Source of the DNA: Granulosicoccus sp.
GTDB taxonomy: Bacteria > Pseudomonadota > Gammaproteobacteria > Granulosicoccales > Granulosicoccaceae
Direction: 5' to 3'
NCBI GenBank assembly: GCA_023301795.1
Contig: JALZVU010000064.1
Coordinates: forward strand, 1 to 52,742
Length of the DNA: 52,742 nucleotides
The notes beneath the pieces are model-generated. The model saw nothing but the letters and a program-made list of their open reading frames with translations. It searched no databases and was not told the DNA's origin. Shown in pieces: positions 1-52,742 of the stretch. Position numbers and translations under genes: made by a program. Each line of letters begins with the position of its first letter. Within the stretch, counting starts at the first letter, position 1.

Positions 1-111
1 AACTAAGCTACCTTGCTCAATAAATTGCCTAGCAAAGCTCTCCAACACCATGGTTGTTCCTTGTTCAGCCGTCACAATTTGCAGGGCGATAAGGGAAGAT
101 TCTGCTCTGCT
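1..111 (-). pseudogene. C-terminal remnant of a LysR-type regulator (runs off the left edge)
   Basis: On the minus strand bases 111 to 1 stay open for 37 codons and read SSLIALQIVTAEQGTTMVLE and onward to FIEQGSLV. This pattern resembles the SSxxALQAVxxGQG...LVxxxLxxGxLV end of the substrate-binding domain of GcvA/AmpR-like LysR regulators. Immediately upstream this frame has a TAG (112-114), while a neighbouring frame reads DWIRAEQN, which could be the preceding part. No DNA-binding half exists, because the oxidoreductase gene occupies that side. It is most simply a frameshifted and truncated regulator, but only 37 codons are visible, so the call is tentative. Confidence 0.35.
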
Positions 112-270
112 CTAATCCAGTCAGAGGCTACCTTAAGGTCTAGATGATGGCAATGGATGCAAATCCATTGTTTGAGATAACCTAATAAGCCTGCCACCAT
201 TTCCCGAAAATTGGTAGGCGATATTGCAAACTTGCTACTGAGCAATGCTGTTACAACACACAGGGCGAAC

Positions 271-1929
271 ATGAGCACTCACACATTCGACTTTATCATC
301 GTTGGGGCCGGCTCCGCTGGCTGTGTTTTGGCAGATAAATTAAGTGCAAGTGGCCGCTACACGGTGCTGCTGATAGAGGCGGGGGGAACTGACCGAAGGT
401 TCTGGATAAAAGTGCCGTTGGGTTATGGCTTCACCTTTTCAGATGCTCGAGTGAACTGGTGCTACTCAGCAGAAGCTGATCCCGGGTTACACCAACGGAA
501 GGCCTATTGGCCCCGCGGTCGGGTTTTGGGTGGCTCAAGCTCCATCAATGCCATGGCCTACATGCGGGGGCTTGCGCACGATTACGACGACTGGGAGGCC
601 GCTGGCGCTACCGGATGGAACTGGGGAGAGGTCCGGCGCACATTCGAAGCATTGGAACGAAACGATGAAATCGGGCCTGACGGAAAACGCAGAACACGTG
701 GCAAAGGGCCGTTGTGGGTCAGTGATTTAAGCGATCAAATGCATCCGTTTACCCGCCATTTTTTGCAGGCCGGCCGAGAGCTTCAGTGGCCCATCGTCGA
801 CGACCTAAACGGCGCTCAGCAGGAAGGCTTGGGCTACCTCAGAAGCACCGTCAGAAAAGGCCTGCGCTGGTCATCAGCCGATGCGTTTCTTCGGCCCGCA
901 AAAAAACGCCATAATTTGACCGTTGTGTCAGGTGCGATGGTTGAAAAGGTGCTGATCGAGAACGGCAGGGCAACGGCAGTTCGTTACCGAGTCGGCGAGC
1001 AACTACACACGGCAAATTCGGCGCGCGAAGTCATCGTCAGCGCGGGTGCTATCAACTCCCCTCACCTATTGCAGTTATCAGGCATCGGCCCTTCCCAATT
1101 GCTGCAGGATCATAATATCCCGGTTGAATTGGATTTACCGCAAGTCGGCAAGGGCCTGCAAGACCACCTGGCGCTATCGCACTTCTTCTGGGCCAACGAA
1201 TCAACCTTAAATAAACGATTGGGCCATTGGCTAGGGCTAGCGCTGGTCGGTGTGCAATACCTGTTGACTCGGCGCGGCCCCTTGAGCGTGCCGGTTAATC
1301 AGTGCAGCGGCTTTGTGCGCAGTGGCCCTGATGTCAAGGCGCCGGATGTGCAGGTATATTGCAACCCCGTATCCTACTCGACACTGCCAGCGGGTAAGCC
1401 GCAAATTGATCGCGAAGCAGGGTTTCTACTGTCGGTTCAACCGAGTCGACCGACCAGTCGCGGCGAGGTATCTATCACCTCGTCAGATCCGCGTCAGGCA
1501 CCAGAAATCCAACCCAACTCCTTGTCCACCGAACACGATAAAGATCTCGTGATCCGAGCCAGTCGGTTATTGCAATCACTGGTTCAATCGTCACCAATTG
1601 TCAAAGTGACAAAAGCGCGGCGGGCACCCGATATCCAAGGCATGAGCGAGCACCAGTTACTCGAGAATTTTCGTGAGCGAGCGGGTACAGTGTTTCATCC
1701 CTGTTGCACCTGTCGAATGGGCAAAGACACCAGCGACTCGGTACTGGACTCTCGTTTGCGGGTACACGGCATAGAGGGGCTTCGGGTGATCGATGCCTCC
1801 TCTTTTCCCAACATTACCTCAGGCAATACCAACGCACCCACACTGATGCTGGCAGCTCGTGGTGCTGAGCTAGTACTGGAAGACGCCGCGGCGTCGCATG
1901 TCGTTAATAACAATCCTCGAAACCGCTAG
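271..1929 (+). CDS. GMC family FAD-dependent oxidoreductase (choline dehydrogenase-like)
   Basis: Flavin-dependent oxidation of an alcohol or sugar substrate. The N-terminus carries the Rossmann FAD motif IIVGAGSAGCVLADKL. GMC signature 1 is seen as GRVLGGSSSINAMAYMRG and signature 2 as GAINSPHLLQLSGIGP. The C-terminal catalytic region has FHPCCTCRMG (active-site His) and the closing block SGNTNAPTLM. At 552 residues it has the usual family length. A longer frame opens at 211, but the ATG at 271 starts directly before the FAD motif (MSTHTFDFIIVGAG) and is preferred. There is no signal peptide, so it is probably cytoplasmic. It ends 9 bases before an enolase-superfamily gene with which it is likely co-transcribed, suggesting a shared sugar or sugar-acid pathway. 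BetA itself is less likely because no betaine genes are nearby. Confidence 0.88.
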   Translation: MSTHTFDFIIVGAGSAGCVLADKLSASGRYTVLLIEAGGTDRRFWIKVPLGYGFTFSDARVNWCYSAEADPGLHQRKAYWPRGRVLGGSSSINAMAYMRGLAHDYDDWEAAGATGWNWGEVRRTFEALERNDEIGPDGKRRTRGKGPLWVSDLSDQMHPFTRHFLQAGRELQWPIVDDLNGAQQEGLGYLRSTVRKGLRWSSADAFLRPAKKRHNLTVVSGAMVEKVLIENGRATAVRYRVGEQLHTANSAREVIVSAGAINSPHLLQLSGIGPSQLLQDHNIPVELDLPQVGKGLQDHLALSHFFWANESTLNKRLGHWLGLALVGVQYLLTRRGPLSVPVNQCSGFVRSGPDVKAPDVQVYCNPVSYSTLPAGKPQIDREAGFLLSVQPSRPTSRGEVSITSSDPRQAPEIQPNSLSTEHDKDLVIRASRLLQSLVQSSPIVKVTKARRAPDIQGMSEHQLLENFRERAGTVFHPCCTCRMGKDTSDSVLDSRLRVHGIEGLRVIDASSFPNITSGNTNAPTLMLAARGAELVLEDAAASHVVNNNPRNR

Positions 1930-1938
1930 GAGAATCGA

Positions 1939-3147
1939 GTGCACTTACAGAACATAGAAACATTTGTTGTCGGCAACCCACCGCCCAGACACGGTGGACG
2001 CTATTTTATCTTTATACGCCTCACCACGGCATGCGGTATCACAGGCGTCGGTGAAATCTATAACGCGACTTTTGGCCCTAAGCTGTGCTGCGACATGGCC
2101 ATCGATATGTTCGAACGCCAGTTTGCAGGCAGTGACCCACACCACATAGAGAAAATGTGGCGACGCAGCTACGGCGCGGGCTTTACCTTGCGTCCCGACG
2201 TGACAGTGATGGGTGTATTAAGTGGTTTGGAGATGGCCTGCTGGGACATCATCGGCAAGGCAGCTAACAAGCCAGTGTATGAATTGATGGGCGGTCAAGT
2301 GCACGAACGCCTACGCAGTTACACCTACCTGTATCCGAATGCAGGTGATGTCTACCCCGCCCCCGACTCACCCAATGTTTACAACGACCCAGACATTGCC
2401 GCAGAAGCGGCGTTGATTGCGGTTGATCAAGGCTTTACAGCCGTGAAATTCGACCCTGCCGGACCGTACACTATTTACGGTGGCCATCAACCACGCATGG
2501 AGGATCTGGAGCTTAGTGAGCTATTCATGAAGCGTATCCGCGAAGCAGTGGGCACACGTGCTGACTTGCTTTTCGGCACACACGGGCAGTTTACTGTTTC
2601 AGGTGCTAAGCGTATGGCCAGACGCATAGAGCCCTATGAGCCTTTGTGGTTTGAAGAGCCCATTCCACCTGAAAACCCAGCGGACATGGCAGAAGTGGCG
2701 CGCTTTACCTCTATTCCTGTGGCGACAGGAGAGCGCTTGTGCACCAAACATGAGTTTGCCCGTGTATTGGAAACGGGGGCTGCATCCATCTTGCAGCTTA
2801 ACCTGGGACGCGTTGGTGGACTGCTCGAGGCGAAGAAGATCGCTGGTATGGCCGAAACTCGAAATGCTCAGATTGCGCCACATTTGTATTGTGGGCCCAT
2901 CGTTGCAGCAGCGAACATTCAGCTGTCAACCTGCACGCCAAACTTTCTTATACTCGAATCCATTCGAACATTTGATGGAGCCTATATGTCATTTCTAAAA
3001 ACACCTATCGAATGGCAGGACGGCTACGTGATTCCCTCGAAGCTGCCAGGCTTAGGCGTAGAGCTAGACGACGATGTAGTCGCGGCACACCCTTACATCG
3101 ACAATGAACTTCATCTCACTCTGTCCACAGTGCCTGTGCTGCCCTAA
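1939..3147 (+). CDS. Mandelate racemase/enolase superfamily sugar-acid dehydratase
   Basis: The protein has the capping domain and TIM barrel of the mandelate racemase subgroup that dehydrates sugar acids (relatives of galactonate and mannonate dehydratases). Visible motifs are AVKFDP (strand-2 Lys), WFEEPIPPENPADM and TGERL (metal-ligand Glu residues) and the late barrel His in APHLYCG. The strand expected to supply the first metal-ligand Asp reads FGTHGQF, with Gly where DgoD-type enzymes have Asp. The start is GTG at 1939, supported by the ribosome site taggagaa at 1927-1934. The length of 402 residues is normal. It forms a pair with the GMC oxidoreductase, giving an oxidation plus dehydration route for an unknown sugar acid. 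The exact substrate cannot be read from sequence. Confidence 0.85.
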   Translation: MHLQNIETFVVGNPPPRHGGRYFIFIRLTTACGITGVGEIYNATFGPKLCCDMAIDMFERQFAGSDPHHIEKMWRRSYGAGFTLRPDVTVMGVLSGLEMACWDIIGKAANKPVYELMGGQVHERLRSYTYLYPNAGDVYPAPDSPNVYNDPDIAAEAALIAVDQGFTAVKFDPAGPYTIYGGHQPRMEDLELSELFMKRIREAVGTRADLLFGTHGQFTVSGAKRMARRIEPYEPLWFEEPIPPENPADMAEVARFTSIPVATGERLCTKHEFARVLETGAASILQLNLGRVGGLLEAKKIAGMAETRNAQIAPHLYCGPIVAAANIQLSTCTPNFLILESIRTFDGAYMSFLKTPIEWQDGYVIPSKLPGLGVELDDDVVAAHPYIDNELHLTLSTVPVLP

Positions 3148-3181
3148 GGTGTAGAGTCACGGACGAAACTCATGGCATCCA

Positions 3182-3201
3182 CACTCTACATGTGTAGAGT
3201 G
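3182..3201. terminator. Perfect inverted repeat between convergent genes
   Basis: CACTCTACA (3182-3190) and TGTAGAGTG (3193-3201) form a perfect 9-base inverted repeat with a 2-base centre. It lies between two convergent genes ending at 3147 and 3237. A third half-copy, GTGTAGAGT, lies just after the first stop codon, around 3150-3159. There is no T-tract, so it may be a bidirectional terminator or a protein-binding palindrome. Confidence 0.4.
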
Positions 3202-3236
3202 CGGAGGAACTCCCATCTATTTCACCCTTACGAACT

Positions 3237-4007
3237 TTACTCGGTAGGTTTCTCAGCCGGAACCTCACCGCTAGCTTGCGCAGCCTGTAGGGATTGGGCA
3301 TCCTGTGCAGCTTGAGCGGCCTCAGCAGCTTTGAGTTGCTGCTCTTCAAAACCTGGATGAGTGGGTCCTAATAACAGGGGACGCCGCGATGACACAAATA
3401 ACTGATAGTTTGCATACACAGATGCATCGTGTGCGGCATCGTTAATGGTTTCACCCACTTGCGCCACGGCAGCGGTGACAATGGCTCCTAACAATCCAGC
3501 ACCTGAATTATCCTGGCTTTTTTGCGAATGGACGACTCTACCCGACCAGATCGGCTGACCAGTTTTCACATCCACAAGCTCGCCTCTGGCTGTCACCTTA
3601 GTGACTGACTGGATGAGTTCAAACTTCTGACCATACTCTTCTATCGTGACGTACAACACCGCATCAGCACCAAATATTTCGTCAATTTTGTTCAGCGGTG
3701 CCGCGTGCATATCTTCAGGATTCGGTAGACCGTTCTCCTTCATGAACTCATCCACAATAGCAACCGGAAACACATAGAAACCTTGCTCAGCAATAGGCTC
3801 AGACGCTGTTGTCAGCCATGAGTATGAGGCGTTGACATCAACTGATTCATTGACTGGAGGAAATACCAGTATCGATCGGGGCATGTTCTCCCTGAACGAT
3901 GCATAAGGATCTTCACCAGATCCGTTGGTTGCACAGGCACCCAAAAAGAGGGATGCGCTGACCACCAGAAGACTCAAACCTTTCTTTATCATCTTCGTGT
4001 TCATCAT
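3237..4007 (-). CDS. DUF799 (GNA1162-like) outer-membrane lipoprotein
   Basis: Lipoprotein signal sequence with lipobox FLGAC near residue 25, followed by RSILVFPPVNESVDV and a body matching the DUF799 family, whose Neisseria member is the surface antigen GNA1162. The C-terminal 45 residues are Ala/Gln-rich (EEQQLKAAEAAQAAQDAQ and onward) and look like a flexible tail. The start is set at the ATG at 4007, which overlaps the upstream stop as TGATG and has GGAGAA in front; a TTG lies one codon earlier. It is the third gene of a csgG-like/DUF4810/DUF799 operon. Such triads are thought to form a periplasmic or outer-membrane assembly device related to curli secretion, but no role is proven. Confidence 0.85.
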   Translation of the reverse strand: MMNTKMIKKGLSLLVVSASLFLGACATNGSGEDPYASFRENMPRSILVFPPVNESVDVNASYSWLTTASEPIAEQGFYVFPVAIVDEFMKENGLPNPEDMHAAPLNKIDEIFGADAVLYVTIEEYGQKFELIQSVTKVTARGELVDVKTGQPIWSGRVVHSQKSQDNSGAGLLGAIVTAAVAQVGETINDAAHDASVYANYQLFVSSRRPLLLGPTHPGFEEQQLKAAEAAQAAQDAQSLQAAQASGEVPAEKPTE

Positions 4008-4402
4008 CAATTCTCCATCCTGGATAGAAGCCCGTCTACAAACACGGCAGATTCTGGAAAAACCTCGCGCTCCGTCTCAAACATGCCACGCGCCTCATCA
4101 TTGCGCCCTTGCGAAAAATAAAGATAACCCAAGTGAATACGCACACCCGGTGGTACCCGCTTACCTTCAGCAGCAGTGCGTTCCATCTCAGCTTCGAGAA
4201 GAATGGAATCTGATACTGGATCCGAGCTACCGGGGTTTTTATAGCCGGTATAAATGATGTCTTCGTAAGCACCCCATCTATACAACGGTGGTTGCACGGC
4301 GCAAGCACTAACCACACTGATGGCAGCAACACCTAGCCAGACTCTTAACACGACGCGCGACCAAGGAGATGAAGAAACTTTCAAGCAGCCAGAACGAATC
4401 AT
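4007..4402 (-). CDS. DUF4810 domain lipoprotein
   Basis: Small exported lipoprotein of 131 residues. A basic N-region and hydrophobic stretch (RVWLGVAAISVVSAC) end in a lipobox at VSAC, near residue 34. The mature part begins PPLYRWGAYEDIIYTGY and contains a TPR-like segment (IHLGYLYFSQGRNDEARGMF), as in DUF4810 proteins. The start ATG at 4402 has AGGAG eight bases upstream. It sits 3 bases after the csgG-like gene and overlaps the DUF799 gene by one base, so all three are probably translated from one message. In other bacteria the same three families occur in this order, which supports a joint function at the outer membrane. Confidence 0.82.
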   Translation of the reverse strand: MIRSGCLKVSSSPWSRVVLRVWLGVAAISVVSACAVQPPLYRWGAYEDIIYTGYKNPGSSDPVSDSILLEAEMERTAAEGKRVPPGVRIHLGYLYFSQGRNDEARGMFETEREVFPESAVFVDGLLSRMEN

Positions 4403-4405
4403 GAT

Positions 4406-5083
4406 CTACTCCTGAGTTGGAGACCAGGCCTCACGCTCAAGCCCCTCCACCAGATTGTTGACTGCCTCTGTGATAGCTAAGTTCAGGACTTTGCCATTGA
4501 GCGTGGCGTCGTAGCCAGCAGTGCTTCCAAACCCGACTACCTCACGATTGGACAATGCATATTCACCAGCACCTTGCGAGGAATACACAACGCGAGAGGT
4601 TCTGACATCCACCAGATTCAACGCTACCTTGGCGTAAGCAACCTGCGTCTTGCCAGAGCCTAGAATCCCGAACAACTGCTGATCGCCGGTGGTCTTACGA
4701 CCAAATTCAGTCACATCTCCACCAACGGCAACCTGCGCACCTTCGAGAACCTGTGTGGTGCCAGATAGTTTTGCCTCAGCAGCGATCTCGGCCATATTGT
4801 CGCGATCCACAACATCGAATCGGTTAGTTTGTTGCAAATGAGTCTTGAGAATGGTTTTCGCCTGGCTTCCCAACCGGTCAGTGCCATCAGAGAACAGGCC
4901 TCGCTGATACGATGTGCGGTTTTGAAAGTTGCCAATGACAAGTGCGTAACGAGGACCACTGTAGCTGGTGTTATATGTTTTGACCGTCTCCGCTTCTAAA
5001 GTCCGGCTGGACTCAACGGCAGCGCAGCTACTGAGCGTTATTGCCGCAAACACTGCGATAACGGCTTTTAGATTAGGTGTCAT
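4406..5083 (-). CDS. CsgG/HfaB family outer-membrane assembly lipoprotein
   Basis: Lipoprotein (lipobox LSSC near residue 19) with a CsgG-like body. It contains YALVIGNFQNRTSYQRG, a long helix-forming stretch and VALNLVDVRTSRVVYSSQGAGEYAL. CsgG of curli forms a nonameric outer-membrane channel; HfaB anchors holdfast. An upstream in-frame ATG at 5167 exists, but the ATG at 5083 is preferred because AGGAGA lies 9 bases ahead and a normal signal peptide follows. At 225 residues it is shorter than CsgG (about 277), as expected for the GNA1163-like subgroup. It is the first gene of the triad with the DUF4810 and DUF799 lipoproteins. No curlin subunit (csgA/B) is present nearby, so classical curli export is unlikely. 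Confidence 0.85.
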   Translation of the reverse strand: MTPNLKAVIAVFAAITLSSCAAVESSRTLEAETVKTYNTSYSGPRYALVIGNFQNRTSYQRGLFSDGTDRLGSQAKTILKTHLQQTNRFDVVDRDNMAEIAAEAKLSGTTQVLEGAQVAVGGDVTEFGRKTTGDQQLFGILGSGKTQVAYAKVALNLVDVRTSRVVYSSQGAGEYALSNREVVGFGSTAGYDATLNGKVLNLAITEAVNNLVEGLEREAWSPTQE

Positions 5084-5511
5084 GGGGTTTATCTCTCCTT
5101 TGATGAACATTTGTTGGCGCTGCATCGCAGCAATCGCACAATACAGTGGCGCCACTGGAAGGCGCAAACGTGTATACGCACGAGTATATTATCTCATGTA
5201 CTAGGGCTGGGATTTTTGATCTGAATACAAAGAATTAAGTCTGAGGCGATCCAGTACAGGGCTATTGTTTTGCCTAAGCCCTCTTTGCGAACAGACTATT
5301 CTCCTCCACTTCAATCCTTCCACCCTCGTCTTGTAAATAGGTTAACGAACACGAACTTCAGATTAAACAACTCATTTAGATGTGGCATGACTGCGTAGCT
5401 ACTATGTCTGGCAGACTGTACAGGCAAACAGGTCTGCACCACCACTGGATTACAGAACAAAACTTTACATTGTTCTGTACGAATTCCGCGTTGATACGGT
5501 TTCGAAACGTG
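5084..5511. other. Non-coding stretch with two inverted repeats
   Basis: 428 bases without a convincing gene, upstream of the csgG-like operon and downstream of the AhpD-like gene. It should hold the promoter for the lipoprotein operon. TACAGAACA (5451-5459) and TGTTCTGTA (5471-5479) form a perfect 9-base inverted repeat with an 11-base loop. GCAGAC (5411-5416) and GTCTGC (5432-5437) form a smaller one. Either could terminate the AhpD-like transcript or bind a regulator; no T-tract follows on either strand. Confidence 0.4.
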
Positions 5512-6114
5512 CTATTTGACCAACCGCGGGCCGCTCGAACGAGGTTCTCGGCCCAAGGTATAAAATTCCTTATTCGGCATCATATCTGTCAAACCTGCCA
5601 TACGATTGGATAGCGCAAAGAACGCAGCTATCGCGCCTATATCCCAGATGTCTTCCATGCTGAAGCCCTGGTCTCGAAGCTCCTCCAGATCGTCATCGGT
5701 CACCTGCGCGGCCTGATCAGACACCAGGCACGCAAAATCGAGCATCGCCATTTGCCGATCGCTAATTTCGGCGCGGGTGTAATCAGTGGACAGTTGATCT
5801 GCCAGGCGAGGATTTTTTTCACGAATTCTGACGATGGCCCCGTGAGCCACAACACAATACAGGCAGCTATTCATCGCTGAGGTCACCACGACAATCATTT
5901 CCCGCTCGCCCTTGCTCAAGCCGCTGTCTTTCTCCATCAGCGCATCGTGATAGGCAAAGAAAGCTCGAAATTCGTCAGGCCGGTGGGCCAGAACGCTGAA
6001 GACATTCGGCACAAAACCTGATTTTTCGGACACCGTCTCGATCCGCTCACGAATGTCTTCGGGCAGATCAGCCAGTGCAGGTACCGGGAAGCGCGATTGT
6101 GGGGTATCACTCAT
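5512..6114 (-). CDS. Peroxidase-related AhpD/carboxymuconolactone decarboxylase-like protein
   Basis: An all-helical protein of the AhpD-like superfamily, 200 residues. The redox motif SCLYCVVAHG (CxxC followed by His) sits at about residues 83-92 and is typical of the uncharacterised peroxidase-related enzymes that reduce hydroperoxides through a Cys pair. The flanking pattern (GLSKGEREMIVVVTSAMN before it, DDLEELRDQGFSMEDIWDIG after it) fits that family. No signal peptide, so cytoplasmic. It stands 44 bases downstream of the receiver-like gene on the same strand and may be co-transcribed with it. The electron donor cannot be deduced from the window. Confidence 0.82.
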   Translation of the reverse strand: MSDTPQSRFPVPALADLPEDIRERIETVSEKSGFVPNVFSVLAHRPDEFRAFFAYHDALMEKDSGLSKGEREMIVVVTSAMNSCLYCVVAHGAIVRIREKNPRLADQLSTDYTRAEISDRQMAMLDFACLVSDQAAQVTDDDLEELRDQGFSMEDIWDIGAIAAFFALSNRMAGLTDMMPNKEFYTLGREPRSSGPRLVK

Positions 6115-6158
6115 GATGAATTATTGATTATGGTTGTATTTTGAAGACAATATGGTGG

Positions 6159-6746
6159 CTAAAACGCCCTACCCCTGATTGTAGCAATCACTTGTCGCAT
6201 TTCACCCACAAGCTTTGCAGGCGTAATGCTCAGCTCGCGTGCAGTGGCTGAAATCGATTGCCCACCGACAATGGCGCGCAGCATTTTCTGCTGCCGCGCT
6301 GAGAGCTGGGCACGAATCTCTTCCGGGATATCCTCTCGGGCAACATTGACCACAGGGGCTGGCCGGCATCGCTCACCCGCTAATAGGCGGTGCAGAGAAT
6401 CAATAATGATCTGCGGTGGTGATGCTTTGATAATCACCCCCATCGCCCCCAGATCCATGCCCGTATCGACCACCACATCCACCTGCTCGTCCAGCACCAG
6501 AATCAGTGCGGCCTCAGCTTGTAATGACAGCAGTTGCAACATGAGCTCGATAAGTTGATCTGGGCTACTGATACCACAATCGAGCAACACAGCACCCTCG
6601 ACAGACGTTGGCAGCTCGGTCAATGTATCAATGGGTGCACTCACTTCGCAGCAGATGACGTCCGCATCCAGCAGGCTGACAAGCTTTGTAAAGGTCTTTC
6701 TGAACAGCAATCTTTGCGAAACAATATGAACGGTGTAATCAGTCAT
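6159..6746 (-). CDS. Degenerate receiver domain with LuxR-type helix-turn-helix
   Basis: 195 residues laid out like a NarL/FixJ response regulator: a CheY-like half (1-120), then an HTH (about 150-190) reading LSARQQKMLRAIVGGQSISA followed by ELSITPAKLVGEMRQVI. The central acceptor-like Asp is present in VLLDCG and the conserved Lys in GVIIKAS. However, the N-terminal acidic pair is missing (HIVSQRLLF where active receivers have VDD), and the switch Thr is replaced in LILVLDEQ. It is therefore probably phosphorylation-independent. No histidine kinase is adjacent. It is divergent from lexA with 131 bases between, so the lexA operator could affect it too. Its targets are unknown. Confidence 0.72.
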   Translation of the reverse strand: MTDYTVHIVSQRLLFRKTFTKLVSLLDADVICCEVSAPIDTLTELPTSVEGAVLLDCGISSPDQLIELMLQLLSLQAEAALILVLDEQVDVVVDTGMDLGAMGVIIKASPPQIIIDSLHRLLAGERCRPAPVVNVAREDIPEEIRAQLSARQQKMLRAIVGGQSISATARELSITPAKLVGEMRQVIATIRGRAF

Positions 6747-6816
6747 CAGGCTGGTGATAGGTTCGTCAGATTCGTGAATCGGGTGAAAATTTTAAACAAT
6801 GATTAACAAAGAACAG

Positions 6817-6848
6817 TTGCATCAATGCATAACTGTAAATATACTCAG
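6817..6848 (+). promoter_or_regulatory. lexA promoter with embedded SOS box
   Basis: A -35 hexamer TTGCAT (6817-6822), a 17-base spacer and a -10 hexamer TATACT (6840-6845) fit a sigma-70 promoter. The 16-base site CTGTAAATATACTCAG (6833-6848) matches the E. coli LexA operator CTGT-N8-ACAG in seven of eight fixed positions and covers the -10 element, so LexA binding would block transcription of its own gene. A wider palindrome ACAGTT-N12-AACTGT (6813-6836) overlaps the site. It lies 30 bases before the lexA ATG. Confidence 0.75.
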
Positions 6849-6877
6849 CTTATGATTTTATTCACTGGACACTAGCC

Positions 6878-7483
6878 ATGCAGGATCTAACCAAGCGCCA
6901 ACAAGAAATTCTGCGGATGATTCAATCACACATTGATCGTACCGGTTTTCCACCCACACGTACTGATATCTGCGATCACTTTGGCTTTCGCTCACCCACA
7001 GCGGCTGATGATCACCTGCGAGCGCTGGAACGCAAAGGCGCTATCGAGCTCATACCCGGTACATCACGCGGTATTCGCGTGCTTACCGAGTTCGAAGACG
7101 ACGGCATCCCCCTGATCGGCAAGGTAGCCGCTGGCGAACCCATCACATCAGAAGCCAATGTCGAGGAATACCTGCCGGTAGACCCTGACTTGTTCTACCC
7201 CCATGCAGACTACCTGTTACGTGTTAACGGTACCAGTATGCAAAACGTCGGGATTCTCGATGGTGACCTGCTGGCCGTACACGCCACAGAGCATGTCGAA
7301 AATAATCAGATTGTGGTGGCACGTGTTAATGACGAGGTCACAGTCAAGCGTTTTCGTCGGCGTGGCAACATCGTCACCCTGTTACCAGAAAACGATAAGT
7401 TCTCGCCCATTCGTGTCGATCTTCGCGAAGAAGAATTTTACATAGAAGGCGTCTATGTCGGCGTGCTGCGCCGCGACTCTTAG
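6878..7483 (+). CDS. lexA: LexA SOS-response repressor
   Basis: Repressor of DNA-damage genes that cuts itself when stimulated by RecA filaments. The N-terminal winged HTH (1-70) contains GFPPTRTDICDHFGFRSPTA, close to E. coli LexA, so a CTGT-N8-ACAG operator is expected and one is found upstream. The self-cleavage bond is Ala85-Gly86 (KVAAGEP), the catalytic Ser is Ser120 (GTSMQNVGILDGD) and the Lys is Lys157 (DEVTVKRF), each one position beyond the E. coli numbers. The 201-residue length is standard. It precedes imuA by 83 bases on the same strand, as in many lexA-imuA-imuB cassettes. It could be the sole lexA or a second copy devoted to the cassette. Confidence 0.96.
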   Translation: MQDLTKRQQEILRMIQSHIDRTGFPPTRTDICDHFGFRSPTAADDHLRALERKGAIELIPGTSRGIRVLTEFEDDGIPLIGKVAAGEPITSEANVEEYLPVDPDLFYPHADYLLRVNGTSMQNVGILDGDLLAVHATEHVENNQIVVARVNDEVTVKRFRRRGNIVTLLPENDKFSPIRVDLREEEFYIEGVYVGVLRRDS

Positions 7484-7506
7484 TCGGCCTGACGCACAAT
7501 ACTGCC

Positions 7507-7549
7507 AGGCCTGATTGATGCATCCATCAGTCATACATCGATCAGACCT
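7507..7549 (+). promoter_or_regulatory. Long hairpin in the lexA-imuA gap
   Basis: AGGCCTGATTGATG (7507-7520) can pair with CATCGATCAGACCT (7536-7549): 12 Watson-Crick pairs, one G-U and one mismatch, around a 15-base loop. No U-run follows (GTAAAAATTC), so it does not look like a simple terminator. It lies 17 bases before the imuA ATG and could influence read-through, message stability or imuA translation. Confidence 0.45.
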
Positions 7550-7566
7550 GTAAAAATTCTGCACTC

Positions 7567-8409
7567 ATGGATCCAGCCGCACTCGATACACTGCTGAAAA
7601 ACCAGCCCGCCCTGTGGCGAGGCAAGGATCGCTTTAGCGTTGAGGCATCCATTCCCACAGGCTTTGGGGCATTGGACAACGCACTACCTGCAGGTGGCTG
7701 GGGTATTGGGGGTGTCACTGAATTGTTGCTGGAACAACACGGTATTGGCGAGCTCAGTCTGTTATTGCCAGCACTGCGCCATGTGGTTGGAGGGAGTGCA
7801 AGCTGCACCCGGTCGCAGCCATCTTCTGACTCTCACGCCACAGGATGGGCGGCGCTGGTTAATCCACCCTATGTTCCCTATGCTCCCGCCTTCAGTAATG
7901 CTGGCATTACACTGGACAGACTCCTGATCATCAATAGCGGCGATGATATCAACACGCTATGGAGCACTGAACAATTGCTCCGCTCAGGCCTGTTTGGCGC
8001 TGTTGTGGCCTGGGTTCAAAAAAGCGGTGCACAGCGGCAACGACGATTGCAGCTGGCTGCCGAATCAGGAGGCTGTTGGGCGGCGATATACCGTCCACTC
8101 CACTCTCAGTCCGAACACTCCCCCGTATCAACCCGTATCTGCGTAACGATGGAAGCAGTGCCCACTGCGGCCTACCGACAACGGCTAACGCTTGATATTT
8201 TCAAGGTGCGTGCTGGCAACCCACAAATTGTCACCATTGAACCTGAAGAATTTGATGCCTCACAAGGTGCTGAATGGCCCGTGCCAAATCGACTAGCCGC
8301 CTTACGTGGCATCAATAACTCAGTGTCCACTGCGGCAGTATCCACTGCGGCAGTATCCACTGGGTCAACGCCTGCTAAAGCAACGCCCACCACATTGCGC
8401 TCTATCTGA
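7567..8409 (+). CDS. imuA: ImuA, RecA-like accessory factor of SOS mutagenesis
   Basis: ImuA (also annotated SulA-like) works with ImuB and usually DnaE2 in translesion synthesis. The N-terminal hallmark IPTGFGALDNALPAGGWGIG at about residues 30-50 and the following TELLLEQHGIGELSLLLPAL match the family. In place of a Walker A loop is the degenerate GGWGIGGVTELL, as usual. The C-terminal region DIFKVRAGNPQIVTIEPEEF is also family-like. Residues from about 250 form a Thr/Ala/Ser-rich tail encoded partly by a 15-base tandem repeat. The start ATG at 7567 has no clear ribosome site, and the upstream hairpin may matter. It lies in an apparent operon lexA-imuA-imuB. Confidence 0.87.
   Translation: MDPAALDTLLKNQPALWRGKDRFSVEASIPTGFGALDNALPAGGWGIGGVTELLLEQHGIGELSLLLPALRHVVGGSASCTRSQPSSDSHATGWAALVNPPYVPYAPAFSNAGITLDRLLIINSGDDINTLWSTEQLLRSGLFGAVVAWVQKSGAQRQRRLQLAAESGGCWAAIYRPLHSQSEHSPVSTRICVTMEAVPTAAYRQRLTLDIFKVRAGNPQIVTIEPEEFDASQGAEWPVPNRLAALRGINNSVSTAAVSTAAVSTGSTPAKATPTTLRSI
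8323..8364 (+). repeat. 15-base in-frame tandem repeat in imuA
   Basis: GTGTCCACTGCGGCA (8323-8337), GTATCCACTGCGGCA (8338-8352) and a partial GTATCCACTGGG (8353-8364). Each unit encodes Val-Ser-Thr-Ala-Ala, giving VSTAAVSTAAVSTG near the ImuA C-terminus. Copy number could vary by slippage without shifting the frame. Confidence 0.85.
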
Positions 8410-8454
8410 CGGGTAGTACGCCAACAACCGTACAACCGGCAAACAGCCTCTATC

Positions 8455-10026
8455 ATGCTCTGGCTCGCTTTATATTTCCCCCAACTCCCCATAGATCGCC
8501 AACTAATTGCGGATGAAGCTGCTGGTAGCCTCACTGATAATATCCCCACTGGTAATATCTCCACCGACAGCAACCCCACCAGTGGCAGCCTCGCCCCTGC
8601 CAGCTTTGCAATTATCAATGGAGCAACCTCCAACGGATCTACTGGCAACTCTGCGACAAACAATTCCAAAAAAAAGGCCACCAGCAAAAATACAAAACAG
8701 AGCAGCCCTAAAGGACCTCGTCGACGTATTCTGGCGTGCAACAAACAAGCAGTAGCCAATGGAATACGTGTTGGCATGGCGCTCAAAAGCGCTTACGCAC
8801 TGGTACCAGATCTTGTAGTCAGTGATTATGATGAAGCGTGCGAGGCAGCCCATCTTGAGCAGCTGACGCTATGGGCCTTGCAATACTCATCCAACGTGGT
8901 CCCAGAACCACCCGATACCTTGCTCATTGAAATACAGGCCAGCCTCAAGCTTTTTGGGGGCATTAACAGTTTGCTTGAGCGTATTGGTAGTGAGCTTCGT
9001 GCACAGCATGTCACGGTGGTACCCGCCATTGCCCCCACCCCGGCAGCTGCAATGCTCTTCACCCGCGCCGGCATACGCAAACAGATCGGCAGCCCACAAG
9101 CTCTGAAAACCACGCTGGCCAGTGTGAACGTTGCGCAACTGCCCCTGGATGAATTCACCTTCAAGGGGCTGCGTCAGTCGGGTATACAGACACTGGGCGG
9201 GCTTATGGATATTCCACCAGCAGCTCTAACGCGCCGCTTTGGTAGTGCCTGCACCGAGTTCCTCTATAAACTCGATGGGCGCCTGCCTGACCCCAAAACA
9301 CCTTATAAGCCATCCGACACATTTTTACTGGCGGTGGATCTGCCATTAGAAGCACCTGACACCCAGGCACTGATCTTCCCACTCAAGAGGCTGTTGGGTT
9401 CACTCGGTGGTTTTCTCAAAGCGCGCGACCTGGGCATCCGACATCTGGATATTCATCTCTACCATCATCGCCTCAAACGTCACAGCGTGGCATTGAAGTT
9501 TCTCGATGCGACAGCCAATATGGATCATCTGCTGCGTGTCACCACCGAAAGGCTTGACACTGTCGTGCTCAAGGCACCGGTCATCGCGCTTTCATTAGAA
9601 TCAGCAGAGCTTGCCCCTCTGGAGCGTGAAGGGCGAGATCTTTTTCAAAAGAGTCAATCGCAAAACCAGTCTATTGAACAAGTACTGGATAAGCTGGTTG
9701 CCCGCCTAGGCCAAGAGGCTATCTACACCGCCTCCTCCGAAGAGGATCATCGCCCGGAGAAAGCATCGGCTTCCACCTTGTTCAATAAGCGCTATCCATC
9801 ACAGCCGTGGCCGGCCCGCCCCTTATGGTTATTGAAAGAGCCTCGTGTACTCAATGAGCAGGTCACACTGCATACCTTGCCTGAGCGCATCGAAAACGGC
9901 TGGTGGGATGAAACCGATGTAAGACGCGACTATTTTATTGCCAGTAATACACAAGGCTCTTATTACTGGCTGTACCGCCTACGCCATCAGCCCGATCAGT
10001 GGTGGGTACATGGCTTATTTGCATGA
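8455..10026 (+). CDS. imuB: ImuB, inactive Y-family polymerase-like mutagenesis factor
   Basis: Y-family polymerase fold that has lost catalytic acids and serves as a hub linking the mutagenic polymerase to the beta clamp. The first strand reads LWLALYFPQLPID instead of an Asp-bearing motif, and the palm region reads LIEIQASLKLFGG, without the Asp-Glu pair. The C-terminal block WWDETDVRRDYFIASN ... WWVHGLFA is diagnostic of ImuB. A DLF at about residue 395 (EREGRDLF) may be the clamp-binding peptide. Residues about 24-85 are an insertion rich in Ser, Thr, Asn, Gly and then Lys, placed between strand 1 and RRRILACNKQ, which makes the protein 523 residues. dnaE2 does not follow; a GGDEF-EAL gene does. 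Confidence 0.9.
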   Translation: MLWLALYFPQLPIDRQLIADEAAGSLTDNIPTGNISTDSNPTSGSLAPASFAIINGATSNGSTGNSATNNSKKKATSKNTKQSSPKGPRRRILACNKQAVANGIRVGMALKSAYALVPDLVVSDYDEACEAAHLEQLTLWALQYSSNVVPEPPDTLLIEIQASLKLFGGINSLLERIGSELRAQHVTVVPAIAPTPAAAMLFTRAGIRKQIGSPQALKTTLASVNVAQLPLDEFTFKGLRQSGIQTLGGLMDIPPAALTRRFGSACTEFLYKLDGRLPDPKTPYKPSDTFLLAVDLPLEAPDTQALIFPLKRLLGSLGGFLKARDLGIRHLDIHLYHHRLKRHSVALKFLDATANMDHLLRVTTERLDTVVLKAPVIALSLESAELAPLEREGRDLFQKSQSQNQSIEQVLDKLVARLGQEAIYTASSEEDHRPEKASASTLFNKRYPSQPWPARPLWLLKEPRVLNEQVTLHTLPERIENGWWDETDVRRDYFIASNTQGSYYWLYRLRHQPDQWWVHGLFA

Positions 10027-10303
10027 TGGCTAGAAGTCCTCTGCATCATTGAGTCCACATGTAATGTGAATCCACCATGGCGTCCGATCTCCAGATTGCT
10101 TTAGTCTGCAATCGGGTGTAACCCCTCCCCTGACGATTGATACTGAATAACAGAAGAAACTATTTCGTAACGCCAATGTCAATGTTGCCTGATCAAGAGG
10201 GTTAACAATCAGCTCGATTTGCCGATAGCAACAACACTGGACAAACGAGTCACCACGGACACATGTCTTTAATGATGTTGGCACTAGAGAGCAAGGGTAG
10301 ATA

Positions 10304-12409
10304 GTGATAATGCTGGACGATCGACACCAGAAACACACAAAAACCCTCATCGGTATGGGTTTTCTGACTGTGTTCTCGTTAATGATCCTGATCACCTGGC
10401 TGTCAATGAGTACCCTGCAAAGCGTCAATATGAGCATGTCAGATCTCATTGATGACATGGACAGCAAGACTAGCCGTGCCTACAAGATGCGCGATGTTAT
10501 TCGCCTGCGTTCCAACGCTGTACGCGAAATGGTACAGACAAGGAATATTCAGGAACGTCAAAGAATTTTCAACAAGATACTCGACCACACTTCCATCTAT
10601 GAGCAAACGCGTGACGAACTATCTTTGTTGGGTTCAAACGAGCGAGAACAGCACGTACTAAAATTGATCAATGAGGCTGATGTCCGTGTGGTGGCAGCGT
10701 ATGAAGAGGCAGGCGATGCGCTCAACGTAAAGAACGTACGACGGCTGGTACTGCGCGCCGCATTTAATAAGGTGACCTTGCAAGAGCTGGTGCTGTTAAA
10801 TCATCTGAACGATCTGGTGCAACTGGAAAAACAACTGGCTAATGAGGCGCTTGAATATAACCAGCTTAAATACCAGGAAACTCGCCAACTGCTGATTTAT
10901 ATCGTCAGCGCAGCGTTTGCGTTGTCCATTATCATTTCTGCGACGATTACAGCGCGAGTGGCCAAGACCAACAAGCGCATCGCCCATCTGGCAAATCATG
11001 ATGATTTAACCGGTTTACACAATCGCCGCTCATTCGAGCAACATCTGCAACAGACCATTGCTAATGCACAACGCAGCCAGATGAGTCACGGCCTGATGTA
11101 TCTGGACCTGGACCGGTTCAAGATGGTCAACGATACCTGCGGCCATCATGCGGGCGATCAGCTACTCATACAGCTGACGTCCATGATCAGCGAGAGGTTA
11201 CGTCGTGGTGATCTTTTCGCACGTGTTGGCGGTGATGAATTTGCTGTTATCGCTCAAGGTGCCAGGTTTGAAGACATTCATCAACTAGCAGAGGAGCTGC
11301 GGGTACTGGTACAGGACTTCACCTTCGATTACGAAGAGCATAGTTTCAACGTCAGCCTGAGCATAGGTGTAACACCTATCGACGGAGAAATTACAGACAT
11401 GGAACAAGTGCTGGCCGATGTGGACTCGGCGTGTTACGTGGCCAAGCAATCAGGGCGTAATCAAGTGCACGTTACGCAGGACGACGACGCCGATGTCGTC
11501 AAGTATCGCAACGACCTGGCGGGTATTCAGGCTATTCGCAAGGCTCTGGCAGATGATCGATTGTCCTTGTTCTTCCAACCTGTTTTTCAGATTACAGAAA
11601 ATTCCATTGTTATGGCACAGTGTGAAATTCTGCTGCGGGTGCGCTGTGAAAATGGTGGACTGTATTCGCCTGCCCGTTTTATCCCGATTGCTGAAAAATA
11701 CAACGTCATGACCGACGTTGATCGCTGGGTATTTACCCAGGTGGTCGACTGGCTTGCCGAGCATCAAAAGCAGCATGTTATTCCAACACTATTGGTGAAT
11801 CTGTCAGGCTTGTCTTTTGCCGACGATGCCTTTAGCGATTTCATCGTAGAACGGCTCAGCCGAGGGGATGTGGATCCTTCGTATATCGCATTCGAGATTT
11901 CCGAAAGTGCCGCCGTTCGCAATGTGGAAAAAACCAGCCACTTCATTGACCGTGTGCATGCAATGGGATGCAAACTGGCAATGGATGATTTTGGTTCAGG
12001 CTTTTCCAACTTTGCCTGTTTAAAGAAACTGCCTTTCGATTACTTGAAAATCGATGGCTCGCTGGTACTACACATTGCAAGCAACGAGGTTGACCGACAA
12101 ATGGTGGCGGCCATCAATACGATAGCTCAGACAGTAGGCGCGGAAACCATCGCTGAATTTGTTGAGGATGACGCCTCATTGCAGTGTTTACGAGAGATGA
12201 AAGTCAACTATGCGCAAGGCTATGGCTTACGCCTGCCAACGCCATTAGAGCAGCTGGCAGATGAGCTTGAGGTGATTCAGTTAGATCCTGAAGGTGACTC
12301 GGTTGATGGCAACAACGAGGCACAGGATGCCAGCTTCCTGCCCACTGGCGCTGACGATGAGGATCACCAGCAAGACTCCACTGACAATCCGCTGCGAAAA
12401 GCTTCCTGA
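10304..12409 (+). CDS. Membrane GGDEF-EAL protein (cyclic di-GMP turnover)
   Basis: An inner-membrane sensor of about 700 residues. TM1 lies at about 15-35, a periplasmic helical region at about 36-195 (four-helix-bundle-like, rich in charged heptads), and TM2 at about 197-217. The GGDEF domain (about 232-390) has the intact motif GGDEF at 309-313 and DLDRFKMVNDTCGHHAGD. The EAL domain (about 410-660) has EIL in place of EAL (QCEILLRV, about 440) but keeps the metal and base residues in VNLSG, EISES, MDDFGSG, LKIDG, AEFVED and YAQGYG, so both activities look possible. The C-terminal 45 residues are acidic and unstructured. The start is GTG at 10304 or ATG at 10310; AAGGG lies just upstream. 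It is 277 bases from imuB, so it probably has its own promoter. Confidence 0.92.
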   Translation: MIMLDDRHQKHTKTLIGMGFLTVFSLMILITWLSMSTLQSVNMSMSDLIDDMDSKTSRAYKMRDVIRLRSNAVREMVQTRNIQERQRIFNKILDHTSIYEQTRDELSLLGSNEREQHVLKLINEADVRVVAAYEEAGDALNVKNVRRLVLRAAFNKVTLQELVLLNHLNDLVQLEKQLANEALEYNQLKYQETRQLLIYIVSAAFALSIIISATITARVAKTNKRIAHLANHDDLTGLHNRRSFEQHLQQTIANAQRSQMSHGLMYLDLDRFKMVNDTCGHHAGDQLLIQLTSMISERLRRGDLFARVGGDEFAVIAQGARFEDIHQLAEELRVLVQDFTFDYEEHSFNVSLSIGVTPIDGEITDMEQVLADVDSACYVAKQSGRNQVHVTQDDDADVVKYRNDLAGIQAIRKALADDRLSLFFQPVFQITENSIVMAQCEILLRVRCENGGLYSPARFIPIAEKYNVMTDVDRWVFTQVVDWLAEHQKQHVIPTLLVNLSGLSFADDAFSDFIVERLSRGDVDPSYIAFEISESAAVRNVEKTSHFIDRVHAMGCKLAMDDFGSGFSNFACLKKLPFDYLKIDGSLVLHIASNEVDRQMVAAINTIAQTVGAETIAEFVEDDASLQCLREMKVNYAQGYGLRLPTPLEQLADELEVIQLDPEGDSVDGNNEAQDASFLPTGADDEDHQQDSTDNPLRKAS

Positions 12410-12453
12410 AGAACCTGCACTAGCGATGATGTCCACGTCCCATGGCGAACCGA

Positions 12454-12480
12454 AGCTCAGCCTGCAATAGAGTCTGAGCT
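12454..12480. terminator. Inverted repeat between convergent genes
   Basis: AGCTCAG (12454-12460) and CTGAGCT (12474-12480) form a perfect 7-base stem with a 13-base loop, at the end of the GGDEF-EAL gene and touching the stop codon of the convergent FKBP gene. No T-tract is present; it is a candidate bidirectional terminator only. Confidence 0.35.
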
Positions 12481-12985
12481 AAGCCGGACCCAGCGGATTC
12501 TCACCACCGACCATATTCGAGGCTAACTCCTCATCGGTTGGCTCTCTCACATCAACAATCGCGATCATGAAATTCAGCACCTGCCCTGCCAACGGGTGGT
12601 TTGCATCCAGTACGACCATGTCGTCCCGAATCTCTGTCACGCTCACAAGCTTTGAATCACCGTCGTTACCCAGTGCTTTGAAACGCATGCCCACAACAAG
12701 CTCTTGTTGCGACTGCTCGATTTGATCACGCGGCCATTCGGCAACCAGTTCCTCGTCAGCATAACCATAACCATCTTCGGGATAGATGGTAACAGCCACA
12801 TGATCACCTGCCCGCTGACCGGTCAGCTCACGTTCCAGGCTGGGCAGCAGAGTGTCGCTGTTGTGCATGTACAGCAGCGGCAAACCACCTTGTGAAGAAT
12901 CAATGAGTTCACCGAAACCATTGGTCAACTGGTAGTGCATAGACACTACACGGTTGTCATCAATAATCAACTTGTCGTCAGACAT
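12479..12985 (-). CDS. FKBP-type peptidyl-prolyl isomerase, SlyD-like
   Basis: Proline isomerase/chaperone of the SlyD/FkpB group, 168 residues, no signal peptide. It shows the split FKBP core: an N-terminal strand with VSMHYQLTNGFGELIDSS, then LLYMHNSDTLLPSLERELTG, QRAGDHVAVTIYPEDGYG, and an inserted IF-type domain (WPRDQIEQSQQELVVGMRF ... LDANHPLAGQVLNFMIAIVD). The C-terminus lacks the His/Cys-rich metal-binding tail of E. coli SlyD and ends GGENPLGPA. It is encoded alone on the minus strand, 96 bases downstream of the start side of the TRAP cluster, and converges with the GGDEF-EAL gene. Confidence 0.9.
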   Translation of the reverse strand: MSDDKLIIDDNRVVSMHYQLTNGFGELIDSSQGGLPLLYMHNSDTLLPSLERELTGQRAGDHVAVTIYPEDGYGYADEELVAEWPRDQIEQSQQELVVGMRFKALGNDGDSKLVSVTEIRDDMVVLDANHPLAGQVLNFMIAIVDVREPTDEELASNMVGGENPLGPA

Positions 12986-13081
12986 CTACGGTGTGCATCC
13001 TGTGGGGTATTCAGTGTTGCCCGACATGCGTCGATCAGTGTCGACATCGTACCGAGCATGGGTCATTCCCAAACCACCCAA

Positions 13082-15751
13082 TCAGAAATTACCAAAAAAG
13101 GCTGGTTTGGTTTGTCGTCGCCGCTGAAACATGACCACAACGGCCAGTAACAACAAGGCCGGTATATAGAAAATCTCTTTCGGCCATCGCTCTGCAGGTA
13201 ATTGTACTTTCTCAATCCGCACTAATGGGTCGCCGTAGAAATCAAACATTTGGAGCGTCTGGAAAAACTGAGTTCCAGCAAAAGGCTCCTCGAGTGTGGC
13301 ACCCCCATCTTCCATGATGATGGTGAGGCCCGTTTGCGCAAGACGCTCCTCAGCATCACCTTCATCACCAAGATTGGCCAATACCGTTATTTGTGCCAGT
13401 TTGTCTGGGTAGTCAAAATCAGGACCCGTGACCTGCAGCCGCAGTGGCTCGCCCGCTGGAAGATTTTCAGCGACTTCAAATATCTGTGAACTGGGCAATT
13501 CATTGAACGGCGGTTGCACACGATCCAGCCAGAAACCCGGCCTGAACAAGGTAAATGCTACAAGCAACAACAACAACGATTCCCAGATACGACTTTTAGC
13601 AAAGAAATACCCTTGCGTTGCAGCGGCAAACAACATCATGGCAATGACCCCCACTACAAAGACAACAATAGCCTTCACGAAAGTCACATCAATAAGCAGC
13701 AGCTCGGTGTTGAAGATGAACAGAAAAGGCAGAAGCGCTGTACGAATGTCGTAAGCAAAGCCTTGTAAACCCGTCTTGATGGGATCGCCCCCCGAGATCG
13801 CACTGGCAGCAAATGCCGCCAGCCCCACAGGCGGGGTATCGTCGGCCAGAATCCCGAAGTAGAACACGAACATGTGCACGGCAATCAGCGGCACCACCAG
13901 ACCTTGTTGCGCACCCACGGACACAATCACTGGCGCCATGAGTGACGACACCACAATATAGTTAGCCGTGGTGGGCAATCCCATTCCCAGCAGCAGGCTC
14001 ATGACAGCCACCAGCAGTAGCATGATGATGAGACTGCCACCCGACAGAAACTCGACAAACTCACCAACCACCTGATGGGCACCTGTCAGTGACACTGTGC
14101 CAATGATGATACCTGCAACACCTGTAGCAACACCAATAGGCACCATGCTGCGCGCCCCGTTTACCATCCCCGTACCCAGGTCTGTAAAACCACGCTTGAT
14201 AGCGCTACCAAACGATTCGGAATTGTTCTTACCCATGCGAAATAACGCCTTGAGGAAGTGTTGGGTAACAACGATGAAAATCATCGCCATTGAAGCCCAG
14301 AATGCTGACAGCGCCGGTGACAAACGCTGAATAAGGATGCACCAGAGTAGGATGATAATGGGTAACAAATAATACAAGCCTGTTACCGCAACCTCGGCAG
14401 GCTTAGGCAAGACGAGCAGCGGCGCGTTGGGATCATCCATAACCAGGTCATCGCGTTTAGCACTGATACTGATGAGAATCAGATACGCAACAAGAAATAT
14501 ACCCATAGCCGTATAGAGCGTCATACCAGGAAAGACGTTGCTAACCCAGCCAAGTCCGTAATACACCACTGCACCCAATGCACAAAAGGCCAGAAAACCA
14601 AACAGAAACCCGATGAGTTTCTGCATTAAAGTGATGTGTGAGGGCGGCTTCTCAAGGCCTACCAAATCAAGCTTGAGCGCTTCGAGGTGGACGATGTACA
14701 CCAGTGCGATGTAGGAAATCAGCGCAGGCAGCAAGGCATGCTTGATCACTTCCGGATACGAGATGCCCGTAAATTCTGCAATCAGAAAGGCTGCAGCCCC
14801 CATGACGGGCGGCGTCAGCTGACCGTTTGTTGATGAGGCGACCTCAACGGCACCCGCTTTTTCGGCAGAGAACCCGGTGCGCTTCATGAGCGGAATAGTA
14901 AACGTGCCTGTGGTAACCACGTTGGCAATGGATGAGCCTGAGTAAATACCACTCAGTGCCGAGGCTACAACGGCGGCCTTCGCAGGGCCACCGCGAAAAT
15001 GCCCCAAGGTACCAAACGCCATTTGAATAAAGTAGTTTCCAGCCCCTGCCTGTTCCAGCAGCGCACCAAACAACACAAACAGAAATATCATGGACGCGGC
15101 GACACCCAGAGCGACGCCAAACACCCCTTCGCTCTGCATCCAGAAGTGCCACATTGCCTTGCCAAACGAAGCCCCCTTCCACTGCACGACATCAGGAAGG
15201 AACTGAGCATCACCAAAGAAAACGTAGAAGACAAATACACCAGCCACGATCAACATGGGCAAGCCAAGTGATCGGTACACAGCGGTAGCCAGAAGAACAA
15301 GACCTATAGCCGACACCGCCATATCACTGGTGGTGGGTAGGCCGGCGCGCATGGCAATGTCATCTTTGAACACCACAAGATAGAGGCAGCAGCCCGCGCC
15401 TATGATCGCCAGTAGCCAGTCATAGGCAGGCACCCTGTCGCGCGGGCTCCCCTTGAACAGCGGGTAGGAAAGACAGGCCAGTGCAATCGCGAAAGCCAGA
15501 TGGATAACCCGCACCTGACTGCCGTTGAATATAAGATTAATACCGTATGTGTCAGCCAGCCAGAAAGGCACAAATGAAGATACATACAGCTGAAATGCGC
15601 TCCAGCTAAAAGCCAGAAAAGCCAGAAAGAAACCAATACTGCCCGCTGGATTTCGTGCACCTGTATCGATAGCTGCGAAATCTTCAGCGCTGGCGCCGAC
15701 CTTAGTCGGTGGCGGGTCAGCCGGACTTGCTTGAGCGGCGGTTGCGTTCAT
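13082..15751 (-). CDS. TRAP transporter fused permease (DctQ-DctM, TAXI type) with DUF3394 tail
   Basis: Secondary transporter that imports an organic acid together with sodium, using a TAXI-type binding protein. The 889 residues form many hydrophobic helices. The N-terminal third corresponds to the small DctQ-like subunit and the middle to the DctM core, including LSGIYSGSSIANVVTTGTFT, EVASSTNGQLTPPVMGAAAF and LLLGMGLPTTANYIVVSSL. These blocks are typical of 4TM/12TM fused permeases. The last 150 residues (from about PPFNELPSSQIFEV) match the DUF3394 extension and end in one more helix. It follows the binding-protein gene on the same strand after a 221-base gap holding an intrinsic terminator, so permease expression is probably lower than that of the binding protein. 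The substrate is unknown. Confidence 0.93.
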   Translation of the reverse strand: MNATAAQASPADPPPTKVGASAEDFAAIDTGARNPAGSIGFFLAFLAFSWSAFQLYVSSFVPFWLADTYGINLIFNGSQVRVIHLAFAIALACLSYPLFKGSPRDRVPAYDWLLAIIGAGCCLYLVVFKDDIAMRAGLPTTSDMAVSAIGLVLLATAVYRSLGLPMLIVAGVFVFYVFFGDAQFLPDVVQWKGASFGKAMWHFWMQSEGVFGVALGVAASMIFLFVLFGALLEQAGAGNYFIQMAFGTLGHFRGGPAKAAVVASALSGIYSGSSIANVVTTGTFTIPLMKRTGFSAEKAGAVEVASSTNGQLTPPVMGAAAFLIAEFTGISYPEVIKHALLPALISYIALVYIVHLEALKLDLVGLEKPPSHITLMQKLIGFLFGFLAFCALGAVVYYGLGWVSNVFPGMTLYTAMGIFLVAYLILISISAKRDDLVMDDPNAPLLVLPKPAEVAVTGLYYLLPIIILLWCILIQRLSPALSAFWASMAMIFIVVTQHFLKALFRMGKNNSESFGSAIKRGFTDLGTGMVNGARSMVPIGVATGVAGIIIGTVSLTGAHQVVGEFVEFLSGGSLIIMLLLVAVMSLLLGMGLPTTANYIVVSSLMAPVIVSVGAQQGLVVPLIAVHMFVFYFGILADDTPPVGLAAFAASAISGGDPIKTGLQGFAYDIRTALLPFLFIFNTELLLIDVTFVKAIVVFVVGVIAMMLFAAATQGYFFAKSRIWESLLLLLVAFTLFRPGFWLDRVQPPFNELPSSQIFEVAENLPAGEPLRLQVTGPDFDYPDKLAQITVLANLGDEGDAEERLAQTGLTIIMEDGGATLEEPFAGTQFFQTLQMFDFYGDPLVRIEKVQLPAERWPKEIFYIPALLLLAVVVMFQRRRQTKPAFFGNF

Positions 15752-15837
15752 AGGCGAAAGTCCTCATTAGGTACAACAGAATTGTTTCTATTTACATCAA
15801 TCCAAACTCGCAAGTTTGAATGCAGTAACCGAAATAC

Positions 15838-15880
15838 AAAAAAGGCTGTGCAGCGCCGCACATCGCGCCGCCACACAGCC
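15838..15880 (-). terminator. Intrinsic terminator between the TRAP binding-protein and permease genes
   Basis: Read on the minus strand, GGCTGTG (15880-15874) pairs with CACAGCC (15850-15844). The stem continues with GC-rich inner pairs (about 12 in all, two of them G-U), and six T residues follow (15843-15838). This is a textbook Rho-independent terminator. It lies after the solute-binding gene and before the permease gene, so it probably acts as a partial terminator that sets the ratio of the two proteins. Confidence 0.8.
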
Positions 15881-15972
15881 CTTGCCTCAAGAGCCTGCCC
15901 GAACATAAACTGATGGCACAAAGGAAGAGGCCCTTTGCACATCATTGCCGGAGCAGACTCCCTAACGTAAAG

Positions 15973-16938
15973 TTACAGCCAGCCACGTTCCTTGTAGTAC
16001 TTGACAGCACCGTCGTGCAGTGGCGCTGACAGGCCGTCAGCAATCATTTCTTCTTCTTTCAGATTGGCAAATGCAGGGTGCAGCTTCTTGAAGTCTTCGA
16101 AGTTATCAAATACAGCCTTGACCACTACGTAGACAACATCTTCTGACACATCAGCAGACGAAACAAACGTTGCACCGACACCGAAGGTGACGTTATCAGC
16201 ATCCTGGCCCTTGTACATGCCAGCTGGTATTGATGCCTTTCGGTAAAACGAGTTTTCATCAATCAGGCCATCGATAACTGGACCTTGTACGTCGACAAAA
16301 TCAACGTCGCATGTGTTGGACACTTCAGTAACAGCCGCTGCCGGATGACCCACTGTGTAGATCATGACGTCGATCTTGTCGTCACATAGCGCCTGAGCCA
16401 TCTCTGCGCCCTTGAGCTCAGAGGCAACGGAGAAGTCATCCATGGTCATGCCATAGGCATCCATAACCACTTCTGCAGTAGCACGCAGGCCTGAGCCTGG
16501 GTTACCAACGTTAACGCGCTTGCCTTTCAGATCTTCAAAGGAACTGATGCCACTGCCGGCACGAGCGATAACCGAGAACGGCTCTGGATGAACAGAGAAC
16601 ACTGCACGCAAACCTTCGAACTTGCCTTGATCAGCGAACTGCGACGTGCCGTTGTACGAATGGTACTGCCAATCTGACTGAGCAACACCGAACTCAAGTT
16701 CGCCAGCGCGAACTGTATTAATGTTGTACACCGAACCACCAGTGGATTCTGCAGAGCAACGAATACCGTGGTCTTTACGGCCTTTGTTGACCAAACGGCA
16801 AATGGCTCCACCTGTGGGATAGTAAACCCCAGTTACGCCACCGGTACCGATAGAAATAAACTGCTGCTGGGCTAGTGCAGAGCCCGACATGAGCGTTGCG
16901 CCCACTAGGCACGAACTCGCCAGAATCGATAACTTCAT
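15973..16938 (-). CDS. TAXI family TRAP transporter solute-binding protein
   Basis: Periplasmic receptor for the fused TRAP permease. A Sec signal peptide ends near residue 23 (SGSALAQQQ). The mature protein opens with [20 protein letters not shown], the signature of the TAXI (TRAP-associated extracytoplasmic immunogenic) family, followed by [20 protein letters not shown] and [18 protein letters not shown]. The 321-residue length is standard. The ATG at 16938 is preceded by AAAGGT. TAXI proteins characterised elsewhere bind glutamate, alpha-ketoglutarate or other small acids, but the ligand cannot be read here. It is the first gene of the two-gene transporter unit. Confidence 0.93.
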
Positions 16939-16986
16939 AGATTTTAACCTTTGGATGGGACTAAGCGCCCCAATGTAACAAAAGTG

Positions 16987-17009
16987 CCGGCATATCTCAC
17001 TGTTGCCGG
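16987..17009. promoter_or_regulatory. Inverted repeat upstream of the TRAP binding-protein gene
   Basis: CCGGCA (16987-16992) and TGCCGG (17004-17009) form a perfect 6-base inverted repeat with an 11-base loop, 49 bases before the binding-protein start and beside an AT-rich block (aaaaataaaaa). It could be an operator or 5'-UTR hairpin for the TRAP operon. No promoter hexamers could be assigned with confidence. Confidence 0.35.
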
Positions 17010-17077
17010 AAAAATAAAAATCTTGTGTATAGCAATCACCTATGAGTGAGTGCCAGATTCAGGTATGTGTGTCACGT

Positions 17078-17581
17078 TTATTGATCATCACGCTGTTCTG
17101 CCAGTCCGGCCAGAAACCACCGTAGCACCTGATCTCCACATTGCCGAAAATTCCTTGCAGCAGGTTTGCGAAACAACGCGCCCACCTCGCTTTTTGTTAT
17201 CTTGCCGCCACCTTGCTCAATGAGGGCATGCACATCGTCAGACTTGAGCGACAAAGCGATACGCAGTTGTTTAAGTACCTCATTGTTATCGATGAGATCT
17301 GCTGACCTGGACCTAGGTGCAGCTGTGCCACCTGCTGGTGTTGCTACCTCAACAACATCCCCCTCACGAGGACCTCGTCGTTCAACGATCAGACCATCCA
17401 GCATGGCACGCAACGCAACCGGCGGACAGGCCACATAGCCCTCTTCCCCCTCTTTCAGACGCCAACTGACGATGTCATCACTCTGCGATTCAAAACCGGC
17501 CAGTGATAGCATTTTTGCTACATCTGCATCGTCCAACATTAATGCATACCGCACGCGTCGGTTCAGGTCGTTACTGTCCAT
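17078..17581 (-). CDS. DUF1456 family protein (YehS homologue)
   Basis: Small cytoplasmic protein with two related halves, as in E. coli YehS. The first is NDLNRRVRYALMLDDADVAK followed by MLSLAGFE; the second is NNEVLKQLRIALSLKSDDVH followed by ALIEQGGGKITKSEVGALFR. A Gly/Pro/Ala-rich linker of about 30 residues separates them. The YehS pattern (each half a short helical repeat ending in a Lys/Arg turn) is recognisable, but no biochemical role is established. A frame extends upstream to 17650, but the ATG at 17581 directly precedes the conserved start MDSNDLNRRVRYAL and is chosen. It is a single gene divergent from the coiled-coil protein gene at 17862. Confidence 0.85.
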   Translation of the reverse strand: MDSNDLNRRVRYALMLDDADVAKMLSLAGFESQSDDIVSWRLKEGEEGYVACPPVALRAMLDGLIVERRGPREGDVVEVATPAGGTAAPRSRSADLIDNNEVLKQLRIALSLKSDDVHALIEQGGGKITKSEVGALFRKPAARNFRQCGDQVLRWFLAGLAEQRDDQ

Positions 17582-17742
17582 AAGCTTGTATTTGATAAAA
17601 TATAATGCGTGTGAGACGCAGCAATCATGGCAAAAGTCCGTTGCGGGCACTCATCACCGCGCAGAGAATGCACGTGAGAAACTGCAGCTAACTAACTGTT
17701 AAATATATAAAAAAGGCAATATTCCAACAAAGCTACAGCATA

Positions 17743-17771
17743 ACTAAAATGACGGACTTCACTATTTTAGT
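17743..17771. promoter_or_regulatory. Inverted repeat in a divergent intergenic region
   Basis: ACTAAAAT (17743-17750) and ATTTTAGT (17764-17771) form a perfect 8-base AT-rich inverted repeat around a 13-base spacer, between the yehS-like gene (start 17581, minus) and the gene at 17862 (plus). Position and symmetry suit a regulator binding site for one or both genes. The rest of this 280-base gap is AT-rich with no other clear signal. Confidence 0.35.
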
Positions 17772-17861
17772 GCGCACGTATCACGGGCAGCCGAGATTTT
17801 TGTATGATAGCTACATAGTTTGATATGACAATTACGTAGTGTTACCAAGGAGTGGAGTCAA

Positions 17862-18440
17862 TTGGTCTGGTATGTACTTACAGCACTAGGGAGCATTATC
17901 GCAGGCTTTTGGCTAGGCGGTAGACACGCGCGCAAAATGAGAAATCGCGCCGTGCAACAACTCAACGCGGTTTCTCTTGAACTGCTTGACGTTAAAGCCG
18001 AGCGCAATGAGCTGAAGACATACACCCGCCAACAGATCCGCAAAGACAGGTTGCTCCGACTCACCTTGAGCCGGCTGAAAAGAGCCAACACAGTCATCAG
18101 CGAGCTCGATCGTCAAAAAGCGCTCACAAATAAAAAGCAGTTCATAGAGATGTCCCGCATGAAAATGACCGCCATGCAAGCGCGGGATACCGGCCGCAAG
18201 GCAGTAGAGCTTGCCAAGCGCACCACGCTTCATCTGCAACGTCTTGAACAAGTGTCACCCGTCATGCAGACCATTGAAGCACCAGAGCCCAAATCCTACG
18301 GTAACGGGGATCCGGTGACCGTTAGTGTGGTCGACCAAGCTAGGCTAGATGGCACAGCACCGTCCATGTCTCAGGTATCCAACCGGGATTCAGCACGCCT
18401 CACCAAACTGCACAGCAGCAACGAAGCAAAGGCAAATTAG
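17862..18440 (+). CDS. Membrane-anchored coiled-coil protein, unknown function
   Basis: I do not recognise this 192-residue protein. A single N-terminal membrane helix (WYVLTALGSIIAGFWLGG) is followed by basic residues and about 110 residues with strong coiled-coil character (QLNAVSLELLDVKAERNELK and on), rich in Arg and Lys. The last 50 residues are polar and probably unstructured. The topology suggests a short N-terminus outside and a long cytoplasmic rod. The start is the unusual TTG at 17862, fixed by AAGGAG at 17847-17852. It is followed, on the same strand, by an OmpA-domain protein and a HhH-tailed membrane protein of similar build. Confidence 0.7.
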   Translation: MVWYVLTALGSIIAGFWLGGRHARKMRNRAVQQLNAVSLELLDVKAERNELKTYTRQQIRKDRLLRLTLSRLKRANTVISELDRQKALTNKKQFIEMSRMKMTAMQARDTGRKAVELAKRTTLHLQRLEQVSPVMQTIEAPEPKSYGNGDPVTVSVVDQARLDGTAPSMSQVSNRDSARLTKLHSSNEAKAN

Positions 18441-18577
18441 GCCGCTTCGTCACACAAATTTCCAAGTCCGATAATAGCCCCTAGCACCGACGACATGCGT
18501 TGCAAGGTTGGCACACCGTACAGATAGGGTTAACGATCAAGTCGCAGCCGCAATACATGGTGGTATTATCGTGACTG

Positions 18578-19285
18578 ATGACATCGAATTCACTCCATAT
18601 AGAACTCCCGCCAGAACAACGCGCCAGCCTAGTCCCCTGGCTTATCGTTGCGGCATGTGCGGCAGTGCTCACCGTTCTACTCAGTCAACTTGCCACCAGT
18701 ATTCCAGCATCTTTGGCGCAACAGGCACAGAGTCGTGTGGACGCACAACGCTTTCCTGATGTTCAGATAGTGGCGAAAGGTCGTGATATGCAGCTCACAG
18801 GCAGCATCCTTGTCGATCAGTCTCCAACTGATCTCATTGATCAAATTCGCAGCGTTGATGGAGTTGGCTCTGTTTTTGACAGTCTGAGCGTCGTAGATCC
18901 GGCCAGAGAAGCCCGGTTACGCGCCGAGCAATTCACTCAAACGCTGGCCAACATCGATGTAGATCGGGTGGCCTTTCAGCCCGGTAGCATTGCTTTTACC
19001 CCTGAGAGCGATGCTGCGTTGGCGCAACTGCTGGCACTACTTGAAGAACACTCGCGAAGTCGCATCCGAATTGAAGGTCATACTGATAACACTGGCCCCG
19101 ATGCTGTCAATTTGCGCATGAGTCGTGATCGCGCCTCAGCAGTTGCCAACTATCTGATGGCCAGGGGCATCGCGGCCGATCAACTGATTGTCACAGGCTA
19201 CGGATCGACCCAGCCTATCGCCAGCAACGACACCGATGAAGGACGCGCCCGTAATCGGCGCATCGAAATCAGCCCTGTCAACTAG
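18578..19285 (+). CDS. Inner-membrane-anchored OmpA-domain protein
   Basis: 235 residues with an uncleaved N-terminal membrane helix (LVPWLIVAACAAVLTVLL), so the bulk is periplasmic. Residues about 60-100 resemble a BON-like alpha/beta unit (VQIVAKGRDMQLTGSILVDQ). The C-terminal OmpA/MotB domain (about 125-235) binds peptidoglycan: it has FQPGSIAFTPESDAALAQLL, IRIEGHTDNTG, NLRMSRDRASAVANYLMARG and a closing RARNRRIEI with the Arg pair that contacts diaminopimelate. The ATG at 18578 has no strong ribosome site. Its neighbours are the coiled-coil protein upstream and the HhH-tailed protein 58 bases downstream. Together they could tie the cytoplasmic membrane to the cell wall. Confidence 0.85.
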   Translation: MTSNSLHIELPPEQRASLVPWLIVAACAAVLTVLLSQLATSIPASLAQQAQSRVDAQRFPDVQIVAKGRDMQLTGSILVDQSPTDLIDQIRSVDGVGSVFDSLSVVDPAREARLRAEQFTQTLANIDVDRVAFQPGSIAFTPESDAALAQLLALLEEHSRSRIRIEGHTDNTGPDAVNLRMSRDRASAVANYLMARGIAADQLIVTGYGSTQPIASNDTDEGRARNRRIEISPVN

Positions 19286-19305
19286 CCTGGATTATTCATG
19301 AAGCC
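19282..19305 (+). repeat. Half-copy of the 43.6-kb palindromic repeat
   Basis: CTAGCCTGGATTATTCATGA followed by AGCC overlaps the stop codon of the OmpA-domain gene and matches 43583-43606 with about four differences in 24 bases. It points to a short interspersed element present elsewhere in the genome. Confidence 0.5.
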
Positions 19306-19343
19306 ACCATGCAATTGACCACCGATAAGCGGAGAACAAACTC

Positions 19344-20735
19344 GTGATCTATCTGCTCAGTCAGATGTTTCTGGCATTGTGCGTAGCGGCCATCATGGGG
19401 GCTGCGATTGGGTGGGTCATTCATCGCACGACCCACAACAAACAAGAGCATCATCTCAAACAACATATTGCCCGCCAAACATCACGGCTTGAACAGGCAC
19501 AGTTCGATATGTCCCTGCTTACCGAAGACTTTGACGAGTTACAGCGTGAATCACGCGAACGAATCGGTGAACTGGAACAGGAAAATAGTCAACTTCCCGA
19601 ATTAGCTACAAACCTTGAAAAGTCGCAGCTACTAGTCAAGCAGATGATGCAGCGCCATGAAGGCACGATTAGAGAGCTGACTAAGGACAATCAAAAACTG
19701 TCCAAGAAGCTGTCAAAACTGGAAGCTCAAGGCAACGTCAAGAGTGAGCTTGCTGCAAAACTTGACGAGCGTCGAAGTGGGTTTTCGCAAAACGCTGACA
19801 GCTCTGAAAAATCAGAAGAAGAATTACCAAAAATTTCTCGTTTTGCTAGCGCAGAAGCTGAAGATGACCCGTTTGATGAAGTGATTGAAGTGGGTCACGA
19901 ATTACAGCAAGAACTTGATGAGGTTGCCGCGCCACTATCCAGCAATAACTCGCAGGCAAAAAATACGGTTGAAGATTCAACGGCTGCGCACGCCACGAAC
20001 ATGCGTGTATCAGATGAACCCAGCAATACTTTCTCAGATTCTGAAGCCCTCTCAGACAACTCCGAAGTAGATGACCTGGATTCAGTGTTTGAGCTTGACG
20101 ACATTCCAGATCTAACCAATCCATTTAATTCCACGGACGCTGACGATGTCAGCATAGAACCCATCAGCGATCAAAGCGCTATTGCAGACGTTCCTACAAC
20201 ACCTGGCATATCTCCAGTATCACAGCCAGCATCGCCGCCATTGCAGAGCACGGATAGCGAGCCTCCAGTGGCGCAGGCCGCGACTTCAGGCACACTCTCA
20301 GAACCGGCCGGCTCTGAGACCTCCGACACCACCCTGCCGAAGCCTCACGACACGCCAAGGCGTGGGGGTTGGGCATCCCGACCGGTCAGTGACATTGACG
20401 TCCAGTCTGGAGGCGATACAGATATCGGATCAAAAACTGAGCCCGATCAAAACGTCGAAAACGATCTGGCGACCGACGGAAGTCACGATAGTGCACGCCT
20501 GTTCGAGCCAGTTACCCAGCAAGATGATCTTCAGCAAATCTTTGGCATTGGACCGCAGACCGAAAAGGCCTTGAATGAAATGGGCATCACCAGTTACTCA
20601 CAACTGGCGACGCTTGAACGCGCTGAGATTCAGCATATTGCTGATGCACTGGAAATCGGATCAGCACGTATCGAACGTGACGACTGGGTCGGTAACGCTA
20701 GACGTCAGTTGGAAGAAGTACTCGAACAGCTTTAG
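19344..20735 (+). CDS. Membrane-anchored coiled-coil protein with C-terminal helix-hairpin-helix domain
   Basis: 463 residues. An N-terminal membrane helix (MFLALCVAAIMGAAIGWVIH, about 8-27) is followed by a long coiled coil (about 35-140). A very acidic, Ser/Asp/Glu-rich linker spans about 140-385. The C-terminus (about 392-463) contains DDLQQIFGIGPQTEKALNEM and DWVGNARRQLEEVL, matching the HhH-type domain also found fused to some NADH-dehydrogenase-like and L21-like proteins. HhH domains usually bind DNA backbone or protein partners. The start is GTG at 19344 with GGAGA eight bases before it. It forms a run with the two preceding membrane-anchored proteins. A role linking membrane and nucleoid is conceivable, but unproven. 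Confidence 0.78.
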   Translation: MIYLLSQMFLALCVAAIMGAAIGWVIHRTTHNKQEHHLKQHIARQTSRLEQAQFDMSLLTEDFDELQRESRERIGELEQENSQLPELATNLEKSQLLVKQMMQRHEGTIRELTKDNQKLSKKLSKLEAQGNVKSELAAKLDERRSGFSQNADSSEKSEEELPKISRFASAEAEDDPFDEVIEVGHELQQELDEVAAPLSSNNSQAKNTVEDSTAAHATNMRVSDEPSNTFSDSEALSDNSEVDDLDSVFELDDIPDLTNPFNSTDADDVSIEPISDQSAIADVPTTPGISPVSQPASPPLQSTDSEPPVAQAATSGTLSEPAGSETSDTTLPKPHDTPRRGGWASRPVSDIDVQSGGDTDIGSKTEPDQNVENDLATDGSHDSARLFEPVTQQDDLQQIFGIGPQTEKALNEMGITSYSQLATLERAEIQHIADALEIGSARIERDDWVGNARRQLEEVLEQL

Positions 20736-20972
20736 TCGACGCCTGTGTGGCAGACATCAATGGAATACAAAGCAGACCGTTTACACACTACCCCCTAAGC
20801 ACGATCCTTGTTTGGCGGCGGCAGGCTGTCAGGACTATGCTGGCTCAGCATTTGCACGCATCGTGTCTCAACCACTTGGCTCATACAAAATAACTTGCGC
20901 TCGATCTATCCTTCAGATTACCTCGCTGGTCGATCCCATCGGCAGACGTACCAATGCCTTGTCAAACTCGTT

Positions 20973-22538
20973 ATGACAGTGAAAAAACTACCAGCGACAG
21001 CCTTTTTGCTTTTGCTCGGCACTCTATCAACATCACCGCTCAGCTACGCGACAGTAGATTCTGACAAACAGAATTCGATCCGCAGCGTCGCCAGTACACC
21101 GGTCACTGCGACAACAGCCGCCGACGCCACTGCGACGACAATACTGTTCAGCGACTGCACCATCGGTTCTGCAAGCGTACAGCTCGCAGCACAATGTGCC
21201 AAAGTCACGGTACCCATGGACCCCGACAATGTTGATTTAGGCACCCAGGAGCTGTCCATAGCCCGCATAGAATCGCGTAAAAGCTCAGGTAATACTGACG
21301 CCTTGACGCTAATTGCCGGAGGACCGGGACAGTCCGCCATAGAATCATTTCCCGCTTTATCGTTCGCCTTCAGGCATATCATGCGCGATCGTGATGTCGT
21401 ACTTATCGATCAACGTGGCACAGGCGATTCCACCCCGCTGGACTGTCCCGACGATGCCGGGTCCACCAATCTTGATAACGGACTGGGCCTTGAAACCGAT
21501 CCTGCTGAAATTGCCAGACTCTCGGCGCTGTGTCTGGATGCACTGGAAGTAGACCCGCGCTTGTTTACAACTTCAGTGGCTGTGCAGGATATGGAAAATG
21601 TCCGCCAGCAGCTCGGCATCAGCCAATGGAATCTATACGGTATTTCTTACGGCACCCGGGTGGCTGCCCATTACCTGCGCCGCTACCCCGATTCGGTAAG
21701 AACAATGATTCTTGATGCTGTGGTGCCACCACAAGTAGCGCTAGGGCCCGAGATAGCGGAGTTTGCTCAACAGTCTCTCAACAATATCTTCACTCGCTGC
21801 GCTGCCGATGAAGGATGTTTCAAAGCCTTTGGCAATCTTATGGAACCCACCTTGGAGTTGCTTGCTGAATTGGAAGAAAACCCTCGCACGATTACGTATG
21901 AGGACATCACCACCGGACAACTCGCCACCCGCGAGTTTACCCGCGATCATTTAGCGGTCACATTGCGCCTGCTCAGTTATAGCTCACAGACGGCTGCCAT
22001 TCTGCCTTCCATGCTGCATGACGCCATTGAGAACGACAACCTGGCACCTATGGCCAGACAGTCTGATATGCAGAGTTCATCATTGGGCAACTCGCTGTCA
22101 ACCGGCATGCACCACGCGGTCATCTGCACAGAGGATGTGCCGTTTTTCGATAGCACAACGACAGACTCTAGCGTTACCAGCTACATGGGTAACGAGCTAC
22201 TGGATTCCATCGTTGCAACCTGCAAGCCTTGGTCGATGGGCAGGATGGACGATGATTTCAAGCAACCGCTGACGTCAGACAAGCCCACGCTTATTTTATC
22301 GGGCGAAGCTGATCCGATAACTCCGCCAGTTTACGGTGAACAAGTGGCCAGCACCCTGCCAAACTCAAAACACATCGTGAACGAGGCTCAGGGCCACATG
22401 CAGGCAGCCTTTGGTTGCATGCCCGTGCTTATGGCTCAATTTATTAACACAGTAGATGCAAAAACACTGAACACCGATTGCCTGGAACGACTCAGAGCCA
22501 CCCCGTTTTTTGTTGATGCGAATGGACCACTGCCATGA
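20973..22538 (+). CDS. Exported alpha/beta hydrolase (peptidase S33/TAP-like)
   Basis: Serine hydrolase of the prolyl-aminopeptidase/tripeptidyl-peptidase group, about 521 residues with a signal peptide (TAFLLLLGTLSTSPLSYA). The core shows the oxyanion region LIAGGPGQSA, VLIDQRGTGDSTPLDCP, the nucleophile elbow GISYGTR (Ser), the acid GEADPITPP (Asp) and the base in EAQGHMQ (His), with the TAP-like C-terminal part. A longer frame begins at 20808, but the ATG at 20973 directly begins the signal peptide. The stop overlaps the next gene as ATGA, so it is in an operon with a NatAB-type exporter. The hydrolase may cut a peptide in the periplasm, and the exporter may move a related compound; this is inference. 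Confidence 0.86.
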   Translation: MTVKKLPATAFLLLLGTLSTSPLSYATVDSDKQNSIRSVASTPVTATTAADATATTILFSDCTIGSASVQLAAQCAKVTVPMDPDNVDLGTQELSIARIESRKSSGNTDALTLIAGGPGQSAIESFPALSFAFRHIMRDRDVVLIDQRGTGDSTPLDCPDDAGSTNLDNGLGLETDPAEIARLSALCLDALEVDPRLFTTSVAVQDMENVRQQLGISQWNLYGISYGTRVAAHYLRRYPDSVRTMILDAVVPPQVALGPEIAEFAQQSLNNIFTRCAADEGCFKAFGNLMEPTLELLAELEENPRTITYEDITTGQLATREFTRDHLAVTLRLLSYSSQTAAILPSMLHDAIENDNLAPMARQSDMQSSSLGNSLSTGMHHAVICTEDVPFFDSTTTDSSVTSYMGNELLDSIVATCKPWSMGRMDDDFKQPLTSDKPTLILSGEADPITPPVYGEQVASTLPNSKHIVNEAQGHMQAAFGCMPVLMAQFINTVDAKTLNTDCLERLRATPFFVDANGPLP

Positions 22539-23305
22539 TTGTGGCCAACGATCTGCGCAAGTGCTTTAAGCGTCCCGGCGTGCGCAAAAGCGCTAAAAAC
22601 AGCGATATCGTAGCGGTTGACAATGTCAGCTTCACCGCGGACGATGGTAGTATTACGGGATTGCTGGGGCCAAACGGCGCCGGCAAGTCTACTACGTTGC
22701 GCATGCTGGCTACACTGGTGAGCCCCGATAGCGGCACTGCCACTATCGACGGTGCCGATGTGTCAGGTGATGTGCTAGCTGTGCGTAAACAGTTAGGCTT
22801 TATGCCACATAACGCTGGCATCTACCCACGCCTCAGCGCCCGCGAAAACATCCACTACTACGCAAGGCTTTGCGGCCTTGGCAAGCAACAGGCGCAAGAG
22901 CGCGTTGGCCAGTTAATCGAGCAACTGGACATGAAAGGCTTCGCCGATCGACGTGCAGCAGGGTTCTCTCAGGGGCAGAAAACAAAAGTAGCACTGGGAC
23001 GGGCCCTGGTACACCGGCCACAGACAATCATGCTCGACGAGCCTACCAATGGCCTGGATGTCATGGCTACACGCGGCCTGCGCGAGATCATTCGTCAATT
23101 GGCAGGGGATGGTCACTGCATTCTTTTTTCAAGCCATATCATGCAAGAAGTGGCGGCCCTGTGTGATCACATTGCCATCATTAGCGCAGGGCGTATTGCC
23201 ATGGAAGATACCTTGCAAGGCATTCTGACACGCACAGACCAAACTGATCTTGAGGATGCCTTTGTGCAAGCAACTGGCAGTGCGACGACGGAGCAAGACG
23301 TATGA
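22535..23305 (+). CDS. ABC transporter ATP-binding protein, NatA-like
   Basis: 256-residue nucleotide-binding subunit of an ABC-2 type exporter. Walker A is GPNGAGKST, the signature motif is the atypical FSQGQKTK (Gln-Gly-Gln in place of SGGQ), Walker B is TIMLDEPTNGLD and the switch is SSH. The pattern GFMPHNAGIYPRLSARENI is typical of NatA, which with NatB extrudes sodium in Bacillus. The start overlaps the hydrolase stop by 4 bases and the stop overlaps the permease start by 4, so the three proteins are translationally coupled. The real cargo is unknown. Confidence 0.9.
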   Translation: MIVANDLRKCFKRPGVRKSAKNSDIVAVDNVSFTADDGSITGLLGPNGAGKSTTLRMLATLVSPDSGTATIDGADVSGDVLAVRKQLGFMPHNAGIYPRLSARENIHYYARLCGLGKQQAQERVGQLIEQLDMKGFADRRAAGFSQGQKTKVALGRALVHRPQTIMLDEPTNGLDVMATRGLREIIRQLAGDGHCILFSSHIMQEVAALCDHIAIISAGRIAMEDTLQGILTRTDQTDLEDAFVQATGSATTEQDV

Positions 23306-24468
23306 GCTTTTTAGTCGTTATGGTTAAAGAGATCGTTGACAATCTGCGGGATCGGCAAACACTTTTCTATGCCTTGCTGTTCGGGCCTGTGCTATTGCCA
23401 TTGATTCTTGGCGGCTCTCTGGTAGCAAGCTTCAAGCAGTTATCCATTGATTTTGATGAGGTCAGCACCTTGAGTGTTGTTAATGCCAGTAGCGCTCCGA
23501 ATCTGGTGGATTTTCTCTACAGCAACAACATTGACGTGGTAGATGCACCCGATGATATCGATCAGAGCGTGCGTTATGGCGACACTCTCGTGGTACTGGA
23601 GATACCCGAAGATTTTAGCGAAGCCCTACGTAATGCAAGCCCTGCCCCACTCACTTTGCATGTCAACAGCGCGGACAAGAAATCCAGTAAGGCATCACGA
23701 CGTGTACGTACGATACTCAATGTGTATGAGCAGACCATCAACAGTTTGCGTCTGCAACATCGTGGTATTGATCCCGCCACATTCAACGCCTTGCAGGTGA
23801 TTGAAAACGATGTGTCGTCCGAAGGTGCTAACGGTCAACTGTTAGCGTCTATTCTGCCTTTTCTGTTCATCATGTCGATGGTGATGGGCGGCTACTACCT
23901 GGCAATCGACACCACTGCTGGCGAACGCGAACGTCAATCTCTGGAGCCGTTACTCAGTTTGCCGCTGTCTCGCGCCGCCATTGTGTTTGGTAAGTACGGC
24001 GCAACACTGGCCTTTGTTACCCTATCCAGCCTCCTCACGGCCATCAGTGTCTACACCTTGTTTCGCGTCTTCCCTATCGAATTACTCAACGGGCAAATTC
24101 GCTTTGACGGCGCAACCGTCACTCGGGCGTTTCTACTGGCCAGCCCATTGCTGTTCTTTATCTCGGCCCTGTTGATTACGGTATCAGCCATAACCCGTAG
24201 TACCAAAGAAGCTCAAACCTATCTGGGTCTGATGATGATCATTCCGATGGCACCATTTTTCGTGCTGCAATTTCTTACGGTACGCTCAACATCTGCAACC
24301 ATGCCCTACCCCATGCTCAGCCAGTATCAACTGCTGGAAAGCGCTGTATTGGGCAACAAGATTCCCTGGCATCACATCGCACTGTCAGCAACCGGCACAC
24401 TACTGGGCACAGCATTATTGCTGGCACTGGCAAGCTGGCTGTACCGGCGTGAACGGATTTTAAGTTGA
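23302..24468 (+). CDS. ABC-2 type transporter permease, NatB-like
   Basis: 388-residue membrane subunit for the NatA-like ATPase. TM1 lies at about residues 20-40 (LFYALLFGPVLLPLILGGSL). A large extracytoplasmic loop of about 130 residues follows. A cluster of five to six helices begins about residue 180 (ASILPFLFIMSMVMGGYYLA) and includes the conserved ERERQSLEPLLSLPLSR coupling segment. The last helix ends in a basic tail. This layout is standard for ABC-2 exporters of the NatB/YhaP type. The gene ends the three-gene operon, 21 bases from the convergent TPR lipoprotein gene. Confidence 0.9.
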   Translation: MSFLVVMVKEIVDNLRDRQTLFYALLFGPVLLPLILGGSLVASFKQLSIDFDEVSTLSVVNASSAPNLVDFLYSNNIDVVDAPDDIDQSVRYGDTLVVLEIPEDFSEALRNASPAPLTLHVNSADKKSSKASRRVRTILNVYEQTINSLRLQHRGIDPATFNALQVIENDVSSEGANGQLLASILPFLFIMSMVMGGYYLAIDTTAGERERQSLEPLLSLPLSRAAIVFGKYGATLAFVTLSSLLTAISVYTLFRVFPIELLNGQIRFDGATVTRAFLLASPLLFFISALLITVSAITRSTKEAQTYLGLMMIIPMAPFFVLQFLTVRSTSATMPYPMLSQYQLLESAVLGNKIPWHHIALSATGTLLGTALLLALASWLYRRERILS

Positions 24469-24489
24469 TCTGGAGCTGAACCCGGTTTT

Positions 24490-25014
24490 TCAACGATGTG
24501 CTCCCGCGCTGGTCAACACTGACTCATCTGCCCGTCCGTGTAGTAGATCACTAATACGCGCCAGCCTTATGGTAATGAGTTCTCTGGCAGGATCTCCTAT
24601 GCGCATTCGCTCATACGATTGCTGCATGGACGATTGGGCGTTTAACAAATAAACAGTGGACAGATTGAACCACGCTTTGGGCTGTTCACTATCATGAACC
24701 AGTGATTGTTCATAGGCGTGCGCTGCTGGTTCGAACGCACCCTGCTGCGCGTATGTATTGGCCAGCTTGAACCACGCTACCGCATCATTGGGCGCATGCT
24801 CAATAATCTGTTGATACAGTCGGACAGCATCCAGCCAGCGACTTTCCTGATAGGCTCTGTGGGCATCAACCGATATGAGAAATAGATCGACAGATGCCTC
24901 TTTGTTATTACTCTGGCCAGAGGGTTGTGTTGTGGCACATCCCACTACGCTCATTAACAAGCACAGCAGCATCATACGACAGGCGTAGTGCCATCCAAAA
25001 TAGACCTTATTCAT
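24490..25014 (-). CDS. TPR-repeat lipoprotein coupled to the secretin gene
   Basis: 174-residue lipoprotein with lipobox VVGC at about residue 26 and at least two TPR units (AYQESRWLDAVRLYQQIIEH and NDAVAWFKLANTYAQQGAFE, then KAWFNLSTVYLL). TPR lipoproteins often act as pilotins or assembly factors for secretins and are common in Tad pilus operons. The ATG at 25014 lies 7 bases after the secretin stop, and the ribosome site GGAGTAA overlaps the secretin's terminal codons, so translation is coupled. This supports a role in targeting or stabilising the neighbouring CpaC-like channel. Confidence 0.78.
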   Translation of the reverse strand: MNKVYFGWHYACRMMLLCLLMSVVGCATTQPSGQSNNKEASVDLFLISVDAHRAYQESRWLDAVRLYQQIIEHAPNDAVAWFKLANTYAQQGAFEPAAHAYEQSLVHDSEQPKAWFNLSTVYLLNAQSSMQQSYERMRIGDPARELITIRLARISDLLHGRADESVLTSAGAHR

Positions 25015-25021
25015 TCTGCTA

Positions 25022-26626
25022 TTACTCCATTAACGGCAGTTGTTGTCGAACACGCGCAACGCGCTTGTCTGATTCAGACAAGTAGCGCTGCTCGCGTTCA
25101 TTGATCATTGGCTGGTTGGACTCGATGACCTCAGGTGTCACGAAGATAACCAACTCATTGACGGTGTTACGCTCGTTCCTGGATCTGAAAAATCGACCAA
25201 TGATCGGTAACTTTCCAAGGCCAGGGACAGCGTCGATATCGGTGCTGGTCTCAGAACTCAGCAAACCGGAGATAACAATCGTCTCACCCGAGCGCACGGT
25301 CACCTCGGTTTGAGCACGGCGTGTTAGCAACCCGGGCGCGCCCTGCACCGACACCGATGAATCCAGCTGGCTGATTTCGGTTTCCACACGTGCGCGAATA
25401 TTGCCTGTGCTATCAATTAATGGTGCAACATCAAGCTTGACGCCATACTCCTTGAACTCAACTTGAGTACGACCATCCTCACCGATGGTAGGGTACGGTA
25501 TTTCGCCACCGGCAAGAAAGCTTGCCTGCCCCCCGTTCATCGCGCTAAGTACTGGCTCTGCCAATGTCACAGCATCACCATTCTGGGTCAGAAAGTTTAT
25601 TCGTGACGTAATGTTGGATGCCACACCAAAGTAGGTAGAAAAAGGCGATCCTGAGCCTGTAAATCCTTCCAGCCCAGGCAACTGTGGTTGAAAAGCGGCA
25701 CGACTTGTCGTAAGCCCTGAGGCACCAATAGTGGGCCCACCTGCGCTGTCACTCCAGTCAATTCCCAGTCTGCCTAAAGCACTTTTTCTGAATTCCACCA
25801 TACGAACTCGCATTCGTACTGTTCTCTGCATCTGTACACGGGTTTCAGGATCACTTTCAGAAACGCGAATGTTGTAGTCGGTTTGCCGACCATCGTTGTG
25901 CCATAAGCGCAACGAAGAGCTTCCGGGTGCCGTGGCGATCACCAATAACTCGCCAGAATCTATAACCTCAGCGTTTATGATTGAGCCGTTACCCACAGCA
26001 ACACGGCTCACCTTAACCTCTCCAAGAACACGTACCTCGCCGACGAACAGGTCCAGATTCATCTTCAGTGTCGACGCGCGATGTGGCTCTGAGGAGGGCT
26101 CCTTTGCTACAGACGCACGCAAAAGTTCAGTATTTTCTGCTGCTGGCAACAAGCTTTCATCACTGATCGTTGGGACTATTGATGTTCGTAGACCCGTTGC
26201 AGTAAGTAATACCGCATCAGCACGACTTGGCACCTTTACCGTATTTTGATTTTGCACTGTATCGGGTGCGTGTTGAAAACTACGCGGCTGATTGGCACCG
26301 GTATTGATATCACGACCAGCCCCTATTCGATACCAGCCGTTGTCACTCGATACAGCACCCGATGAGAATGGTGAATCGTCTGGTTCATCGTGTTGCGGCT
26401 GATAGTGCCGTTGCGAATTTGTGCCGGCAGGCATCACGTTAGGTGTTGGCTGTCCCACCACTTGCCACTGCGCATTATTGGCAAAGCCACAAAACGGTAT
26501 AAGGAGACAAAATGCGGTTGCGCACGCCCTTGGCGCTGATATTCGCCCTGTACGTTTTCGCTGTGCGCTATGGCGATGCCCGCCGCGGCATTGTGCTCGC
26601 GTTTGCGATTTACTGAATTGATACAT
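25022..26626 (-). CDS. CpaC/RcpA-like secretin (type II/Tad pilus outer-membrane channel)
   Basis: 534 residues with an Arg-rich N-terminus and signal peptide around residues 33-50 (ATAFCLLIPFCGFANN). A low-complexity region follows to about 185, then a pilus-assembly N-domain (LDLFVGEVRVLGEVKVSRVA ... GELLVIATAPGSSSLRLW) and the secretin core (about 285-510). The core has RVRMVEFRKSALGRLGIDW, SAMNGGQASFLAGGEIPYPT, EYGVKLDVAPLID, RTVNELVIFVTPEVI-type ending and VPGLGKLPIIGRFF. This is the Tad/CpaC branch. The ATG at 26626 is preceded by CAGGGA. No cpaF ATPase, flp pilin or tad genes are in the window, so this channel is orphaned except for the TPR lipoprotein. Confidence 0.87.
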   Translation of the reverse strand: MYQFSKSQTRAQCRGGHRHSAQRKRTGRISAPRACATAFCLLIPFCGFANNAQWQVVGQPTPNVMPAGTNSQRHYQPQHDEPDDSPFSSGAVSSDNGWYRIGAGRDINTGANQPRSFQHAPDTVQNQNTVKVPSRADAVLLTATGLRTSIVPTISDESLLPAAENTELLRASVAKEPSSEPHRASTLKMNLDLFVGEVRVLGEVKVSRVAVGNGSIINAEVIDSGELLVIATAPGSSSLRLWHNDGRQTDYNIRVSESDPETRVQMQRTVRMRVRMVEFRKSALGRLGIDWSDSAGGPTIGASGLTTSRAAFQPQLPGLEGFTGSGSPFSTYFGVASNITSRINFLTQNGDAVTLAEPVLSAMNGGQASFLAGGEIPYPTIGEDGRTQVEFKEYGVKLDVAPLIDSTGNIRARVETEISQLDSSVSVQGAPGLLTRRAQTEVTVRSGETIVISGLLSSETSTDIDAVPGLGKLPIIGRFFRSRNERNTVNELVIFVTPEVIESNQPMINEREQRYLSESDKRVARVRQQLPLME

Positions 26627-26724
26627 GCTATCCCTGTCATGTTGTGCTCCCTCAAGTTGTTTCTAGCAACTCGAGTAGAACAGATCGTTTGTTAATACCT
26701 GAAACCCTCACCAGCACAAAGGAG

Positions 26725-26764
26725 GCTGTTCAGGAATAAACTCATTGCTCTATTCCCGTTCAGC
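26725..26764. promoter_or_regulatory. Nested inverted repeat upstream of the secretin gene
   Basis: GCTG (26725-26728) and CAGC (26761-26764) enclose GGAATA (26733-26738) and TATTCC (26751-26756), giving an interrupted hairpin in the 300-base gap between the secretin start and the end of the next minus-strand gene. It may end that transcript or lie in the secretin leader. Nothing else stands out in the gap. Confidence 0.3.
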
Positions 26765-26926
26765 TTCCTAATCCGTGTGCTTTCACTCTTTCGAGCGTCG
26801 GTGAACATCGTTTCAGATTGCAACAACTCTACTCGCCTTCGCTTATCAAATTTTTGCGCAATGTCTCAACACGCACTTATCAGATTATTCTCTGTGCGTT
26901 CAAATCTGATCTTTGCTTGTTCCAAA

Positions 26927-27628
26927 CTATGTCCGAGTTGATTCAGCACCGCCTTTTTGAGCCTTTGATTGATCGCTGCCTGAATCGTTACTCGCGTCTA
27001 TAACCAACGCCTTGGACGACTCATTAGAGACCAGTTTCACCTCAGTATCCTGTGCGATACCCTTGCCGCGCGTATTATCCGAGGCCAGCTGCATGACATG
27101 GCGTGTCTGTTTCCATCGCAGCAAGTAGCCTCCCAAGGCTCCACTGGCGGCGGTAATAGTCAAAAGGCCTAACGTCATCAATTGAACAAACAGCAGCCCC
27201 ACACCCGCTACAGTTACCAGCGTAAAAGCGGCACCCACCTTCATGTTGGCGCTGCGGCTGGCGCGACGTTCAGCCTTGATCATGTCCTGATGGGTTTTGC
27301 GCACCAGCTCTTCACGCTCATAACCGGCACGCTCCATGATTTTGGCCTGGTCAGCACTGGCTTGCTGCATTAAATCAGATCGGCTTCTTTCCAGCGTTCT
27401 TGTCAGCTTTTCACGCTCGGCAAAATGCTTCTCCACAAGCTTGGTATGCGCCCGCTGGGTATCCATCCGGCTGATGGCTGAAAACCACAAAGCAATGACA
27501 CTCGATACCACTATGGCGGGCAACGCCACGTTAGTGAGAAGTTGTGTCAACGCAGCGTCACGATTAACCCACAGCAGGGATAATGTAACGAGTTGAACCA
27601 GTAAAATCCCAGGTAGGTATCTGATCAT
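26927..27628 (-). CDS. Four-helix membrane protein with central coiled coil, unknown function
   Basis: I do not recognise this 233-residue protein. Two N-terminal hydrophobic segments (LPGILLVQLVTLSLLWV and LLTNVALPAIVVSSVIALWF) are followed by about 85 charged residues with coiled-coil pattern (KLVEKHFAEREKLTRTLERS and on). Two more membrane helices come next (VGAAFTLVTVAGVGLLFVQL, LLTITAASGALGGYLL), then a polar tail of about 60 residues. The coiled coil is probably cytoplasmic, given its positive flanks. It lies between the secretin gene and divergent polB; no functional link is evident. Confidence 0.68.
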   Translation of the reverse strand: MIRYLPGILLVQLVTLSLLWVNRDAALTQLLTNVALPAIVVSSVIALWFSAISRMDTQRAHTKLVEKHFAEREKLTRTLERSRSDLMQQASADQAKIMERAGYEREELVRKTHQDMIKAERRASRSANMKVGAAFTLVTVAGVGLLFVQLMTLGLLTITAASGALGGYLLRWKQTRHVMQLASDNTRGKGIAQDTEVKLVSNESSKALVIDASNDSGSDQSKAQKGGAESTRT

Positions 27629-27752
27629 GGCAGTAGGAGTCTGGTCTGAGAGTGTTGGAGCGCGAACTCTCCATAAGCTGGCGATTTTACACCAACGCTG
27701 GTTTCGACATTTTGTAAAGCCTCACACACTACCAGTTGCGTAAACTATAGCC

Positions 27753-30131
27753 ATGACACTCGATGCCTATTTACTCACTCGCCAATGGCGTGATACGCGT
27801 CACGGCGTAGAACTGGTCTTCTGGGCCACTAGTGCCAAAGGGCCTGTAAAAGTGATCGTCGAGGCTCAAAAGGCCGTGTGCTTCATCGAACGCACTGAGA
27901 ACATTTCACTACCGGCGGGTGTTGAGCGAATTCAGCGCGAGCTCAGCCTCCTGCATCACGGCCCCGTCGATGCCTTGTATTTTCCCCAGCAAAAGCAGCT
28001 ACAACAGTTGCGCCAAAGCGACGCGGCGTTGTGCGAATCAGATATCAAACCCGCTGATCGTTATCTGATGGAGCGCTTCATAAGGGCTGCTTTCACTATT
28101 GAAGGTGACATTCAACCACGCAATGGTTACCTGCAGGCAGTCAATCCGAAACTCAAACCGTGTACTCACCAGCCTGCCCTGAAAACAGTTTCCATCGACA
28201 TCGAAACACGTGGCCGCACCCGCCAACTGTATTCAATAGCGGCAGCAACCTTGAACCACCAGCCAATTGCCGAAGCCAACAATCAACACGACACTCAAAA
28301 AAACACTCAGCACATCGAGAACCCCAACAACGTCGTATTCATGATCGGCCAAGGCGAGGCACCCGTGCGTGATGGTTATTCCTTGATTTTCTGCCAATCC
28401 GAGAGCGAGTTGTTAAACCGGTTTTTCGATTGGATTCAGACGGCAGATCCCGATGTTCTTACCGGTTGGGCGGTAGTAAATTTCGATCTGAATTTTATAG
28501 ACAACAAATGCCGCGCCCTTGGCGTTGCCTGTCGACTTGGTCGTGCTAACGAAACTGCCACCGTGCTGCAACCGGGAAATCCGGGCTCCCCGCGCATTGC
28601 ACGCGTCCCGGGGCGGGCTGTGCTCGACGGTATTGATCAGCTTAAAGCCGGTTTCTGGAATTTTGACAGCTTCTCATTGGATAACGTGTCGCATGAGCTG
28701 TTGGGTAACGGCAAGCTCATCACTTCAGAGCAAAACAAGGTGGAAACCATAAACCATCTTTTTCAAAATGATAAACCTGCCCTGGCCGACTACAACATCA
28801 CCGACTGTACTCTGGTTAATGAGATTTTCATCAAGGCCAAACTGCTGCCCTTTGCCATTCAACGGGCCAATCTCACGGGGCTAGCGCTGGACAGGCTTGG
28901 CGGATCGGTTGCCGCTTTTGATAACCTGTATCTGCCACGCCTGCACCGTAAAGGCTTTGTGGCGCCCGATGTACGATCGCACGGCGACGACACGGGCAGC
29001 CCCGGAGGCTATGTCATGGACTCCAAGCCAGGTTTGTATAAAAACGTCCTGGTTCTGGATTTTAAAAGCTTGTATCCCAGTATCATCCGCACCTTTTTTA
29101 TCGACCCCCTCGGACTAGCTACACAGGATGACAACCCCGTACCTGGGTTTGTAGAAGCACAGTTTTCACGAGAGCAACACATATTGCCAGAGCTTATCGA
29201 ATCGCTCTGGGCCGCTCGTGATCAGGCCAAACAGGAGCAAGACGCACCCCTGTCTCAAGCCATAAAGATCATCATGAATTCGTTCTACGGTGTATTGGGG
29301 ACCACCGGTTGCCGATTCTACTCGCAACAATTAGCGTCCAGCATCACTCGGCGCGGTCACGAAATTATCATGCAGTCGCGTGACTGGATAGAATCACAGG
29401 GGTTCGATGTTATCTACGGTGACACCGATTCAGTATTTGTCTGGCTGGGTGAAGATTCAAGAGAGCAAGACAGTCACGCTATCGGTGTCGAACTGATGCA
29501 CGGGCTGAATCAATACTGGGATAAGGAGCTGCAAAACCGCTATCAGATTGATTCGCATTTGGACGTGGAGTACGAAACGCATTACCTGCGTTTCTTCATG
29601 CCCACCGTGCGCGGCATGAGCACCGGCAGCAAAAAACGCTATGCCGGATTAAGCGCACAAACCAGAGGTGAAGATGGGCTATCGCTGAAAAATGCGACGT
29701 TAGTGATAAAAGGTCTGGAGGCAGCACGCACCGACTGGACGCCATTGGCTAGGTCATTTCAGCGGGAGTTATTTTCGCGCATCTTCAACAATGAGCCTTT
29801 TGAAGAATTTATCCGCAACACAGCCGCCAAGCTTAATGAAGGTGAGCTGGATGAGCAGTTGATTTACCGAAAGCGAATTAGGCGTAATCTGGAGGATTAT
29901 CAGCGCAATGTTCCGCCTCACATCAAAGCAGCCCGCAAATCGGCTACCACCGGCAGTACCATTCGGTATCTGATAACTCGCAATGGCCCTGAGCCTGTTG
30001 ATGCGCAAGAGTCAGCGATTGACTATCAACATTACCTGGACAAGCAGCTGGCCCCCGCTGCCGATAGTATTCTGCAATTTCTCGGTACCAGTTTTAACGA
30101 CATCACCGATGCGCAGTTGCAAATGTTCTGA
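27753..30131 (+). CDS. polB: DNA polymerase II (family B)
   Basis: 792-residue family-B polymerase with proofreading exonuclease. Exo I is SIDIETRGRTRQLYSIA and Exo II lies around VLTGWAVVNFDLNFI. Polymerase motif A is LDFKSLYPSIIRTF, motif B IKIIMNSFYGVLGT and motif C YGDTDSVFVWLG, with KKRYAG following. The length and the TRNGPEPV segment near the C-terminus match E. coli Pol II, which restarts forks and bypasses lesions and is SOS-controlled there. I could not find a convincing LexA operator in the 124-base upstream gap, so control may differ. It is a single gene, divergent from the four-helix membrane protein. Confidence 0.96.
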   Translation: MTLDAYLLTRQWRDTRHGVELVFWATSAKGPVKVIVEAQKAVCFIERTENISLPAGVERIQRELSLLHHGPVDALYFPQQKQLQQLRQSDAALCESDIKPADRYLMERFIRAAFTIEGDIQPRNGYLQAVNPKLKPCTHQPALKTVSIDIETRGRTRQLYSIAAATLNHQPIAEANNQHDTQKNTQHIENPNNVVFMIGQGEAPVRDGYSLIFCQSESELLNRFFDWIQTADPDVLTGWAVVNFDLNFIDNKCRALGVACRLGRANETATVLQPGNPGSPRIARVPGRAVLDGIDQLKAGFWNFDSFSLDNVSHELLGNGKLITSEQNKVETINHLFQNDKPALADYNITDCTLVNEIFIKAKLLPFAIQRANLTGLALDRLGGSVAAFDNLYLPRLHRKGFVAPDVRSHGDDTGSPGGYVMDSKPGLYKNVLVLDFKSLYPSIIRTFFIDPLGLATQDDNPVPGFVEAQFSREQHILPELIESLWAARDQAKQEQDAPLSQAIKIIMNSFYGVLGTTGCRFYSQQLASSITRRGHEIIMQSRDWIESQGFDVIYGDTDSVFVWLGEDSREQDSHAIGVELMHGLNQYWDKELQNRYQIDSHLDVEYETHYLRFFMPTVRGMSTGSKKRYAGLSAQTRGEDGLSLKNATLVIKGLEAARTDWTPLARSFQRELFSRIFNNEPFEEFIRNTAAKLNEGELDEQLIYRKRIRRNLEDYQRNVPPHIKAARKSATTGSTIRYLITRNGPEPVDAQESAIDYQHYLDKQLAPAADSILQFLGTSFNDITDAQLQMF

Positions 30132-30259
30132 ATTGTTGTGCTGAAGTCTACGGTATTTGTCGCTATTAACCGCACAAACTTCGCAAAGGGTAGCCTTTAG
30201 CGCGAGAAGCAAAAAATGCCATACCTGTCCTCCATTTTGGAGAAGAGCTATGTAACCCA

Positions 30260-30295
30260 CTTGGGAGACTGTCCGAAAACAGACAACCTCTCAAG
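30260..30295. terminator. Hairpin between polB and the P460-like gene
   Basis: CTTGGGAG (30260-30267) pairs with CTCTCAAG (30288-30295), 8 pairs with one G-U, and an inner CTGT/ACAG adds four more. It lies between convergent genes ending at 30131 and 30345. No T-tract follows, so it is a candidate bidirectional terminator. The rest of the 213-base gap shows nothing clear. Confidence 0.45.
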
Positions 30296-30344
30296 GGATG
30301 TGGCAAGACGGATGTAACTACACGTCAGCCTTGCCACCGACAGC

Positions 30345-30872
30345 TTATTCTTGAGATTTCAGGAAATCGCCGTGTGTAAAAACATGGTCGCCCTGGCCAC
30401 GCAGCTCGGCAATGGAATGACAGCCTGCGCAAAATTCACTAGCGCCTGCCTTACCTTTCAGGCTATCAGCCCACATCCAGTCTTCTTTCTTGGCTGTATC
30501 GCTAGCAGATACCTTGATGCTGATGGTGTGTGCAGCTTTACGGCCTGCTTCCCAGTCAGCCTTGTTGGCGTACTGTTCTTTTACGATGACACTGCCTGCC
30601 GGGTAGTTGTAAGGCGCTGAGCCATACAGTGTTTCTTTGGCGATATCGTTGACATATACTTCACGATAGCCTTCATCGCCCATGTGAACGCCGCCCAGAA
30701 AGTTAGTCGGGTTTCCAGTACTCACCTCATCAGCGGTAACCTGAGTCCAGTTTTTGTAGTCAGCCCAACGCGGATCAGGATCGCGGAATGGAGCCGTTAG
30801 CGAAGCACAGCCTGCTAGTAGTGTAGTCACTGTGATAGCAGCGCCAATTTTAATGGCAAGAATCTTATTCAA
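30345..30872 (-). CDS. Cytochrome P460-like c-haem lipoprotein
   Basis: 175-residue exported protein with lipobox LLAGC at about residue 20. The start is TTG at 30872, not the upstream ATG, because AGAGGAA lies 8 bases before it and a proper signal sequence (NKILAIKIGAAITVTTLLAG) follows. The mature part has NYPAGSVIVKEQYANKADWE and DWMWADS, followed by a single c-type haem site CAGCH near residue 152, as in cytochrome P460 family proteins (hydroxylamine- or NO-related, or cytochrome c'-beta). Whether the Lys cross-link residue is present needs alignment. It lies downstream of malate synthase on the same strand with a hairpin between, so it is probably separately transcribed. Confidence 0.8.
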   Translation of the reverse strand: MNKILAIKIGAAITVTTLLAGCASLTAPFRDPDPRWADYKNWTQVTADEVSTGNPTNFLGGVHMGDEGYREVYVNDIAKETLYGSAPYNYPAGSVIVKEQYANKADWEAGRKAAHTISIKVSASDTAKKEDWMWADSLKGKAGASEFCAGCHSIAELRGQGDHVFTHGDFLKSQE

Positions 30873-31077
30873 TGTAATTTCCTCTGTGGATTCAGTGCGC
30901 ACATGTGACGCACAAGACGTTTCAGACACTTTGACCACGCCTTTTTATTAAAATTCCGTGGTGTCACGAAATTTTTTCGGTGTGATCTAAATAGTATACC
31001 TGCCCTGTACTTTATGGAAGGATCCAAAACGTAAATTGATGGCCTATGAGTACCTACACCATTAGCCACGCAAGACC

Positions 31078-31101
31078 CCTCTCCGGACGGTGCCGGAGAG
31101 G
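31078..31101. terminator. GC-rich hairpin after malate synthase G
   Basis: CCTCTCCGG (31078-31086) and CCGGAGAGG (31093-31101) form a perfect 9-base stem with a 6-base loop, 15 bases beyond the malate synthase stop. A strong stem, but without a U-run on the minus strand (GGTCTTGCG follows). Confidence 0.6.
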
Positions 31102-31115
31102 AACAGAAGGAAAAA

Positions 31116-33287
31116 CTACGCCTGCGCTTTAGCCTGCTGACGTCGCTCTGTCAGGACAAACTCTGTATAGCCATTAGCCTGTGCCCTGCCTTTGAGTACC
31201 AGATCAAGGGCTGCCAAGAAGGCCACATCATCATCAAGCGATGGCGCCATGGGCGAATAGTCCGGATCAGAGGCATTCTGCCCATCCACTACCACCGCCA
31301 TCCGCGCCATCGAATCGCGCACTTGTGCATCATCAATAATCTCGTGGGTTAGCCAATTGGCCAGAAACTGACTGGAAATACGCAGCGTTGCACGATCTTC
31401 CATCAGACCGATGTCGTTGATATCAGGCACTTTGGAACACCCAACACCTTGCTTCACCCAACGAACCACATAACCCAGAATGCTCTGCGAGTTGTTGTCC
31501 AGTTCGTGTTGAATTTGCTCAGCAGAATAATTACGCCCTGGCTCACTCAACGGAACCGTCAGAATATTGTCCACACTGGCAGGCATTCGAGACTTCAGGG
31601 TGTTCTGCACATCTTGTACATTCACCTTGTGATAGTGCATGGCGTGTAAGGTTGCGGCCGTTGGCGATGGCACCCAGGCACAGTTTGCTCCTGCGAGCGG
31701 ATGCGCCTGCTTGAGCTCCATCATGGCCGCCATCTGATCAGGAATGGCCCACATGCCCTTGCCAATCTGGGCATTGCCCTGCAGCCCACAAGCCAATCCG
31801 ACATCCACGTTGTTGTCTTCATAAGCTGCCAGCCAGGTAGCGTTCTTCATCTCGCCCTTGGGTATCATGGCGCCGGCATACATGCTGGTGTGCATCTCAT
31901 CACCGGTGCGGTCCAGAAAACCGGTGTTAATAAAAATAACGCGATCACGGGCCGCTGCAATACAATTTTTGAGATTAACAGAGGTACGGCGCTCTTCATC
32001 CATGATGCCGATTTTAAGCGTATTGGCACTCAGGCCCAGTACTTTCTCAACTCGTGCAAACAACTCAACCGACAATGCCACCTCATCAGGGCCATGCTGC
32101 TTGGGCTTGACGATATACACACTGCCCGAGCGCGAATTACGCGCCTGATCAGCGCTCTTTTGCAAGTCATGCAAGGCGCACAAGCTCGTTACCATGGCAT
32201 CGATGTAGGTTTCAGGCACCTGCTCGCCTTTAGCATCCAGCATCACATCGGTCATCATGTGAGCACCGACGTTACGCACCAACAACAGGCTGCGTCCCGG
32301 CAGGCTCATGGCATTTCCCTGCAAGTCTGTATAAGACCTGTCCGGGTTCAATCGCCGAGTCATCTCCTTACCTGACTTGACCAGCGTCTCCTGCAAATCA
32401 CCCTTCATCAGCCCTAGCCAATTACGGTACACCAGCGCTTTGTCTTCTGCATCAACGGCCGCTACCGAATCTTCACAATCCTGGATGGTGCTCATCGCCG
32501 ACTCCATCAGGATGTCACTGACACCGGCCAGGCTATCTTTGCCAACGTCTGTGGATGGATCGATAACCACCTCCATGTGCAGACCATTGTTCTTTAATAA
32601 GAGCGCATCAGGCTTCTCTGCAGAGCCTTTGTAACCAACGCACTGTGAAGCATCCTTCAAACCCACCTGAGTTCCAGATGACAGTGTTACCTGCAACGCA
32701 CCCGCCACCACTGCAAACGCAGTAACGCTGGCATAGTCACCTTCTGTCAGTGCTGCAGATTCGTCCAGCAATGCGTTGGCAGTGGCGACTACGCGCTGGC
32801 CTCGCACCACGTTGTAGCTGGCTGTACGTTGTGCGCCACCCTCATCGCTAATGGCATCAGTCCCATATAACGCATCGTACAGGCTGCCCCAACGCGCATT
32901 GGCAGCGTTAAGTGCGTAGCGGGCATTGTTAACCGGTACCACCAGCTGAGGGCCTGCTGTTATGGCAATCTCTGCATCCACATTGCCGACATTGACGGAA
33001 AAATCAGCCACTTCGGGCAGTAGGTATCCGATGTCCTTGAGAAAGCTTTTGTACACGGCAGCATCGATAGGGCCCGGGTTGGCCTTGTGCCACGCGTCAA
33101 GCTTGGCCTGCAGCTCGGCCCGTCGCGCAAGCATGCCCTGATTTGAAGAGGACAAGTCGTTGAAAATGTCCGACAACCCTGCGAAAAATGCATCTGCCTC
33201 AACGCCTGTACCCGGCAATGCTTCGTTAACAATAAAATCGTGCAGGGGCTGGGCTACGGTTAAACCGCCAGCAGTCTTGATACTCAT
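31116..33287 (-). CDS. glcB: Malate synthase G
   Basis: Condenses glyoxylate with acetyl-CoA to malate, allowing growth on C2 compounds or glycolate. The 723-residue length and motifs identify isoform [69 protein letters not shown] and [20 protein letters not shown]. The catalytic Arg and Asp regions appear intact. It is a single gene here; no isocitrate lyase or glycolate oxidase gene is adjacent, so the glyoxylate source is elsewhere. About 650 bases of non-coding DNA lie upstream, offering room for regulated promoters. Confidence 0.97.
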
Positions 33288-33934
33288 AACTTAAGGTCCA
33301 GTAATCGGGTGGTGAAGTGAGGTTAGAGAATGTGTGAGTTGGTCGCATAAACCGCCTGAAAACGACAGCCTCTCGCTCACCCACTATTTGTGGGCTGATG
33401 GTACATCCGACTTTAGTCAATTAGCACGTAAATATGCCTATTCAGTGTATTGCTACACTATCCAGACGCTAAGTGTGGAAATAGACCACTAGCCAGTGAA
33501 CTCTTGTCGGCGATAGCTAACAGAGTAAGGAATCACTAAAATCACTTGTTTGACGGAGCAAATGAGACTTGACATACGATTTTCAACGAAAAATAAATCA
33601 TCTTCGACCGTCACGTGCACAATGTCGCCAGTTGCAAGATATTCAGGAGAGGGAAGTAACCCGCAACGGCACTTTTACCAGAGTATTTGAGAGAGTCGCA
33701 CTCGTCCAATCACTATAATAATCGTAGCAAGGCACAAGTACGGATAAGCTCTCAGTCTACTCGCAGGGATTGTTGGCCACATAAGCACCCAATAATGAAA
33801 AGCAGGGATCGGGTCAGTATTGCGTCCGACAGATGTATCACAAGCAGCTTCTCCACTGTTTCCTAAACCAGACTAAGGATTTGTTTATCATCAACGCATC
33901 TAAACGCAGGCCTTTCGGGCCGGAAAAATTGACC
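33288..33934. other. Long non-coding region between glcB and the GH16 gene
   Basis: 647 bases with no credible gene between divergently transcribed glcB and the glycanase. CCCAC-TATTT-GTGGG (33380-33394) and AGTGTA-TTGC-TACACT (33444-33459) are small perfect hairpins on the glcB side and may lie in its leader. A plus-strand TTGACA (33569-33574) with AATAAA 17 bases later (33592-33597) is a possible promoter, about 340 bases before the GH16 start. TATAAT occurs at 33714-33719 without a good -35. A small RNA gene cannot be excluded. Confidence 0.4.
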
Positions 33935-35626
33935 ATGTCACCAATCTTTCGTTTAACACTCATTGCCTGCCTGACAGCAGGCATCAGCGCCTGCTCGTCG
34001 AGCTCTGATTCAAACTCCACATCGAGCGTGAACCCATCCAACGATGTCGACGGCGGCAGCGGCGGCGTAATCGTCCCGGGCGTCGGCGACCCCGACGATA
34101 ACAATCCGGAAGACGGCACCACCGGTGAGAACAATCCGGGAACTGACGAGAATAACCCAGGACCTGTCGATCAGGGACCCGTAGCCCCCGGCCCTGAAAA
34201 CCCTACTTTGGATGACTTGCCACCCGCTGTCATACCCGAGCTGGATCCGCTTGCAGGGCCTATCCCGGCACCTCCCAGCGATGATCCGTTCAACTCGCTT
34301 CTTGAGATAGATCCTGAACCAGCAACTGCAGGCGGCGCCCCTACTCAGCCTAAAAATCTGCGTATCGATCTGGTTTCCAATGATTGGGCAGAATTTAGCT
34401 GGGCACCAGCCAATGACGATGGCGAAGTTGTTGAGTACCGGATTAATCGAAGCGATGGTCACACCTACGTGATGAACCGTGATCTAACCAGTACCAATGA
34501 CGGCACACAGGCAGAATTGGACAAGCAGTGGGCAACCACTTCGTTCATCGATTGCAACTACACGCGCTTCACTGGACGCATCCACGACTGCGAGATTCAC
34601 GGACCAACGCCCGGCAGCACCTTTAGCTATGACGTTGTTGCGGTGGACGATGAAGGCAACGAGTCTGCCCCATCAGATCCAATAACAATCACCTATCATC
34701 AAGCCCAGAACGCTCCGGTTCCTTTGTATGAAGATCGCTTCCTGCAAGAAGGTGAATTTGTTCAAAGGCATGACTTGTCCAGCCCGGCCTTTTTTCTGGA
34801 CGACTTTACGCTGGTGTTTGCTGACGACTTCGACGGTGACACCATCGATGAAACCCGTTGGAATACACAGTTAGTCTGGGGCGATCAGGAAGTCATCAAT
34901 AACGAACAGCAGTATTTCGTCAACACGCAACGCACACCTGATTTTGGCTACGACCCCTTCAAGCTGGAAGATTCGATTCTGACTATAGAAGCGATTCCAA
35001 CGCCTGAAGAACTCAAAGCCAATCTGCCGGAAAAGTGCAGACTCGTCAACGAATTCAGACCGCCTTGCCTGTTTCTGTCCGGGGCATTGTCCACGCACGA
35101 CAAATTTAACATGACGTTTGGCTACGTTGAAGGACGAATGAAAACCGGTTCCATATCCGGCGCTCTTTCAAGCTTCTATCTTTACCACCGATTCCCTGGC
35201 GAAGGTGTTGAACGACACGCTCCAGAAATCGACATTGTCGAGTACTTGGGTGACAATCCTTTCGGCGATGAAGATGCGTTCCAGACCTACCACTTCAATG
35301 ATGTGAACACTGGCATAACCCGCTCGTCGCCTACGATGTTTGTTGAAAACCCAGACGGCACGCTATTCAGTGATGAGTTTCATACCTACGGCGTATTGTG
35401 GGAGCCACAACTGGTTATCTGGTACATCGACGGTCAGGAAGTCAAGCGTCTGTCCGGCCCACAAGTGGGCGCACGGGCAATGAACATCGTCACCTACCTG
35501 GTAGCCGGCAGCGCATGGGCACCTACACCTGACGAGAGTGGTAATTTCCCGCTGAAGTTTGAGATTGACTATATTCGCGCTTATCAGCGTGGCTCGTACA
35601 CGACTAACGGTCTGTACCCTCAGTAA
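33935..35626 (+). CDS. Glycoside hydrolase family 16 lipoprotein with fibronectin III-like domain
   Basis: Surface lipoprotein (lipobox ISAC near residue 20) of 563 residues that should cut beta-1,3/1,4-linked polysaccharides such as laminarin or agar. Residues about 21-110 are a Gly/Pro/Asp/Asn-rich linker. About 138-255 form a fibronectin III-like domain (PTQPKNLRIDLVSNDWAEFS ... STFSYDVVAVDDEGN). The GH16 jelly roll follows from about 290 to the end, with DDFDGDTIDETRWN and the catalytic EIDIVEYLG (two Glu and Asp). An upstream frame opens at 33833, but the ATG at 33935 begins the signal peptide. No sugar-transport genes are adjacent. The substrate within GH16 cannot be fixed by eye. Confidence 0.88.
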   Translation: MSPIFRLTLIACLTAGISACSSSSDSNSTSSVNPSNDVDGGSGGVIVPGVGDPDDNNPEDGTTGENNPGTDENNPGPVDQGPVAPGPENPTLDDLPPAVIPELDPLAGPIPAPPSDDPFNSLLEIDPEPATAGGAPTQPKNLRIDLVSNDWAEFSWAPANDDGEVVEYRINRSDGHTYVMNRDLTSTNDGTQAELDKQWATTSFIDCNYTRFTGRIHDCEIHGPTPGSTFSYDVVAVDDEGNESAPSDPITITYHQAQNAPVPLYEDRFLQEGEFVQRHDLSSPAFFLDDFTLVFADDFDGDTIDETRWNTQLVWGDQEVINNEQQYFVNTQRTPDFGYDPFKLEDSILTIEAIPTPEELKANLPEKCRLVNEFRPPCLFLSGALSTHDKFNMTFGYVEGRMKTGSISGALSSFYLYHRFPGEGVERHAPEIDIVEYLGDNPFGDEDAFQTYHFNDVNTGITRSSPTMFVENPDGTLFSDEFHTYGVLWEPQLVIWYIDGQEVKRLSGPQVGARAMNIVTYLVAGSAWAPTPDESGNFPLKFEIDYIRAYQRGSYTTNGLYPQ

Positions 35627-35644
35627 GCTCTACAAGGCGGTAAA

Positions 35645-35688
35645 AATTGAGGATCTGCGCAATCATTAAATAGCGCAGATCCTCAATT
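35645..35688. terminator. Perfect 16-base palindromic terminator
   Basis: AATTGAGGATCTGCGC (35645-35660) and its exact complement (35673-35688) flank a 12-base AT-rich loop. It lies between convergent genes ending at 35626 and 35741. On the minus strand the stem runs into TTTTTA, giving a good Rho-independent terminator for the VWA gene; on the plus strand it can stop the GH16 message. Confidence 0.8.
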
Positions 35689-35740
35689 ACCCACTTTGGT
35701 TCTGCCGCATCTTTTCAGATTGGCACAAACACCCTTGTAT

Positions 35741-36466
35741 CTACCCAAGCTGTTTTAGTAATTCTCCAGCTCGACTGGAACCGCTGCTCTGCAGTTGCAA
35801 CAACGCTTTTTTGCCACCTGCGGCATAGGCCGCCACAGCATTCAACAGCTCACCCAGCGCCTGCGCTGATCCTTCGTTAAAACGACCGTGCGCACCGCCC
35901 GAGAGCTTGGCAATTTGCTTGAAAGCAAATTCAGCCTCCGAATTCTGACCTTCCTGAAAAATGAAAACTGGCATGTTGAGTAATCGACACTGACCCGCCA
36001 GATCCCCAAGCTGGTCGACATCCTCTTCGACACAATCGCCGATAAAAACGAGTGCCTGCACCGGCGTTTGGCGCGCCTCTGCAAGGCCATGCTTTAGTAT
36101 TCGATGAATTTGGGTTCTGCCAGCCTCACAGCTAACCTTGCGCATCATACCCACCACTTGATCAGCATTACGCAGCCATTTGGAGGCACGACATTCATCA
36201 AAACCGCGGTAGTACACGAGCTGAACATCGAGCTCACCGATACCGCGTGTTTTTGTAAACATGCCGGCTTGCAAAGCCATCGCACTGTCCCACATCCCTT
36301 GGCGACTTGCGGTGGCATCCAGAGCAAAAACAAGCCGGCCGCGACCTCCTGTCACAGCCGACGCTGGAGTTGACTTCACTGCCTGTAAAAAGGCGTCAAC
36401 GTCATCTCTTGTCTCCAACTGTCCGCCTGTTGCAGACTTTCTATCAATGTCTTGCTTATCTGGCAT
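35741..36466 (-). CDS. Von Willebrand factor A domain protein
   Basis: 241-residue cytoplasmic protein whose main body is a VWA fold: GRGRLVFALDATASRQGMWD carries a DxTxS MIDAS-like motif, and QALVFIGDCVEEDVDQLG is a later strand with acidic residues. No signal peptide or membrane helix. VWA proteins of this kind often occur with J-domain or tellurite-type proteins, but none is adjacent. The start is uncertain: GTG at 36490 or ATG at 36466, neither with a strong ribosome site; the ATG is chosen. It overlaps slightly the end of a doubtful gene if the longer form is real. Confidence 0.78.
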   Translation of the reverse strand: MPDKQDIDRKSATGGQLETRDDVDAFLQAVKSTPASAVTGGRGRLVFALDATASRQGMWDSAMALQAGMFTKTRGIGELDVQLVYYRGFDECRASKWLRNADQVVGMMRKVSCEAGRTQIHRILKHGLAEARQTPVQALVFIGDCVEEDVDQLGDLAGQCRLLNMPVFIFQEGQNSEAEFAFKQIAKLSGGAHGRFNEGSAQALGELLNAVAAYAAGGKKALLQLQSSGSSRAGELLKQLG

Positions 36467-36839
36467 ACCGGCTTTTACAGTTGCGAACACATAAGGCCCA
36501 TGTCTTTTGCAAAATCGAAAAGTCCCATGGTTCCTTACCTTTTGTTGTGATCACTGCGAAATACTGCAGCTTTCTTGAGTTGGACGGCTGTTGTCGCCCT
36601 AGTGTAGAAGCATTGATCGCTGATATCCACGACTTTTCCCACTTACGCCTTCTCAGTGTTACTGCTTTGTAAAAATCCTGCAGCTCCTGATCCGATGCAG
36701 TTGTAACATGATACTTAGCGCTTGCTACCACTTTGTAAGGCTCGGCAAGATGGTAAGCGGCGTAGAGTTCTGGTGTGAGTTTGGGCCCGGCATCAGGTGC
36801 CAACGCCGGGCAGCGCTCATGAACGCGGCACCGAATCAT
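36456..36839 (-). CDS. Doubtful hypothetical protein overlapping the VWA gene
   Basis: An open frame of 127 codons starting MIRCRVHERCPALAP, with a middle part AAYHLAEPYKVVASAKYHVT and a basic end. I recognise no family. It is the only substantial minus-strand frame in the 366-base gap before the CsbD-like gene, and its last codons overlap the start of the VWA frame. No signal peptide or helix is seen. It could be a small real gene, a decayed gene or chance. Confidence 0.3.
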   Translation of the reverse strand: MIRCRVHERCPALAPDAGPKLTPELYAAYHLAEPYKVVASAKYHVTTASDQELQDFYKAVTLRRRKWEKSWISAINASTLGRQQPSNSRKLQYFAVITTKGKEPWDFSILQKTWALCVRNCKSRYAR

Positions 36840-36856
36840 TCGGGAGAATCACGACC

Positions 36857-37234
36857 ATGAACAAGTCACACACATCCATCCTTACTTTGCTGCTCTGTAG
36901 TACCACCCTGCTCGTTAGCTGCGGTGGTGGTGGAGGCGGCGTTGTAGAACAAACAGAGGAAATCTCCGCAACAGCGACCGATGGCGTTACCGATGCGGCC
37001 ACCAACCTGGCATCTGAGGCTACTGATGCTATTTCAGAAAACTGGCAGGATATAGAAATAGACTGGGACAATCAGATATCAAGCGTACAAGATGCTTTCC
37101 CGGATTTATCGGTGGATGAAATTACTGGTACCGCCGGAAAACCTGAAAACATGGTCAGCCTGATTGAACAAAAATACGGCATCTCCCGCGAAGAGGCTCA
37201 GGCGAAAGTGTCTGAGTGGGCCAGCTCTCTGTAG
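36857..37234 (+). CDS. Small lipoprotein with CsbD/YjbJ-like C-terminus
   Basis: 125-residue lipoprotein: a hydrophobic signal (HTSILTLLLCSTTLLVSC) with lipobox LVSC at about residue 22, then a six-Gly run, an Ala/Thr-rich linker and a C-terminal domain. The last 65 residues (ENWQDIEIDWDNQISSVQDA ... MVSLIEQKYGISREEAQAKV, SEW) follow the YjbJ/CsbD pattern NWxxxxxxW ... L...IxxxYGxxxExAxxxVxxW. CsbD proteins are small stress-induced proteins without known activity and are normally cytoplasmic, so an exported version is unusual. The ATG at 36857 has GGGAGA upstream. Confidence 0.7.
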   Translation: MNKSHTSILTLLLCSTTLLVSCGGGGGGVVEQTEEISATATDGVTDAATNLASEATDAISENWQDIEIDWDNQISSVQDAFPDLSVDEITGTAGKPENMVSLIEQKYGISREEAQAKVSEWASSL

Positions 37235-37264
37235 CGTGTGTTGTAGCGAACTTGTGTTGTAGCG
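37229..37264 (+). repeat. Short direct repeats after the CsbD-like gene
   Basis: TGTGTTGTAGCG occurs twice (37237-37248 and 37253-37264) and a shorter CTGTAGCG precedes it (37229-37236), spanning the stop codon. The copies have 12- and 16-base offsets. They may be slippage products or a binding site; no function is evident. Confidence 0.4.
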
Positions 37265-37306
37265 CTGTACTTTGAATGGTGGTGTCGCAGTCTGCGTGAA
37301 CTCCAT

Positions 37307-38461
37307 TTACGCGGATCGCGACACCTGAAGATCCGGGAAAAGCCCGGCAAGTGATGCTGTGGAAGCCTCCACCACACCTCGTTCCGTTATAAGCCCCGTA
37401 ACCAGTCTTGCAGGGGTGACATCAAATGCCGGATTCCCAACGGCCGATGCATCGGGCGGCACTGCAATCTCAGTGGTTGCGCCATCGGCACTGTTGCCGC
37501 TATCAACAATAAGACTGTTTTTGTTGCGCTCACTGCCAAGGCGCCCCAGCTGTCGTCTAACCTCGTCACCATTGCGCTCCTCTATCGGAATGTCGCGCAC
37601 ACCATCAGATACTGTCCAGTCAATGGTGGGAGATGGAAGCGCAACATAGAACGGAATGTCATTGTCAAACGCTGCCAAGGCTTTCAGGTACGTACCGATC
37701 TTGTTACACACATCTCCATTTGCCGCTGTACGGTCAGTTCCAACAATGACTAGATCCACCTCACCGTGCTGCATCAGATGGCCACCCGCGTTGTCCACAA
37801 TGTAGGTATGCGGCACGCCATGACTCCCTAACTCCCATGCAGTGAGTGCACCCTGATTACGTGGCCTTGTTTCATCGACCCACACGTGTACATCCAGCCC
37901 GGCATCAGCGGCATGGTACATCGGTGATGTCGCCGTTCCCCAATCCACCGTTGCCAGCCAACCCGCATTGCAATGGGTAAGAATATTCACAGGCTTGCCG
38001 TCGCCTTTTTTAGCCGCTATGGCACGAATAAGCTCAAGTCCGTTTAGCCCGATCTGTCGATTAATTTCAACATCTTCGTCAGCGATAGCCACAGCCAGCT
38101 CACGCGCTGCCAATGCGCGCTCAGCGATCGGCAATGGACGTACATGCTCGCGCATTCTATCCAGTGCCCAACGAAGGTTGATAGCAGTGGGACGTGTACA
38201 TTCCAATAACTCCCAAGTGGCATCAATACCCGCATCAGAGCTATCGCGCTCGATAGCCTTAGCCATTCCCCATGCAGCAGTAGCACCAATCAACGGCGCA
38301 CCCCTAACCCACATGTCGCGAATAGCCGTCGCAAAGTCTGCCGTACTATCAAGCTGCACTGTTTCGAACCGATGTGGCAACCAACGCTGATCAATAATAC
38401 TGACAGCCCATGTATCACTGTCATGCCAGATAGAGCGATAGTGCGTCTCACCAACCTTCAT
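37307..38461 (-). CDS. mtnA: S-methyl-5-thioribose-1-phosphate isomerase
   Basis: Converts methylthioribose-1-phosphate to methylthioribulose-1-phosphate in methionine salvage; relatives act on 5-deoxyribose-1-phosphate. The 384 residues contain [16 protein letters not shown], the catalytic Cys in [35 protein letters not shown] and the catalytic Asp in [19 protein letters not shown]. The [12 protein letters not shown] form is that of MtnA enzymes paired with MtnK rather than with a phosphorylase. The start overlaps the mtnK stop by 4 bases (ATGA), so the two are coupled. The later salvage genes mtnB/C/D/E are not in the window, so product fate is open. Confidence 0.94.
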
Positions 38462-39741
38462 GCGTTTGTCTCCATTGATGTTGATGTGATTTTAATGACG
38501 TTAAGAAACGCCTGCATAGACAGAACGTCCTCACGCTCAACCAACACCTTACGTCCTATATTCAGCCCTGTGGACTCACAACGAGCTCGCACATCAGCAT
38601 CCGGTATGTCATCAAATTCAATAATATGCGCAAGGCCCAGTGTGCGCCGGATAATCTCACAGCCGCAAAAACCCATGGCATCAACCCACACCCTGTCAAG
38701 CTGATTAGCCAACGCACGCTCTAGAGCTTCATCATGGCCTTGCGCTTCGAACAACGTAGCGGGAAATAATATTCCGGAACGTTCAGTGCGCCATAACTCT
38801 CCAAAGCGCACGGCAAAGCTACTCCAGATGTCATCAATAACCTCAAGAATCCATTGCCGATACACCCCTCTGTCATCAGATTCGGAGGAATAACCGGGTT
38901 GCGCACACCATGCCATGACAAAATTGGCAATAAGCATCCCCACATCAAACCCCATGGGCCCATACAACACAAACTCCGGATCAATAACCTTCGCATCATC
39001 CTCGTGAACCATCACCGATCCGGTGTGCAAATCTCCATGCAACATGGTCTCGGCATTTGAACAAAATACTTGCTTCATGGTTTGAGCCGCAATTTTTGCG
39101 GCAGTGTCTGCTCGTAACTGACGTACCTGCTCATCAAGCTGCGGTGCTGTATGACGATTCATAGGTGCATCGAAAAAAGGATCTGTAAAGACTAGCGATT
39201 CGGAAATATCACACAGTGCCGTATTACCCGCAAACAACGCTACGTCTTCTTTTCTTGCTGCTGCATCCATCGAGAAATCTGAACCTTTGAACAAGGTATT
39301 CGCACAAAATTCTCCTAGCATAACGCCCAGCCCAGAATGACGAATACCTTTCTGCAAGCTGTGGCGAAGAATATGGTGGGGCGACAAAAACTCCATAACG
39401 ATAAGCGCCTGCTCTTCGTCAAAATGGTAAATATCCGGAACCGTGCCAGGCGCTCGCGTACTCTGCCGCGTTAACGCATGGTATTCAAAAAAGCTACGCG
39501 AAAGCGGCAGCGGCCAGCTATCACCCACCAACCGCACGTAAGGTAACGCCTGCTTTACCACCACAGCACTTATCGCTGATTCAACGATAAAAACCAGATT
39601 CAGATTTCCGTCACCCACCTCGCGCACACGCCAACTGGCACTATCTTTACCTAATCGTGTGGCAACCGCTTCGACATTTACAAGACGTTCGGCCAACGAT
39701 TCAGTAGTGAGAGGTGTGTAGTTTTTAGCCTCAGCGACCAT
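38458..39741 (-). CDS. mtnK: 5-methylthioribose kinase
   Basis: Phosphorylates methylthioribose at C1. The fold is that of aminoglycoside/choline kinases: [15 protein letters not shown] near residue 45, [20 protein letters not shown] (Lys), the catalytic loop in [12 protein letters not shown] (Asp) and the metal site in [17 protein letters not shown]. The end [20 protein letters not shown] is also MtnK-specific. A TTG at 39765 would extend the frame, but the ATG at 39741 gives the usual length (427 residues) and is preferred; neither has a strong ribosome site. It is the first gene of the mtnK-mtnA operon and is divergent from a ribose-type ABC transporter, its likely supplier. Confidence 0.93.
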
Positions 39742-39802
39742 GGCCCGTGACTCAGTTATGTTCAAGAATGTGTCTGAACGATAAGCAACGCCTTAGCTAA
39801 TG

Positions 39803-39824
39803 TCAATTGCCTAACTTCAATTGC
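39803..39824. promoter_or_regulatory. Repeated TCAATTGC motif between mtnK and the ABC operon
   Basis: TCAATTGC occurs at 39803-39810 and 39817-39824, 14 bases apart, in the short gap between mtnK (minus) and the ABC ATPase gene (plus). The core CAATTG is palindromic. The location suits a shared operator that would co-regulate the two divergent units. Confidence 0.35.
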
Positions 39825-39883
39825 TCTTGACTTAAGCCACCATTCTGACCTACGGTCATTGCTCGTTATGGATTTGGATTTCA

Positions 39884-41395
39884 ATGAGTACGACCCTTCA
39901 GCTAAAAGGCATAAGAAAGGCTTTTGGAAGCAATCAGGTCTTGCACGACATTGGCTTTGAGCTTCAGGCCGGTAATGTCACTGTATTAATGGGTGCAAAC
40001 GGTGCTGGGAAATCTACGCTTGTAAGAATCCTCAGCGGCGTCCACAAACGTGACACCGGAGATATCATACTACTGGGTAGGACCTTCAACCCAAAAACAC
40101 CTATGGATGCCGTGGCCCAGGGTGTTGTCACCGTCCACCAAGGCATCAACGACGGTGTGGTGCCCGATCTGGATATTGCCTCAAATCTGCTACTCGAATA
40201 TCTAGCTACCGGTGGATCCGGATTCTGGATACGCCAAGGCGCGTTGAAAAAGAAAGCTCAAGCGCTTGCTGATCTTGTGGGCATAAGCTCATCACTAGAC
40301 ACACCGGTACATGCGTTGTCATTGGCCGATCGACAGCTGGTCGCTATTGCTCGAGCCATGGCCTATGAGCCACGCGTAATGATTCTGGACGAGCCCACCT
40401 CGTCTCTGTCTGCAGCAGAGGCAGATACGCTATTTTCATTAATAGACAAACTGCGAGAGCACGGTGTTGCCATCCTGTACATATCACACCGAATGTCTGA
40501 CATTCGCCGGCTGGCAGATCGCATTGTTGTGATGCGCGATGGCCAGATAAGCGCCAACCTCGTTGAGCAGCCCCTACCTCTCAACGAGGCTGTAAATGCC
40601 ATGCTAGGCCGAAGCATGGACAATACAACACTAACCATTTCCCAAACTACAACGCCAAGCCTGAGATTGTCCAATGCAGTGCTTGCGCAGGGTGCTCACC
40701 CCTTTGACATGACTGTTCATGAAGGCGAGGTTGTCGCTATTGTTGGCCTTGTCGGCAGCGGCAAGTCAGCACTGGCAAATGTTCTGTTCGGCATTAACCC
40801 ACTAATCTCTGGCACCCTCCAGTTAGCTGACAAACCATACTGCCCAACATCCCCTGCCAAGGCTATAGCCGCTGGCGTATTCCTCTGCCCACGTGACAGA
40901 GGCAGCAACGCGGTTGTGCCGGATTTCAATCTGACACACAACATCACACTGCCCTTCCTGCATAAGTACAGCCGCTTTTCATGGCTTAGAACGCGTCATG
41001 AAGAAAAGCGTTCTCAACAATTACTTGATGAAATTGGCGTGGTCTATCAAAACAGCAACGACAACATTGGCACCTTGTCAGGTGGCAATCAGCAAAAAGT
41101 CTCGGTAGCACGATGGCTATCTGAATCATGCCGCCTGCTAATTCTTGATGAGCCTTTTCAGGGTGTTGATATCCAGGCTAGGCGCGACATAGGAACACAT
41201 CTTCGAAACGCGGCTGGCACAAGAGCAACATTAGTTTTGGTTTCTGAGATCGATGAAGCCACTGAGATTGCCGACAGAATTATTGTCATCGCAGAACACA
41301 CACTAGCTGGCGAACAGATCAACCAAGAACCTGATCTGGATCTGCTGCTATCAATGATGGCATCCGCTAACAACCTGGGAACAACAGCTGCGTGA
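39884..41395 (+). CDS. Sugar ABC transporter ATPase with two nucleotide-binding domains (RbsA-like)
   Basis: 503-residue tandem ATPase of the ribose/galactose CUT2 family. The first domain has Walker A GANGAGKST, signature-like LSLADRQLVAIARAM (degenerate) and Walker B ILDEPTSSLS. The second has GLVGSGKSALANVLFG, LSGGNQQKVSVARWL and LILDEPFQGVD. It starts at the ATG at 39884 and its end overlaps the permease start (GTGA at 41392-41395). CUT2 importers carry pentoses, autoinducer-2, inositol and similar. Being divergent from mtnK-mtnA suggests methylthioribose or another deoxypentose; the iolC-like gene downstream leaves inositol possible. Confidence 0.9.
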   Translation: MSTTLQLKGIRKAFGSNQVLHDIGFELQAGNVTVLMGANGAGKSTLVRILSGVHKRDTGDIILLGRTFNPKTPMDAVAQGVVTVHQGINDGVVPDLDIASNLLLEYLATGGSGFWIRQGALKKKAQALADLVGISSSLDTPVHALSLADRQLVAIARAMAYEPRVMILDEPTSSLSAAEADTLFSLIDKLREHGVAILYISHRMSDIRRLADRIVVMRDGQISANLVEQPLPLNEAVNAMLGRSMDNTTLTISQTTTPSLRLSNAVLAQGAHPFDMTVHEGEVVAIVGLVGSGKSALANVLFGINPLISGTLQLADKPYCPTSPAKAIAAGVFLCPRDRGSNAVVPDFNLTHNITLPFLHKYSRFSWLRTRHEEKRSQQLLDEIGVVYQNSNDNIGTLSGGNQQKVSVARWLSESCRLLILDEPFQGVDIQARRDIGTHLRNAAGTRATLVLVSEIDEATEIADRIIVIAEHTLAGEQINQEPDLDLLLSMMASANNLGTTAA

Positions 41396-42390
41396 ACAAA
41401 GTGATCAATTTGGCTATTCGCTATGGATTTCTGACACTACTCGTTGGCTTGGTGGTTTTTTTCTCTATTGCCGCTGATGGCTTTGCTGGCCCACATAGCG
41501 CAGTGTTTATTTTCCAATCAGTGGCTATTACCGGCATCCTTGCCTTGGGCGTCACATGTACTCTAGTGGTGGGCGGTTTCGATCTATCCATCGGCTCTGT
41601 CGCCACCTCATCATTGATGCTTTCTGCCTATGTGATGGTGGTTTGGGAGCAAAGCGCACTTGTCGCCATCGTCCTTTGCCTACTTATGGGTGCCTTAGTG
41701 GGGTTGGTAAACGGCTGGTTAATCGTTCGCATGCGCGTCCCCGATTTGCTTGCCACTTTGGGCATGATGTTCTTACTGATAGGACTACAGCGCATTCCCA
41801 CCCAAGGCCGCTCCATAGCCACCGGTATGACATTACCTGACGGGACCGTTGCACAAGGCACATTCTCGCCCGCTTTTCTTGCCCTTGGTCGCCACCGCTT
41901 TGATCTGTTTATCGAACGACTATTACCGGTATCGGTCGTGGTACTGCTGGTGATAGCGGTGCTGGTATTTCTCTTCCTGAACTACACACGCCACGGCAGA
42001 CTCATGTATGCCATCGGATCCAACGAACGAGCCTCATCACTGGCAGGCGTTGCGGTGAACAAGTACAAGGTCACAGCCTATGTCATATCTGGAGTATTGG
42101 CATCAGTAGGCGGCATGCTTATGTCTGCACGACTGGGCCGAGGCGACATTGCCTCAGGCAACAACCTGCTACTGGATTCAGTGGCTGCAGCACTTATCGG
42201 CTATGCGGTATTGGGCGCTGCCAGACCAAACGCTTTCGGTACAGCCATGGGCGCCCTGTTCGTTGGCATACTTCTGCAAGGGTTAACCATGATGAACGCT
42301 CCCTACTACACACAGGATTTTGTAAAAGGCGCAGTGTTGGTGCTCGCGCTGATGTTTACATTTTCACTATCTGCACGTCAACGTCGTTGA
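41392..42390 (+). CDS. Sugar ABC transporter permease (RbsC-like)
   Basis: 332-residue membrane protein with about nine to ten hydrophobic helices, of the BPD_transp_2/RbsC family. The conserved stretches VGGFDLSIGSVATSSLML and RASSLAGVAVNKYKVTAYV are present, with the DLSIG segment near residue 65 and the coupling GSNERASSLAG near residue 210. It is the single permease that would homodimerise with the tandem ATPase. The start is GTG overlapping the ATPase stop. The binding-protein gene follows after 96 bases. Confidence 0.9.
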   Translation: MNKVINLAIRYGFLTLLVGLVVFFSIAADGFAGPHSAVFIFQSVAITGILALGVTCTLVVGGFDLSIGSVATSSLMLSAYVMVVWEQSALVAIVLCLLMGALVGLVNGWLIVRMRVPDLLATLGMMFLLIGLQRIPTQGRSIATGMTLPDGTVAQGTFSPAFLALGRHRFDLFIERLLPVSVVVLLVIAVLVFLFLNYTRHGRLMYAIGSNERASSLAGVAVNKYKVTAYVISGVLASVGGMLMSARLGRGDIASGNNLLLDSVAAALIGYAVLGAARPNAFGTAMGALFVGILLQGLTMMNAPYYTQDFVKGAVLVLALMFTFSLSARQRR

Positions 42391-42486
42391 GGGCGTATGC
42401 AATCCAAACGTCTGACACTTTTGTTAACCATAGGAACGTTACAAACATAGTTTACACAGTAGATTTATACACAAGGAGAAACAACA

Positions 42487-43545
42487 ATGAAAATAAACCG
42501 CAGAAAATTCACAGGTCTAGCCAGCGCAATGGCTCTCACAGCATGTGCCGGACTTTCCATAAGCGGTAGCTGGGCAGCTGATATGCCAGCGCCTTTCGAC
42601 AATGCGGCTGACGTTAAGATTGCTCTGGTGCGATACCTGTCAACCGGTGATTTCTTTCAAGCCTATTTATCCGGCGTCGAGACACAAGCGCAAGCCTTGG
42701 GAGTCGACTTACGCATTCTTGATAGTCGTCAGGATGCAGCCTTACAAGCCGACATGGTGGATCAGGCTATTGCGCTAGGCGTTGACGGCATCATCGTGCA
42801 ACATGGTTTAACCGAATCCATGCAAGACGCAGTTCAGCGCGCTCTTGATGCAGGCATAAAAGTCGTGGCCTTTGACGTTAACGTAGAAAACGAGGCTGTA
42901 CCCCAGGTTGAACAATCCGATAGAGACCTTGCGCGTCTGGCACTCGAGCAGGCGATAAAAGACAACGGTGAGTCCTTTACTGCCGGCTATGTCTACGTAC
43001 CGGGCATTGCCCCGCTCGATCGTCGTGACGAAACATGGAAGGAATTCAAAGAACGCTACCCCGGCATAAAAGAGAAGGCGCAATTTGGCACACTGGATAA
43101 TCCCATCGCAAACGCCAATGCCAATCAGGCAAGATCCGTACTACAGGCCAACCCCGACATCACTGTCATGTTTGCCCCTTACGATGAATTTGCCAAAGGT
43201 GTGAAGATTGCTGTGGATGAAGCTGGTATGAGCCAGGATATTAAAATCTATTCAGCTGACGTTTCAACAGCCGACATCGCTGCCATGCGCGAACCTGATA
43301 GTGCGTGGGTAGCCACAGCCGCAACAAACCCCGCAGTGGTTGGCGAAGTATCCGTGCGGACTCTGGCGATGCTACTGGCAGGCGAAGACCCGGGCGCCAG
43401 CGTCATCGTCCCTCCGACGCTCATCACGCGCGATATGCTGATGGACAGCGACATAAAAAGCATGCAGGACTTGGCAGCCAAACTACCCGCCTTTGCGCAT
43501 GCTGATGTCGCAACGCCAGACTGGATGCCTTTGCCAGCGCGATAG
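42487..43545 (+). CDS. Periplasmic sugar-binding protein of the CUT2 transporter
   Basis: 352 residues of the periplasmic-binding-protein-like I (RbsB-type) fold. The core runs DVKIALVRYLSTGDFFQAYL, VDGIIVQHGLTESMQDAVQR and VVAFDVNVENEAVPQVEQSD. The signal is unusual: NRRKFTGLASAMALTACAG combines a twin-arginine-like RRKF with a possible lipobox LTAC, while a later Ala-Ala (SGSWAAD) offers a normal cleavage site. The ATG at 42487 has AAGGAG 10 bases before it. It sits third in the ATPase-permease-binding protein set. Ligand unknown; the methylthioribose idea comes from gene context only. Confidence 0.88.
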   Translation: MKINRRKFTGLASAMALTACAGLSISGSWAADMPAPFDNAADVKIALVRYLSTGDFFQAYLSGVETQAQALGVDLRILDSRQDAALQADMVDQAIALGVDGIIVQHGLTESMQDAVQRALDAGIKVVAFDVNVENEAVPQVEQSDRDLARLALEQAIKDNGESFTAGYVYVPGIAPLDRRDETWKEFKERYPGIKEKAQFGTLDNPIANANANQARSVLQANPDITVMFAPYDEFAKGVKIAVDEAGMSQDIKIYSADVSTADIAAMREPDSAWVATAATNPAVVGEVSVRTLAMLLAGEDPGASVIVPPTLITRDMLMDSDIKSMQDLAAKLPAFAHADVATPDWMPLPAR

Positions 43546-43585
43546 TTTTTATGTTCAGAGCAGTGCTTAGGTCGTCACCTGCCTA

Positions 43586-43643
43586 GCCTAGACTATTCAT
43601 GAATCCACAGGGACACCCGTCCAGATTCATGAATAGTTAAGGC
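43586..43643. repeat. 58-base near-perfect palindromic element
   Basis: GCCTAGACTATTCATGAATC (43586-43605) faces GATTCATGAATAGTTAAGGC (43624-43643); 18 of 20 positions pair, and the inner loop holds a further GGAC/GTCC stem. The core ATTCATGAAT is itself palindromic. The element lies between convergent genes (binding protein and kinase-aldolase). Related sequence occurs at 19282-19305, and CCTAGCCTGGACT recurs at 43683-43695. It resembles a REP-type interspersed palindrome and may also terminate transcription. Confidence 0.7.
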
Positions 43644-43694
43644 CAATGGCAGTTGATGGCTCACGTTTATCGTTTTTTCGAGCCTAGCCTGGAC

Positions 43695-45587
43695 TCAACT
43701 TGCGCGAACATTATCCCAGACAGCACATAGCGCAGCATAGCGGCTTGTCATTTGTTGGACTGCACCTGCATCATCAATTCCACCTGTCATCCATTGGCGC
43801 GCAGTTTCAGCAAAAATGGTACGGCCTACGGCAAAGCCTCTAACCAGATCAAATTGTGCAGCTAGTGTGTATGTGGCCGCCAGCGCATCGAAAGGCTGAT
43901 CAAGGCCCAGCACAACAATACCGCGAGTATGTGGATCGTTGCGGTTAATGGCATCAACGCAGTTTCGCCATGCTTGTGTTGTTTTCAACGGCTCAAGCTT
44001 CCACCAGTCAGGGTATATTCCGGCATCATAGAGTCGCTGGATAACGATTGATGTGGTGTCATCGTCAACAACGCCGACCTTAGCTGGAATAACTTCCATC
44101 AAGAATTCCAGGTTGTTGCGTCTGGCAGCTGTAAAAAGCCTGTGCAGGGTCGCTTCCTGCGCACTCCACATCGCATCGTCATCGTCCGGGTGGCAGAAGC
44201 ACAGTACTTTAACGACATGGTTCGCAGGCCATTCATTCAGAGCACCAAAATCGACACCCAGTGCAGGTTCTATTTGCAATGGACGCGTGCCGGGAAGTTC
44301 AACCGGGCGACCCACCCACATATTATGGTCTGTGGATTGGTAGAGCGCATCACGACCTAATCTAGAATCGCAAAGCACGCCGTAACCATCACGGCCATCA
44401 GCCACTTGCACGGCCGCTTGCAGGCACAAGGCTTTAAATTGTCCAATTTTGGTATTGTCAGCACCTGGCATTTCTTCGAATTGCAGGCGATGATCGAAGG
44501 CGAACACACGCATCGTTGACCAATCGCCAGAGCGATTGGTGGCCCAGTGAACTTGTTCGAGCTGTGCGTCATGGCGTAGCGCTTTGTCCTTTATCCCTCT
44601 TTCAAGAAAGAACTGTAGTTCGTCCCATGAGGCATACGCCGGTGTGCATCCGTGTCGGCTGACAGCAAACGCACCACAGGCATTGGCATACTTCAAGGCA
44701 ACAGGCCACGACTCACCACCGAGCCAGCCACGTAGCAATCCCGAGAAGAAGCCATCCCCTGCTCCGAGTACATTGAAGACGTCTATGGCGAATCCCGGAC
44801 CGCTGACCCCCTCATCCAGTGAATCAGGGACATCATCTGTGAAGGCAACGGCACCCATAGGGCCACGCTTGCATATTAATGTCGCTTTAGATACCGCTCG
44901 GACAGCACGTAAGGCGGCAATGGTATCGGTGGTGCCTCCAGCTATGTGGAATTCCTCTTCGGTACCCACGATAAGATCAAAAAGATGCAACGTCGCTTGC
45001 AGCTTCTTTGTCACCTTCTCACTCTCGATAAAGCGGCTTTCACCGTCACCGTGCCCAGCAAGTCCCCAAAGATTGGGCCGATAATCTATATCCAGCGCTG
45101 TGAGTTGCTGGTTATCACGCGCAATATTCAGGGCTTTAAGTACAGCGCTTTCGGTGTTGGGATGAGATAGATGGGTACCCGTGACGACGACTGCGCGAGC
45201 CTCGCGTATAAAATCAGGATCGATATCATCTTCACACAGAGCCATGTCGGCGCAGTTTTCACGATAGAAAATCAACGGGAATTGTTCCTGATCACGAATG
45301 CCCAACAGCACCAGCGCTGTAAGTCGTTCGGGGTCTGTTTTCACCCCTCGAACGTCGACACCTTCGCGAACCAACTGCTCGCGTACGAAGCGTCCCATGT
45401 GCTCATCGCCGACTCGGGTGATAAGTGCTGATTTTAGGCCGAGGCGTGCAGAGCCTGCAGCAATATTGGTGGGCGAGCCACCAATATATTTATTAAACGA
45501 GCCCATATCCTCCAGCCGTCCACCGACTTGTGCGCCGTAGAGATCAACCGAAGAACGGCCGATGGTAATGACATCTAATACGGACAT
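43695..45587 (-). CDS. iolC: Bifunctional 5-dehydro-2-deoxygluconokinase / DUF2090 aldolase (IolC fusion)
   Basis: 630 residues in two domains. The N-terminal PfkB kinase (1-325) opens LDVITIGRSSVDLYG, has GGSPTNIAAGSARLGL and the ATP/anion motif NVLGAGDGFFSG at about 273-284, as in IolC, which phosphorylates 2-deoxy-5-keto-gluconate. The C-terminal DUF2090 domain (about 345-630; RVFAFDHRLQFEE, GVLCDSRLGRDAL, EFLMEVIPAKVG) is a predicted class I aldolase thought to cleave the kinase product to DHAP and malonic semialdehyde in inositol breakdown. No other iol gene is present here. AGGAAG precedes the ATG at 45587. It follows the sigma-54 activator gene by 44 bases on the same strand. Confidence 0.9.
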   Translation of the reverse strand: MSVLDVITIGRSSVDLYGAQVGGRLEDMGSFNKYIGGSPTNIAAGSARLGLKSALITRVGDEHMGRFVREQLVREGVDVRGVKTDPERLTALVLLGIRDQEQFPLIFYRENCADMALCEDDIDPDFIREARAVVVTGTHLSHPNTESAVLKALNIARDNQQLTALDIDYRPNLWGLAGHGDGESRFIESEKVTKKLQATLHLFDLIVGTEEEFHIAGGTTDTIAALRAVRAVSKATLICKRGPMGAVAFTDDVPDSLDEGVSGPGFAIDVFNVLGAGDGFFSGLLRGWLGGESWPVALKYANACGAFAVSRHGCTPAYASWDELQFFLERGIKDKALRHDAQLEQVHWATNRSGDWSTMRVFAFDHRLQFEEMPGADNTKIGQFKALCLQAAVQVADGRDGYGVLCDSRLGRDALYQSTDHNMWVGRPVELPGTRPLQIEPALGVDFGALNEWPANHVVKVLCFCHPDDDDAMWSAQEATLHRLFTAARRNNLEFLMEVIPAKVGVVDDDTTSIVIQRLYDAGIYPDWWKLEPLKTTQAWRNCVDAINRNDPHTRGIVVLGLDQPFDALAATYTLAAQFDLVRGFAVGRTIFAETARQWMTGGIDDAGAVQQMTSRYAALCAVWDNVRAS

Positions 45588-45631
45588 GCAATCTTCCTGT
45601 TTTGGGTAACACCCCGAAAGGTGGCTATAGG

Positions 45632-47554
45632 CTACAGCAAGCCCCAGCCTTTGATTCGTGAATACACAGTTGTCGGCTTCATTCCCAGCAGCACGGCAGC
45701 ACCTTGCTTGCCAGATACCTTGCCATTGCAGGCTGCCAGAGCGCGTTTTATGTTGTGCTTTTCAAAAGATGCCATTTCAGCTGCGGTCAGGATTTTTTCG
45801 GATTGGGCTGGCTGTACGGGAACCCTGTGCGCTTTAAGTGAGAACGCCCCTGCCGAGGCTGAGGGTAGATCCATCGTGAGTTTGCCGTTGCGCGAGAGTA
45901 TGACTGCGCGCTCAATGACATTTTGCAGTTCGCGGATATTACCGGGCCACGGGTAGTCCATCAATGCACGCACGTTGGCACGAGTCAAATTGGGCTTGGG
46001 TAAGTTGAGGCGCTGGCAGGTGGTGCCCAGATAGTGCTCTGCCAGCTGAGGAACATCTGAGGCGCGCTGCCTTAACGGTGTGCATTCGATTGGGAAGACA
46101 TTAAGCCGAAAATAGAGATCTTCGCGGAAATCTCCCTCCTCTACCGCTGTTTTCAGATTGCGATTTGTTGCCGCTATCAAACGCACGTCAACCCTACGAG
46201 ATTGCTCCTCACCGACGCGCTCGAACTTGCCCTCTTGTACCACGCGAAGGAGTTTTGCCTGAAGTGTGAGCTCTAGCTCTCCTACTTCATCAAGGAACAA
46301 AGTGCCACCGTGAGCCAGCTCAAAACGCCCCACGCGATCACGTACTGCACCTGAGAACGCACCCTTGACGTGACCAAAAAACTCGCTTTCAAAGAGTTCT
46401 CTGGGTATGGCGGCACAGTTCACACGGATGAGCGGTCGATCGGCTCTTGATGATGCACGATGGATAGCGTGCGCGATGAGTTCTTTGCCGGTACCACTTT
46501 CACCACTGATCAACACATTCGCATCAGTGGGGCCTACAAGCTCTATCTGCGCCAGCAAGGTGTTGAGCGCATCGGAGGTGCCAATAATGTTGTGGTGTTC
46601 GCCTCTTGAGCGTATTTCCTCTTGCAGATAAGCATTTTCCATCTCTAAGCGATCACGAAGGGCCGCGTTTTCGACCAACGCCTTGCGCAGGGTTTCCTGA
46701 TTTTTACGCCGCTCGCTGATATCTCGAAATACAATGACAGCACCCACGAGATTACCGGAGTCGACGATGGGAGTGGAGGTATATTCAACCGGCATTGGCG
46801 TACCGTCTTTGCGCCAGAAAACCTCATCCTCCACGGTGTTTACCGTACCGTCCTTAAATGCGTTGTAAATGGGACATTCAATACTCGGATATTCGGATCC
46901 GTCGACTCGATGATGATGGATGATGTCATGCATGTCTTGTCCAACGAGCTCATCCGCATGGTAGCCAAGCATTGCTTCGGCTGCGGGGTTCAGAAATGTG
47001 GTGCAGCCATCGACGCTCACGCCGTATATGCCTTCACCGGCCGCAGCCAGAATAAGACGGTATTCGCGCTCGATATCTCGAAAATACTGCTCGTCGCGCA
47101 GCCATTCATGAAAACCTTTGCGCAAGTACGATTCGGCTGCCTCGTTAACATCGCGTCGGTGCAGAGCATCAAGATCGAGCAGACGTATCAGCAAGGTGAT
47201 CGAATCGCCTTGCTGACACACGATACCCAAGTGTTCGAACGGGATAAGACTGCCGTCGGGCCTTGAAAGCGTCAATGCTCGTGTGCGAGCTTGACCCAAG
47301 GCGATGGCCTCCTCGGTGAACACATACAGCTGCGCTCGATGCGCCGGGTAAAGTTTGTCTATGTACACCCCGTCTAGTGAATTACCGGGTAGTCGGAAGA
47401 GCTTTTCAGCCGCCGGGTTGGCACGCAAAATCTGACCGGTGTAAGGATCGAGCAGATAGGTCGGCTCGTCGGTCGCCATGAAGCTGTAATTCATTAGCTT
47501 ACCAAGCGTTGCAATGGCTTTGACGTTATCGATGAGAGCTGTTTTGGTTGCCAC
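45632..47554 (-). CDS. PAS-domain sigma-54-dependent transcriptional activator
   Basis: 640 residues: PAS1 at about 22-130 (TYLLDPYTGQILRANPAAEK), PAS2 at about 165-285 (AAGEGIYGVSVDGCTTFLNP), a coiled coil at about 285-320 and the AAA+ domain at about 325-560. Walker A is GESGTGKE near residue 350 and Walker B is GGTLFLDEVGEL. The sigma-54 contact loop reads GAFSGA (about 397) rather than GAFTGA. The C-terminal Fis-type HTH is GKQGAAVLLGMKPTTVYSRI. PAS2 could hold haem or flavin; this is not decidable. The annotated start is GTG at 47554; an ATG at 47494 is also possible. It is divergent from the cyanate genes and a likely activator of them, reading in the same direction as the kinase-aldolase gene. 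Confidence 0.9.
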   Translation of the reverse strand: MATKTALIDNVKAIATLGKLMNYSFMATDEPTYLLDPYTGQILRANPAAEKLFRLPGNSLDGVYIDKLYPAHRAQLYVFTEEAIALGQARTRALTLSRPDGSLIPFEHLGIVCQQGDSITLLIRLLDLDALHRRDVNEAAESYLRKGFHEWLRDEQYFRDIEREYRLILAAAGEGIYGVSVDGCTTFLNPAAEAMLGYHADELVGQDMHDIIHHHRVDGSEYPSIECPIYNAFKDGTVNTVEDEVFWRKDGTPMPVEYTSTPIVDSGNLVGAVIVFRDISERRKNQETLRKALVENAALRDRLEMENAYLQEEIRSRGEHHNIIGTSDALNTLLAQIELVGPTDANVLISGESGTGKELIAHAIHRASSRADRPLIRVNCAAIPRELFESEFFGHVKGAFSGAVRDRVGRFELAHGGTLFLDEVGELELTLQAKLLRVVQEGKFERVGEEQSRRVDVRLIAATNRNLKTAVEEGDFREDLYFRLNVFPIECTPLRQRASDVPQLAEHYLGTTCQRLNLPKPNLTRANVRALMDYPWPGNIRELQNVIERAVILSRNGKLTMDLPSASAGAFSLKAHRVPVQPAQSEKILTAAEMASFEKHNIKRALAACNGKVSGKQGAAVLLGMKPTTVYSRIKGWGLL

Positions 47555-47627
47555 GATTAGAGTTTTGCTGGTGCGGGTTCAGGTGTTCGGGCAGGTTTCG
47601 AAAGTGATTCTCTAGCGTAGAACATAG

Positions 47628-47685
47628 TTACATAATTTCGTAAATAGAAATTACATATTTTCGTGAATTATGATAATTCGTAATA
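47628..47685. promoter_or_regulatory. Tandem operator-like repeats before the cyanate operon
   Basis: TTACATAATTTCGTAAAT (47628-47645) recurs 23 bases later as TTACATATTTTCGTGAAT (47651-47668), with 16 of 18 positions identical. A third core TTCGTAATA follows at 47677. The AT-rich array sits between the sigma-54 activator gene and the binding-protein gene, as expected for an enhancer site. The only -24/-12-like sequence seen is TGGCAC at 47755 with a poor -12 element. Confidence 0.55.
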
Positions 47686-47848
47686 GAATTCCCAATGAAA
47701 AATATTTTAAGTATCTGTATTTATTGCGTTTAATTGCAATTTGAAATCTTGGCACAAACAATGGAACGTAAGGCTTGAAACACTGTTACGCCTTCCTCCA
47801 CAAGGCCATTACAGTTCCACTTCAAACGGCAATCTGGACTATAAAAAC

Positions 47849-49297
47849 ATGACGTCTAAAAGCTTTGGTAATCCTTACGACGGCGATATTGACCTGCGGC
47901 ACGGTCGCAACTGCGGCTGCGTGTCCTGCACATCTGGACACCAGGCGAGCACAAAGGACCAATCGCTCAATGAAAGCGCAGGCAACGCTGCCCACGCGCC
48001 ACAATCTTTATCACCCTCCACAACACAATTCGCCAGCTCTGATGAGGCGCTGTCGCACATGGTGGAAAGTGCGGTGGTTCGATCAATCTTTGGGCATAAC
48101 GATATCAGTCGGCGTTCGTTTGCCAAATTGTTAGGCGGTGGCACACTAGCGGCGGCTTTGGGATCGGTGTTCCCTATAGAGGCCGCCAAAGCGGCGATTG
48201 CAGAGTCTCTTGGCAAACCAGAAAAATCGAAGCTTGCCGTAGGCTTTGTACCCATTACCTGTGCCACGCCGATCATCATGGCCAAACCCCTTGGGTTTTA
48301 TGAGAAGTACGGGCTTGATGTTGATGTCATCAAGACAGCAGGCTGGGCAGTAGCGCGTGATAAATCATTGAACAATGAATACGATGCCGCGCACATGCTC
48401 ACACCTATGCCGCTGGCCATCACCATGGGAGCAGGCTCGGTGGCTGAGCCTTATCTGATGCCTGCAGTGGAGAATATAAACGGCCAGGCAATCGTTTTAC
48501 ACGTTGATCACAAAGACAAGCATGACGACCCAAGCAAGTGGAAGGGGTTCAAGTTTGGCGTGCCGTTCGAGTATTCAATGCATAATTTTTTGCTGCGATA
48601 TTACGTCGCAGAATTTGGCCTCGACCCGGATGTTGATATTCAAATTCGTGTGGTACCACCCCCAGAAATGGTTGCCAATCTAAAAGCAGGTAATCTTGAT
48701 GGCTATCTTTCACCTGATCCGTTTAACCAGCGCGCCGTTTGGGAGAAGGTCGGCTTTATACATAAACTAACAAAAGACATCTGGGATGGGCATCCCTGCT
48801 GTGCATTCGCCTGTAGCGCCGAGTTTGCCACCACATTGCCAAACACCTACGGCAATTTGCTCAAGGCCTTAATTGATGCAACCCAATACGCAAGCCCTGC
48901 AGAAAATCGTCAGGAAATTGCAGAAGCTATTTCCCCAAAGAACTATCTGAATCAACCGGTACCGGTAGTCTCACAAGTGCTAACAGGGCGTTACGCTGAC
49001 GGGCTTGGAAACATTCAAAATGTTCCTGATCGTATCGACTTTGACCCCTTCCCTTGGCACTCCATGGGTGTGTGGATCCTTACCCAGATGAAGCGTTGGG
49101 GATACATAGAGGGGGATGTTGATTATCGAGGTGTTGCCGAACAGGTTTATAACGCTGCCGATTGCGCATCCGTGATGAAAAGTCTGGGGCTGGAACCACC
49201 CACCAAAACGTACATGAGCCACGAGATCATGGGCAAGACCTTCGATCCTGCAAAGCCAGAAGAGTATGTAAAGAGCTTTGCTATTGGCAAGGGCTGA
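47849..49297 (+). CDS. Cyanate/nitrate-type ABC transporter substrate-binding protein (CynA/NrtA-like)
   Basis: 482 residues. The body matches CmpA/NrtA/CynA receptors: LAVGFVPITCATPIIMAKPL, FYEKYGLDVDVIKTAGWAVA, YVAEFGLDPDVDIQIRVVPP and GHPCCAFACSAEFA. A twin-arginine motif SRRSFAKLL lies at residues 87-95, far from the N-terminus, and is followed by the hydrophobic segment GGGTLAAALGSVFP. The leading 85 residues include NPYDGDIDLRHGRNCGCVSC, a short Cys-rich stretch. The ATG at 47849 begins this conserved-looking part; a TTG at 47741 would add 36 residues. It is the first gene of a set with permease, ATPase and cyanase, so cyanate is the probable ligand. Confidence 0.88.
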   Translation: MTSKSFGNPYDGDIDLRHGRNCGCVSCTSGHQASTKDQSLNESAGNAAHAPQSLSPSTTQFASSDEALSHMVESAVVRSIFGHNDISRRSFAKLLGGGTLAAALGSVFPIEAAKAAIAESLGKPEKSKLAVGFVPITCATPIIMAKPLGFYEKYGLDVDVIKTAGWAVARDKSLNNEYDAAHMLTPMPLAITMGAGSVAEPYLMPAVENINGQAIVLHVDHKDKHDDPSKWKGFKFGVPFEYSMHNFLLRYYVAEFGLDPDVDIQIRVVPPPEMVANLKAGNLDGYLSPDPFNQRAVWEKVGFIHKLTKDIWDGHPCCAFACSAEFATTLPNTYGNLLKALIDATQYASPAENRQEIAEAISPKNYLNQPVPVVSQVLTGRYADGLGNIQNVPDRIDFDPFPWHSMGVWILTQMKRWGYIEGDVDYRGVAEQVYNAADCASVMKSLGLEPPTKTYMSHEIMGKTFDPAKPEEYVKSFAIGKG

Positions 49298-49304
49298 TCA
49301 CATC

Positions 49305-50129
49305 GTGACTACTAAACTCAAAGCACCGCTGTTATCGTTAATTCTGCTCTTCACTATTCTGGGCATCTGGGAAGTCTCCACACCGACTGTAACAAGTGCG
49401 GAGAATATGACGGAGTATGAATTATTAATGGGCGGTGCTGCGGACGAGGCGCGAGTGCCACCGCCTTCAGCGATTGCTGTCAAAGCATTTGAAGAATTAT
49501 CCGATCCATTTTATGACAATGGTCCCAACGACAAAGGCATTGGAATCCAGATAGCGTATTCGTTGTATCGGGTTTTAGCAGGGTATCTGTTGGCAGCACT
49601 CATTGCATTGCCAGTGGGTTTTTTGATTGGCATGTCGCCGCTAGCCTATAAAACACTGGATCCGTTTATACAAGTGCTCAGGCCGATCTCTCCCTTAGCC
49701 TGGATGCCGTTGGCGCTGTTTATTATTCAGGACAGTGAATATTCGGCGATATTCGTGATCTTTATCTGCTCGATATGGCCAATGCTGATCAACACAGCGT
49801 TTGGTGTGGCCAATGTTCGAAAGGACTGGATCAACGTGGCACTCACGCATGAACTGGGCAGTCTACGCACGGCTGCCAGCGTCATTCTTCCCGCCGCCGC
49901 ACCCACCATACTTACCGGCATGCGTATATCAATCGGTATTGCCTGGCTGGTCATTGTAGCGGCCGAGATGTTGGTAGGCGGCACGGGTATTGGCTACTAC
50001 GTGTGGAACGAGTGGAACAACCTGGACTTAACCAGCGTTATTTTTTCGATACTCGTTATAGGCGTGGTCGGCATGTTGCTGGATGCCATGTTTGCGCGGG
50101 TGCAGTCTGCCGTGCAGTATCAGGAGTGA
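49305..50129 (+). CDS. Cyanate/nitrate ABC transporter permease (CynB/NrtB-like)
   Basis: 274-residue inner-membrane permease of the NrtB/SsuC/TauC group. TM1 is PLLSLILLFTILGIWEVS. After a polar loop, the BPD_transp_1 helices run IAYSLYRVLAGYLLAALIAL, then PLAWMPLALFIIQDSEYSAI with the family's PLAWxPLxxFxF pattern and the cytoplasmic loop RKDWINVALTHELGSLRTAA. The start is GTG at 49305; a TTG at 49278 would overlap the preceding gene by 20 bases. It ends 5 bases before the ATPase start, fitting one operon. The function follows from the neighbouring binding protein and cyanase. Confidence 0.88.
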   Translation: MTTKLKAPLLSLILLFTILGIWEVSTPTVTSAENMTEYELLMGGAADEARVPPPSAIAVKAFEELSDPFYDNGPNDKGIGIQIAYSLYRVLAGYLLAALIALPVGFLIGMSPLAYKTLDPFIQVLRPISPLAWMPLALFIIQDSEYSAIFVIFICSIWPMLINTAFGVANVRKDWINVALTHELGSLRTAASVILPAAAPTILTGMRISIGIAWLVIVAAEMLVGGTGIGYYVWNEWNNLDLTSVIFSILVIGVVGMLLDAMFARVQSAVQYQE

Positions 50130-50134
50130 ATCGC

Positions 50135-51172
50135 ATGACAAGCATAAAAGTTACTAAACAAGACTCAAGCGAAAGCGCACACAGCTCCTTGTTGAAAATT
50201 CAGAATCTGACACGTCGTTACCCCTCTCCCGACGGGGCAGAGCCACTGACCGTTTTTGAGAACGCAAGTTTCGACATCAAACGTGGGGAATTCGTCTGCA
50301 TCATTGGGCACTCCGGATGTGGCAAATCCACCATCATGAATGTACTTGCCGGACTCGATACAGCAACCAGTGGCGTTGTCATCATGGACGGACAGGAGAT
50401 CGCCGGGCCCAGTCTTGATCGCGGTGTTGTGTTTCAGAACTATTCCTTACTGCCTTGGATGAGTGCGCTGAACAACGTGATGTTCGGTGTTCGAGCACGC
50501 TTTCCTAAATGGAGCCGACAGCAGGTACGTGATCATTCCTATAAACACCTGGAGATGGTCGGGCTGGGTGACGGTGCCGAGCAACGCAAACCTTCTCAAC
50601 TATCGGGTGGTATGCGTCAGCGTGTCTCCATCGCCCGTGCGTTCGCCATTCAACCCAAATTGTTGTTACTCGACGAGCCCTTTGGGGCACTCGACGCATT
50701 AACACGTGGCACGATTCAGGATGAGCTAATACGCGTATGGTCTGACACAGACCAGACGGTGTTCATGATTACTCATGATGTTGATGAAGCTATTTTACTA
50801 GCTGATCGCGTTTTGTTGATGAGCAATGGACCGTATGCACGCGTTGCCGAAAGCGTAGTGATTGATATACCCAGGCCACGCAGGCGCGCAGACATTGTCC
50901 ACATGGATGCTTACTACCCCATCAGGAACCATCTAGTGGATTTTCTTACTACCCGTTCTCGACTTTTACCCGATTCGTCAGATACGGACACGCGCAATCA
51001 ACAACCTTTGACGGTGTGTCCCGGGTTATTGAAAAAGACGGATACGCTCAAAGTGCTTGCTGATACCACGGCCCTTGGAACTCAAGGCAGCATTCCTGCC
51101 AAGCCATCTGTCAGCCCATCCGTGGACATACAAAAACCTTCACTTACCGTACTCACAGGAACTCAATCATGA
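50135..51172 (+). CDS. Cyanate/nitrate ABC transporter ATP-binding protein (CynD/NrtD-like)
   Basis: 345 residues. The ATPase domain (about 18-260) has Walker A GHSGCGKST, signature LSGGMRQRVSIARAFAI, Walker B LLLDEPFGALD and the switch ITHD, as in NrtD, SsuB and TauB. FQNYSLLPWMSALNNVMFGV is typical of this group. The C-terminal 75 residues are polar, with no recognised domain (KPSVSPSVDIQKPSLTVLTG near the end), longer than the usual NrtD. The ATG at 50135 has AGGAG upstream. Its stop overlaps the cyanase start as ATGA, so the two are coupled. Confidence 0.9.
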   Translation: MTSIKVTKQDSSESAHSSLLKIQNLTRRYPSPDGAEPLTVFENASFDIKRGEFVCIIGHSGCGKSTIMNVLAGLDTATSGVVIMDGQEIAGPSLDRGVVFQNYSLLPWMSALNNVMFGVRARFPKWSRQQVRDHSYKHLEMVGLGDGAEQRKPSQLSGGMRQRVSIARAFAIQPKLLLLDEPFGALDALTRGTIQDELIRVWSDTDQTVFMITHDVDEAILLADRVLLMSNGPYARVAESVVIDIPRPRRRADIVHMDAYYPIRNHLVDFLTTRSRLLPDSSDTDTRNQQPLTVCPGLLKKTDTLKVLADTTALGTQGSIPAKPSVSPSVDIQKPSLTVLTGTQS

Positions 51173-51648
51173 ACCAACTGCATTCTCCGTCACTATTACC
51201 TTCCGTTCTGACAATGGAGCAAGTCACCAACGCGATAATGGCTAAGAAGAAGGCCAAGAAGTTGAGCTGGGAGCATATTGCCGACGCCATCGAAATGTCC
51301 GAAGTATTTACCACCTCAGCCTGCCTTGGAATGAATTCTCTGCCAAAAGCAAAGGCTGACACCTTGGTTAAATTGCTTGAGTTGCCAGAAGAGGTTGCCG
51401 AGGTGTTGACCGAGTGTCCCAACAAGGTGTTTCCACAGACAGTTCCTACAGATCCATGCATCTATCGATTTTATGAAATTGTTGGCGTATACGGTGAAAC
51501 TCTAAAAGAGCTTATTCATGAAAAAGGCGGTGACGGAATCATGAGTGCTATTGATTTTGAAATGAGTGTTGAGAAAGTACCAAACCCAAAAGGTGATCGG
51601 ATTGAGGTTAAGATGAGTGGCAAGTATCTCGCTTATAACCAGTGGTAG
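51169..51648 (+). CDS. cynS: Cyanase (cyanate hydratase)
   Basis: Converts cyanate plus bicarbonate to ammonia and two CO2, giving a nitrogen source and detoxification. The 159 residues match the two-part cyanase: an N-terminal helical HTH-like domain (VTNAIMAKKKAKKLSWEHIA) and a C-terminal catalytic dimerisation domain. The active residues are Arg100 and Glu103 in YRFYEIVGVYG and Ser126 in IMSAIDFEM, equivalent to E. coli Arg96, Glu99 and Ser122. The N-terminus is about four residues longer than in E. coli. Its ATG overlaps the ATPase stop. Together with the three transporter genes this makes a full cyanate uptake and hydrolysis operon. Confidence 0.96.
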   Translation: MNQLHSPSLLPSVLTMEQVTNAIMAKKKAKKLSWEHIADAIEMSEVFTTSACLGMNSLPKAKADTLVKLLELPEEVAEVLTECPNKVFPQTVPTDPCIYRFYEIVGVYGETLKELIHEKGGDGIMSAIDFEMSVEKVPNPKGDRIEVKMSGKYLAYNQW

Positions 51649-51683
51649 TCTAGAAAGCCACCCTACCCTACGAGCATAAATTC

Positions 51684-52154
51684 ATGTCTGATAGTCGTCC
51701 TCCCCTGCCGCCGTTTGATACGCACAGTGCCACTACCAAGGTCCGTATGGCGGAGGATGGCTGGAATAGTCGAGATGCGACCAAAGTCAGTCTCGCTTAC
51801 ACACCCGATAGCCTATGGCGTAACCGTTCAGAATTTTTACAAGGCCGAGACGCTATCGTGGCATTTTTGGAAAACAAATGGCGCACCGAAAATGGCTATC
51901 GACTGATAAAGGAACTATGGGCGTGTGAGGGCAATAGAATTGCCGTGCGGTTCGCTTATGAATGGCATGATACCCAGCAACAGTGGTATCGCTCTTACGG
52001 GAATGAGAACTGGCAGTTTTCAGATCAAGGACTGATGGAGAGGCGTATTGCCAGTATCAATGATCTGGCCATCAAAGAGGAAGATCGGTTGTTCAATTGG
52101 CCACAGGGGCCCAGGCCTGAGGACTATCCAGGGTTGTCTGCGCTGGGGCTTTAA
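51684..52154 (+). CDS. DUF1348 (SnoaL/NTF2-like) protein
   Basis: 156-residue cytoplasmic protein of the nuclear transport factor 2-like fold. [60 protein letters not shown] and [20 protein letters not shown] are characteristic of DUF1348. The family has no established reaction; the fold binds small molecules in a cone-shaped pocket. It lies 35 bases after cyanase on the same strand and is probably the fifth gene of the operon, which may hint at a side role in cyanate or related small-nitrile metabolism. That link is inference. Confidence 0.85.
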
Positions 52155-52223
52155 TAGTCTTAATAACAGTGCTGCTTTTATGAACCACGCAAGCCTGTTG
52201 CAATAAGCAGCTCTCACATTATT

Positions 52224-52240
52224 ACGCCGACCCGCGGCGT
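52224..52240. terminator. Hairpin between the DUF1348 gene and the ABC ATPase gene
   Basis: ACGCCG (52224-52229) and CGGCGT (52235-52240) form a GC-rich 6-base stem with a 5-base loop, directly after the stop of the minus-strand ATPase gene (52242). Followed by TAATAATG on the minus strand and CTTAATG on the plus. Probably a bidirectional terminator for the two convergent genes. Confidence 0.5.
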
Positions 52241-52241
52241 C

Positions 52242-52742
52242 TTAATGAATTGAAGACACAAACGCACGGCAACGTTCGCTTACCGGTTCGTAAAATACCT
52301 GTCTGGGTGTGCCGCGCTCTTCAACCTGGCCTTCGTGCAAGAAAATAACCTGCGTGGATACGTCTCGGGCGAACTTCAATTCGTGAGTCACGAGTAGCAT
52401 GGTTCGCCCTTCATTGGCCAGCTCTCCAATGACTTTTAACACCTCGCCTACCAGCTCCGGATCCAGCGCTGAGGTAGGCTCATCAAAGAGCATGACTCGC
52501 GGCTCTATTGCCAATGCACGGGCGATGGCGGCGCGCTGCTGTTGCCCACCAGACAAGTGAGCCGGATATTGGTCGCGCTTATCCCACAACTCCACTCTTT
52601 GCAGATAGTGTTCTGCCCTCTCTCGTGCCTCAGCTTTGCTCACGCCCAGCACTTGCACAGGTACTTCAGTGACGTTTTGCATCACATTCAGGTGAGACCA
52701 AAGGTTAAAGCCTTGAAACACCATGCCCAGTTTGCTGCGCAG
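52242..52742 (-). CDS. Amino-acid-type ABC transporter ATP-binding protein (5' end beyond window)
   Basis: The visible 166 codons are the C-terminal two thirds of a HisP/GlnQ-type ATPase. They include the Q-loop FQGFNLWSHLNVMQNV, the signature LSGGQQQRAAIARALAI, Walker B VMLFDEPTSALDPE and the switch VTHELKFA. The end RGTPRQVFYEPVSERCRAFV is typical of polar amino acid importers. The frame stays open through base 52742, so Walker A and the start lie outside. Its permease and binding-protein partners are also out of view. It converges with the cyanate operon and is probably unrelated to it. Confidence 0.9.
   Translation of the reverse strand: MRSKLGMVFQGFNLWSHLNVMQNVTEVPVQVLGVSKAEARERAEHYLQRVELWDKRDQYPAHLSGGQQQRAAIARALAIEPRVMLFDEPTSALDPELVGEVLKVIGELANEGRTMLLVTHELKFARDVSTQVIFLHEGQVEERGTPRQVFYEPVSERCRAFVSSIH

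Follow-up and report, generated by a model that had tools for sequence, protein, structure and literature searches.

The window analysed here is a stretch of 52,742 nucleotides from a Granulosicoccus sp. contig, and at positions 43586-43643 it contains a palindrome with relatives elsewhere in the same stretch. What kind of repeat is this palindrome, and which enzyme spread it? The initial annotation suggested a genome-wide REP-like family whose mobiliser, a RAYT transposase, would be encoded elsewhere. We conclude with high confidence that the palindrome is an IS1380-type miniature inverted-repeat transposable element (MITE) and regard the window copy as a probable shortened, ageing derivative.

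The palindrome and its borders in the window

Of the 20 positions in each arm (43586-43605 and 43624-43643), 18 are paired, as first described. The 81-nt region folds with -39 kcal/mol, compared to -15.2 (sd 3.0) for shuffled sequences (z -8.0), and none of 200 shuffles equals it. The window copy is 56 bp in size, has no transposase gene and sits between two convergent ORFs; one encodes a periplasmic sugar-binding-like protein and has its stop at 43545, the other encodes a PfkB/DUF2090 protein and stops at 43695. Sister copies on contigs C18, C194 and C29 share 91-94% identity with it across 46-51 aligned bases. Positions 43587-43642 are better and more natural borders than 43586-43643, with a CTAG adjoining on the left. 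We assign the following features:

19282-19285, + strand: CTAG, its TAG serving as stop codon for OmpA-domain ORF 18578-19285
19286-19302, + strand: single end CCTGGATTATTCATGAA; a partner end was not found nearby at the limits used
43583-43586, unstranded: left-hand target site CTAG; the right side reads CCAA (43643-43646), the exact duplication being gone
43587-43642, + strand: probable short MITE of 56 bp, made of two 17-bp ends and a 22-bp interior (locus L006 1497-1552; assigned from sister copies and the fold)
43587-43603, + strand: left terminal inverted repeat CCTAGACTATTCATGAA
43604-43625, + strand: interior, a decayed inner stem of the GGGACGCCC type, a stem also found inside other copies
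43626-43642, - strand: right terminal inverted repeat CCTTAACTATTCATGAA
43684-43695, + strand: fragment consisting of CTAG and the first 8 end bases (CCTGGACT), where the convergent PfkB/DUF2090 ORF 43695-45587 stops

Both relatives pointed out in the initial annotation exist. The 24-base relative occupies 19282-19305 and covers the TAG stop of ORF 18578-19285, and CCTAGCCTGGACT is present at 43683-43695 as written; we take the latter as a fragment of one end rather than a full copy. With up to three mismatches, AGCCTGGACTATTCATGAA has three matches in the window and none in 100 shuffles. The short piece CTAGCCTRGAYT, with up to two mismatches, occurs 11 times in the window (three of them exact) against 8.9 expected, which is not above chance. 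No Rfam 15 family matched the window and six loci at the gathering score. A search for the empty site of the window copy did not find it and matched the two neighbour genes at separate places.

Copies in the host genome and their location

The host assembly is a 5.78 Mb draft in 313 contigs and is 97% complete. The exact sequence GAYTATTCATGAA occurs in it 30 times, compared to zero for the reversed control, and the genome-wide arm search that the initial annotation had proposed returned 134 matches to the 20-base arm consensus (up to three mismatches), compared to 4 for the reversed control. Among 98 fetched, partly overlapping loci, inward-facing ends form 48 pairs at loose limits, which include chance pairs such as one of 317 bp enclosing another, and 34 pairs at stricter limits. 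The listed pairs range overall from 26 to about 300 bp. At the stricter limits, 14 of the 34 are 26 bp in size (two overlapping ends, some of them maybe by chance), and the rest are 45-57, 67-87, 158 and 215 bp. The long host copies measure 158 to at least 252 bp. Five of these (C25, C241, C257, C199 and C275) share 96-100% identity where they align, with gaps disregarded; contig ends truncate four of them, which is typical of recent repeats in assemblies. The 158-bp copies align with 160-bp copies from Sedimenticola, Dokdonella and Granulosicoccaceae MAGs. Within 20 longer host copies, the two ends agree with each other in slight excess over shuffling (0.835 vs 0.805; 13 of 1000 shuffles as high).

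Near-perfect palindromes of 26 bp lie between CTAG copies at L039 1504-1529, L046 (C44:25384 on) and L248 276-301; these are likely two overlapping ends left as deletion scars. The 26-bp spacing recurs in other genomes (L096; G121, G213 and G319). Some long copies have extra small palindromic modules (GACTGCGCGTCCC), twice in tandem at L027 1497-1748 (C257:24010-24261), as if short pieces had been inserted or duplicated inside the hairpin. The internal piece GACTGSGCGTCCC was considered as a separate repeat and rejected (30 matches with up to one mismatch, compared to 17 for the control); we regard it as an internal module, because 12 of its 30 matches lie within loose-limit pairs and at least 5 more lie near a single end.

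We then investigated where the copies sit. Under a mechanical gene model (ORFs of at least 100 codons), none of 36 distinct host loci, taken from the top of lists of more than 100 matches, has its midpoint inside an ORF, compared to 27.4 expected for random points. The intergenic bias that the initial annotation proposed to look for is therefore evident, and the description of a many-copy family of intergenic palindromic repeats holds, while the REP-like identity that the annotation suggested is not supported. The TAG stop codon of a gene lies exactly within the 4-bp target in 22 of 67 pairs from other genomes and in 5 of 22 own pairs, the other 12 of the 34 own pairs being dropped for fetched stretches that were too short. 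A pair of convergent ORFs in Dokdonella (L092) terminates within the two target-site copies, one ORF in each. CTAG occurs in the window 53 times inside ORFs, 16 times between them and twice at stops; measured against this small baseline, the copies are likely enriched at stop codons beyond the avoidance of genes. Relatives of the element often lie directly at a gene end and seem to do little harm there.

This location, together with a strong hairpin directly 3' of a gene, might also be expected of a host palindrome with a regulatory or processing role (a protein-binding site, a terminator or an mRNA 3'-end stabiliser) and with no history of transposition, and 13 of the 36 host loci do lie within 40 bp of an ORF stop (2.2 expected). 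However, no terminator-like site was found in 43400-43800, the ends are fixed beside CTAG, near-identical long copies occur at unrelated places, and a relative shows an insertion with an empty site (see below). We give this explanation very little credence, and single copies may later have been co-opted by the host.

Target site, ends and the candidate transposase

A scan of genome collections found the exact end TAGCCYGGAYTATTCATGAA in at least 116 stretches of other genomes, compared to about two expected by chance from a base-count estimate. In the paired elements among these, which we call outside elements, the flanking 4-mers are equal in 39 of 67 cases (shuffled mean 29.0, maximum 36 in 2000), in a set that is biased by the scan having fixed TAG on one side. 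Among the non-palindromic cases, the 4-mers form direct repeats in five outside pairs and an inverted repeat in one. Equal 4-mers flank 9 of the 34 host pairs, compared to a shuffled mean of 6.2, which is not significant (150 of 2000 shuffles as high).

An empty site was found in Nitrospira. In Nitrospira defluvii (L104), a 241-codon ORF ends with ...GGTCTAG and is followed by an element and then by CTAGGCTGAAAC. The orthologous place in genome G039 (L296) reads ...GGTGTAAGCTGAAAC; it is free of the element and has a single 4-mer at the stop. This site could have never been filled or could have been emptied precisely. In G037, the insertion is present at the orthologous site with extra internal sequence, whereas G452, G456 and G453 have no element at the orthologous place, and their flanks diverge before the site. 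At the family level, a 4-bp YTAR target duplication is observed in the outside elements and the empty site. Nine genomes searched with the Nitrospira locus gave 2 to at least 49 matches each, and most of the matches listed cover the element alone, with 74-95% identity. As a separate observation, the Nitrospira copy at the orthologous site (L295, around 2152) has about 66 extra bases inside its hairpin.

The 17-bp ends of the host MITE are CCYGGAYTATTCATGAA beside CTAG, and nearly the same ends beside YTAR bound IS1380 genes in a cyanobacterium, an Armatimonadetes and a Deltaproteobacteria MAG. The filamentous cyanobacterial locus (L075), one among the at least 116 stretches, encodes a 449-aa IS1380 transposase (NF033539, 9e-111; PF13701, 2e-129) flanked by CTAG|CCTGGATTATTCATGAA and TTCATGAATAATGCAGG|TTAG. 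In the 20-base sequence of target plus end, the Armatimonadetes locus (L302) has one mismatch at one end, none at the other, and CTAG at each side, the Deltaproteobacteria locus (L298) has 2 and 2 with the + strand 4-mers TTAA and CTAA, and a Nitrospira locus (L301) has 2 and 3 with CTAG on both sides. Both ends have up to three mismatches in three of nine IS1380 loci of end-bearing genomes. For the rest of the nine, both ends of L299 have five mismatches, L300 and L304 have one end, L202 has one at six mismatches, and the scan of L203 and L303 found no matching end. Equal YTAR 4-mers also flank each of six IS1380 elements on plasmids, which were picked from 40 listed among 699 records, in a ranking of end pairs that favoured equal 4-mers, that placed the L283 pair second and in which the ends of L281 and L284 match weakly. 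Within the genus, two of seven IS1380 loci (L182 and L184) have equal YTAR 4-mers, and the IS1380 ends differ from the MITE end mostly at 4-5 of 17 positions. By sequence comparison, the family shares its terminal inverted repeats with IS1380 insertion sequences, the match being close in some IS1380 loci only. We filed the window element as an IS1380-type MITE because IS1380 loci elsewhere carry these ends beside YTAR.

The PF13701 and NF033539 profiles have no match in the host assembly, a 97% complete draft of 313 contigs. Above-cut-off IS1380 genes exist in 6 of 27 genus genomes and the exact end in 8 of the 27; the two occur together in 2 genomes, close to the 1.8 expected by chance. Of 56 distinct end-bearing genomes, 10 contain an above-cut-off IS1380 gene. 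We did not treat the absence of a partner in the same genome as disqualifying, since such a partner is usual and not required, the genomes are drafts, and a genome may lose its partner. An unrelated transposase that likewise targets YTAR, with ends that resemble those of IS1380 by coincidence, would account for the missing full IS1380 gene in the host and in the other 46 of the 56 end-bearing genomes, and for the lack of co-occurrence in the genus. However, nearly the same 17-base end beside YTAR accompanies IS1380 in at least three phylum-level groups, and we consider such a coincidence very unlikely.

REP and REPIN sequences are dispersed intergenic palindromes, and the RAYT gene that moves them is flanked by copies of the repeat; they are not known to produce a target-site duplication. 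The present family resembles them in its many short, dispersed intergenic palindromes, and Y1_Tnp (PF01797) genes do exist in the host, with four matches at three loci (C166, C88 and a broken one at G000:C177:4026-4375). Near the C88 gene there is also a degenerate end-like site beside CTAG, with 5 of 17 mismatches (L061 1254). However, the fetched flanks of the Y1_Tnp genes (about 1.5 kb, except for one C177 flank of about 1.0 kb) contain no copy of the end with up to 3 of 17 mismatches, the best candidates having 4-5. Unlike REP sequences, outside copies of the family are flanked by 4-bp direct repeats, and a relative shows an empty site; the ends of the family are common to DDE-type IS1380 elements and stay fixed in copies as long as 252 bp or more. 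We consider it very unlikely that a RAYT (Y1) transposase is the mobiliser, and the RAYT proposal of the initial annotation is abandoned here in favour of a mobiliser, IS1380, that can be tested.

In the IS1380 explanation that we prefer, an IS1380-family DDE transposase, either resident or transient, would recognise the 17-bp ends CCYGGAYTATTCATGAA and cut at their CCYG termini. The host copies are inferred to have been moved by such an enzyme. The element would insert into CTAG, or more loosely YTAR, with duplication of the 4 bp. An insertion at a stop codon would keep the stop of the neighbour gene, because CTAG reads TAG on either strand and a copy of it comes to flank each side of the element. 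This suggests a way for a repeat to fill a genome with little damage. Long copies would then lose their interior stepwise, down to the 26-bp palindrome; the interior would be deletable because TTCATGAA is itself palindromic and hence occurs at the two ends as a direct repeat. The window copy is probably a remnant of this kind, presumably near-neutral for the host.

Hairpin conservation, distribution and related elements

The paired elements outside the host come under 11 phylum-level labels, judged by record titles: Pseudomonadota groups, Nitrospirae, Planctomycetota, Deltaproteobacteria or Desulfobacteraceae, Acidobacteriota (Pyrinomonadaceae), Eisenbacteria, Verrucomicrobia, Lentisphaerae, Zipacnadia, Krumholzibacteriia and Binatota. 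Their sources are mostly MAGs, apart from Planctomycetes Pla86 and Dokdonella immobilis. In size, 39 of the 67 outside pairs are 158-183 bp. In the host phylum the element is distributed patchily, being present in 18 of the 398 genomes sampled; 16 of these belong to a single taxonomic family.

We then aligned 24 elements, namely 23 of 42 oriented ones and the second element of L165. Seven Nitrospira near-duplicates, seven of the 160-bp class and the five worst aligned were left out, a choice that favours a common structure. For 26 of 27 RNAalifold pairs (one lone pair dropped), 92.1% of cells pair, and 74 cells are changed on both sides, compared to a shuffled mean of 22.5 (0 of 500 as high) and 10-21 in slid controls; the structure is derived from the same alignment, and these statistics ignore relatedness. 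In 33 elements, the inner arms match with a mean of 0.68 within an element, compared to 0.56 between elements and 0.59 for shuffled letters. A core like GTACTG-loop-AGTACGCCT (up to three substitutions) is present in 24 of 50 elements of at least 140 bp, compared to 0.7 by shuffling, and 15 of these 24 come from Nitrospirae-labelled records. Of eight elements folded singly, five fold strongly (z -4.9 to -10.6) and three weakly (-2.2 to -1.6). The agreement of the stems could come from selection on the fold or from one arm repairing the other. With comparable ends and a covarying hairpin occurring under so many phylum labels, it can be asked if selection acts on the fold as such. Tentatively, and with more doubt than confidence, we speculate that the 160-180-bp parents are one ancient family across many phyla, in which an asymmetric hairpin (GTACTG-loop-AGTACGCCT, with flanking CTGCTGCG and CTCGCGACG) is kept by selection on the folded strand as a travelling structured RNA or a single-strand DNA signal, and that CTAG stops serve it as a safe-harbour strategy.

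Like the IS1380 family (NF033539 / PF13701), the present elements have ends that start with CCYG and adjoin CTAG or YTAR, but the window element lacks a transposase gene, and its 56 bp compare to about 1.6 kb for an IS1380. A table in the accessible part of PMC3281130 gives a 5-bp repeat for IS1247 of the IS1380 family, while 4 bp fits the present elements. Correia, QMITE2 and Chunjie MITEs, as described in the accessible text of PMC10969869, are likewise short, non-coding and intergenic, with inverted ends, target repeats and many shortened copies; unlike them, the present family is tied to IS1380 ends and has many phylum labels and covarying stems. The Chunjie MITE, being of similar size, could by analogy be a relative. 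MITEPye1 of Paracoccus yeei (PMC11578231, in its accessible part) is likewise a MITE that combines IS-like ends with a long hairpin, but the IS family that these ends resemble is IS1182. No description of an IS1380-derived MITE was found in the literature searched, in which subscription papers are mostly not included and which covers accessible parts of PMC11578231, PMC3542288, PMC9330008, PMC3281130 and PMC4133298. The accessible literature on Nitrospira and MITEs gave nothing on the present element, and searches with exact sequences gave unrelated titles among the matches listed. MITEs as such are known; in the same partly accessible literature, we found no IS1380-derived family this broad, with covarying stems and stop-codon sites.

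A complete 189-bp paired element is also present at L179 1054-1242, in a contig of a viral collection (IMG/VR), and such a viral contig is a possible vehicle between hosts.
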